From: Thiohalobacter sp.
GTDB lineage: Bacteria; Pseudomonadota; Gammaproteobacteria; DSM-19610
NCBI GenBank assembly: GCA_026984515.1
Contig: JALSRZ010000139.1
Coordinates: forward strand, 1-40,902
Direction of reading: 5' to 3'
DNA length: 40,902 bases
Part shown: positions 1 to 40,902 of the stretch, in pieces
How the letters are laid out: each line of letters starts with the position of its first letter
Numbering within the stretch: position 1 is the first letter of the stretch
Notes under the pieces: model-generated
Databases searched by the model: none
The model's input: only the letters and a program-made list of their open reading frames with translations
What the model was told of the DNA's origin: nothing
Made by a program: the position numbers and the translations under genes

Positions 1-804
1 CAGCGTGTCGTTGACTTCCTTGAAGTGATCCAGGTCGATCATGATCAGCGCCATGGATTCCTGGTCACGGCGGGCGGTGAGGATACCCTGTTGCAGACGA
101 TCCAGGATCAGGGTGCGGTTGGGGAGGGCGGTCAGCGGGTCGTGCACCGCGTAGTGCTGCAGTTCTTCATTGGAACGGGTGAGCTTCCGGTTGGACTCGA
201 TCAGTCTTTCCTTGTACGCCTCGGCCTTGTGCCTGGCTTCCGTGAGCTCCTCGAAAAACATGGCGTTTTCGATGGCGATGCTCACCTGCCCGGCAAACAG
301 GTTGAGCAGGTCATAGTCCTGGGTATCGAATCCTGCCCCGTCCACCTTGTTGATACAGGCGATACCGCCCAGGAACTGACGTTTGCCGACCAGTGGCACC
401 AGCAGTACCGTGCCGGCTTCCTTTTCCCACTGGTTGCGTTCGGACTCCTCCAGCTGGTCCAGTACGCCCTTCCACCAGGCCTTGCGGTGGCGGAATACCC
501 AGCCACAGATACCGGTTTCGATCGGCAGTTCGGCAAACCGCAGTTCGTCCGCGTGGTTGCCGTCGGCAGCCCGGTAACAGTAGGTTTTCTGGTCCGGTGA
601 CAGCACCGGGATGGTCGCGGTCTCGGCGTGCAATAATTCACGCGCACGCACAGCCACAAGGTCAAAAACCTTCTGCAGGTTGTATTCGCTGCCTATTACC
701 TCGGTCAGCTCACTGAGCATGGCAATCTCGGCTTCGCGTTGCCGGAGCCGATCCCGCAGTTCCCGAAGTTGCTCCTGGGCAGCCGGAACTCCTTTCCTGC
801 CCAC
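1..804 (-). CDS. GAF-GGDEF protein (putative diguanylate cyclase), 3' end outside window
   Basis: The minus-strand frame stays open from a GTG at 802-804 to the window edge (268 codons). The start was chosen because an AGGAG lies 5 bases upstream and an in-frame TAA follows at 835-837 with no ATG between. Residues about 8-30 form a charged helix (likely coiled coil). About 35-190 read as a GAF sensor domain (for example GICGWVFRHRKAWW and the cofactor-pocket-like IACINKVDG). A short helical linker leads to the start of a GGDEF domain (HDALTALPNR, then MIDLDHFKEVND). The window ends before the GG[DE]EF signature, so cyclase activity cannot be judged. It is probably a cytosolic c-di-GMP enzyme responding to a small molecule. 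The HDOD gene upstream on the same strand is 158 bases away and may be linked in function. Confidence 0.85.
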   Translation of the reverse strand, partial: MGRKGVPAAQEQLRELRDRLRQREAEIAMLSELTEVIGSEYNLQKVFDLVAVRARELLHAETATIPVLSPDQKTYCYRAADGNHADELRFAELPIETGICGWVFRHRKAWWKGVLDQLEESERNQWEKEAGTVLLVPLVGKRQFLGGIACINKVDGAGFDTQDYDLLNLFAGQVSIAIENAMFFEELTEARHKAEAYKERLIESNRKLTRSNEELQHYAVHDPLTALPNRTLILDRLQQGILTARRDQESMALIMIDLDHFKEVNDTL

Positions 805-962
805 ACCATCTCCTGTACAGCTATCTGATTGACATTAAGGGATTTTAAGACTGGGTCGGCACCCTGTCCGGGGTCTTGAGTACGGATTATTACAAAACCG
901 TAAAATCCCGTCTCGCATAAAAGATATTAGCATTAAAATCAGTGGGCTATGAAATCCGCTGC

Positions 963-1799
963 TTATTCGAATAATTGCTGCACGGCGTCGATTTCCCCGG
1001 CCACATCCGTGAGTTCGATTTCGTGCAGATCGGCATCCAGACCCAGCTGGTGGAACGCCGGGATGCGGCTCCAGTCCGCCTGGCCCAGCCGGTGGTCAGT
1101 ATCGAGGTGACTTTGCAGGTTGGCTACCTGTACTACGTCCACCAGGTCCGCCGGACCGGGATGTTCGCGCGCCAGGTTTTCGTGTTCAGCAGCCACCGCC
1201 ACCAGCGCATCGGGGAACTTCCAGTGTTTCAGGATGGCGCCGCCAATCCGTGTATGCAGTGTTTCGATCAGGTGGTCGAGCAGTCCTGGTGTCTCCAGCA
1301 GCTCGGCGCGTTCCTCGGCCCGGTACAGGATCGGCAGGGTGCCGATATCGTGCAGCAAACCACCCAGCATGGCCTGGTCCGGGTCGACCGCGGGCGCCTG
1401 GCCGGCCAGCGCGCGGGCAATGGCGGCAACCTGCACACTGTGTTCCCACACCGCGCGCAAACGCTGATCGACCAGATCCGTGGTAGCCTGGAACATCTGT
1501 TTCATGACCTGGCTGGTGACCAGGTTACGCACCAGTTTGTTGCCGAGTCGGGCAATCACCATGGACAGCCGGTCGATTTCCTGCCGGCCCCGGTACAGGG
1601 GGGAATTGGCCACCTGCAACAGGCGCGCCGACAGGGCGGCGTCCTGGCCGATGATTTCGGCGATCTGGCCGGCGTTGGCGTCCTCGTTGTCGACTACTTC
1701 GCGCACCCGCAAGGCCACCTCGGGCAGGGTAGGCAACTGCAAATGGCCGCTTTCCAGGTCCTGGACCAGCTCGTTGACAAATACTTCTTCGGGTTCCAT
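963..1799 (-). CDS. HDOD domain signalling protein
   Basis: This is a 278-residue cytosolic protein made almost entirely of one HDOD domain. The first segment reads LPTLPEVALRVREVV, typical of the HDOD N-terminus, followed by DAALSARLLQVANSPLY. The HD-like core GGLLHDIGTL is intact, although most HDOD proteins are regarded as non-catalytic scaffolds in c-di-GMP, stress or chemotaxis signalling. The ATG at 1797-1799 was chosen over longer in-frame starts because an AGGAG sits 5 bases before it and homology begins immediately after. The longer reading would run into the ygfZ coding region. It lies 73 bases downstream of ygfZ and upstream of the GAF-GGDEF gene, all on the minus strand, so cotranscription is possible. 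The specific partner is unknown. Confidence 0.88.
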   Translation of the reverse strand: MEPEEVFVNELVQDLESGHLQLPTLPEVALRVREVVDNEDANAGQIAEIIGQDAALSARLLQVANSPLYRGRQEIDRLSMVIARLGNKLVRNLVTSQVMKQMFQATTDLVDQRLRAVWEHSVQVAAIARALAGQAPAVDPDQAMLGGLLHDIGTLPILYRAEERAELLETPGLLDHLIETLHTRIGGAILKHWKFPDALVAVAAEHENLAREHPGPADLVDVVQVANLQSHLDTDHRLGQADWSRIPAFHQLGLDADLHEIELTDVAGEIDAVQQLFE

Positions 1800-1872
1800 T
1801 CCGGCTCCTTGGTGACTTCTTGTCCCTGTAACGACGGCAGGCGGGATTTGCTGAATCCCGTTTCGTTGCGCT

Positions 1873-2919
1873 TCAGTCCTCTGCCAGCGGGTAGGGCGGG
1901 GGGGCCAGCCGGAGTACCGGCCCCTCCGGGCCGCCCAGGTGCAGCGCACCGCCATCTTCTTCCGCGCTGGCAATCTGCAGTACCACCAGCATGGCGAACC
2001 CACCGTCGGGATGCGGGGCCACAGTGACCAGCTTGCCCACGCTTTGTTCGCTGTCACCGGCAAACACCTCGTCGCCGCTATGTGGCCGGTCCCCGGATTC
2101 GACCCTGGCCAGGTACATGCGGCGTTTGAGTTTGCCCAGGTACTGCATGCGGGCGACGATTTCCTGCCCGGTATAACAGCCTTTCTGAAAACTGACGCCA
2201 TCGATCAGCTGCAGGTTGGTCATCTGCGGCACAAAGGCTTCGCGCGTCTGCGGCAGGATGACCGGGATGCCGGCTTCGATATCGAGCAGTTGCCAGGCGT
2301 CGGCGCCGATCGGTGCGCTCTGCACGTTGAGCAGGTCCCATACACGCATGGCCGCGTCGGCCGTCGTGAACAGCTCGTAACTGGGGTGTATGCCGGGAAC
2401 CCGGATGATGGTGTGTTCGTCGCCCTGTAACACGTCACTTACGGACGCCGGCAATTCCCCGGCGAAGCCCCGCAGTTCCTGTGCGGCATCTTCACCGGAT
2501 ATCCCCAGGTGCACAAAGGTATCACTGGCATCCTCCAGCGTAACCCGGGAACGCAGCACGAACATGCGCAGGCGCCTGAGCACGTCTTCCAGCATACTGG
2601 CCGGCAGGCACAGGTAATAGCTGTCGCCACGGCGAAAAACCCGGAACGTGGCCAGCAGGCGGCCTTTCGGGTTACATAGTCCGGAAAGCTGGCTGTGTGC
2701 GTCGTCCACCTTGCGGATATCATTGGTGAGCTGGCCCTGCAGAAAAGTCGCCGCGTCTTCACCGTGCACCGAGATCAGGCCGTAGTGTGACAGGTCGGCA
2801 AACACGTTGCCGGTGATTGCGACACTCAGCTCGCGGCGCTCGTTGCCGTAGTGGGCGACACCGCTGTCGCTGAATTCCGCACCGGCCCTGGCGAGAAAAT
2901 CTTTCCATTCAGTGATCAT
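1873..2919 (-). CDS. ygfZ: Folate-binding protein YgfZ (Fe-S cluster related)
   Basis: This 348-residue protein belongs to the GcvT-like YgfZ family, which binds tetrahydrofolate and supports the function or repair of certain Fe-S enzymes and the tRNA methylthiotransferase MiaB. The family signature K-G-C-Y-T-G-Q-E is present in the C-terminal half (KGCYTGQEIVARMQYLG). The N-terminal part (FADLSHYGLISVHGEDAATF, with FLQGQLTND following) matches the GcvT fold. The ATG at 2917-2919 is preferred; the longer frame to 3066 would run through the intergenic region into sdhC. The gene is divergent from sdhCDAB, with 125 bases between the two starts. In E. coli ygfZ is likewise divergent from sdhE-ygfX, so this is the same neighbourhood with the sdh operon in between. 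Length matches the family. Confidence 0.93.
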   Translation of the reverse strand: MITEWKDFLARAGAEFSDSGVAHYGNERRELSVAITGNVFADLSHYGLISVHGEDAATFLQGQLTNDIRKVDDAHSQLSGLCNPKGRLLATFRVFRRGDSYYLCLPASMLEDVLRRLRMFVLRSRVTLEDASDTFVHLGISGEDAAQELRGFAGELPASVSDVLQGDEHTIIRVPGIHPSYELFTTADAAMRVWDLLNVQSAPIGADAWQLLDIEAGIPVILPQTREAFVPQMTNLQLIDGVSFQKGCYTGQEIVARMQYLGKLKRRMYLARVESGDRPHSGDEVFAGDSEQSVGKLVTVAPHPDGGFAMLVVLQIASAEEDGGALHLGGPEGPVLRLAPPPYPLAED

Positions 2920-3044
2920 GATGTAGTGTCCTGGTTTGCTGCCCTGCATAGTAGACAATCCGGTTGCGGGTGTCAGCCTTGCAAATGCTGGCAGATTAAA
3001 CGGGCAGGTGGTATAAACGCGGATACGTCGGGCGAGTAGCGTAC

Positions 3045-3425
3045 ATGGTCCAGCAAAAACCAGCACCGAAATACCTGAACCTGATCAAGATCAAGCTGCC
3101 GCCCGGAGGCATCGCCTCGATCGGCCACCGGATATCCGGTGTGCTGATGTTCCTGTTGATTCCCTTTATTGCGTGGGAGTTTTCCCGTTCGCTGGAGAGC
3201 GAGCAAGGTTTCCGGGAGGTGCAGGACTGCCTGCAGTCCTCGCCGGTACGGCTGCTTTCGCTGCTACTGGTCTGGTCGTTCAGTCACCATCTGCTGGCCG
3301 GTATACGCCACCTGTTCCTCGACGTGGAGATCGGGGTGGAGAAGGGCAGCGCCAACCGGACCGCCTGGCTGGTCAACCTGGGGGCATTGCTGCTGACGGC
3401 CCTGTACGCGGCCAGCCTGTTATGA
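3045..3425 (+). CDS. sdhC: Succinate dehydrogenase cytochrome b556 subunit SdhC
   Basis: This is a 126-residue membrane anchor of complex II, which passes electrons from succinate to quinone through heme b. The N-terminus has PKYLNLIKIKLPPGGIASIGHRISG, in which the S-x-x-HR-x-[ST]-G pattern marks the quinone-site region. Three membrane segments are visible at about 33-50, 68-85 and 105-125. The heme-ligand motif SHHLLAGIRHLFLD is intact. The gene opens the operon and overlaps sdhD by four bases (ATGA), which suggests translational coupling. Length is normal for gammaproteobacteria. I did not find a convincing sigma-70 promoter in the 125-base gap to ygfZ. Confidence 0.95.
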   Translation: MVQQKPAPKYLNLIKIKLPPGGIASIGHRISGVLMFLLIPFIAWEFSRSLESEQGFREVQDCLQSSPVRLLSLLLVWSFSHHLLAGIRHLFLDVEIGVEKGSANRTAWLVNLGALLLTALYAASLL

Positions 3426-3769
3426 GCCGCGCTGCACAGGGACTGCGTGCCTGGCTGATGCAACGCTTCACTGCGGTCTACCTGGCCGTGTACCTGCTGA
3501 CCACCCTTGCCCTCATCACCAGCCGCGGACCCTTCACCTACGCAGAGTGGCGCAGCTGGCTGGCCGGCCCCTGGATGAGTGTCAGCACCACGCTGTTTGC
3601 GCTGGCGCTGCTGCTGCACGTCTGGGTGGGTATTCGTGATGTGCTGATCGACTATATGCACGCGGTCTGGTTACGACTGCTGTTTATGGCAGCGACTGCA
3701 CTGGTGCTGCTGGTCAGCCTGCTGTGGGTAATACGCGCGCTGGCACTGGCCGCGGTCGGGACGGGATAG
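3422..3769 (+). CDS. sdhD: Succinate dehydrogenase membrane anchor subunit SdhD
   Basis: This 115-residue protein is the second anchor of complex II and helps bind heme b and quinone. The N-terminus QRFTAVYLAVYLL carries the conserved R-x-[ST]-A-x-Y pattern. The middle has LHVWVGIRDVLIDY, which holds the heme-ligand His and the Asp-Tyr pair expected near the quinone. Three membrane segments span about 15-33, 52-75 and 86-110. The ATG at 3422 was chosen because it gives the ATGA overlap with the sdhC stop and starts where homology starts. A longer in-frame start at 3173 would lie entirely within sdhC. The gene ends three bases before sdhA. Confidence 0.94.
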   Translation: MSRAAQGLRAWLMQRFTAVYLAVYLLTTLALITSRGPFTYAEWRSWLAGPWMSVSTTLFALALLLHVWVGIRDVLIDYMHAVWLRLLFMAATALVLLVSLLWVIRALALAAVGTG

Positions 3770-3772
3770 CCA

Positions 3773-5536
3773 ATGAGCATCGAGAAACGCAGTTTCGATA
3801 CCCTGATCATCGGCGCCGGCGGCGGCGGCCTGCGCGCCGCGCTGCAACTGGCGCAGGCCGATGCGCGGGTGGCGGTCGTGTCCAAGGTGTTCCCGACCCG
3901 TTCGCATACCGTTGCCGCGCAGGGCGGCGTCAATGCGGCGCTGGCCAATGTGCTGCCCGACAACTGGCACTGGCACATGTTCGATACCGTCAAGGGCAGT
4001 GACTACCTGGGCGACCAGGATGCCATCGAGTACATGTGCCGCGCGGCGCCGCGCGTGGTGTACGAACTGGAGCACTTCGGCGTGCCGTTCTCGCGCCTGG
4101 ACAGCGGCAGGATCTACCAGCGCGCCTTTGGCGGGCAGAGCAGGAACTTCGGCGGAGAACAGGCGGTGCGTACCTGCGCCGCGGCCGACCGTACCGGACA
4201 CGCCATCCTGCATTCGCTCTACCAGCAGAACATCCGCGCCAGGACCCATTTTTTCGACGAATATTTTGCCGTCGACCTGGTGTGCAATGAGGCGGGGTAC
4301 TTCCTGGGCGTGCTGGCGATCGGCATCGCCAGCGGCGAGCCGATTCTCATCGAGGCCAAAACCACCATTCTGGCCACCGGCGGCGTCGGGCAGCTGTTCC
4401 GCACCAATACCAACGCGCTGGTCAACACCGGCGACGGCATGGCCATGGCGCTGCGCGCCGGCATCCCGCTGCAGGACATGGAGTTCTTCCAGTTCCATCC
4501 CACCGGGATTGCCGGCAAGGGCATGCTGATCACGGAAGGCGCGCGTGGCGAGGGCGGCTACCTGCTCAACGGCGACGGCGAACGGTTTATGGAGCGCTAT
4601 GCACCCAACGCAAAGGATCTTGCCAGCCGGGACGTGGTCAGCCGCTCCATTGCGACCGAGATTCGCGAAGGTCGCGGTGCTGGTCCCGGCAAGGATCACG
4701 TGCTGCTGAAGCTGGACCACCTGGGCGCCGATATCGTGAAAAAACGCCTGCCGGGTATTCGCGATATGGCGATGACTTTCCTGCACATCGATCCTGCCGA
4801 TGCGCCCATCCCGGTCTATCCCACGGCGCACTACACCATGGGCGGCATCCCCACCAACCGCCACGGCCAGGTGGTGGTGCCGGTACAGCAGGGCGCCGAA
4901 GAACCGGTGCCCGGCCTGTACGCCGTCGGTGAGTGCGCCTGCGTCTCGGTGCACGGTGCCAACCGGCTGGGGGGCAATTCGCTGCTCGACATTCTGGTGT
5001 TCGGGCGCGCAGCCGCCAACCATGTCATCGAACACCTTGGTGAACACCGCTACCATCAGCCGATCCCGGAGGGCGCGGCGGACCAGGCCATGGCGCGACT
5101 GGAGCGCTGGAACCGGCAGGGCCGTGGCGAATCGGTTGCGCAGTTGCGCGAGGAACTGGCCAGGACCATGGAAGACCATTGCAGTGTGTTCCGCAACCAG
5201 GAAGTCCTGCAGGAAGGGCAGGAGAAAGTGCTGGCGCTGCGGGAGCGCTTGCAGGATGCCTGTATCGATGATCACAGCCGCGTTTTCAACACCGCCAGGA
5301 TCGAGGCCATGGAACTCGATAACCTGATGGAATGTGCGGTCGCCACCATCACCTCCGCGCTGATGCGCACTGAAAGCCGCGGGGCGCACTCGCGCATCGA
5401 TTACCCGGAACGCGACGACCAGCACTGGCTGCGCCATAGCCTGTTTTCGCTAGAAGGTCATAAAATGGACTACAAGCCGGTGCGCATCAAGCCGTTAACG
5501 GTAGACAGCTTCCCACCTCGGAAACGGACCTACTGA
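3773..5536 (+). CDS. sdhA: Succinate dehydrogenase flavoprotein subunit SdhA
   Basis: This 587-residue catalytic subunit oxidises succinate to fumarate at the inner face of the membrane (TCA cycle and respiration). An FAD-binding Rossmann motif lies at about 10-25 ([13 protein letters not shown]). [13 protein letters not shown] follows at about 40-53 and contains the His that carries covalent FAD. The active-site region HYTMGGI is near residue 351, and the capping and C-terminal domains include [14 protein letters not shown] and KPVRI. Length is standard (E. coli 588). It starts three bases after sdhD and ends one base before sdhB. The flavinylation factor gene sdhE follows in the same operon. 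A long open frame on the opposite strand (3671-5437) is a codon-bias shadow. Confidence 0.97.
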
Positions 5537-5537
5537 C

Positions 5538-6239
5538 ATGAAATTCTCCATATACCGCTACGACCCGGACCAGGATGCCAAACCCTGGATGCAGGACTAC
5601 GAGCTGCCGGACGACCGGATCGAGCCGGGCATGATGCTGCTGGACGCACTGCTGCTGGTAAAGGCGCAGGACCAGAGCCTGAGTTTCCGGCGCTCCTGCC
5701 AGGAAGGCGTGTGCGGCTCGGACGGCATGAACATCAACGGCCGCAACGGCCTGGCCTGTATCACGCCCCTGTCCGGGCTGAAAACACCCATCGAAATTCG
5801 TCCCCTGCCGGGCCTGCCGGTGATCCGTGATCTGGTCGTTGACCTGGAACCGTTCTACCGCCAGTACCGGACCGCGAAACCCTGGTTGATCAACGATGAA
5901 CCCTGCCCGGAAGTGGAGCGCCGTCAATCGCCACAGCAGCGGGAACAGCTGGACGGCCTGTACGAGTGTATCCTGTGTGCCTGCTGTTCCACCTCCTGCC
6001 CGTCGTTCTGGTGGAACCCCGACAAGTTCCTGGGACCCGCTGCGCTGCTGCAGTCCTGGCGTTTCCTCGCTGATTCGCGCGACCAGGCTACTGAAGAACG
6101 GCTCAACAGCCTGGAAGGCCCGTTCCGCCTGTTTCGCTGTCACACCATCATGAACTGCGTCGACGTCTGTCCCAAGGGGCTGAACCCGACACGCGCCATC
6201 GGTCGCATCAAGGAGCTGATGGTCAAGCGTTCGCTGTGA
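5538..6239 (+). CDS. sdhB: Succinate dehydrogenase iron-sulfur subunit SdhB
   Basis: This 233-residue subunit carries electrons from FAD to quinone through three clusters. The [2Fe-2S] site is C54-x4-C59-x2-D62-x11-C74 (CQEGVCGSDGM...GLAC). Asp replaces the third Cys as in E. coli SdhB, so this is not a loss. The [4Fe-4S] motif CILCACCSTSCP and the final motif CHTIMNCVDVCPKGLNP supply the remaining ligands. Length matches E. coli SdhB closely. The stop codon TGA overlaps the GTG start of sdhE (GTGA), so the subunit and the assembly factor for its partner are translated together. Confidence 0.97.
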   Translation: MKFSIYRYDPDQDAKPWMQDYELPDDRIEPGMMLLDALLLVKAQDQSLSFRRSCQEGVCGSDGMNINGRNGLACITPLSGLKTPIEIRPLPGLPVIRDLVVDLEPFYRQYRTAKPWLINDEPCPEVERRQSPQQREQLDGLYECILCACCSTSCPSFWWNPDKFLGPAALLQSWRFLADSRDQATEERLNSLEGPFRLFRCHTIMNCVDVCPKGLNPTRAIGRIKELMVKRSL

Positions 6240-6478
6240 GCGCGCTGGCGCGCGTGCGCTGGAAGTGCCGGCGCGGCATGCTGGAACTGGACCTGCTGTT
6301 GAAAGCGTTCCTCGAACAGGGCTACCGGGACCTGGACCGGGCCGGACAGCAGCGCTTCGACGCGCTGCTGGATTACCCCGATGCGGTTTTACTGGAGTGG
6401 TTCATGGGGCGGATACGACCCGCCGACAAGGATGTCGCACAACTCGTTGAACAGATTCGATCAGCCGCTGCAGATTGA
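6236..6478 (+). CDS. sdhE: FAD assembly factor SdhE (YgfY/CptB)
   Basis: This is an 80-residue helical protein that promotes covalent attachment of FAD to SdhA. The family motif R-G-x-x-E is present as RRGMLELD at residues about 13-20, followed by the family-typical segment with FDALLDYPDAVLLEWFMG. The GTG start at 6236 overlaps the sdhB stop. No other start leaves the RGMLE region intact with a sensible N-terminus. The 3' end overlaps ygfX by 47 bases in another frame. Linkage to both sdhCDAB and ygfX supports the assignment. Confidence 0.93.
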   Translation: MSALARVRWKCRRGMLELDLLLKAFLEQGYRDLDRAGQQRFDALLDYPDAVLLEWFMGRIRPADKDVAQLVEQIRSAAAD

Positions 6479-6920
6479 ACCCCGGGCATCCCGCGCGATG
6501 CGGGCGGTACTGGTGAGCCTGCACGTGCTGGCTGCCGCGGCCTGGTGGCAACTGCCGCTGTCGCTGTGGGCGCGTGCGCTGGTCAGCATCGTACTCGCCG
6601 TTCATTTCGTGCACCTCTATCGCCTGCATATCACCGCCAGTTCCGCCACTGCTGTCAAGGCTCTGAGCTGGGACCGCGCACGGGGCTGGCGCCTGTGCAG
6701 CGTGCACACAAGCTGGGTTTCCGCACAGCTGTGCATCCCGGTTTTCGTCAGTTACCACCTGGTCGTGGTACGCTTCCGCACCGCACGATTCCGGACCTGT
6801 ACGCTGGCACTGAGCGCTGACCGGCTCGGCGCCGACGACTTTCGCCGTCTCCGGGTACGCTTGCTACAATCCGTTCATGGCGACCGAGATCGAGAGGACT
6901 TTTCTGTTGCGCAACGATAG
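6432..6920 (+). CDS. ygfX: YgfX/CptA-like small membrane protein
   Basis: This 162-residue protein sits directly after sdhE, as ygfX does in E. coli. Its N-terminus has two close membrane segments at about 18-30 and 33-53 (AVLVSLHVLAAAAWW and LWARALVSIVLAVHFV), followed by a soluble part containing VKALSWDRARGWRL, SAQLCIPVFVSYHLVVVRFR and a charged tail. This two-helix hairpin plus a small C-terminal domain is the YgfX layout. The E. coli protein has been proposed to be a membrane toxin acting on cytoskeletal proteins, but that role is not settled and nothing here tests it. I chose the ATG at 6432; an upstream in-frame ATG at 6381 lies deeper in sdhE. The 3' end overlaps the next gene by 44 bases. 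Confidence 0.72.
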   Translation: MSHNSLNRFDQPLQIEPRASRAMRAVLVSLHVLAAAAWWQLPLSLWARALVSIVLAVHFVHLYRLHITASSATAVKALSWDRARGWRLCSVHTSWVSAQLCIPVFVSYHLVVVRFRTARFRTCTLALSADRLGADDFRRLRVRLLQSVHGDRDREDFSVAQR

Positions 6921-7344
6921 CTGGCGCGCGCAGGCCGATGCCGGGACGCCGTACCGGCAGGGTTACCTGTGCAGCGACCCGCAGCGCTGCGTACGGGTGC
7001 GGGTAAGCGGCGAGCGGGCCTGGCTGAATATCAAGAAAGCCACGTCAGCGCTGCGCCGGCTGGAATACGATTACCCCATACCGTTCGCGGACGCCATCGA
7101 ACTGCTGGACGAACTGTGCCCGGACCAGCGCATCGACAAAACCCGCTACCACGTGGACCATGCCGGTCACCGCTGGGAGATCGATGTGTTCGAGGGGGCA
7201 AATGCAGGGCTGGTGGTCGCTGAAATCGAACTCGATGACGAACAGGAGGCCTTTGCCAGACCCGCCTGGCTGGGCGAAGAAGTTTCCGATGACCCGCGCT
7301 ACTACAACATGAACCTGGCCAGAACTCCGTATACACAGTGGTAA
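6877..7344 (+). CDS. CYTH domain protein (triphosphate tunnel family)
   Basis: This 155-residue single-domain protein belongs to the CYTH superfamily, whose members hydrolyse inorganic triphosphate or related nucleotides in an eight-strand tunnel. The N-terminus is ATEIERTFLL, where the family signature ExExK should read EIERK: the Lys at position 8 is Thr. Other tunnel elements are present: RVRVSGERAWLNIKK, LEYDYPIP, IDKTRYHV, WEIDVFEG, and VVAEIELDDE near the C-terminus. Length is normal for bacterial single-domain members. It overlaps ygfX upstream by 44 bases and the binding-lipoprotein gene downstream by 7 bases. The altered residue lies in the ygfX overlap. Activity may be reduced or altered. 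Confidence 0.88.
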   Translation: MATEIERTFLLRNDSWRAQADAGTPYRQGYLCSDPQRCVRVRVSGERAWLNIKKATSALRRLEYDYPIPFADAIELLDELCPDQRIDKTRYHVDHAGHRWEIDVFEGANAGLVVAEIELDDEQEAFARPAWLGEEVSDDPRYYNMNLARTPYTQW

Positions 7345-8852
7345 AGGGCCGGTTTATCCTGTTTTGTTGCGTACTGCTGACGGCCTGCAGCACACCGGAC
7401 AGCGACAGTATCCGCTTTGGCCTGGCCAGCGCGCCAACCAACCTGGATCCACGCTTTGCCACCGATGCCGCCTCGGAGCGCATTAACCGGCTGCTGTACA
7501 ACCGGCTGGTGGATTTCGACGAGCACGCCCGACCGCGTCCCGCCCTGGCGAGCTGGGAACGGCTGAACGATCGACACTACCGCTTCCGGCTCGGCACCGC
7601 GGGGCGTCGTTTTCACGATGGTTCCCGGCTCGATGCCGCGGATGTGGCCGCCACCTACCGCTCGGTACTGGACCCTGCAACGGCTTCCCCGCAGCGTGGC
7701 ACCCTGGCAATGATCGAGCACATCGAGGTGCTGGACCGGGATACCCTGGACTTCTTCCTGAACCGCGCCGATGCCCTGTTCCCGGGCTTCCTGACCATCG
7801 GCATCCTGCCTGCCGCCGGAATCGAAGCCGGTCGGGCCTTCCATCATCAACCGATGGGCAGTGGACCGTTCCGCCTGCGCAGCTGGCCGGCTCCCGGCAG
7901 GCTGGAGCTGGAACGAACCCGTGACCGGCAGATTATCGTCTTCGAACAGGTGCACGATCCGACCATGCGGGTGCTGAAGCTGCTGCGCGGTGAAGTGGAT
8001 ATCCTGCAGAACGACCTGCCGCCAGAGCTGCTGCACTACCTCGCCGGGAAAAAAGGGATCTACGTCCGGACCCACCGCGGCAGTAATTTTTCCTACCTGG
8101 GATTCCAGCTGCAGGACCGGGATACGGGTAAAGAAGACGTGCGACGCGCCATTGCGCTGGCCATCGATCGCAGGGCCATTATCCGCTACGTGTTTCGCGG
8201 TGCCGCCAGGCCCGCCAGCGCATTGCTGGTGCCGGAGCACTGGGCGGGAAACCCGCACCTGGACAGTATCGAAACGGACCTCGACCGGGCCAGGACCTTA
8301 CTGGCTCGGGCCGGGTATGATGCGGACCACCCCCTGCACATCCGCTATAAAACCTCCAGCGACCCGTTCCGGGTACGAATTGCCACCATCCTGCAGCAGC
8401 AGCTGGGGCGGGTGGGCATCCTCGTGGACGTACAGAGCTATGACTGGGGCACCTTCTACGCCGATATCAAGGCAGGCCGCTTCCAGCTCTACAGCCTGAC
8501 CTGGGTGGGCATCAAGTCTCCCGATATTTTCCGCTACGCCTTTCACAGCGATTCGCTGCCACCGGGCGGGGCCAACCGGGGCCGACTGCAGGACGCCCGG
8601 ATCGACCGCATGATCGAACAGGCGATGGTGGCAAAAGATACACAGCAACAGGCGAAAATCTACGCGGCCCTGCAGGCCCGTCTGCTGGAACAACTGGTGT
8701 ACGTACCACTCTGGTACGAAGACCAGTACCTTGCGGCGCGTGACGGGATCAGCGGGTATAGTCTGGCGACGGACGGTAACTACGACGCGCTGCAAAGTAT
8801 TTCGAAAAACCGGTACACGATCGCTCAACGGGGACTGCAAGATGCCAGATGA
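7338..8852 (+). CDS. Oligopeptide-type ABC substrate-binding lipoprotein (SBP family 5)
   Basis: This 504-residue extracytoplasmic binding protein begins with a lipoprotein signal, FILFCCVLLTAC, with the lipidated Cys at position 17. The mature part starts as family 5 binding proteins do (RFGLASAPTNLDPRF) and has the family hallmarks LLYNRLVDFDE, RFHDGSRLDAADVAATYRS, MGSGPFRL and VRRAIALAIDRRAI. The C-terminal lobe ends with VPLWYEDQ. Such proteins feed peptides, nickel or cell-wall peptides to DppBC/OppBC permeases, and two of these follow at 10546-12293. The GTG at 7338 overlaps the end of the CYTH gene. The stop overlaps the YkuD gene by 11 bases, which argues for shared translation and function. 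Substrate is inferred from context to be muropeptide-like and is not proven. Confidence 0.9.
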   Translation: MVKGRFILFCCVLLTACSTPDSDSIRFGLASAPTNLDPRFATDAASERINRLLYNRLVDFDEHARPRPALASWERLNDRHYRFRLGTAGRRFHDGSRLDAADVAATYRSVLDPATASPQRGTLAMIEHIEVLDRDTLDFFLNRADALFPGFLTIGILPAAGIEAGRAFHHQPMGSGPFRLRSWPAPGRLELERTRDRQIIVFEQVHDPTMRVLKLLRGEVDILQNDLPPELLHYLAGKKGIYVRTHRGSNFSYLGFQLQDRDTGKEDVRRAIALAIDRRAIIRYVFRGAARPASALLVPEHWAGNPHLDSIETDLDRARTLLARAGYDADHPLHIRYKTSSDPFRVRIATILQQQLGRVGILVDVQSYDWGTFYADIKAGRFQLYSLTWVGIKSPDIFRYAFHSDSLPPGGANRGRLQDARIDRMIEQAMVAKDTQQQAKIYAALQARLLEQLVYVPLWYEDQYLAARDGISGYSLATDGNYDALQSISKNRYTIAQRGLQDAR

Positions 8853-9327
8853 CTACCTGCACATCTCACTCGCCAGGCAACGCCTGACGGCTCGCAGGCA
8901 CGGGGATGCGGCCCGGGTATACTCCATATCCACCGCCCGCAACGGACCCGGCATGCAGATGGGCAGCGAACAGACACCGCTGGGCTGGCATCGCGTTCGC
9001 GCGCGCATCGGTGCCGGTTGTGCAATCGGTACTGTATTCAGGGCACGTCGTCCGACCGGAGAAATCTATAGCGCGGAACTGGCAGCCGCGCACCCGGAGC
9101 GCGACTGGATACTCACCCGGATTCTCTGGCTGTGCGGAAGCGAACCGGGTAAAAACCGTTTCGGATCGGTCGACAGCATGCGGCGTTATATCTATATACA
9201 CGGTTGTCCCGACACGGAACCGATGGGTGAGCCGCGTTCCCACGGCTGCATACGCATGCGCAACCGGGACCTGGTCGAACTGTTTGAACAGGTGCCCGTC
9301 GGAATGCCGGTATGGATCGAGGAATGA
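8842..9327 (+). CDS. YkuD-domain protein without signal peptide (possible cytosolic L,D-carboxypeptidase)
   Basis: This 161-residue protein is essentially one YkuD (L,D-transpeptidase) domain. The catalytic motif is H120-x12-S133-H134-G135-C136 followed by IRM, with Cys136 as nucleophile. The N-terminus MPDDYLHISLARQRL enters the fold directly, with no signal peptide, membrane helix or lipobox. Most YkuD enzymes act in the periplasm as cross-linkers, but leaderless cytosolic members (ElsL in Acinetobacter, LdcV in Vibrio) are L,D-carboxypeptidases that trim tetrapeptides during peptidoglycan recycling. NagZ and a peptide importer in the same cluster make that role likely here (inference). The ATG at 8842 follows GGGGACTGCAAG and starts where homology starts. 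A longer frame from 8731 lies within the lipoprotein gene. Confidence 0.88.
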   Translation: MPDDYLHISLARQRLTARRHGDAARVYSISTARNGPGMQMGSEQTPLGWHRVRARIGAGCAIGTVFRARRPTGEIYSAELAAAHPERDWILTRILWLCGSEPGKNRFGSVDSMRRYIYIHGCPDTEPMGEPRSHGCIRMRNRDLVELFEQVPVGMPVWIEE

Positions 9328-9450
9328 CCTGAAGCGAGCAGTCCAATGTGCTAGTGTACTGTAATGCCCTGAATGCACATTTAGACGAGGCCACTTGAAA
9401 TGACCAGCGAACGGTTCGCCTGACAGCCGGACAATTCATCTGAAATAACC

Positions 9451-10539
9451 ATGACAAAAATCATCACAGTTGCCGGCGCAGCAGGAGGTGTCGGAAAAAC
9501 CCGCATTGCGACAAGCCTCGCCATCCGGCTGGCACAACAGGGCAGGCGCGTATGCCTGCTCGAAGCGGATGCCTGTCCGGGCGGAGTGGCGCAACATTGC
9601 CACCACGAGGACCGGTCGCAATCCGCCATCGCAACGGACACATGCCTGATCCGGGACAGCCGCGGTTTCGACCGGCTGCCGCTCAATCCCGACAGGACAG
9701 CAGACGGCGCACGGCAGGAGGCATACTGGCGAGGGCTGGAGCAGGCGCTCGCGCTACTCAACGGCTACGACTGCCTGCTGGTCGATACCCCCTCGCGCAG
9801 CGCGGCCGACACACGCACATTCGCACTGCACGGCTCCGCGACCATACTGGTCGTCACACCGGAACCGGACGTCATCGGCAACGCCTGGGGCCTGTTTCGG
9901 CAACTGCACCAGGGATGCCCGGAACTCCGGGTCTCTCTGGTGGTAAATAAGTCGGAAAATCAGGAAACAGGCGACCAAACCTACACCAAATTCAAGGAAG
10001 TGGCCGGGTTTTACCTTGGCCAGGAAGTACCCCTGCTGGGGGTGCTCGGTGACGCCGGCTACGAACAGGACATGGACCGTCTTGCCGAACGTCTGGGGCA
10101 TGACTGGGATGCCACGGCGGCGATCGACCTGGCGGAATTTGCCCGTAGCCTGCTGCGCAGCGCCGGCCTCGACGCGGATCGTGACCGCCCGGCCCCGCAC
10201 AGCGTTACACCCTGCGTCGACGAAGCGGACTTGCAGCAGCAACTGGAAGGACTCAACGAGCGGGTGGAAGCATTGATTGCCGAAATGGAAAACCTGCGCA
10301 CGGTTGCCGATCGTGCGCCGGAGGTCATCGATTTCCCGCAGGCGGATCGAGGCGCCCCGGTTTCGCACTGCCCCGATATCTGTTTCGCCGTACAGAGTTC
10401 TTTCGAAGAGGTCACCGTGCAGGGTGAAACCATTTCGATCTACCGCATGCGGCGCGCCAACGGCGACCCACAGCGTTTTGCCTGCCATAGTCCCGATGAC
10501 GATATCCAGGAACCCGAACCGCAATCCACTTCCTCGTAG
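9451..10539 (+). CDS. ParA/MinD-like P-loop ATPase with atypical Walker A
   Basis: This 362-residue protein begins with a MinD/ParA/FlhG-type ATPase domain (about 1-240). The P loop is GAAGGVGKT at residues 9-17: Lys16 is present, but the usual signature Lys of the deviant motif (KGGxGKT) is Ala at position 11. LLEADACPGG (about 37-46) matches switch I with an Asp at 40, and DCLLVDTPS (about 107-115) is the Walker B region. Residues about 255-290 are rich in Leu and Glu in a heptad-like pattern, likely a coiled coil. The C-terminal tail is not recognised. No membrane-targeting helix is obvious. A 123-base gap separates it from the YkuD gene, but only 6 bases separate it from the permease gene. 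Its partner is unknown. Confidence 0.8.
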   Translation: MTKIITVAGAAGGVGKTRIATSLAIRLAQQGRRVCLLEADACPGGVAQHCHHEDRSQSAIATDTCLIRDSRGFDRLPLNPDRTADGARQEAYWRGLEQALALLNGYDCLLVDTPSRSAADTRTFALHGSATILVVTPEPDVIGNAWGLFRQLHQGCPELRVSLVVNKSENQETGDQTYTKFKEVAGFYLGQEVPLLGVLGDAGYEQDMDRLAERLGHDWDATAAIDLAEFARSLLRSAGLDADRDRPAPHSVTPCVDEADLQQQLEGLNERVEALIAEMENLRTVADRAPEVIDFPQADRGAPVSHCPDICFAVQSSFEEVTVQGETISIYRMRRANGDPQRFACHSPDDDIQEPEPQSTSS

Positions 10540-10557
10540 GCCGGCATGCCGGCCTAC
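10536..10557. promoter_or_regulatory. Perfect 22-bp palindrome over the stop/start junction
   Basis: The 22 bases from 10536 to 10557 are a perfect palindrome, with core GGCCGGCATGCCGGCC. It covers the TAG stop of the ParA-like gene (10537-10539) and the ATG of the first permease (10546-10548), which falls at the centre. As RNA it can form a GC-rich stem of about nine pairs with the start codon in the loop. No strong Shine-Dalgarno sequence precedes the ATG. This suggests the permease is read only when ribosomes finishing the upstream gene open the hairpin. A protein binding site is an alternative. Confidence 0.6.
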
Positions 10558-11472
10558 CTGATCTCCCGGCTGTGGATGGCGGTCTGGGTGATCTTCGGGG
10601 TCACCAGCCTGGTCTTCTTCCTCATTCACTGGGTGCCGGGTGATCCGGTCGAGGTGATGCTGGGCGAGTCCGCCTCGGCTTTTGATCGCGAATCACTGCG
10701 ACAGGCGCTGGGACTGGATCAACCCATACTGGCGCAGTGGGGATCTTTTCTGGCCGGCGTTTTCACCCTCGACATGGGGGTTTCCCTGTTTCACCAGCAA
10801 CCGGTCATGGCGTTGTTGAACGCGCGTTACCCGGCAACCCTGGAACTGGCTGCGGCGGCTTTCCTGATTGCCATCGTGATTGCGCTGCCGCTGGGGCTGA
10901 TGGCGGCGGCCCGCCAGGGCAGTCGCCGGGACTTCGCTGCCATGGGATTTTCCCTGCTCGGGGTATCGATTCCCAATTTCTGGCTGGGGCCGCTGCTGGT
11001 GCTGGTGTTTGCACTCGGCCTGGGCTGGTTTCCGGTCAGTGGCCGGGAAGCCGCGGGCGCGGTAGTGCTGCCGGCCATCACCCTTGGCACCTCGCTGGCG
11101 GCGATCCTGTCGCGCATGGTGCGCAGCAGCCTGCTGGAGGTGCTGGGGGAGGACTTTATCCGCACGGCTCGTGCCAAGGGCCTGTCCGCCCGGCAGGTAC
11201 TGGTGCGGCATGCTCTGCGCAATGCCTGGTTACCCATCCTGACCCTGCTGGGCATGCAGGCAGGCGCGCTGCTGGGTGGAGCGGTCATTACCGAAACCGT
11301 CTTCAACTGGCCCGGCATCGGTTCACTGCTGGTCGAGTCGATCCAGCGTCGTGACTACCCCGTGGTACAGGCCTGTGTGCTGATGATCAGCCTGGCCTAC
11401 GTCACCATCAACCTGCTGACCGACCTGCTGTATGCCTGGGTGGACCCGCGCATACGCCTGGGGCAGCGTTGA
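10546..11472 (+). CDS. Dipeptide/oligopeptide ABC transporter permease, DppB type
   Basis: This 308-residue inner-membrane protein has the DppB/OppB layout. The N-terminal helix ISRLWMAVWVIFGVTSLVFF is followed by a periplasmic part with HWVPGDPVEVMLGE and LGLDQPILAQW, then a five-helix BPD_transp_1 core. The coupling (EAA) loop reads EDFIRTARAKGLSARQVLVR at about 203-222, and ETVFNWPGIGSLL and the C-terminal VDPRIRLGQR are typical. It pairs with the DppC-type permease, whose ATG overlaps this stop by one base (TGATG). The gene start lies in a palindrome. No ABC ATPase gene is present in the cluster. Confidence 0.94.
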   Translation: MPAYLISRLWMAVWVIFGVTSLVFFLIHWVPGDPVEVMLGESASAFDRESLRQALGLDQPILAQWGSFLAGVFTLDMGVSLFHQQPVMALLNARYPATLELAAAAFLIAIVIALPLGLMAAARQGSRRDFAAMGFSLLGVSIPNFWLGPLLVLVFALGLGWFPVSGREAAGAVVLPAITLGTSLAAILSRMVRSSLLEVLGEDFIRTARAKGLSARQVLVRHALRNAWLPILTLLGMQAGALLGGAVITETVFNWPGIGSLLVESIQRRDYPVVQACVLMISLAYVTINLLTDLLYAWVDPRIRLGQR

Positions 11473-12293
11473 TGCTGCCGGTCTGGCCGGGGGTCATCCT
11501 GTTGCTGTGGGCACTGGTCGCGCTGGCTGCCCCCTGGCTGCCCCTGCAACCCGACCGTATCGAACTGCAGGCGATCCTGCAGGGACCGTTCCATTCTTTC
11601 TGGCTGGGTGCCGACGACCTGGGCCGCCCGGTACTGGACCGGGTGCTGGTCGGTGCGCGCACCTCCTTCCTGGTGGCCGCCTGGGTGGTCACCCTGTCGG
11701 TAACGGTCGGCACCCTGCTGGGCAGCATGGCCGCCTATATCGGCGGTATCTGGGATCGTGCCCTGGTGATGGTGATCGACATTTTCATGGCCTTCCCGGG
11801 TATCCTGCTGGCCATTGCGCTGGCCGGTCTGCTGGGACCGGGTATCGATAACCTGGTGCTGGCGCTGACGCTGGTGGGCTGGGTCGGTTACGCACGCCTG
11901 GCGCGTGCCCAGGTGCTGTCGGTGCGGCACCGGGAACATGTACTGGCGGCCAAAGCACTGGGTAGCGGAACCGCGCGCATTGTCACCCGTCACCTGGTTC
12001 CCCTGATCAGCGCACCGCTGGTGGTGGAGGCCACCTTCGGGGTCGCAGCCGTCGTCGTCGCGGAATCCGGGCTGTCCTTTCTCGGCCTGGGTGTGCAGCC
12101 CCCTGAAGCCTCGTGGGGCAGCATGATACGCGACGGTGTGCGCTACATGCTGGTAGCGCCACACCTGGTGCTGGTGCCCGGCAGCCTGCTTTTTCTGGTA
12201 GTGTTGAGTGTCAATCTTCTCGGCGACCGCTTGCGCGATTACCTCGACGTGCGTAACGCGGGGGCGGTAACGGGGCAAAGGACCGGAAAATGA
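11472..12293 (+). CDS. Dipeptide/oligopeptide ABC transporter permease, DppC type
   Basis: This 273-residue inner-membrane protein is the partner of the DppB-type permease. It has the family features FWLGADDLGRPVLDRVLVGAR, the six-helix core, the coupling loop REHVLAAKALGSGTARIVTR, and LSFLGLGVQPPEASWGSMI near the end, which is diagnostic of DppC/OppC proteins. I chose the ATG at 11472 (TGATG overlap); an in-frame TTG at 11469 is the only longer option. Its stop overlaps the nagZ ATG by four bases (ATGA). With the binding lipoprotein at 7338 it makes an importer that must borrow ATP-binding subunits from another locus. Confidence 0.94.
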   Translation: MLPVWPGVILLLWALVALAAPWLPLQPDRIELQAILQGPFHSFWLGADDLGRPVLDRVLVGARTSFLVAAWVVTLSVTVGTLLGSMAAYIGGIWDRALVMVIDIFMAFPGILLAIALAGLLGPGIDNLVLALTLVGWVGYARLARAQVLSVRHREHVLAAKALGSGTARIVTRHLVPLISAPLVVEATFGVAAVVVAESGLSFLGLGVQPPEASWGSMIRDGVRYMLVAPHLVLVPGSLLFLVVLSVNLLGDRLRDYLDVRNAGAVTGQRTGK

Positions 12294-13339
12294 GTATTGG
12301 ACCCGTGATGGCGGACGTGCAGGGCCTGGAGCTGCAGGCGGAAGAGCGTGACCTGCTGCAACACCCGGCCGTGGGCGGCGTGATCCTGTTCAGCCGTAAC
12401 TACGAATCGCCCGAACAGCTTCAGCAACTGGCCAGGGAAATCCATGGCCTGCGCCAGCCACCGTTATTACTGGCGGTGGACCAGGAGGGCGGACGCGTGC
12501 AGCGCTTTCGCGACGGTTTTTACCGTCTGCCGCCGGTCGGGCAGCTGGGTGCGCTGTACGCGAAGGGCCGCGACCGGGCACTGCGCCTGTGTGAGGAAGC
12601 CGGCTGGATGATGGCCAGTGAAGTGCTCTCGGTCGGCATCGACCTCAGCTTTGCACCGGTGCTGGACCTGGACCTGGGCGTATCGGCGGTCATCGGCGAC
12701 CGGGCCTTTCACCGTGCTCCGGACGCGGTCACCGAACTGGCACTGGCCTACCAGCGTGGCATGCACGCGGCCGGCATGGCAACGGTGGGCAAACATTTCC
12801 CCGGCCACGGTGGAGTGACGCTGGACTCACACCATGCGCTTCCCGAGGATGAACGCTCCCTGGCCGACCTGGAGCTGCAGGACCTGGTACCGTTCGAACG
12901 CCTGATTCACAACGGCCTCAACGGGATCATGGCGGCGCACGTTTTGTACCCGCAGGTGGACAGCCAGCCGGCCGGTTTCTCCAGGCGCTGGCTGAATGAT
13001 ATCCTGCGTACGTCACTGGGATTCCAGGGCGCCATTTTCAGCGACGATCTCAGCATGGGTGGTGCCCGGTGGGCAGGGGATTACCCCGAGCGCGCACGTG
13101 CCGCACTGGAGGCGGGCTGTGATATGGTACTGGTCTGCAACCAGCCGCAACACGCCGTCGAGGTCATCGAATCGCTGGCCGGTCACAATGACCCGGCCGC
13201 GCACCTGCGCCTGGCAAGAATGCACGGCTCAAACTGGCCGGAGCGCCGCGAGCTGCTGGCATCGCGGCGCTGGCAAGGGGCCGTGTCACTGCTGGAAAGC
13301 TGCGAGCCCGAGCGCTGGCTGGATATGGACCTGGAGTAA
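12290..13339 (+). CDS. nagZ: Beta-N-acetylhexosaminidase NagZ
   Basis: This 349-residue cytosolic glycoside hydrolase of family 3 removes N-acetylglucosamine from 1,6-anhydro-muropeptides during peptidoglycan recycling. The NagZ motif KHFPGHGGVTLDSHHALP starts at about residue 167, and the catalytic Asp lies in FSDDLSMGGA at about 249. N-terminal family motifs GVILFSRNYESPEQL and DQEGGRVQRFRDGF are intact. Length is normal. It overlaps the DppC-type gene by four bases and is followed after two bases by the MscS gene, so it is part of the importer operon. This is the strongest clue that the imported peptides are wall fragments. Confidence 0.96.
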   Translation: MSIGPVMADVQGLELQAEERDLLQHPAVGGVILFSRNYESPEQLQQLAREIHGLRQPPLLLAVDQEGGRVQRFRDGFYRLPPVGQLGALYAKGRDRALRLCEEAGWMMASEVLSVGIDLSFAPVLDLDLGVSAVIGDRAFHRAPDAVTELALAYQRGMHAAGMATVGKHFPGHGGVTLDSHHALPEDERSLADLELQDLVPFERLIHNGLNGIMAAHVLYPQVDSQPAGFSRRWLNDILRTSLGFQGAIFSDDLSMGGARWAGDYPERARAALEAGCDMVLVCNQPQHAVEVIESLAGHNDPAAHLRLARMHGSNWPERRELLASRRWQGAVSLLESCEPERWLDMDLE

Positions 13340-13341
13340 GG

Positions 13342-14439
13342 GTGGATACCGAGGCAACCGTACTGCAATACGTTTCTGACTGGACCGGGGCGAATACCTG
13401 GGTGGTGCAGGTGTTCGTCATCGTGTTCCTGGCGCTGCTGTTCGATTTTGTCCAGCGCCGCCTGCTGAAACGCCTGCACAGGAAACTGGAAAGCACCCGG
13501 AATCCCTGGGACGATGCGCTGATCCGTTCCGCCATGCGCCCGTTGAGCGCGCTGATCTGGATTACCGGTATCAGCTTTGCCGCCGACATCGTCGCCGCGG
13601 AAACGAAGGCACCCCTGTTTGAAGCCGTTGGGCCGTTACGGCATGTGGGCATTATTGCCACGCTGGCCTGGTTCCTGGTCCGTCTGGTCAGCAACATGCA
13701 GCAATCCATCATTGAACGCGGCATGTCCAGTGGCGAACCCTACGACCGTACCACGGCGGATGCCATCGGCAAGCTGACGCGCGTATCCATCCTCATCACG
13801 GCGGCGCTGGTCATCCTGCAGACACTGGGCTTCAGTGTGTCCGGTGTACTGGCCTTTGGCGGTATCGGCGGTATCGCCGTCGGTTTTGCGGCCCGGGACC
13901 TGCTGGCCAATTTCTTTGGCGGCCTGATGCTGTACCTGGACCGGCCATTCAGTGTCGGCGACTGGATACGCTCACCGGACCGGGAGATCGAAGGGACGGT
14001 GGAAAATATCGGCTGGCGCCTGACCACCATCCGCAATTTTTCCAAACGTCCCATCTATGTACCAAACTCCGTGTTTGCCAATATTGCCGTGGTCAACCCT
14101 TCGCGCATGACCCATCGGCGCATCAAGGAAACCATCGGTATCCGTTACGAGGATGCCGATAAAATGAACGTTATCGTACAGGCCGTGGAAAACATGCTGA
14201 AACAGCACCCGGAAATCGACAGTTCGCAGACACTGATGGTCAACTTCAACCGTTTTGCACCTTCGTCACTGGATTTCTTTATCTATACCTTTACCCATAC
14301 GACCAACTGGATGAAGTATCACGACATCAAGCAGGATATCCTGCTGCGGATTGAACGGATTATTCGCGAGGCGGGTGCTGAAATTGCTTTCCCGACTTCC
14401 ACGGTGCACCTGTCCGGCGGCCTGGCAGGGCATGAGTAA
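13342..14439 (+). CDS. MscS-family mechanosensitive channel
   Basis: This 365-residue membrane protein has several N-terminal helices (about 17-39, 67-84, 93-112, 133-152) and the MscS pore region at about 155-185, GVLAFGGIGGIAVGFAARDL, with the Gly/Ala packing pattern of the pore-lining helix, followed by NFFGGLMLYLDRPFSVGDWI. The C-terminal beta domain reads GTVENIGWRLTTIRNF and VYVPNSVFAN-like text (IYVPNSVFANIAVVNPS). The GTG at 13342 is preceded by GGAG with 5 bases spacing, overlapping the nagZ stop region. Such channels release solutes on hypo-osmotic shock. Its place in a wall-recycling operon is plausible, but no direct link is shown. Confidence 0.93.
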   Translation: MDTEATVLQYVSDWTGANTWVVQVFVIVFLALLFDFVQRRLLKRLHRKLESTRNPWDDALIRSAMRPLSALIWITGISFAADIVAAETKAPLFEAVGPLRHVGIIATLAWFLVRLVSNMQQSIIERGMSSGEPYDRTTADAIGKLTRVSILITAALVILQTLGFSVSGVLAFGGIGGIAVGFAARDLLANFFGGLMLYLDRPFSVGDWIRSPDREIEGTVENIGWRLTTIRNFSKRPIYVPNSVFANIAVVNPSRMTHRRIKETIGIRYEDADKMNVIVQAVENMLKQHPEIDSSQTLMVNFNRFAPSSLDFFIYTFTHTTNWMKYHDIKQDILLRIERIIREAGAEIAFPTSTVHLSGGLAGHE

Positions 14440-14451
14440 TTGGCAGGGGCT

Positions 14452-14563
14452 GCCTGGTGTGGCTGGTGGCTGCGTACAGACGCGCTGTAAATACTTCCCT
14501 GTGCGCTCGACGGCAGCATCCCTGCTGCCGACGATCTGTACGCAGTCACCAGCCATACCAGGC
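14452..14563. repeat. Nested palindromic repeat between mscS and hpt
   Basis: Arms at 14453-14480 and 14535-14562 are 28-base inverted repeats differing at two positions; one further pair extends the stem. Between them are two smaller hairpins: GCGC...GCGC around 14482-14505, and a strong 8-bp stem CGGCAGCA-tccc-TGCTGCCG at 14511-14530. The whole can fold into a three-armed structure. The inner block with CGACGGCAGCATCCCTGCTG resembles dispersed intergenic palindromes I recall from other gammaproteobacteria. It fills most of the 162-base gap and may act as a REP-like or mobile element, or as an RNA processing site. Confidence 0.75.
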
Positions 14564-14601
14564 TCTTTTCATCAACACCAGCGGGAATTGAACAGCAGGT
14601 T

Positions 14602-15171
14602 ATGAGCAGCGATACGGACAGCATACGGGCGGTACAGCAGCAGGCGGACTGCCTGTTTTCCCGGGCCGAGGTCGAGCAGGCGCTGGACCGCCTGGCAGGT
14701 GATATCGAGCAGGAACTGGGCGACCGGGACCCGTTACTCCTGTGCGTCATGACCGGCGGACTGGTGCCGGCCGCCGGGCTGTTTACCCGCATGGAGTTCC
14801 CTGTACAACTCGATTACCTGCATGCCACCCGTTACCAGGGCACCGTGGGCGGCAGCGAACTGAAGTGGATCACCATGCCTTCCCGGCCGCTGCAGGGACG
14901 CACGGTACTGGTCGTCGACGACATCCTGGACGAGGGGCTGACACTGGCTGCCATCCTGGAGTATTGCCGGGAGCAGGGCGCCAGCGACGTATACAGCGCC
15001 GTGCTGGTGGAAAAACTGCATGCACGCAAGCACGCCGGGCTGCAGGCGGATTTTGTGGGCCTGCAGGTCGAGGACCGCTACGTGTTTGGCTATGGTATGG
15101 ATTACCACGGCTACCTGCGCAATGTGAAGGGTATCTATGCAGTTGCGGAAGACGAACCGACAAAATCCTGA
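14602..15171 (+). CDS. Hypoxanthine(-guanine) phosphoribosyltransferase
   Basis: This 189-residue cytosolic enzyme transfers phosphoribose from PRPP to hypoxanthine or guanine. The PRPP-binding motif VLVVDDILDEGLTLAA is intact at about 101-116. The fold begins with SRAEVEQALDRLAGDI and has LLCVMTGGLVPAAGLFTR (the PPi loop) and DYLHATRYQG. The C-terminal hood contains ADFVGLQVEDRYVFGYGMDY, and its D-R-[YF]-V-F-G-Y-G-x-D pattern is typical of hypoxanthine enzymes. In Pseudomonas and relatives such a gene lies near nagZ and mtnP. It is 54 bases ahead of the methylthioinosine phosphorylase, which yields hypoxanthine. Confidence 0.92.
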   Translation: MSSDTDSIRAVQQQADCLFSRAEVEQALDRLAGDIEQELGDRDPLLLCVMTGGLVPAAGLFTRMEFPVQLDYLHATRYQGTVGGSELKWITMPSRPLQGRTVLVVDDILDEGLTLAAILEYCREQGASDVYSAVLVEKLHARKHAGLQADFVGLQVEDRYVFGYGMDYHGYLRNVKGIYAVAEDEPTKS

Positions 15172-15225
15172 AGAAAGCGACGCGCCGTCAGGCGGACGAA
15201 CCGAAACAGAGCGAACGAGGCTCCC

Positions 15226-15978
15226 ATGGCAGAACTTGCAATCATCGGCGGCACCGGCCTTACGACGCTGAAGAATCTTGAAATTACCCGTCACGAGCCG
15301 ATGCAGACGCCCTGGGGTGAGCCATCCGGGCCCCTGGTGTATGGCCACATGGGTCGCAGCGAAGTGGTTTTTCTCGCCCGGCACGGACCGCAACACACCA
15401 TCCCGCCACACCGGGTGAACTACCGCGCCAATCTCTGGGCGCTGCGGGAAGCAGGTGCGCACAAGGTGATCGCAGTCGCTGCTGTCGGCGGTATCCGTGC
15501 GGATATGCAGCCTGGAATACTGTCGATCCCGGACCAGATCATCGACTACACCTGGTCACGCGAACATACCTATTTCGAAAGCGACCTCAGCGAAGTAACC
15601 CATATCGATTTTACCCGTCCCTACAGCGAGGAGCTTCGACAGGCACTGATCACAGCAGCACAGGATATGGACCTGGAGCTGGCTGACGGCGGGATATACG
15701 CGGCAACCCAGGGGCCGCGACTGGAGACCGCTGCCGAAATCGACCGCCTGGACCGGGATGGCTGCAGTATCGTGGGCATGACCGGCATGCCGGAAGCGGC
15801 GCTGGCCCGCGAGCTGGGACTGGCCTATGCACATTGTGCCGTAGTCGCCAACCGTGCGGCCGGGTGTGGCCCGGAAACCATCACCATGGCGGGTATCGAA
15901 GCCAGTCTCGATACGGGAATGGCAACTGTCAGGCGGCTGCTGGAAAGCGTAATACCGGTACTGCTGCAACCGGCCTGA
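15226..15978 (+). CDS. S-methyl-5'-thioinosine (or -thioadenosine) phosphorylase
   Basis: This 250-residue enzyme of the MTAP/PNP family cleaves methylthio-nucleosides with phosphate to a base and methylthioribose-1-phosphate. Visible motifs are IIGGTGLT (phosphate site, about 6-13), ARHGPQHTIPPHRVNYRAN (about 51-69), GGIYAATQGPRLETAAEI and MTGMPEAALARELGL. The base-binding region reads VVANRAAGCG, unlike the NYAT-type Asp pattern of adenosine enzymes. It resembles the Pseudomonas enzyme PA3004 that prefers methylthioinosine, so hypoxanthine is the likely product. The preceding gene salvages that base. Substrate choice is inferred from these residues and from context. The gene is convergent with the chemoreceptor gene. 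Confidence 0.88.
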   Translation: MAELAIIGGTGLTTLKNLEITRHEPMQTPWGEPSGPLVYGHMGRSEVVFLARHGPQHTIPPHRVNYRANLWALREAGAHKVIAVAAVGGIRADMQPGILSIPDQIIDYTWSREHTYFESDLSEVTHIDFTRPYSEELRQALITAAQDMDLELADGGIYAATQGPRLETAAEIDRLDRDGCSIVGMTGMPEAALARELGLAYAHCAVVANRAAGCGPETITMAGIEASLDTGMATVRRLLESVIPVLLQPA

Positions 15979-16019
15979 GCGCGCCGACCGCAGGACCCTG
16001 CAGGTGCACGCAGGCCAGC

Positions 16020-18038
16020 CTACACCTCGAACCGGGAGGTCAGTTCCTGCAGTTCCTGCGCGACGTCCTGCAGGTCAGCGTTGGATGCGTACATGCTCTG
16101 TGAGCGCTGGCTGCGCTGGGCGGCAAGGCCGTTGATGGCATCGACGTTCTGCATGATTTCGTTGCCGACCGCACTCTGCTGTTCCGTGGCGGAAGCAATC
16201 TGGGTGATCAGGTCGTTGACCTGTGCAACCGAACCGGCAATCTCCGCCAGTGTTTCGGCCGCCCGTTCCACCTGGTCGGAACTGTTCTGCGCACCATTCT
16301 GTGCCTCTTCCATGACCCGGACGGCATCCGCTGCCCCTGCCTGCAGGCGCTCGATCATCTGCTGAATTTCGGTGGTCGACTGCTGTGTGCGGTTTGCCAG
16401 TGATCGCACCTCGTCGGCAACAACCGCGAACCCGCGTCCCTGTTCACCCGCGCGGGCAGCCTCGATGGCGGCATTCAGTGCCAGCAGGTTGGTTTGTTCG
16501 GCAATGCCGCGGATGACGTCCAGCACGGAGCCTATGCAGCCGGATTCCCGGTGCAGCTTATGCACCACCTCGGCGGCTGTGCCGACTTCACGCGAAAGCA
16601 TGTCAATCCCGCCAATCGCTTCGGTAGCGATCAGGGCACCGCCCCTCGCCGAGTTATTGGCCTCGTGAGCCGTTCCGGCTGCCGTTTCGGAATTGCGGGC
16701 AATTTCCTGCACGGTAGTGGCCATTTCGTTCATGGCTGCCACCACCTGTTCGGTTTCCATATCCTGCGTTTGCGAGGCTTCTGAAGCACCGTTGATCACC
16801 TCGCCCAGCCGGCCAGCTGTATCACTCAGTCGTTCAGCATCTTTCTGCAGGCATCTGATCGTATCCTGCATGCAATCGCAGAAGCGACCCAGGCTGTTTC
16901 CTACGTGCCGTGCTTCGGTGCTGCTACCCAGGTCTGCAGCAAAGGAGAATTTCCCATCCGCCAGTCGGTCGAACGCTTTCTGCATACCGCTGATGAGGCG
17001 GCCTACCTGCCTGGAATTGGACCAGGCGACCAGCGAACCCACCAGCAGCGCGATCAGCAACAGGGACATCATGATGGTGCGGCTGTCTTCAATACCCGAC
17101 AGCAGGGTTTTGTTGGCCGCGTCCAGGCGCCGGCGTTCCTGCTCGACGATATTCACTACATGATCATGGATACGTTCGATCAGGGGTGCAATTTCGGTGC
17201 GCAGAACGTAGCCGTCGGTACGCCAGCGCTCGCTGCTGTGCAATTTCACTACCGCATCAAATGCCTTGAAGAACCTGTCGACCAGGCTCACCAACTGATC
17301 AAAGCTGTCCTCCTGGTCGAGGTTCATCAATGCGCGCTTCTGTTCCAGGCTTCGAAACAGTTTTTCGGTACGTTCGCGGAGAATAGCGATTTCCTCGACC
17401 GATGAATGGTTGCGCAGTGCCAGGTACGCCCGGATATTGGACATGATATTAACCCAGCTATAGCGGAGATCACCAATGGTCATCAGCAGAGAGCGACGCT
17501 CTTGTGTGGCCGTTTCCTCGGCTTCTGACTGCAGCATGGTGCTCATGAGCTGCAGCATCTCCTGGCCCAGCGGGTTCACCTCCCGGGCGGCATGCAGCAT
17601 GGCCGGGTAGTTCTGCGTACGGTTACCGACCAGTTTTTCCATGCGCTCCATATTCGCGGCAAACAAGTCCATATCGCGGTGTATCTGCGTAAAACTTTGC
17701 GGATCACCCAGGCCCTGTTCGCCCAGGAACCACTCGAGTCGTTTCAGGGTTTGCCTGGCTGAATCGAACTGCTGACGGTAATGAGTCCTGTACTCTTCTT
17801 CGCCACTCAGCAGGTAGTACCCCAGGTACTGTGCGGCACCGGTCAGCTGGGTTTTGAGATCTGCCGAGGTAGTGAGGGTAGGGATCACCAGGTTGCTGGT
17901 ATCCGTCGCCACGTGCGCAACGCGTTTCAGGCTGATCAGCCCGCTGCTGACCACCACCACCAGAATCAATAGAATAATTAAAAAACCAATCCAGACTCTT
18001 TGTTTTATAGATAATTTATTTAATATCTTTACATCCAT
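16020..18038 (-). CDS. Methyl-accepting chemotaxis protein
   Basis: This 672-residue transmembrane chemoreceptor has TM1 at about 16-35 ([19 protein letters not shown]), a large helical periplasmic sensor (about 36-318), TM2 at about 322-341 and a HAMP domain (about 342-395). The cytoplasmic signalling part has the highly conserved hairpin around 510-550 ([20 protein letters not shown], then [15 protein letters not shown]). The all-helical sensor of about 280 residues fits a helical-bimodular (HBM-like) or tandem four-helix domain, so small organic acids are possible ligands (inference). No C-terminal CheR-docking pentapeptide is present (ends SRFEV). The first codons are unusually AT-rich for the region. 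No other chemotaxis genes are nearby. Confidence 0.93.
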
Positions 18039-18148
18039 GCGGAAACCCTCTGAGTTATCCTGCTACCAGAGCTACAGGGTCTGGCCAGTGGTGACTATGT
18101 CGCCGGGGATGCCATTTTCTTGAGTGGTACCGCCGGGGAGCGGCAGGA
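18039..18148. other. Upstream region of the chemoreceptor gene
   Basis: These 110 bases hold the leader of the minus-strand chemoreceptor gene. I see a weak GA-rich stretch (CTCTGAG region near 18048 on the plus strand) but no convincing sigma-70 or sigma-28 promoter. It ends where the first mobile element begins. Confidence 0.4.
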
Positions 18149-18332
18149 TTAGCCCGCATTTCTCACCGGGTTCCGTAACGAGGCGGTGGCAGGTCGTGTG
18201 ATAAGCGGCATTCGCGACCGAGGGCCGCGCAGGCATAGTCGACACTATGTCGAGCAGCCCGACCGAGTGAACGCCGCTTAGCGCGCGGCATGACGCCGCC
18301 GCAGCAGGAAGTCGGTGACAAATGCGGGTTAG
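18149..18332 (+). mobile_element. MITE copy A (176 bp plus 4-bp TTAG target duplication)
   Basis: The element proper spans 18153-18328, starting CCCGCATTTCTCACCG and ending with its near inverse (CGGTGACAAATGCGGG). It is flanked by direct repeats TTAG at 18149-18152 and 18329-18332, a target-site duplication. An inner inverted repeat (TAAGCGGC-TTC and its complement near 18271-18282) and a central SalI-like palindrome GTCGAC let the whole fold into one long hairpin. It has no transposase; the open frame at 18163-18426 is not a credible gene. It matches copy B at 28368-28551 in the reverse orientation with seven differences over 184 bases. The YTAG duplication fits IS5-type transposases acting in trans. 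Confidence 0.88.
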
Positions 18333-18592
18333 GCCCGGCTCGGGCTTCCCGCCCTGAAGTCCCGGGATGGATGCCTGCAGCCTGTAAGGCCTGTGCCTGA
18401 CGGCCCTGCGTGCCGCCGAATTCCACTGGCTTCCAGCTGTTTATTTATGCCGCTTACGGGTCTATACCCCTAAGAGACCCCTGAGCAATTCGTCATTCCG
18501 GCGCAGGCCGGGATGACAGCTGGATCAGAGGCTCCCTGAACAGGTCCTGACCAGCCTGTTGATTGCTTCATCCATGCCTGAAGGAGTTCGTT
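18333..18592. other. Intergenic region before the small unknown gene
   Basis: No gene is visible in these 260 bases. The region contains a GC-rich stretch after the mobile element, a short repeat-type palindrome at 18492-18517, and finally a good ribosome binding site AAGGAG at 18581-18586 for the next gene. An AT-rich patch (TGTTTATTTATGCC, about 18438-18451) could hold a promoter, but no clear pair of boxes is seen. Confidence 0.4.
18492..18517. repeat. Short dispersed palindrome (GTCATTCCGGC type)
   Basis: GTCATTCCGGC-gcag-GCCGGGATGAC forms an 11-pair stem with one G-T pair and a four-base loop. Palindromes of this form are scattered between genes in many proteobacteria. A related but weaker hairpin lies at 37352-37369. 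It may also end transcription from upstream, although no T tract follows. Confidence 0.6.
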
Positions 18593-18907
18593 ATGATGAT
18601 CGAAAAACCGATGGCCGATACCACCATTCACGACTACGACTCACTCGCATACGTCGCAACCGATCCCATGCCACGCGACCGGGACCAGTCAGGGCGATTG
18701 CATGAGCCGGGTCTGATGATCAGTTCCATTGATCCTGTAAGCGGGCGGGATATTGGCGATGTTGAGGCCCATCCCTTTATCGTGGACGGAAGTCTGGTCA
18801 TCTATTTTGAATCCGAATATACGAAGCAGGCCTATATCGATACACCAATCGACCATCCCGTCCCCTTGCCGGACAACCCGGACGAGGACTGGGTAGCGGA
18901 AGGGTGA
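18593..18907 (+). CDS. Small protein of unknown function
   Basis: This is a 104-residue acidic protein that I do not recognise. It begins MMIEKPMADTTIHDYDSL, is rich in Asp and Pro, and has one hydrophobic strand-like stretch (FIVDGSLVIYFESEYT) before a C-terminus ending DNPDEDWVAEG. There is no signal peptide or membrane helix. It is likely a real gene because a strong AAGGAG lies 6 bases ahead of the ATG at 18593. The alternative start at 18563 has no such site. It stands alone between a mobile-element copy and the convergent csiV gene, so context offers no function. Confidence 0.65.
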   Translation: MMIEKPMADTTIHDYDSLAYVATDPMPRDRDQSGRLHEPGLMISSIDPVSGRDIGDVEAHPFIVDGSLVIYFESEYTKQAYIDTPIDHPVPLPDNPDEDWVAEG

Positions 18908-18936
18908 AGCGCTGACCGGCATCGGCCGGCACCGGG

Positions 18937-19641
18937 TCACCTGGCAGCGGCCGGTGCGGTGGCGGGTAGTTGCGCAGGGGCTGCCTGCGGAACCGGTGCT
19001 GTTTCCTGCGGTGGCGGTTCATACGGTGTAATCAGGGCGATCACTCCAAAGCGGGGATGGTCGAAATAATGAATCTCGCCGCTACGCATGCGCCGGTTTT
19101 CGCTGAGCCGGAATTCGGGAATTTCCAGTTCCAGCAGTTCAGACTGCCGGTCGTCGACCGGGGTGTGCAGCTGCAGATCCAGGTACAGGTGAAGGTAGCG
19201 CTCAACGGCGACGCGCGCCGCACCATCGACATAGGCCCTGCCGTGTCTGTCGCTGGCGCCGGACAGGGTAACGGGTGTTGCCCGGGAGCGATCGAGCACG
19301 GCCTGTCGCCAGGCAAAGTAGGCGACCGGACGATAGCGTGAAGATCGACCCAGGGCGTTGCGTTCCGCCGTCAGGCGCCAGGCTTTTTCCGGCAGCCAGT
19401 CGATTTTTTCCGTTGTGGTATCGGTACCGGCCTGTTCCTCCCCGGTCGTTTCAAACCACTGCGAGTAGTCGATAGGCCAGACCTCTCCACCGTCATTCAC
19501 CACCAGGTTCTGGAATACCAGCAGTTCGATTTCAAATACCCGCGGGGCACCTGCTTCCCCGGCATTCCCGGGAAGCGCGTGCAGGACGGTGACCAGCAGG
19601 GCAAACACGGCCAGCAGTGGATGGGTACAGCGTTTCATCAT
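18937..19641 (-). CDS. csiV: CsiV-family exported protein
   Basis: This 234-residue protein has a signal peptide (about 1-27, LLAVFALLVTVLHALPGNAG). Family features are FEIELLVFQN near the N-terminus, the WP-x-D segment EVWPIDYS, YRPVAYFAWRQAV in the middle, and at the end RMRSGEIHYFDHPRFGVIAL followed by ITPYE. CsiV of Vibrio cholerae binds peptidoglycan and is needed for growth on certain D-amino-acid media, through the lipoprotein activator of a wall synthase. As in Vibrio, the gene lies directly downstream of mfd (9 bases). The start at 19641 has AGGA in the end of mfd. A Pro/Ala/Gln-rich tail of about 25 residues is unconserved in character. Confidence 0.87.
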   Translation of the reverse strand: MMKRCTHPLLAVFALLVTVLHALPGNAGEAGAPRVFEIELLVFQNLVVNDGGEVWPIDYSQWFETTGEEQAGTDTTTEKIDWLPEKAWRLTAERNALGRSSRYRPVAYFAWRQAVLDRSRATPVTLSGASDRHGRAYVDGAARVAVERYLHLYLDLQLHTPVDDRQSELLELEIPEFRLSENRRMRSGEIHYFDHPRFGVIALITPYEPPPQETAPVPQAAPAQLPATAPAAAR

Positions 19642-19650
19642 ACGAACATC

Positions 19651-22600
19651 CTACGGCCGTACGCTCAAGTTATCCAGCAGACGATCGACGCCGGTGATCC
19701 GTGCAGCCACTTCCGCCATATCGAAGCGGAAGCGGATTTTGTCCGGGCCATCCAGGCTGTAGTGCTGTGGCTGACTCTGGATCAGCTGGATGATGGTTGC
19801 AGGGTCGACGTCGGGCTCGGGTCCGAATATCAGGCGCCCGCCGGTCTCACCGGCATCAATCTTGCGAATACCGAGGGGCACCGCGCGGAGTTTCAGCCCG
19901 GTAATGCTGAACAGCTGTTTGACCGGGTCGGGTAACAGACCGAAGCGGTCGATCATTTCCACCTGCAATTCCCGCAGTTCGCTCTCGTCGGCCGCACTGG
20001 CAATGCGCTTGTACAGGATCAGGCGCGCGTGCACATCGGGCAGGTAGTCGTCCGGAATCAGTGCGGGCACGTGCAGGTCGACTTCCGGCCCGTGGTTCAG
20101 GGGCTGCTCCAGTTCCGGTTCGCGACCGGCCTTCAGCGCCGCGACTGCGCGTTCCAGTAACTCGGTATACAGGGTAAAACCGATCTCCTGGATCTGCCCG
20201 CTCTGTTCATCGCCCAGCAGTTCGCCGGCACCGCGGATCTCCAGGTCGTGGGTGGCGAGCGTGAACCCGGCCCCCAGGTCCTCCAGTGACTCGATGGCCT
20301 CGATGCGCTTGATGGCATCGTCAGTCATGGCCTTGCGGTGCGGTACCAGCAGGTAGGCGTAGGCACGGTGGTGGGAACGGCCCACCCGACCGCGCAGCTG
20401 GTGCAGCTGGGCCAGGCCGAGCCGGTCAGCACGGTTGATGAGAATGGTGTTTGCCGTAGGCACATCGATACCGCTCTCGATGATGGTGGTGCAGAGCAGG
20501 ATATTGAAGCGACGGTGATAGAAATCGAGCATGACCTGTTCCAGGTCCCGTTCGCGCATCTGCCCGTGGCCGATACGGATGCTGGCCTCGGGCACCAGTT
20601 CGCGCAACTCGCGCGCGATTTTTTCAATGCTCTCCACCTCGTTGTGCAGGAAATAGAGCTGGCCGCCGCGCGTGAGTTCGCGCAGGCAGGCTTCGCGTAT
20701 GGTACTGGCATTCCACTCGGTGATGAATGTCTTGATGGCCAGGCGCTGGGCCGGCGGTGTGGCGATAATGGAAAGGTCACGCAGACCGGACAGCGACATG
20801 TTCAGGGTGCGGGGTATCGGTGTCGCCGTCAGGGTGAGCAGATCCACTTCGGAGCGCAGGGCCTTGAGCCGTTCCTTTTGCCGCACCCCGAAACGGTGTT
20901 CTTCGTCGATGATCACCAGCCCGAGGTTGCACGGCTTGATATCGCTCTGCAGCACCTTGTGGGTACCGATCAGGATATCCACCTTGCCGCTGGTGAAGGC
21001 GGCAATGATTTCATCCTGCTGTTTTTTGCTGCGAAAGCGGGACAGCACTTCGACGCGGATCGGCCAGTCGGCAAAGCGGTCGCAGAAGTTCTGGTAGTGC
21101 TGCTGGGCGAGCAGGGTAGTGGGCACCAGCACCACCACCTGGCGGCCGGACTGGGTGGCTGTGAAAGCGGCCCGCATGGCAACCTCGGTCTTGCCGAAAC
21201 CAACGTCACCGCAGACTACCCGGTCCATGGGCTGCTCGGACAACATATCCGTCAGCACCGCTTCAATTGCCTGCGCCTGGTCCGGTGTTTCTTCAAAGGG
21301 GAAGGCGCCGGCAAAGGCGCTGTATTCGGCCATATCGACCTGTGCGGGACGCCCCTTGCGTGCCGCCCGACGGGCATAGATATCCAGCAGTTCGGCGGCC
21401 ACATCGTGCACCCGCCGGGCGGCCTTTTTGCGTGCCTTCTGCCAGTGATCACTGCCCAGTCGGTGGAGCGGGGCGCTGTCCGGGGAAGAGCCGGTATAGC
21501 GGCTGATCAGGTGCATGGAAGAAACCGGCACATACAGCTTGTCGTTCCCCGCGTATTCCAGGGTCAGGAACTCGCCTTCAAGGCCGCCCACGGACAATTT
21601 CTGCAGACCCAGGTAGCGGCCGACACCGTGATCCTCGTGCACCACCGGCGCACCGACATGCAGGTCGGTGAGGTTGCGGATAATGACGTCGGCATCGCGT
21701 TTCGGCCGGCGGCGACGCTGTTGCAATACCCGCTCACCGAACAGCCTGGGTTCCGTGAGCAGCGTCAATGCCGGTTCCGTTTCCAGCCAGGCGCCCTGTT
21801 CCAGCGGCGCGACGGTGATAGCGAGTTTCTGCTCACTGCGGCTGAAGGCATCCCAGTCCTCGACCACGCGTGGCTGAATACCGAACGCCTTCAGCTGGCC
21901 CAGCAGGGTTTCACGCCGGCCGGCCGATTCGGTGCAGATCAGGGTGCGACCGTTAAACCCGGCAAGAAAATCCTGCAGTGCGCCGGCAGGACGTTCTGCA
22001 CGACTACGGATCAGCAGGTCCGGTAGTGCCCGGGTAGCAAAACGTACTGCAGCGCTATCTTGTTCCAGCGCCTCCGCACGCTGCAGGTCAATGCGCGCAT
22101 ACGGGCCGAGTGCGGCCGCAGTCTCTTGCTCCGTAAGGTAAAGTTGATCCGGTGGCAATAGCGGCCGTTCCACGTCATGGCGCAGGGACTCATAGCGTTC
22201 TGCAACCTCGGCGCGGAAATGCTCCATCGCCACGGGGGTATCTTCACCGGTGACCAGGCAACTGTTACGCGGCAGGTAGTCAAACAGGCTGGCGGTCTGA
22301 TCCAGGAACAGCGGCAGGTAACATTCGATGCCGGCCGGCACCAGGCCGGCGCTGACATCGCGGTATACCAGGGCACGCTGCGGGTCCCCTTCGAAGCGGC
22401 TGCGCCAGGCACGCCGGAAACGCGTAACCGCGGCATCATCCACCGGGAACTCGCGTGCCGGCAGCAGGCTGACCCGCTCGAACCGGTCCAGGGAGCGCTG
22501 GCTGTCCGGGTCGAAGCTGCGTATGGACTCGATTTCGTCATCAAACAGGTCGATACGGTAAGGCAGGGTGCTGCCCATGGGGAACAGGTCCAGTATGGCT

Positions 22601-23142
22601 CCGCGTACCGCGAACTCACCGTGTTCCATCACCTGAGAGACACAACGATAGCCGGCCTTTTCCAGCCGGGTGCGCATGGCATCCAGGTCCAGCCGGTCGC
22701 CGTTACGCAGCAACAGGCTGTAGCGATCGATAAATTCGGGCGGCGGCAATTTCTGCAACAGGGTTGCGACCGGCAGCAGCAGGATACCCTTGCGCAGCCG
22801 GGGCAGGCGATGCAGGGTTTCCAGGCGTTCCGAAATAATGTCCTGGTGCGGGGAAAAGCGGTCGTAGGGCAGGGTCTCCCAGTCCGGGAAACACAGGATA
22901 TCCTCCGCCAGTTCCGCACAGAAAAAGCGAATCTGGCATTGCAACTGCTCGGCTTCCTGGCTGTCCGGGGTAACCACCAGCAAAAGTCCGTCGTACTGCA
23001 GTGCAGCGCTGCCCAGCGCCATTGGCAGGCTGTCGCCATACAGCCTCGACCACCGCAGTCGCTTGCCAGGGGAAGGCAGGGGCGGTTGCATGGGGTTCAG
23101 GACACCGTTAACGGAGTCCGGCATGGTAACGGATTGCTGCAT
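19651..23142 (-). CDS. mfd: Transcription-repair coupling factor Mfd
   Basis: This 1163-residue DNA translocase removes stalled RNA polymerase and recruits UvrAB. The UvrB-homology part is at about 1-380 (FPDWETLPYDRFSPHQDIIS, MEHGEFAVRGAILDLFP). The RNA-polymerase-interaction domain has HEDHGVGRYLGLQ at about 510-530. The translocase has Walker A GDVGFGKTEVA near 645-655, DEEHRFGVRQKE near 745, and the TRG region with DLEIRGAGELLGDEQSG. The C-terminal TRCF domain follows. I chose the ATG at 23140-23142. An in-frame TTG at 23190 lies in the T tract of the upstream gene's terminator and cannot be the start. The Met codons at 23124 and 23091 are possible alternatives. Length compares with 1148 in E. 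coli. Confidence 0.96.
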   Translation of the reverse strand: MQQSVTMPDSVNGVLNPMQPPLPSPGKRLRWSRLYGDSLPMALGSAALQYDGLLLVVTPDSQEAEQLQCQIRFFCAELAEDILCFPDWETLPYDRFSPHQDIISERLETLHRLPRLRKGILLLPVATLLQKLPPPEFIDRYSLLLRNGDRLDLDAMRTRLEKAGYRCVSQVMEHGEFAVRGAILDLFPMGSTLPYRIDLFDDEIESIRSFDPDSQRSLDRFERVSLLPAREFPVDDAAVTRFRRAWRSRFEGDPQRALVYRDVSAGLVPAGIECYLPLFLDQTASLFDYLPRNSCLVTGEDTPVAMEHFRAEVAERYESLRHDVERPLLPPDQLYLTEQETAAALGPYARIDLQRAEALEQDSAAVRFATRALPDLLIRSRAERPAGALQDFLAGFNGRTLICTESAGRRETLLGQLKAFGIQPRVVEDWDAFSRSEQKLAITVAPLEQGAWLETEPALTLLTEPRLFGERVLQQRRRRPKRDADVIIRNLTDLHVGAPVVHEDHGVGRYLGLQKLSVGGLEGEFLTLEYAGNDKLYVPVSSMHLISRYTGSSPDSAPLHRLGSDHWQKARKKAARRVHDVAAELLDIYARRAARKGRPAQVDMAEYSAFAGAFPFEETPDQAQAIEAVLTDMLSEQPMDRVVCGDVGFGKTEVAMRAAFTATQSGRQVVVLVPTTLLAQQHYQNFCDRFADWPIRVEVLSRFRSKKQQDEIIAAFTSGKVDILIGTHKVLQSDIKPCNLGLVIIDEEHRFGVRQKERLKALRSEVDLLTLTATPIPRTLNMSLSGLRDLSIIATPPAQRLAIKTFITEWNASTIREACLRELTRGGQLYFLHNEVESIEKIARELRELVPEASIRIGHGQMRERDLEQVMLDFYHRRFNILLCTTIIESGIDVPTANTILINRADRLGLAQLHQLRGRVGRSHHRAYAYLLVPHRKAMTDDAIKRIEAIESLEDLGAGFTLATHDLEIRGAGELLGDEQSGQIQEIGFTLYTELLERAVAALKAGREPELEQPLNHGPEVDLHVPALIPDDYLPDVHARLILYKRIASAADESELRELQVEMIDRFGLLPDPVKQLFSITGLKLRAVPLGIRKIDAGETGGRLIFGPEPDVDPATIIQLIQSQPQHYSLDGPDKIRFRFDMAEVAARITGVDRLLDNLSVRP

Positions 23143-23188
23143 GGTCAGCCGCAGGTATGACGAAACGGCGTATTTTCGCACAAAAAAC

Positions 23189-23215
23189 AAAAAAAAACCG
23201 GCGCGGGACGCCGGT
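23189..23215 (-). terminator. Intrinsic terminator after the DsrE2-like gene
   Basis: On the minus strand ACCGGCG-tcccg-CGCCGGT (23197-23215) forms a seven-pair GC stem followed directly by a run of eight or nine T residues, broken by one G. It sits 29 bases after the stop of the DsrE2-like gene and ahead of mfd, so it separates the two transcription units. Confidence 0.9.
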
Positions 23216-23244
23216 AAAGGGATGGGAATCGTTACGAAAAGCTG

Positions 23245-23847
23245 CTAGATGAACAAACAGACATCCGCTTTCTGGGCAACGGGGAGGAAGTACGTTGCGC
23301 CGACAAAATCGGTGACCTCGGGGATAAACTCACTCTGGTCAAATCCGAAGACATCCACCGTCATCTGGCAGGCAACCATTGAGACATCGGCTTCCAGGCA
23401 AAGTTCGCGTAATTCTTCAATGGATGCCACGCCCTTGTTCTTGAATGTTTTCTTCATCAGCCCGGTGGCGACCTTTTCAAAGCCGGGTATCCCGGCCATC
23501 AGGGCATTTGGCATGGGCCAGTCGATGTTCTGGAACCACTGGGGACCAAACGGCATTTTCATCGGCATGGCAGGGTTGCCCAGCGGACTGACTTCACTAC
23601 CCAGTTCCTTCTTCAGCAGCAGCAGGCCGTAGAAGGTAAAAAATATCGAGGTATCCCAGCCGAGTGCTGATGCGGTAGAGGCCAGAATAAAGGGCGGGTA
23701 GGCCCAGTCCAGGGTGCCCTTGGTTGCAATGATGGCCATGGACGGTGTCTTGCTGTCTTCGATCTGTTGCAATTTACCCGGTAACAGTTCATCGAGTTTG
23801 GAGTTCAGCCACTGATCCATATCAGCGTTTGCGACTTCGGCGTTCAT
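23245..23847 (-). CDS. DsrE2-like protein (DsrE/DsrF/DrsH-like family)
   Basis: This 200-residue protein has the DsrE2 layout. An N-terminal charged helix (NADMDQWLNSKLDELLPGKL) is followed by SMAIIATKGTLDWAYPPFIL, a hydrophobic patch with a FFTFYGLLLLKK stretch, and a C-terminal half with LREL-C-LEADVSMVACQMTVDVFGF. Cys residues in the C-terminal half (about 148, 158) lie where persulfide-carrying Cys is found in the family. Relatives occur in sulfur oxidisers with rhodanese and TusA, but also in non-sulfur bacteria, so the role may be sulfur transfer or only redox. It follows the unknown gene at 23875 by 27 bases and ends at a strong terminator, forming a two-gene unit divergent from tetR. 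Confidence 0.85.
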   Translation of the reverse strand: MNAEVANADMDQWLNSKLDELLPGKLQQIEDSKTPSMAIIATKGTLDWAYPPFILASTASALGWDTSIFFTFYGLLLLKKELGSEVSPLGNPAMPMKMPFGPQWFQNIDWPMPNALMAGIPGFEKVATGLMKKTFKNKGVASIEELRELCLEADVSMVACQMTVDVFGFDQSEFIPEVTDFVGATYFLPVAQKADVCLFI

Positions 23848-23874
23848 AACGTACCTCCTTAGGGAGTGGGTGGG

Positions 23875-24330
23875 TTAGAGGGTCCGTTTAAATCCATAGG
23901 CACCGAGCCACTGCCCGGCGCGAAAATCGAGTTTTAGCCAGTCGGGGACAAACAGGCCCGATCGTTTAACCGGCAGGGTCTCTACGGGCGGCTTGCCGTC
24001 CACGTCTGCAATCTTGCAGTGTTGGGTACACACGGCCCGGAAACTGGCAAACAGGCCGGGCAGCACACGTGCATACCCGGTCGAAACCTGCTCGAACCCC
24101 GTCAGCGCGCGAAAACGAACCTGTTTGCGTACCAGGCAGCTGAAATACAGTTCCAGCTCGGCCAGTACCGGGAACTGCTGCCCCGCGAGGGCCTTCACAG
24201 CCGGGCGGGTGATATCAACGGATACGGGCTTGCCCTGGATCGCTACTTCGCCCGACCAGGCTTTCGCGGTAAAACGGTTGTCCGGGACGTTGTCGCCGAC
24301 ACTCAGGTTTAGTAATTTGCCGTCGTCCAT
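23875..24330 (-). CDS. Unknown protein cotranscribed with DsrE2-like gene
   Basis: This 151-residue protein is not recognised. It begins MDDGKLLNLSVGDNVPDNRF and contains beta-rich text with two conserved-looking Cys pairs (YFSCLVRKQV at about 70, and AVCTQHCKI with C-x3-C at about 110). There is no signal peptide or membrane segment. The ATG at 24328-24330 has AGGGAG 8 bases upstream; the longer frame to 24651 would run into the divergent tetR gene. It is the first gene of the unit with the DsrE2-like protein, so it may be a partner in thiol or sulfur handling (inference from context only). The promoter must lie in the shared 153-base gap with tetR. Confidence 0.75.
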   Translation of the reverse strand: MDDGKLLNLSVGDNVPDNRFTAKAWSGEVAIQGKPVSVDITRPAVKALAGQQFPVLAELELYFSCLVRKQVRFRALTGFEQVSTGYARVLPGLFASFRAVCTQHCKIADVDGKPPVETLPVKRSGLFVPDWLKLDFRAGQWLGAYGFKRTL

Positions 24331-24378
24331 GTTACAACTCCCTGAAAAACCAAATAATTCAGTTACACCACTTGAAAG

Positions 24379-24421
24379 CATACTGACTGGTATGTACCAT
24401 ACAAACCAACTGGATGGTTTG
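24379..24421. promoter_or_regulatory. Cluster of inverted repeats, likely TetR-type operator
   Basis: In the 153-base gap between divergent genes three overlapping dyads occur: CATACTGACTGGTATG (24379-24394), GTATG-tac-CATAC (24390-24402) and CAAACCA-actgga-TGGTTTG (24402-24421). TetR-family proteins usually bind such 14-20-base dyads next to their own gene. The tetR start is 63 bases to the right and the other gene start is 49 bases to the left, so binding here could shut both promoters. Confidence 0.6.
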
Positions 24422-24483
24422 TCAATAGCTTTCCTCACAAAGTTCCCTAATAATGTCCGGGATACCCGGCAGGCAGGTGAAAT

Positions 24484-25107
24484 ATGGACAGTGCACAGAA
24501 CGTTACCCGCATTGAGCGCAACCCGGACCAGACGCGCGCTCGTATCCTGGAAGCGGCGTTCCTGGAAATGTATCGCAACGGTTTCCAGGGCATGCGCCTG
24601 GACGAGGTGCTCAAGGCCACCGACCTGACCAAGGGCGCGCTGTACCATCATTTCCCCAGCAAAAAAGCACTGGGTTACGCCGTCGTCGACGAGGTCATCA
24701 TCCCGACCATGGAAGCGATGTGGCTACAGCCACTGAAAAATGCCACCGACCCGCTGGCGGGGCTGGTAACCGTCATCGAGCAGATGCCGGACAACAAACC
24801 ACCCGAGATGATCGAGTACGGTTGCCCGTTGAACAACCTGTCGCAGGAAATGTCGCCACTGGATGAGGGTTTCCGGCAACGGCTGGACTACGCCTTCCGT
24901 GTCTGGCACGACGTTACCCAGGAGGCACTGGAGCGCGCCCGTTTACAGGGCACGCTGCGCGACGATGTGGACTGTGATGAAACGGCAACCTTTATCATGG
25001 CCGCCCTGGAAGGCTGCATAGGCATTGCCAAGAATGCGCAGAGCGTCGAGCGGCTGCATGTATGCAACCGGGGACTGATCCGGTTCATTGAATCCCTGCG
25101 GTCCTGA
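24484..25107 (+). CDS. TetR/AcrR family transcriptional regulator
   Basis: This is a 207-residue repressor-type protein. The N-terminal DNA-binding domain (about 15-62) reads TRARILEAAFLEMYRNGFQG, then MRLDEVLKATDLTKGALYHH and FPSKKALGYAVVDE, with the LTKGALYHHFPSK recognition helix typical of the family. The C-terminal ligand domain includes EYGCPLNNLSQEMSPLDEGF and TFIMAALEGCIGIAKNA, a pattern I associate with a TetR_C subfamily of one-compound sensors. The inducer is unknown. It probably controls itself, the RND gene 20 bases downstream, and the divergent unit of the unknown and DsrE2-like genes through the dyads at 24379-24421. Confidence 0.93.
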   Translation: MDSAQNVTRIERNPDQTRARILEAAFLEMYRNGFQGMRLDEVLKATDLTKGALYHHFPSKKALGYAVVDEVIIPTMEAMWLQPLKNATDPLAGLVTVIEQMPDNKPPEMIEYGCPLNNLSQEMSPLDEGFRQRLDYAFRVWHDVTQEALERARLQGTLRDDVDCDETATFIMAALEGCIGIAKNAQSVERLHVCNRGLIRFIESLRS

Positions 25108-25127
25108 ACGGGCAGGCAACAACGCGT

Positions 25128-27458
25128 ATGTCCCAATCATTGGCCGAATGGCTGGTGCGCTGGCGCTGGCTGTGTGTTGTGCTGGTGCTGTGCTTTGTGG
25201 CTTTTGCCGCCAGCGGCAATCGCCTGCTGGGTTTTTCCAACGATTACCGGGTTTTCTTCAGTGCGGAAAACCCGCAATTGGTCGCCTTTGAAAACCTGCA
25301 GAATACCTATACCAAGTCGGACAACGTCCTGTTTGTGCTGGCGCCCGCGGACGGCAATGTCTTCACCCCGCATACGCTGGAAGCCGTCGAATGGCTGACG
25401 AAACAGGCTTGGCAGATCCCCTATTCCATCCGTGTCGATTCAGTGACCAATTTCCAGCATACCCGCGCGGAAGGCGATGACCTGATCGTCGAAGACCTGG
25501 TCACACAGGCGGGCAGTCTGGAGCCCGATGAGCTGGACTATATACGCAAGACAGCCATCAACGAACCGCTGCTGGTCAACCGTATCGTTTCTCCCGGCGG
25601 GCACGTCACCGCGGTGAATGTCATCATCCAGCTGCCTGGCATCCACCCGGCCGCAGAAGTACCGGAAGTGGTCCGCTTCTCCCGTGACCTGGCCGGCCAG
25701 CTGAGCGAACGCTACCCGGACCTGGAAGTACACCTGACCGGCATCGTGCTGCTGAATAACGCCTTTTCGGAAATGTCGATGCGGGACATGCAGACGCTGG
25801 TACCGATCATGTTCTTCATCATCATCCTGGTAATGGCGTTCCTGATACGTTCGGTATGGGGAACGCTGGCCACCTTGCTGGTGATTGTTCTTTCCATCGT
25901 TACAGCGATCGGCATGGCGGGTTGGCTGGGTATCCAGCTCACACCGCCATCGGCCAGCGCACCAACCATGATCATGACACTTGCCGTCGCAGACTGCGTG
26001 CACCTGCTGGTGACCTTCCTGCAGCAACTGAGGCAGGTGGATTCGAAAACCGCTGCCATGACGGAGAGCCTGCGCCTCAACCTGCAACCGATATTCCTGA
26101 CCAGTATCACCACGGCGATCGGTTTCATGTCCATGAATTTCAGCGATGCACCACCATTCCGTGACCTGGGCAATATCGTCGCTATTGGTGTCGTGGCCTC
26201 CTTTTTCTATTGCATTGGCCTGTTACCGGCGCTCATGCAGCTGTTCCCGGTCAGGGTAAAAGCGGCGCGCAACCAGTCGGTAGCGGGTATGGATGCACTG
26301 GCCGGCTTTGTTATCAATTACCGTAAGCCGGTGCTGTGGGGCATGTCTCTGCTGGTCGTTACCCTGGTGGCCTTTGTGCCGACCAACGAACTCAATGATG
26401 AGTTCGTCAAATACTTCGATGAAGAGGTTCCGTTCCGGATCGACACCGATTTCACCACGGACAACCTGACCGGCCTGTACAATATCTCCTATTCGCTGGA
26501 ATCCGGCAGCCCGGGCGGTATCAGTGAACCGGCATTTCTGAACAAGCTGGAAGAATTTGCGCGCTGGTACCGGCAACAGCCCGAGGTCATGCACGTCAGC
26601 ACCCTGTCTGACACCATGAAAAGGCTCAACAGGAACCTGCACGGCGATGATCCCGCCTGGTACCGGATACCGGATGAACGTAACCTGGCGGCACAGTACC
26701 TGCTGCTGTACGAAATGTCGCTGCCTTATGGACTGGATCTGAATAACCAGATCAACGTCGACAAGTCCGCGACCAAGCTGGACGTGTCGATACAGAGCCT
26801 CTCCAGCAACCAGACCATTGCGCTGGAGGAAAGGGCCCGGCACTGGCTGGCTGAACATGCACCGGCATCCATGCAGGCGCATGGTGCCAGTCCTTCGGTA
26901 ATGTTCGCGCACATCGGGGCACGCAATATACGCAGTATGCTCACCGGCACTACGCTTGCGCTGGTACTCATATCGTTTATCCTGATATTTGCCCTGCGTT
27001 CGCTGCGTATCGGCCTGATCAGTCTTATTCCCAACCTGGTGCCGGCCGGCATGGCCTTCGGTCTCTGGGGGCTGCTGGTCGGTGAGGTTGGCCTGGCCCT
27101 GTCGGTGGTAACCGGGATGACGCTGGGTATCGTGGTTGACGATACGGTGCATTTTCTCAGCAAGTACCTGCGTGCCCGCCGGGAAGACGGGCTGTCGTCC
27201 CCGGATGCTGTACGCTATGCATTTCACAACGTGGGAACAGCGCTGTGGATCACAACGCTGATATTAATAGCCGGCTTCCTGGTGCTCACCCAGTCCCCCT
27301 TCAAGCTGAACTCCGGCATGGGACTCCTGACCGCGATCACCATCGGACTGGCGCTGCTGGCCGATTTCCTGTTGCTACCAACCCTGTTAATGACCCTGGA
27401 TAAAAAGGAATATGATGCGAATCCTCTGGTTACTGATCCTGTCAAGTCTTCCCCTTAG
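25128..27458 (+). CDS. RND/MMPL-family transporter
   Basis: This 776-residue inner-membrane protein is made of two similar halves: one helix at about 12-30, a large periplasmic loop (about 31-223), and then five helices. The second half repeats this with a loop at about 410-600. The conserved polar residues of helix 4 are seen in LAVADCVHLLVTF (about 284) and VVDDTVHFLSKYL (about 668). This size and layout match the MMPL/HpnN-like exporters that move lipids or hydrophobic compounds rather than the tripartite AcrB pumps (about 1030 residues). No membrane-fusion gene is nearby. A LolA-like gene overlaps its 3' end by 47 bases, suggesting lipid transfer across the periplasm. Confidence 0.92.
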   Translation: MSQSLAEWLVRWRWLCVVLVLCFVAFAASGNRLLGFSNDYRVFFSAENPQLVAFENLQNTYTKSDNVLFVLAPADGNVFTPHTLEAVEWLTKQAWQIPYSIRVDSVTNFQHTRAEGDDLIVEDLVTQAGSLEPDELDYIRKTAINEPLLVNRIVSPGGHVTAVNVIIQLPGIHPAAEVPEVVRFSRDLAGQLSERYPDLEVHLTGIVLLNNAFSEMSMRDMQTLVPIMFFIIILVMAFLIRSVWGTLATLLVIVLSIVTAIGMAGWLGIQLTPPSASAPTMIMTLAVADCVHLLVTFLQQLRQVDSKTAAMTESLRLNLQPIFLTSITTAIGFMSMNFSDAPPFRDLGNIVAIGVVASFFYCIGLLPALMQLFPVRVKAARNQSVAGMDALAGFVINYRKPVLWGMSLLVVTLVAFVPTNELNDEFVKYFDEEVPFRIDTDFTTDNLTGLYNISYSLESGSPGGISEPAFLNKLEEFARWYRQQPEVMHVSTLSDTMKRLNRNLHGDDPAWYRIPDERNLAAQYLLLYEMSLPYGLDLNNQINVDKSATKLDVSIQSLSSNQTIALEERARHWLAEHAPASMQAHGASPSVMFAHIGARNIRSMLTGTTLALVLISFILIFALRSLRIGLISLIPNLVPAGMAFGLWGLLVGEVGLALSVVTGMTLGIVVDDTVHFLSKYLRARREDGLSSPDAVRYAFHNVGTALWITTLILIAGFLVLTQSPFKLNSGMGLLTAITIGLALLADFLLLPTLLMTLDKKEYDANPLVTDPVKSSP

Positions 27459-28191
27459 CCTGCCGGCGCAAACTGCTGAAGAACGCGGGCTGGAAATTGC
27501 CGTTGAAGCGGATCGCCGGGACACCGGCTTTCATGATTCACAGGCCTCGATGCGCATGATACTGCGCAACAAACAGGGTGATGAAAGCATCCGGGATATT
27601 CGTGTCCGCACCCTCGAACAGGAAGATGACGGCGACAAGAGCCTGACTATCTTCGACAAACCGGCGGATGTCAAAGGTACAAACTTCCTGACCTTTACCC
27701 ACAAGACCGGACCGGATGACCAGTGGCTGTACCTGCCGGCACTGAAGCGGGTAAAACGTATCTCCTCGCGCAATAAGTCCGGCCCCTTCATGGGCAGCGA
27801 ATTTGCCTACGAAGACCTGTCTTCACAGGAAGTTGAAAAATACACCTACCGCTACCTGCGCGACGAACCCTGTGGTGAATTGCAGTGCTTTGTGATTGAA
27901 CGCGTCCCGGTCGACCCGTACTCCGGCTACACGCGCCAGATCGTGTGGCTGGACCAGCAGGAATACCGGCCGCAGAAAATTGTCTTTCACGACCGCAAGG
28001 ATGCACTGCTGAAAACCCTCACCTACAGCGACTATCACCAGTACCTGGGCAAATACTGGCGGGCGCACGAAATGTTCATGGAAAACCACCAGACCGGGAA
28101 AAGCACGCGCCTGATCTGGGAGAAATACCGTTTCCAGACCGGGTTGACAGAACGGGATTTCGACCGTAACAGCCTGAAAAGAGCCAAGTAA
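27412..28191 (+). CDS. LolA-like outer-membrane lipoprotein-sorting protein
   Basis: This 259-residue exported protein has a signal peptide (MMRILWLLILSSLPLSLPA, cleavage near 19-20) and a LolA/LolB-like half-barrel. Motifs include SMRMILRNKQGDESIRDIRV, FDKPADVKGTNFLTFTHKTG and DDQWLYLPALKRVKRISSRN, then GPFMGSEFAYEDLSSQEV. These are typical of the family often coded next to MMPL transporters. Its probable role is to accept a hydrophobic cargo from the RND protein in the periplasm. AAGGA precedes the tandem ATGs at 27412 and 27415. The gene start lies inside the RND gene, so the two are coupled. Nothing obvious terminates transcription downstream. Confidence 0.9.
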   Translation: MMRILWLLILSSLPLSLPAQTAEERGLEIAVEADRRDTGFHDSQASMRMILRNKQGDESIRDIRVRTLEQEDDGDKSLTIFDKPADVKGTNFLTFTHKTGPDDQWLYLPALKRVKRISSRNKSGPFMGSEFAYEDLSSQEVEKYTYRYLRDEPCGELQCFVIERVPVDPYSGYTRQIVWLDQQEYRPQKIVFHDRKDALLKTLTYSDYHQYLGKYWRAHEMFMENHQTGKSTRLIWEKYRFQTGLTERDFDRNSLKRAK

Positions 28192-28367
28192 TACAGCTGC
28201 ACGGGGGTGCGATGCAGCGCGCCCGGAAAATATTCCCTGAAACCTGAAAAAAACGGGATAAATCAGAAGCTTCAGACGTTCACCCGCGAGCCGATATGGT
28301 AAGCAGACCGGGTTCGAAAACCGGCTTGCTCGATCCTGTTCCAGTGGGGTGGATAAAATGAAGATAG
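28192..28367. other. Intergenic stretch before MITE copy B
   Basis: Together with the adjoining mobile element this makes a 349-base gap between the LolA-like gene and the chosen Sel1 start. I see no gene here. An AT-richer patch with GAAAAAAACGGGATAAATC (about 28246-28264) could hold a promoter for the Sel1 gene. GTG at 28349 and ATG at 28358 are in frame with that gene and would read straight through the element. Confidence 0.4.
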
Positions 28368-28551
28368 CTAGCCCGCATTTCTCACCGACTTCCTGCTGCG
28401 GCGGTGTCATGCCGCGCGCTAAGCGGCGTTCACTCGGTCGGGCTGCTCGACATAGTGTCGACTATGCCTGCGCGGCCCTCGGTCGCGAACGCCGCTTATC
28501 ACACGACCTGCCACCGCCTCGCTACGGAACCCGGGGAGAAATGCGGGCTAG
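28368..28551 (-). mobile_element. MITE copy B (176 bp plus CTAG target duplication)
   Basis: The element proper spans 28372-28547 and is flanked by CTAG at 28368-28371 and 28548-28551. The terminal inverted repeats are CCCGCATTTCTCaCCG and its complement. Read on the minus strand it matches copy A with seven differences over 184 bases, so the two full copies are in opposite orientations about 10 kb apart. Its right end carries GGGGAGAAATGCGGG pointing outward, which gives the Sel1 gene its most plausible start codon (28541). No coding capacity of its own is credible. Confidence 0.88.
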
Positions 28552-29848
28552 CTTGCGGGGATGTTTGCTGGCGTGTGCAGACACGCGGATTCCGTTTTTT
28601 TTGCTTCTCCTGTGTTGCTTGCAGGCACCGGCTTTTTCCATGGAAACCTGGCAGGAACTGCTGGAAGAACAGCTGGCAGAAGCCAGAGGGGGTGATACCG
28701 AAGCCCAGTACGGTGTTGGTATCAAGTACCTGAACGGGCAGGGCGTCGAACAGGACCGTGCAGAAGCCAGGCGCTGGCTGCAACTGGCCGCCGATGCCGG
28801 GCACGAAGCCGCAAAGGATAAACTGAAACGCCTGCAGGGCCAGCAGCAGTCATTTGAAGCCATGCTCGCCAGGGCAAAGGCCGGCGCTACCGATGCTCAG
28901 TGCCAGGTGGGTCTCATGTACCTGAAAGGCAAGGGCGTCGACCGGGATGGCAACCAGGCGCGCAACTGGATCAGCAAGGCCGCCAAACAGGGTAACGACA
29001 AGGCGATTACCCGGCTGGGCATTCTGTATTACAAGGGTGAAGGCGGACCACCGGATTACAGTCGCGCGCTCGAACTGTTCAACAGCGTTAGCCAGGGCAG
29101 TGTCCTCGCCCAGTATTATCTCGGTGAAATGTACGCGCAGGGCAAGGGCGTGGAGCGGAACCATGCCACGGCCATCGAGTGGTACCGGAAAGCCGCTGAC
29201 GGCGGCTTCAAGCGTGCCGGCGGCAAAATCATCAACATGGAAGAAGAAATCAGGATGGCGGAACGCCGCAAGCTCAACATGGCGCGCAAAAAGCAATCCA
29301 TCGAAGCGGCCGAAGCGCGCCTGGCGGCCGAGCAACAGCAGGTGGAAGCGGCCCGCGTTGCCGATGCAGGGAAAAGGGCAGCCATACACCGTGAAAAGGC
29401 GATCACCAGGAAGGTAACGGTAAAAAAACGTGGGCAGGATGATCCGCTGGAAAAACTGGCCGGCAAGCAGTGGGGACGTAACCGGAAACAGGTGGAATAC
29501 CTGCCTTCGAAAGTCACTGACTGTGAAATGGAAAAGCGGAAACTGGTTTGTTTCAGCGGTCTCCTGACACGTACCAGTGGTACGAATACGGTGCACTACC
29601 GGGTCAAATCGGAAGTTACCTCAGCGGATGGCGTCTTTTATATCACCTACCGTAACCTGGTGGTGGACGTGATCAGCATTGAAAATGACGAAGAAGAAGT
29701 GATCGGCTACGGTGATGAAACCAACAAGGGTTTCCACATAAAGACCGGGTGGACGCAGGACCACAAGGTTGAATGCCGGCCAAACCAGGGTGATAAACTG
29801 GACTGTATAAAGGACCAGACGCACAAAATGGTGATTGCCGGTAAATAA
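28541..29848 (+). CDS. Exported Sel1-repeat protein with Cys-containing C-terminal domain
   Basis: This is a 435-residue protein from the ATG at 28541. A signal peptide ends near residue 33 (FFLLLLCCLQAPAFS). Then come about four Sel1-type repeats (about 49-210), for example AQYGVGIKYLNGQGVEQD, AQCQVGLMYLKGKGVDRD and AQYYLGEMYAQGKGVERN. A long charged helix rich in Ala, Glu, Lys and Arg (about 215-280, likely coiled coil) leads to a C-terminal domain with four Cys (DCEME, VCFSG, VECRP, LDCIK) that I do not recognise. Sel1 proteins act as scaffolds in the periplasm. The start codon lies inside MITE copy B. A longer frame from 28349 or 28358 would translate the element and hide the signal peptide. 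A hairpin directly follows the stop. Confidence 0.82.
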   Translation: MRASLRGCLLACADTRIPFFLLLLCCLQAPAFSMETWQELLEEQLAEARGGDTEAQYGVGIKYLNGQGVEQDRAEARRWLQLAADAGHEAAKDKLKRLQGQQQSFEAMLARAKAGATDAQCQVGLMYLKGKGVDRDGNQARNWISKAAKQGNDKAITRLGILYYKGEGGPPDYSRALELFNSVSQGSVLAQYYLGEMYAQGKGVERNHATAIEWYRKAADGGFKRAGGKIINMEEEIRMAERRKLNMARKKQSIEAAEARLAAEQQQVEAARVADAGKRAAIHREKAITRKVTVKKRGQDDPLEKLAGKQWGRNRKQVEYLPSKVTDCEMEKRKLVCFSGLLTRTSGTNTVHYRVKSEVTSADGVFYITYRNLVVDVISIENDEEEVIGYGDETNKGFHIKTGWTQDHKVECRPNQGDKLDCIKDQTHKMVIAGK

Positions 29849-29873
29849 GCCAGGGAACCTCTGATTCCCTGGC
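29849..29873 (+). terminator. Hairpin directly after the Sel1 gene
   Basis: GCCAGGGAA-cctctga-TTCCCTGGC is a perfect nine-pair stem with a seven-base loop, beginning on the base after the stop codon. There is no T tract, so it may stabilise the transcript end or act as a weak terminator. Its last base touches MITE copy C. Confidence 0.55.
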
Positions 29874-29946
29874 CCGCATCCCCCCCGACTTCCTGCGGCG
29901 GCGTCATGCCACTTCGCTACGGAACCCGGTGAGAACTGCGGGCTAG
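29869..29946 (-). mobile_element. MITE copy C (70 bp, internally deleted)
   Basis: Positions 29873-29942 carry both ends of the element seen at 18153 and 28372, in the same orientation as copy B, but about 106 inner bases are missing. The junction lies in a shared GCCAC. Flanks are CTGG on the left and CTAG on the right, a target duplication with one change. The right CTAG contains, on the minus strand, the TAG stop of the DsrE-fold gene. Both ends remain, so it could in principle still move. Confidence 0.82.
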
Positions 29947-30446
29947 CGGATTTCCTCGATGGATAGCTTCTTTTCCATCACGATCGGGCGGATCACCGCA
30001 TACCCCTGCAACTGCCAGTGGGCAAGTTCAGTGATGGCAGAAGGCGCGACCTTGATAAAGTCCTGGAAATCTTCCGCCCGGTAACCATAGTCCTCTGCCG
30101 CCAGTCCACACACGCGAAATTCGACACCCAGTTCCGCGTAATAGCGCATTCTCTCGACTGCGTCCCGGTATTTTTCATAGTTATGGCGTGCCACGGTCAC
30201 GATCTCTGTACCGTGTATGATGACCTTCAGGTCCAGGAATTCCGGCGCCATGTCGTAGGGCGAATCCATCAGGGGGTTGATCAGCGAGCGTATCCAGTAC
30301 AGCGCAGAATTGATTTTCTGTGGATCGTCGAGATAGAAATCAAATACGACCTTCTGCTCCGTGTACGGGGTTTGCACGAAATCGGCACCCTTGTCGGCGT
30401 ACACAAGCGGCGCAAGTAACAGCATCAGCAGCGGCAGTTTTCTCAT
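29943..30446 (-). CDS. Exported DsrE-fold protein
   Basis: This 167-residue protein has a clear signal peptide (RKLPLLMLLLAPLVYA, cleavage near 17) followed by a DsrE/DsrF-type fold: VVFDFYLDDPQKINSALYWI, then LKVIIHGTEIVTVARHNYEK and VEFRVCGLAAEDYGY. Cys in FRVCGLA sits where DsrE-family proteins often carry a reactive thiol. The periplasmic location makes a role in sulfur-compound or thiol handling possible but unproven. I prefer the ATG at 30446 over GTG at 30452. The stop TAG lies in the CTAG flank of MITE copy C. It is 83 bases after the DAHP synthase gene on the same strand. Confidence 0.82.
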   Translation of the reverse strand: MRKLPLLMLLLAPLVYADKGADFVQTPYTEQKVVFDFYLDDPQKINSALYWIRSLINPLMDSPYDMAPEFLDLKVIIHGTEIVTVARHNYEKYRDAVERMRYYAELGVEFRVCGLAAEDYGYRAEDFQDFIKVAPSAITELAHWQLQGYAVIRPIVMEKKLSIEEIR

Positions 30447-30529
30447 GTGCACAGGTACCGGTACAGGCAGGTACTCCGAGTATAGACGAGAATCGCACCC
30501 GCAACGCCGATACCACCCGGACTCTGTGC

Positions 30530-31642
30530 CTACAGGAAGCGGCTGGCAAGCTTCTGTCGTTCCTCGTAGGCCTCACGGGCGATACGGATATCGTCCAGGA
30601 ACCAGGGCAATTCCTGCAGCGTGAGTGCCTGCGGCCCGTCCACCAGCGCCTTCGCCGGCTCCGGGTGGAAGTCGGCGAGTATCATGTTGGCGCCGGCAAT
30701 GACACCCTGTGCCGTAACGTGCATGACATCCAGTAACCCGTCCGGTGCGCGATCGCGTGAACCCACTGAATGCGACGGGTCGATACAGACCGGCATGCGC
30801 GTGAGGCGCTTGACCACCGGCACGTGCGCAAAATCCACGAAGTTGCGGTGCGGGTCGCCCATGTTGGTTTTCATGCCGCGCAGGCCGAACACGACATTAC
30901 GGTTGCCCTCGCTGGCCAGGTATTCCGCGGCATTGAGTGATTCCTCCAGGGTGATGCCGAACCCGCGTTTCAGCAACACCGGGAAATCGCGCTGACGTCC
31001 GACGTACTTGAGCAGTTCGAAGTTCTGGGTGTTTCGGGTACCGATCTGCAACATGACCCCGGTCGGGTTGCCGGTCTGCTCGAGTGCAGCGCAGATCTCC
31101 TCGACGTGCTGTTCATGGGTGATCTCCATGGCGATGACCCGGATACCGTACTTGCCGGCCAGCTCAAATACATACGGCAGACACGCCTTGCCGTGGCCCT
31201 GGAAGGCGTACGGGCTGGTGCGCGGCTTGTAGGCGCCCATACGCGTACATACCTGGCCGTGTTCCTGCAGGGCGCGCATCATGGTTTCTACATGTGCGGG
31301 GGTACTGACCGCGCACAGGCCGGCGAACAGGTTCAGATTGTCCTGGCCGAAACGGACTCCGTTATACTCGAAGTGTGTGGCACGCCGATCGTCCCGGTGA
31401 CGTCCCAGTACCCGGTATTCTTCCGAAATGCGTACCACGCGCTCCACCGCCGGCAGGTTTTCAATCTCGTCCATCGGCAGCGAAGCGGTATCGCCGATCA
31501 GGTAGACCTCGGTCAGCAACTGCTGCTCACCGGTTTCCTGGTGAATGCGGTGGCGGATATTCGGCAGGCGGCCGAGAAATTCCTCCAGTTGGCGAAACTC
31601 GGCGCTGCCGGTTTTGGTATCTGGTGCCAGAATCAGAATCAT
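30530..31642 (-). CDS. 3-deoxy-7-phosphoheptulonate synthase (DAHP synthase, type I beta)
   Basis: This 370-residue cytosolic enzyme joins phosphoenolpyruvate and erythrose-4-phosphate in the first step of the shikimate pathway. The N-terminal ~95 residues match the small ferredoxin-like regulatory domain of this subtype (ending YRVLGRHRD). The barrel carries GAYKPRTSPYAFQGHG, IGTRNTQNFELLKYVG, PVLLKRGFG and CIDPSHSVGSRD, the motifs that bind PEP, phosphate and metal. It resembles Thermotoga- and Bacillus-type enzymes rather than AroFGH. Its ATG overlaps the aguB stop by four bases (ATGA), so it is translated with the putrescine genes. Confidence 0.93.
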   Translation of the reverse strand: MILILAPDTKTGSAEFRQLEEFLGRLPNIRHRIHQETGEQQLLTEVYLIGDTASLPMDEIENLPAVERVVRISEEYRVLGRHRDDRRATHFEYNGVRFGQDNLNLFAGLCAVSTPAHVETMMRALQEHGQVCTRMGAYKPRTSPYAFQGHGKACLPYVFELAGKYGIRVIAMEITHEQHVEEICAALEQTGNPTGVMLQIGTRNTQNFELLKYVGRQRDFPVLLKRGFGITLEESLNAAEYLASEGNRNVVFGLRGMKTNMGDPHRNFVDFAHVPVVKRLTRMPVCIDPSHSVGSRDRAPDGLLDVMHVTAQGVIAGANMILADFHPEPAKALVDGPQALTLQELPWFLDDIRIAREAYEERQKLASRFL

Positions 31643-32538
31643 GGGGTATCCCGGAAACGAAGTGTCAGCTCATCATAGGCATCAACCCGGCGATCCCGCA
31701 AGTAGGGCCAGCCGCGCCGTACCGCCTCGCTGCGCTGCATGTCGACGGAGGTGAGCAGTAGCCCGGTGCTGTCTGTGTCGGCACTCGCCAGTATTTCACC
31801 CTGCGGTCCCGCTGCGAAACTGCTGCCCCAGAAACGGATACCCGCGTTCCGCCCACTGTCGTCTGTCTCAAAACCGGTGCGGTTGCAGACCAGCACCGGC
31901 AGGCCGTTGGCAATGGCGTGTGCGCGCTGCACGGTGCGCCAGGCGTCCAGCTGACGCTGTTGCTCCTCTTCGGGATCCGCAGGATCCCAGCCGATCGCGG
32001 TCGGGTACAGCAGCAGCTCGGCACCCGCCAGGGCCATCAGTCGTGCGGCTTCCGGAAACCACTGGTCCCAGCACACCAGGATACCGAGTTTGCCAATGCT
32101 GGTCGGTACCGGGCGAAAGCCGAGGTCACCGGGCGTGAAATAAAATTTTTCGTGGTAGCCAGGATCATCCGGGATATGCATTTTGCGGTAGCGGCCGGCC
32201 AGCGAGCCGTCCCGGTCCAGCACCACCGCGGTATTGTGGTAGAGACCGGCTGCACGCCGCTCGAACAGGGAGGCCACAATCACCAGCTGCAGCTCCCTGG
32301 CCAGGGCGGACAGCCGTTCCGTAGTCGGCCCCGGTACCGGCTCGGCAAGGTCGAAGCAGACAGGATTCTCCGTCTGGCAGAAATACCGCGTGTCGTGCAA
32401 CTCCTGCAACAGGATCAACTGCGCACCCTGCGCAGCAGCAGCGCGTACCTGTTCATGAATATGCTGCTCATTGGCCGTGCGGTCTGCACTGCAGGCCATC
32501 TGAAGCAGTGCGGCAGTCAGTGTAGAAGGCGTGTTCAT
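31639..32538 (-). CDS. aguB: N-carbamoylputrescine amidase AguB
   Basis: This 299-residue nitrilase-superfamily enzyme hydrolyses N-carbamoylputrescine to putrescine, CO2 and ammonia. The catalytic triad is visible as E46 in LLQELHDTRYF, K119 in RYRKMHIPDDPGYHEKFYF and C156 in LVCWDQWFPEAARL. The PGYHEKFYFTPGD segment is typical of AguB rather than other nitrilases. The ATG at 32536-32538 starts at the first homologous residues; longer frames overlap aguA. It follows aguA by 76 bases and overlaps the DAHP synthase gene by four, giving a three-gene unit. Confidence 0.94.
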   Translation of the reverse strand: MNTPSTLTAALLQMACSADRTANEQHIHEQVRAAAAQGAQLILLQELHDTRYFCQTENPVCFDLAEPVPGPTTERLSALARELQLVIVASLFERRAAGLYHNTAVVLDRDGSLAGRYRKMHIPDDPGYHEKFYFTPGDLGFRPVPTSIGKLGILVCWDQWFPEAARLMALAGAELLLYPTAIGWDPADPEEEQQRQLDAWRTVQRAHAIANGLPVLVCNRTGFETDDSGRNAGIRFWGSSFAAGPQGEILASADTDSTGLLLTSVDMQRSEAVRRGWPYLRDRRVDAYDELTLRFRDTP

Positions 32539-32614
32539 GGATCGAATTCTACCGTGTAAACCGATCGATGACCTCACTCCCGGGCATCGGGATGAGGGCT
32601 GGCGCTCCTGCCGG

Positions 32615-33679
32615 TCAGGATGCATGCGGGTGGGGCGGGGTTAACACGCCTTGCGGAAACTGCATGGTCAGGCAGTGCAAACTGCCGTATTGCCGGATCA
32701 GTGACCAGCAGGGGACCTGCACCACTTCGCGCCCCGGAAAGCAGTCCTGCAGCAACCGTGCAGCTTCGTCGTCCGCGGGGACACCGTAGACCGGCAGCAG
32801 CACTGCGCCATTGAGGACCAGGAAATTGGCATAACTGGCTGGCAGTCGCTGGCCGTCATGATCACAATGCACCCCTGGCCAGGGCAGGCCGACCAGCCGA
32901 TAGGCCTCGCCGCCGGGAGTGCGGAACTGCCGTAATTCCCTTGCCATCGTCTGCAATTCTCCATAGTGACTGTAGCCTGGTTCATCACAGGTCTGAAAGG
33001 CAATCGTGGTCGTGCTGCAGAAGCGCGCCAGCATGTCGACGTGACCATCGGTATCGTCGCCGGCCAGGCCGCCGTGTTCCAGCCACAGCAGGCGTTGCGC
33101 TCCCAGCAGGCTGCGCAGTCTGATTTCCAGTGCTTGCCTGGATAACCCGGGATTGCGGCCCGGCTGCAACAGGCAGGGCGCAGTGGTCAACAGGGTGCCG
33201 GCACCATCGCTGTCGATGCTGCCGCCTTCCAGGACCAGTGCCAGCGGCTCACAGGGCGTGTTTCCAAAAAAGCCCTGCCGGTGCAGTTGCCCGGTGACCG
33301 CGTTATCCAGTTGTGCGGGGTACTTGCCACCCCAGCCATTGAAGGTGAAATCCAGCAGCCGTGGCCGACCCTGATCCAGTACCGTGAGTGGACCGAAGTC
33401 ACGCGACCAGGTGTCGTTCGATGCCATTACCGTGGCAAGAAGATTGGCAGCCGGTGCCCCGGATGCGAGCAGTGCCTTCCTGACCCGGTCACGCTGTCTC
33501 CGGTCGGCGCACAGGAGCAGGACGGTCTCATGCTGTGCAATGGCGAGGGCAATTGCATGGAATACCGGTTCGACTTCGGGAAGCAGGGCGGCCCAGTCAC
33601 CGTCAGCGCGTGGCCAGGTGAGCAGGATGCCACTCTGCGCTTCCCACTCCGCCGGCATGCGTCGTTCTAAAGAGGCCAT
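32615..33679 (-). CDS. aguA: Agmatine deiminase AguA
   Basis: This 354-residue enzyme converts agmatine to N-carbamoylputrescine and ammonia. Family motifs are MPAEWEAQSGILLTWP at the N-terminus, NDTWSRDFGPL, DFTFNGWGGKYPAQLDN, LEGGSIDSDGAGTLL, DDTDGHVDMLARF, and the nucleophile C336 in SLHCLTMQFPQG. All key residues are present. I chose the ATG at 33679; the frame extends to 33703 with poorer support. On the minus strand TATACAAT lies about 20 bases ahead of the ATG and could be a -10 box, although no good -35 is seen. It heads the unit aguA-aguB-DAHP synthase. Confidence 0.95.
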   Translation of the reverse strand: MASLERRMPAEWEAQSGILLTWPRADGDWAALLPEVEPVFHAIALAIAQHETVLLLCADRRQRDRVRKALLASGAPAANLLATVMASNDTWSRDFGPLTVLDQGRPRLLDFTFNGWGGKYPAQLDNAVTGQLHRQGFFGNTPCEPLALVLEGGSIDSDGAGTLLTTAPCLLQPGRNPGLSRQALEIRLRSLLGAQRLLWLEHGGLAGDDTDGHVDMLARFCSTTTIAFQTCDEPGYSHYGELQTMARELRQFRTPGGEAYRLVGLPWPGVHCDHDGQRLPASYANFLVLNGAVLLPVYGVPADDEAARLLQDCFPGREVVQVPCWSLIRQYGSLHCLTMQFPQGVLTPPHPHAS

Positions 33680-33796
33680 AGGCGCCGCATTGTATAGAAA
33701 CACACGGCAGGGCGCCCCTGTGGCGGGCAGGAATGACTGCTGCGGGGCGCCGAACTTCGGCGCGGTGACCGGGGTGTGCTTGCGCTGGCAGGGCGG

Positions 33797-34081
33797 CTAT
33801 TTTTTATGCGCAATGACCGAGTGAATGACCTGGCGGTCTTCGAAATACACGATGGTATCGCCGTACACCCACCGGGTAATGGGTGGTTCACCCACGGGGC
33901 CTATGCGCTGTTGCGGTTCGCCGTACTGTTGCAGGACCTGGTCCATGGTCATGCCGCCGGCGGGGCGGGCTACCGAGGCATCGGCCGCTACGGCGTCCAC
34001 GAGCAGGGTATCACCCAGAACGTTGCCGGCGGCGAGCGTCGAGCCCAGCAGAAGCAGGAGGGGAAAGCGGATGCGTTGCAT
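33797..34081 (-). CDS. Small exported protein with BamE-like C-terminal part
   Basis: This 94-residue protein has a signal peptide (RIRFPLLLLLGSTLAAGNVLG, about 3-23). The mature region reads GGMTMDQVLQQYGEPQQRIG, then PPITRWVYGDTIVYFEDRQV, which looks like the SmpA/OmlA (BamE-like) fold: helix, then strands with a G-x-P turn and a W-x-Y strand. There is no lipobox. Similar small proteins are often left unnamed in gammaproteobacterial genomes. The ATG at 34079-34081 starts at the signal peptide; the longer frame would run into lolC. It is divergent from lolC with 78 bases between starts. Confidence 0.75.
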   Translation of the reverse strand: MQRIRFPLLLLLGSTLAAGNVLGDTLLVDAVAADASVARPAGGMTMDQVLQQYGEPQQRIGPVGEPPITRWVYGDTIVYFEDRQVIHSVIAHKK

Positions 34082-34159
34082 GGTGCTGTTCCTTGTATCG
34101 ATTCGGACGGATTCAATAGTTGTTTTCGGCAGGCCGCGCTTGTGATTTAATGCGCCGCT

Positions 34160-35407
34160 ATGTTTCGACCGCTGGCACTGTACATCGGTTTGCGCTACAC
34201 CGGCGCAAAACGGCGTAACCACTTCATTTCCTTCATTTCCCTGATCTCCATTGCCGGTATCGGCCTGGGGGTTGCGGCGCTGATCACGGTGCTATCTGTC
34301 ATGAACGGCTTCGAACAGGAGCTGCGCACACGTATTCTGGGTATGGCGTCACACGCCAGCATCAGCACTTACCAGCAACCGCTGGCCGACTGGCAGGCAG
34401 CCGCCGACCTGGCCAGGGAAGAACCCGGGGTGATCGGTGTAGCGCCCTATGTCCAGGGTGAAATCATGCTGACCAAAGGCAGAAAAGTCAGCGGTGCACT
34501 GGTACGGGGCATTCTGCCGGAAATGGAACCCGACGTATCCACCGTCGGCGAACACATGCGCAGCGGCAGGCTGGATGACCTGCAGCCGGGCGAATACCGG
34601 ATCATCCTTGGCGCTGAGCTGGCCTACAGTCTGGGTGCACGGCCGGGGGACCAGGTCACCATGGTGACACCACAGGCCAATTTCAGCCCGGCGGGGGTAC
34701 TGCCGCGCCTGCGCCGTTTCCGTGTATCCGGTATTTTCGACGTCGGTATGTACGAATACGACCGCGGTGTGGCACTGGTGCACATGGCCGATGCGGCACG
34801 CCTGTTCCAGCTGGGTGATGCAGTAACCGGCGTACGCTTGCGCCTGGATGACCTGTTCAGGGCACCGCAGGTGGCACACGAGCTGGCGGGACGTCTGGGC
34901 AGTGGCCTGAAAGTGGAAGACTGGACCCGGCAGCACGCCAATTTCTTCCGCGCCGTACAGACCGAGAAACGGGTCATGTTCGTGATTCTCACCCTGATCG
35001 TGGCTGTGGCAGCGTTCAATATCGTATCGACCCTGGTGATGGTGGTGACTGACAAGCGCGCTGACATCGCCATCCTGCGTACCCTGGGTGCGACACCCGG
35101 CACCATCCTGCGTATCTTTATCGTGCAGGGAGCGCTGATCGGTCTGCTGGGAACGGCGCTGGGCGTGTTCGGCGGTGTTGCGCTGGCGCTGAATGTCGAG
35201 ACCATCGTGCCGGCGATCGAACATGCCTTTCATGTCCAGTTCATGCCTGCAGACGTGTACTACATCAGCGACCTGCCTTCCAGACTGAACTGGCACGATG
35301 TATGGCAAATCGGACTGGTCGCTTTCCTGCTGAGCCTGCTGGCGACGCTGTACCCGGCCTGGCGTGCCTCGCGCACACAACCCGCCGAGGCGCTGCGTTA
35401 TGAATGA
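34160..35407 (+). CDS. lolC: Lipoprotein-releasing ABC transporter permease (LolC/E family)
   Basis: This 415-residue inner-membrane protein has four helices in the LolC arrangement: one near 25-48 ([20 protein letters not shown]), a long periplasmic domain (about 50-270), and three at the C-terminus (about 275-400). The opening [20 protein letters not shown], the loop [20 protein letters not shown] and [20 protein letters not shown]-like text ([15 protein letters not shown]) are diagnostic. With LolD it detaches outer-membrane lipoproteins and hands them to LolA. Only one permease gene lies here, so the complex may use two identical copies (LolF-type) or a second gene elsewhere. TTGTTT with TGATTT 17 bases later (34120-34148) is a weak promoter candidate. 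Confidence 0.95.
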
Positions 35408-36092
35408 TTCCCGGGCAGTGCTGGCCTGCACGGGACTGGAGCGAACCTTTATACAGGGGCAGCTCAATGTAAGCGTGCTCAGGGGCGTCAGCCTGTCCGT
35501 GGCACCCGGCCAGCAGGTCGCCATCGTGGGCAGTTCCGGCAGCGGCAAGAGTACCCTGTTGCACCTGCTGGGCGGGCTGGACCGGCCGACAGCCGGCGAA
35601 GTACAACTGGCAGGGCAGCACTTCAGTGCCCTCAGCGAGGCAAAACGCAGTCTTCTGCGCAACCGGCACCTGGGATTCGTGTACCAGTTCCACCACCTGC
35701 TGCCCGAGTTTACCGCCCTGGAGAACGTGGCCATGCCGCTGGTAATACGCGGCGATGACATTGATACGGCACAGCAAACCGCCAGGGAAATGTTGCAACG
35801 GGTCGGGCTGGAACAACGCCTGATCCACAAACCATCAGAGCTGTCCGGCGGTGAACGCCAGCGCGCGGCCGTGGCCCGCGCCCTGGTCACACGACCGGAC
35901 TGTGTGCTGGCGGATGAGCCGACCGGCAACCTGGACCGGCGCAATGCCGGGCAGGTCTGTCAGCTGATGCTGGAGCTGAACCGGGATCTCAATACCAGCT
36001 TTATAATTGTCACCCACGACCCGGACATGGCCGCGCGCATGGACTGTGTCTGGCACCTGGAAGACGGTCGCCTGGACACCACCGGCGAATGA
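35400..36092 (+). CDS. lolD: Lipoprotein-releasing ABC transporter ATPase LolD
   Basis: This is a 230-residue ABC ATPase. Walker [10 protein letters not shown] is at about 41-49, the Q-loop region reads [19 protein letters not shown], the signature [15 protein letters not shown] is at about 145-160, and Walker [12 protein letters not shown] is followed by the H-loop [23 protein letters not shown] is typical of LolD among the MacB-like ATPases. The ATG at 35400 overlaps the end of lolC by eight bases. The gene is convergent with purT, with only nine bases between the stops and no clear terminator. Confidence 0.96.
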
Positions 36093-36101
36093 GCTCCTGT
36101 G

Positions 36102-37304
36102 TCAGTCACCGGCGACCGGTGTTACCAGCCCGGCCGCCTGCTGCGCACGCGCACGCGCCGCTTCGGTATCCTCATCCCAGGCCAGGGCGACCCCCATGCG
36201 CCGGCGCACGAACGCCTCGGGCTTGCCGAACAGGCGTACTTCGGTCTGTGCAATGGCCAGGGCCCGGTCGAGGCCCTCGAATGCGATGCCGGCTTTGTCC
36301 ATGCCGCCATAGATCACGGCACTGGCTCCGGGATTGCGCAAGCGGGCATCGACCGGCAACCCCAGCAGGGCACGCGCATGCAATTCAAACTCGCTTTGCC
36401 ACTGGGTCACCATGGTGACCATACCGGTGTCATGCGGACGCGGGCTGACCTCGCTGAACCAGACCCGGTCACCCGCAACGAACAGCTCCACACCGAACAG
36501 GCCGCAGCCGCCAAGGTTATCGGTAACGGTACGCGCCATGTCCTGCGCCTTGCGCAGGGCCGCCGCACTCATCGCCTGCGGTTGCCAGCTCTCCACGTAG
36601 TCACCGTTTTTCTGGATATGACCAACGGGTGCGCAGAATGACGTTTCGATCTCACCCGAGCTGCCGATAGCCCGCACGGTCAGCAGGGTGATCTCATAAT
36701 CAAAGTCGATCTTTGCCTCGACGATCACCCGTCCGCTGTCCACCCGTCCGCCACTGCGGGCATAGCCCCAGGCCCGGGCGACCTCGTCGGCGTGATTGAT
36801 CAGCGACTGGCCCTTGCCGGAAGAGGACATCACGGGTTTGATAATGCAGGGGTAACCGATACCACCATCTATGGCCGCCTGCAATTCCTCCAGGCTTTCT
36901 GCAAACGCATAGTTCGAGGTCGCCAGCCCCAGTTGTTCAGCGGCCAGGCGCCGGATCCCTTCGCGGTTCATGGTCAGCTGTGTGGCGCGCGCAACCGGCA
37001 CCACTGTCGCCAGACCGTCACGTTCGATTTCGGCCAGCGTGTCGGTGGCAATGGCCTCGATTTCGGGGACGATGAGTTGCGGCCGCTCGAATTCCACCAG
37101 CGCCCTGAGTGCCGTGCCGTCGGTCATATCGACCACGTGCGCACGGTGCGCGACCTGGTGGCCGGGAGCGTTGGCGTAGCGATCCACGGCAATGACCTCG
37201 ACACCGAAGCGTTGCAGGGCGATGATCACTTCCTTGCCGAGCTCACCGCTGCCCAGCAACATCACCCGGGTGGCGCTATCAGTAAGAGGGGTGCCTGTTT
37301 TCAT
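36102..37304 (-). CDS. purT: Formate-dependent phosphoribosylglycinamide formyltransferase PurT
   Basis: This 400-residue ATP-grasp enzyme formylates GAR using formate and ATP in the third step of purine synthesis. Motifs are [40 protein letters not shown], then [13 protein letters not shown], the ATP-binding [34 protein letters not shown] and [10 protein letters not shown], and the C-terminal YGG and [17 protein letters not shown]. Length is close to E. coli PurT (392). It stands alone, with a hairpin at 37352-37369 and the transglycosylase gene upstream. It complements the hypoxanthine salvage genes elsewhere in the window. Confidence 0.96.
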
Positions 37305-37351
37305 TCCGTATACTCTTCTTCAGTCAAGGGAAACTCCGGGCTCATCCGTCC

Positions 37352-37369
37352 TGCCGGCAAAGGCCGGTA
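37352..37369. repeat. Short GC-rich hairpin between lytic transglycosylase gene and purT
   Basis: TGCCGGC-aaag-GCCGGTA gives about seven pairs including one wobble, in the 93-base gap. It resembles the dispersed palindrome at 18492-18517. It may end transcription of the upstream minus-strand gene, though no T tract follows. Confidence 0.4.
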
Positions 37370-37397
37370 TCCATGTCCTGCAAACCGCCGCATGCAC

Positions 37398-38021
37398 TCA
37401 GAAAAACCACCAGCCCTTGTCCAGTGAATCTTCGCACTGTTTGAGCTGCGCGCGATAGCTTTTAGCGCGTGCTTCCACCTTGTGCGCGACTTTCATCAGC
37501 CAGGCCTTCTTTTGGTAGGTTTTGCGTTTAAAACCACCGTGGCCCTCGTGGTAGGCGAGGTACTGGTTGTAGGCATCCCATTTGGAGATGCCCAGCTTGC
37601 GGTGCGAAAGATTGCCGTACCAGCCGATAAAATCCACCACGTCATCGAAGTCATCGCGATCCGCCCAGCGCCTGCCGGTGGATTTAAGGTACCAGTCCCA
37701 GGTGGAATCCTTGATCTGCCCGTACCCGTAGGCGGAGGACATGCGGGTCCAGGGAATGACCCATAACAGTTTCCTGCGCGGTGGCTTGGCGTCGTGCACA
37801 AAGCGGGATTCCTGGTAGATGATCGCAAGTTGCACGTGAATGGGCACTCCCCACTTTTCATAGCTGTCCAGCGCTGCGGGATACCAGTCATCCTTCTCGG
37901 TGAAAATCTCGCAACTGTCGCGGATATTTTCCGGTGGTGTGGTTGAACAGGCATACAGTGCAATGCCTGCCAGCAGGGACAGCGTTACCAGGACGACGGA
38001 TTTTTTACGCAACAAGGGCAT
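37398..38021 (-). CDS. Lytic transglycosylase lipoprotein
   Basis: This 207-residue outer-membrane-type lipoprotein has a signal peptide with lipobox LYAC and lipidated Cys25, followed by a lysozyme-like SLT domain. The catalytic Glu is E71 in LAIIYQESRFVHDA, and the second motif SAYGYGQIKDSTWDWY is the usual G-x-x-Q-I segment. NLSHRKLGISKWDAYNQYLAYHEG completes the fold. It should cleave peptidoglycan to 1,6-anhydro-muropeptides, the substrates later handled by NagZ. It fits the small EmtA-like or SLT_4 type better than Slt70. The gene is separate from its neighbours (93 bases before purT, 201 bases after the barrel gene). Confidence 0.92.
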   Translation of the reverse strand: MPLLRKKSVVLVTLSLLAGIALYACSTTPPENIRDSCEIFTEKDDWYPAALDSYEKWGVPIHVQLAIIYQESRFVHDAKPPRRKLLWVIPWTRMSSAYGYGQIKDSTWDWYLKSTGRRWADRDDFDDVVDFIGWYGNLSHRKLGISKWDAYNQYLAYHEGHGGFKRKTYQKKAWLMKVAHKVEARAKSYRAQLKQCEDSLDKGWWFF

Positions 38022-38200
38022 ATCTGGAGGCCAAGCATACCAGATTGCACCTCTTCAGCCAGAAATAAGCCTGGCGGTATTTGCTACAGCAGCGGCTGTC
38101 TCAGGCGGCCTGACATCGCATCCATCGTCACAGGAACGCCGGCCCCGGCGCAAAGGTCCAACCTTGCTTTCGCGGTCAGGGGACCGAGACTGCCGGACCG

Positions 38201-38226
38201 GGAAGTCGGTGAGAAATGCGGGCTAG
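38201..38226 (-). mobile_element. MITE remnant D (solo end)
   Basis: Twenty-six bases (GGAAGTCGGTGAGAAATGCG and the following GGCTAG) match the inner-to-outer end of copies A and B exactly. I cannot find the opposite end within the 201-base gap, so this is a decayed or recombined copy. The final CTAG (38223-38226) supplies, on the minus strand, the TAG stop of the barrel gene. Confidence 0.75.
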
Positions 38227-38978
38227 AAGTGCAGGTAGAGTCCGGCATACGGCCCGTCGAACTCGACGTCGGCGAAGGAATCGTCGAAGTCATCCAGGTC
38301 GAGTTTGATTTTGCGGTAACCGATATCCGCACCCACGAACCAGGGCGAGGTATAGGTGACGCGCAGGCTGTAATCGTAGAACGAGCTGCCCTTGTACTTG
38401 ATATAGGATCCGTCCGCACTGATACCCAGGCCGGTCAATGGAAGATCGACCCCGACACCGGCATAAGCCATCGGCACCCAGCCGGACACGTTGGCGGTCT
38501 GCGTCCCCGAAACGGCGCCGGTGATACGCGCCTTGCTGTCGATATACTTGGCATTGAGACCGAGGTCGATACTGGCGACGGTATCCAGCGGGCTGTAATA
38601 CAGAGTGATATCGGTCTGGTCGAGCTGCACCTTGCTGCTGACATTTTCATTGAACAGGAAGGTAGTACCACCGTAGACGACCGTTTTGCTCAGGGTGCCG
38701 TTGGCATTCTCGTCCAGGTCGGTGCGGCTGATGCGGATATTCGGCAGAAAGGGTACCGGGTGTTCCAGCCCGATATAGTAATAACCCAGGTTGCCGTTGT
38801 CGTAGCCCAGGTCCCGGTTGACGTCGATATCGTTGGCGGAGTCCCTGGTCTGGTAGCGTGCCGTGCCGCTGATGTCGTAACGCCAGTAATTCGCACCGAC
38901 TGTCACACCCAGCAGGTCAGCACCCGCGGCTGCCGGCAGCAGGCAGGTCGTCAGAACAAGAATGTGTACGTGTCGCAT
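38223..38978 (-). CDS. Outer-membrane beta-barrel protein
   Basis: This 251-residue protein has a signal peptide (HILVLTTCLLPAAAGA, cleavage after about 20) and alternating-residue strands throughout, ending in YAGLYLHF with the C-terminal Phe needed for barrel assembly. It begins DLLGVTVGANYWRYDISGTA, which recalls the TIGR04219-type barrel family (from memory, not confirmed). Function unknown. GGAGG lies 8 bases before the ATG at 38978, which fixes this start against the longer frame to 39086. The stop codon is in the CTAG flank of MITE remnant D, with the protein's C-terminus intact. It is divergent from comEC (115 bases). Confidence 0.87.
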   Translation of the reverse strand: MRHVHILVLTTCLLPAAAGADLLGVTVGANYWRYDISGTARYQTRDSANDIDVNRDLGYDNGNLGYYYIGLEHPVPFLPNIRISRTDLDENANGTLSKTVVYGGTTFLFNENVSSKVQLDQTDITLYYSPLDTVASIDLGLNAKYIDSKARITGAVSGTQTANVSGWVPMAYAGVGVDLPLTGLGISADGSYIKYKGSSFYDYSLRVTYTSPWFVGADIGYRKIKLDLDDFDDSFADVEFDGPYAGLYLHF

Positions 38979-39093
38979 GCGACGTCCTCCAGGCAGGCAG
39001 ATTTGCGCTACACTAGCATAACGGCGACCGGATGAACGGACTTGAGTCACAGTAGTCGCCCTGGACAAACCGACCGGGTATTTCAAGGATGAA

Positions 39094-40902
39094 ATGCTGT
39101 ATTCGGCGCTGGCTTTCCTGAGCGGCGTCTGCCTCTACCAGTACCTGCCGGGCATGGCACCCGCTGCCAGCCTGTGGCTGTTCCCCGTGTTGCTGCTGGT
39201 CCTGCTGCCTGTTCCCCTGTTGCGCGCCGCCGGCATGTGCTGTGCCGGACTGCTGTGGATTGCCTGGCAGGGCAGCCAGCTCGCCGGCGCTCAACTACCG
39301 CAGCAACTGGAAAGCCGGGATGTCCTGGTACGCGGGACCGTGCAGGGACTCCCCGAAGCGTTGCGCCAACAGCGCCTGCGTTTCCGCTTCCTCGTGGAGC
39401 AGGTTGAAACACAAGGGGACTGGCAAGCGCTATCCCTGCCGGTGCGCGTCACCTGGTACCGCAACGTGCAGCCTGTGCAACCCGGGGAGCGCTGGCAGTT
39501 CCGGCTGCGCCTCAGACGACCGCGTGGTTTCGCCAACCCGGGCGGCTTCGATTACCGGCGCTGGCTGCTGGCACAGGGCATCCAGGCAACTGCGTACGTC
39601 CGCCGGGCCGGTACGGCCCGACGCCTCTCGCGGCGCAGTGGCCAGCTGCTGGAGCACCTGCGGCAACGCGTGTCGGCGCACCTGCAACGACTACCGGTGC
39701 CGGAACCCGGGCGCGCGCTGCTGCGCGCCCTGGCCGTGGGTGACCGCAGTGGCATGACGACCAGGCAGTGGCGGGTATTGCGCAACACCGGCACCAGTCA
39801 CCTGCTGGCCATATCCGGTCTGCACGTAGGGATGGTTGCCGGGTTGATGTTTTTCGTAAGCCGCAAAGTCTGGAGCCGGCTGGGTAACCTGCAGCGCTGG
39901 CCCGCGCCGAGCGTAGCCGCCGCCGGCGCCGTGAGCGCGGCGCTGCTGTACGCCCTGCTGGCTGGTTTCCAGGTGCCTGCGCAGCGGGCACTGATCATGA
40001 TCAGCCTGTGGATGCTGGCCCGCATGTGGGGCGGCACAGGCGATCCCTGGCGGGTCTGGGCAGTCGCGCTGCTACTGGTCCTGGGCCTGGACCCGTTCGC
40101 GGTCACAGCAGCCGGGTTCTGGCTGTCGTTTAGCGCGGTGGCAGTGCTTATCCAGCTGACGCACGGCTACCGGGGGCGGAGCGGTCCCGTACGCCGCTGG
40201 TCCGGCATCCAGTTCGGCCTGCTGTTCGGGCTGGCGCCCCTGCAATGGTTGCTGTTTCAGCAATTGTCGGTCAGCGCCCCTGTCGCCAACCTGGTCGCCA
40301 TTCCCTGGATCAGCCTGACCGTGGTACCGCTGCTGCTGACGGGCCTGCTGCTGTTACCCGTCAACACGCTGCTCGGCGACTGGTTGCTGCAACTGTCCGC
40401 GCACAGCCTGTCGTTGCTGTGGTGGCTGCTGGAGCGGCTTGCCGCGCTGCCGGCCGGTCTCTGGCAGCCGCCGGGCATGAGCCATGGGTGGATGCTGCTG
40501 TCTGCACTCGGCGTGCTGCTGTTGTTGCTCCCTCGCGCCCTGCGCCTGGCACCCCTGGGGGGCCTGCTGCTGTTGCCGCTGTGCTGGTTACAGCCTGTGC
40601 GCCCGCAGCCGGGCGACCTGTGGTTTACACTGCTGGACGTAGGGCAGGGGCTCGCTGCCGTGGTAGAAACGCGTAACCGGGTGCTGGTATACGACAGTGG
40701 CCCGGCATTCCGCAGCGGCTTCAACACCGGCGCTGCGGTCGTTGCGCCGTTCCTGGTGTCACGGGGTTACCGGCATATTGACCGCCTGGTGATCAGTCAC
40801 GCGGACCAGGACCACAGCGGTGGCGCACGTGCACTGTCTGAGCGCATGGAAATACGCAGCATCCACGCTGGCGAACCGGGCGCCATCGACTGGGCCCGCT
40901 CA
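39094..40902 (+). CDS. comEC: DNA internalisation competence protein ComEC, 3' end outside window
   Basis: The frame is open from the ATG at 39094 (AAGGA upstream) to the window end, 603 codons. ComEC is the inner-membrane channel for single-stranded DNA uptake and also carries a nuclease-like domain. Residues about 1-60 are hydrophobic helices, followed by a soluble beta domain (DUF4131-like; VLVRGTVQGLPEAL, FRLRLRRPRGFANPGGFDYR). The Competence core starts with NTGTSHLLAISGLHVGMVAG and has many helices to about 510. The metallo-beta-lactamase-like domain begins DVGQGLAAVVE, with metal-binding H569-x-D571-x-D573-H574 in SHADQDHSGG. About 150-200 residues should lie beyond the window. Confidence 0.94.
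   Translation, partial: MLYSALAFLSGVCLYQYLPGMAPAASLWLFPVLLLVLLPVPLLRAAGMCCAGLLWIAWQGSQLAGAQLPQQLESRDVLVRGTVQGLPEALRQQRLRFRFLVEQVETQGDWQALSLPVRVTWYRNVQPVQPGERWQFRLRLRRPRGFANPGGFDYRRWLLAQGIQATAYVRRAGTARRLSRRSGQLLEHLRQRVSAHLQRLPVPEPGRALLRALAVGDRSGMTTRQWRVLRNTGTSHLLAISGLHVGMVAGLMFFVSRKVWSRLGNLQRWPAPSVAAAGAVSAALLYALLAGFQVPAQRALIMISLWMLARMWGGTGDPWRVWAVALLLVLGLDPFAVTAAGFWLSFSAVAVLIQLTHGYRGRSGPVRRWSGIQFGLLFGLAPLQWLLFQQLSVSAPVANLVAIPWISLTVVPLLLTGLLLLPVNTLLGDWLLQLSAHSLSLLWWLLERLAALPAGLWQPPGMSHGWMLLSALGVLLLLLPRALRLAPLGGLLLLPLCWLQPVRPQPGDLWFTLLDVGQGLAAVVETRNRVLVYDSGPAFRSGFNTGAAVVAPFLVSRGYRHIDRLVISHADQDHSGGARALSERMEIRSIHAGEPGAIDWARS

Follow-up and report, generated by a model that had tools for sequence, protein, structure and literature searches.

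In-frame fusions of MITEs with genes are already well known from the Rickettsia palindromic elements (RPEs), the enterobacterial RU repeats, and the QMITEs of Coxiella, and fusion at the 5' end of genes is known from MITEAba12 of Acinetobacter. In the excerpted account of MITEAba12 that serves for comparison here (PMC6382973), adjacent genes at three places take their first residues (MQQS) from an outward-reading terminal repeat of this 113-bp element, and the MITE that we describe, with a core of 176 bp, resembles it in bearing start codons near its ends. That excerpt reports no stop-then-start end for MITEAba12, and the present MITE differs further in that what it replaced and what it left in place can be read exactly from empty sites in a sister species. 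RPEs (PMC10969869) are palindromes of about 150 bp that lie in frame within genes, to which they add residues, and one copy of our MITE (copy B) is like them; RPEs, however, often fuse, whereas this MITE is clearly fused from a native start in only 1 of 39 full copies. The Coxiella elements QMITE1 and QMITE2 (PMC5896051) end on or supply the stop codons of genes, as happens here, but for genes of known function their description records no 5'-end effect, whereas the present MITE involves genes at the 5' end as well as at the 3' end. RU-1, RU-2, and RU-3 (PMC2759123) are likewise small and mobile and, again as here, have ORFs that are fused to neighbors, but they are different elements, and the fusions described for them join an ORF of the repeat itself to ORFs of the host, with no comparison of the start against an empty site. 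In a small set of open-access literature, no MITE was described whose end combines a stop with a start.

The stretch of DNA analyzed here (40,902 nucleotides; hereafter, the window) belongs to contig C139 in a draft genome (3.37 Mb in 189 contigs) of Thiohalobacter sp. It includes a Sel1 gene whose named relatives are found in Thiogranum-type Gammaproteobacteria MAGs and which is preceded by a LolA-like gene (PF17131) and by gene 25128-27458, whose sequence we interpret as that of an MMPL-type transporter.

The MITE family and its ends

The MITE has a near-palindromic core of 176 bp, and the outermost 28 nt of its ends are 89% complementary. Among the 47 paired copies in the stretches fetched, 39 are full copies measuring exactly 182 bp from TAG to CTA, which corresponds to the 176-bp core inside CTAG duplications. 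A census of ends, whose scope is the listed copies only, yielded 152 across the 92 stretches examined; matches to the ends number 194 across the genome, and recognizable ends in this genome exceed 150. The flanks of 141 ends read CTAG in 112 cases, TTAG in 7, and CTAA in 6, which describes a 4-bp YTAR target; YTAR targets are used by IS5. Duplication of the 4-bp target is seen at a nirE/nirC-like locus, where the nearest relative, genome G007, has ATGC-CTAG-AACG and our genome has ATGC-CTAG-[MITE]-CTAG-AACA. Being short, with terminal inverted repeats (TIRs), dispersed in many uniform copies, flanked by a target duplication, and devoid of a transposase gene of its own (its sole ORFs are the open frames of the 176-bp palindrome), the element has the properties of a MITE. 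A search of the genome for a mobilizing transposase with PF01609 (DDE_Tnp_1) and PF05598 (DUF772) gave no match, although the MITE is abundant and young, and the mobilizer may have been lost. Similarly, a search for a full-length IS with the same ends found no pair of ends at IS spacing besides neighboring copies, in an assembly that breaks at the element.

The preliminary description had ascribed an outward-facing, ATG-like end to all copies. Such a family of ends is real, but "all" is too strong: the ATG is kept in 133 of 152 ends, GGTGAG begins 139 of the 152, and the GGGGAG of copy B is uncommon, occurring in 4 of 74 right ends and in none of 77 left ends. Several MITE copies in G007 carry AGG in place of ATG, so the ATG itself is not essential; L174 and L178 of that genome are full copies with AGG at both ends. 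Copies in genome G002 have ends that match the consensus at 18 to 20 of 21 bases and an interior that is down to 61 to 76%, and because these ends have stayed conserved while the interior decayed, the ATG in the ends is, on sequence comparison, best explained as part of a sequence needed for mobility.

Besides copy B, the window contains the following copies.

18150-18331, minus strand: copy A, full length
29866-29948 (limits approximate), plus strand: copy C, a short, internally deleted relative directly 3' of the Sel1 gene

The right end of copy C falls on the native TAG stop of a minus-strand gene (29943-30452), where G007 has a bare CTAG. A single decayed end, copy D (38186-38227), lies at the stop of a minus-strand gene whose product ends in ...GPYAGLYLHF and is outer-membrane-protein-like. 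Very short forms, with little beyond the two terminal repeats, also occur, of 53 bp at L085:1801-1853 and L101:1765-1817 and of about 72 bp at G007:C101:559-630 and G007:C241:9714-9785.

Insertion of copy B into the Sel1 gene

The 5' region of the Sel1 gene, into which copy B has inserted, comprises the following features.

28346-28352, plus strand: GGGGTGG, Shine-Dalgarno (SD)-like site serving the native start, unchanged in the G007 orthologue and with the best spacing-aware anti-SD pairing among the candidate starts
28349, plus strand: GTG, 3 codons upstream of ATG 28358, a weaker alternative start
28358-28360, plus strand: native ATG start of the Sel1 gene, matched in alignment by the start of L010/L125, the empty-site orthologue
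28358-29848, plus strand: fused ORF of 496 aa, a stop-free frame that begins at the native start, crosses the MITE, and continues into the Sel1 gene
28368-28371, plus strand: left CTAG target duplication
28372-28547, plus strand: copy B of the MITE (176 bp), which shares 96-99% identity with about 40 other full copies and is absent from the orthologue
28535-28537, plus strand: GGA in copy B, at the position of an in-frame stop (TGA) in the consensus of 39 full copies
28541-28543, plus strand: ATG in the right terminal repeat, a candidate secondary start
28541-29848, plus strand: ORF of 435 aa from the TIR ATG, with the signal peptide first and four Sel1 repeats (PF08238, E 1.2e-39)
28548-28551, plus strand: right CTAG target duplication

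The closest orthologue (L010/L125, genome G007) is 92% identical and lacks the MITE: its empty site reads GGGGTGGACAAAATGAAGATTCGTAACTTGCGGGG, and the window reads GGGGTGGATAAAATGAAGATAGCTAGCCCGC, followed by the MITE and then GCGGGCTAGCTTGCGGGG. Since the start of this orthologue aligns with ATG 28358, that codon is the native start. Insertion occurred after codon 3, for a net gain of exactly 180 bp (60 codons) that keeps the frame, and the empty site shows that it separated the native start from the signal peptide. The ATG at 28541-28543, which follows CCCGGGGAGAA, does lie inside the right TIR of copy B, as first described, and comparison of MRASLRGCLLACADTRIPF in the window with MKIRNLRGYSLACAGTRIPV in G007 finds this in-frame ATG at exactly the right place, with MRAS replacing MKIRN as the N-terminal residues. 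It is also the only in-frame ATG that places the hydrophobic signal segment at the N terminus; TTG 28553 and TTG 28565 would do so as well. The further claim, that the TIR ATG had replaced the native translation start, is not supported by the alignment of orthologue N termini, in which the G007 start falls elsewhere, on 28358, an outcome that the preliminary description had itself named as refuting; both this ATG and its SD site are intact in the window, in frame and upstream of the MITE. The usability of 28541 is unaffected by this result.

Choice of the Sel1 start

Comparison of SD pairing and of the cost of opening the mRNA favors continued initiation at 28358. Spacing-aware anti-SD pairing is -7.2 at 28358 and about -2 at 28541 in copy B, the value for an unmutated TIR being -6.6; when spacing is ignored, a simple duplex calculation yields -10.3, -8.1, and -9.2, respectively. 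In the predicted folding of the read-through mRNA, opening positions -14 to +4 costs 6.9 kcal/mol at 28358 versus 29.8 kcal/mol at 28541, and the cost at 28541 drops to about 10 kcal/mol with the left arm melted or absent. A search of the MITE and its region for a promoter found none above chance.

We would give about an even chance to a reading, built on the sequence and on modeled RNA structure, in which initiation continues at 28358 to yield a fused precursor and some ribosomes restart at 28541. The 176-bp nonautonomous element would have inserted at a YTAR-type target after Sel1 codon 3, with duplication of CTAG, and ribosomes would still load at 28358, the sole start with a well-spaced SD and one outside most of the hairpin. 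They would unwind the MITE during translation, and the precursor would carry about 60 additional residues ahead of the signal segment. The TIR ATG would be exposed only while the hairpin is open, acting as a secondary in-frame restart that gives the 435-aa, signal-peptide-first form. General models of RNA unfolding and reinitiation have been reviewed (PMC12548453). Against a fused precursor as the functional product, however, stand the roughly 70 residues before its hydrophobic segment, which are far beyond a normal n-region and may prevent its export, and the position of this segment at the very N terminus in all close orthologues; it is close behind the start in all more distant orthologues too. 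Because it is unusual for a signal segment to lie some 70 residues behind the N terminus, the exported form of Sel1 may well come from 28541.

The preliminary description went further, taking the TIR ATG as the working start and the native start as functionally dead. Its case is that 28541 is the only ATG leaving the signal peptide first and that the same TIR must do so at the nirC-like gene treated below, where an in-frame TGA bars read-through. At Sel1, however, the native start and its SD are intact and in frame, 28541 is buried in the predicted hairpin with its SD weakened in copy B, and the loss of a stop from copy B (see below) would be unneeded, and we consider this account somewhat unlikely. 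Initiation downstream of the MITE, at TTG 28553 or TTG 28565, is very improbable; both codons are in frame and before the signal segment, but neither has an SD at usable spacing, and the orthologue starts are not there.

Initiation at 28358 may itself be impaired, as the hairpin begins 11 nt past the native ATG and therefore inside the ribosome footprint, and opening positions -15 to +15 costs 17.6 kcal/mol at 28358 versus 12.4 in G007. The insertion might then mostly silence Sel1, with impaired native initiation, an unexported precursor, and a gene heading to decay. Copy B, with 3 differences from the consensus, is too young for decay to be visible, and the codons just after the MITE show 8.5 nonsynonymous and 1.5 synonymous differences from G007, though signal peptides vary fast. 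Set against this, the ORF is fully intact and the gene as a whole is constrained relative to G007 (dN/dS of 0.20), though most of the divergence predates the insertion, and we judge silencing to be improbable.

The lost stop in copy B

The consensus end of the family reads CGG TGA GAA ATG CGG GCT A, with an in-frame TGA two codons before the TIR ATG, so frames that pass through the MITE into the TIR ATG end two codons short of it and in-frame fusion of this MITE is rare. In the fused frame, 37 of the 39 full copies are stopped and only copy B and L105 are open, and the prior chance of a given copy being open is about 5%. The substitution T28535G, the single base by which the TIR of copy B stands out, turns the TGA of copy B into GGA, and no stop interrupts the frame from 28358 across the MITE and into Sel1. 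That the one copy in frame behind a native start has an open frame is suggestive. The argument for a selected loss of the stop is weakened by the presence of GGGGAG in other right ends (L105, L110, and L092), two of which have an intact ATG, at least L105 being unfused in this frame; since the variant occurs elsewhere, the stop-removing G28535 may have been carried in at insertion rather than selected, and because only one locus is concerned, T28535G cannot be called selection.

L105, the other open GGGGAG copy, was rejected as a second fusion, as its downstream gene is in another frame. Interpretation of T28535G as an improved ribosome site was likewise discarded, the change weakening spacing-aware pairing from -6.6 to about -2. 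A search for repeated in-frame gene insertions of the RPE kind found 2 of 39 copies open in the fused frame, and the frame that is open in 39 of 39 copies gave no clear gene fusion.

A MITE at the nirE/nirC-like junction

Among the TIR-ATG ORFs examined, a single further one runs into the beginning of a real gene, that of a nirC-like cytochrome c (PF13442) in L053; the names nirE and nirC are given from domains and neighborhood, not from curated assignment. At the native junction in G007, the end of nirE (PF00590), CGG TAT GCC TAG, overlaps the cytochrome start, ATG CCT AGA ACG. In our genome, the MITE (L053:104-432 and L075:1-141, on contigs C33 and C66) lies at the overlapping stop and start of these two genes: nirE on contig C66 keeps as its stop the TAG found in G007, with the MITE directly after, and contig C33 starts within the MITE, whose end gives ATG CGG GCT AGA ACA. 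An 80-bp overlap (one mismatch) joins C66 and C33 into a 182-bp element, a joining that we infer from synteny with G007.

The old cytochrome ATG opens a 57-codon frame that ends in UGA and is followed by GAA and then by the TIR AUG, and the nirC-like gene has no other ATG, GTG, or TTG before its mature part. The TIR ATG is, as judged from these codons, the only usable start before the cytochrome signal peptide, and the MITE appears to supply the cytochrome start while the target duplication keeps the nirE TAG. A start supplied by the TIR, as had been proposed for Sel1, thus holds at this locus. The predicted cost of opening this start is 26.3 kcal/mol, or about 11 kcal/mol with the left arm melted, and the layout is that expected of translational coupling by a leader ORF, with the leader stop close to the downstream start and predicted structure over the start.

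Chance level and genome-wide pattern

In a simulation in which ORFs represented genes and insertions fell on YTAR sites of the same DNA, 2.6 start captures were expected per 75 insertions, and 2 were seen; with no enrichment over the simulation, selection for start capture was rejected. Long ORFs from the TIR ATGs of L041, L124, L081, L100, and others were not accepted as captures, having either no Pfam match or a gene that starts far inside (in L041, the HemC domain begins only at residue 193).

At 54 of 141 ends (38%; the window and L034 to L124), an inward ORF of at least 100 codons stops exactly on the target TAG, against a baseline of 12% of YTAR sites and 19% of CTAG sites. This pattern is stronger than that of start capture. 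Removal of insertions inside genes could yield such an excess without target choice, and some of the TAG-ending ORFs may be truncated or antisense.

Discussion

Read inward, the CTAG target presents an immediate TAG stop; read outward, the end runs GG-TGA-GAA-ATG-CGGG-CTAG, with a new start 3 nt after a stop. A speculative view, which we hold to be rather doubtful, is that the MITE end forms a compact gene-boundary cassette, with a stop facing inward and a ribosome site, stop, and new start facing outward, and that the translation of neighboring genes would be preserved by leader translation and restart. If this is true, the cassette end and the net length of 180 bp would let the MITE sit between genes or at their edges, even where the partners overlap, as do nirE and nirC.

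The two loci offer base-exact examples, with sister-species empty sites, of the effect of a MITE on a translation start. In the Sel1 gene, the native start is still present and in frame, and the MITE would become an N-terminal extension; at the nirC-like gene, the TIR appears to supply the start. For the annotation of starts beside mobile repeats, the position of the signal peptide alone is not trustworthy.
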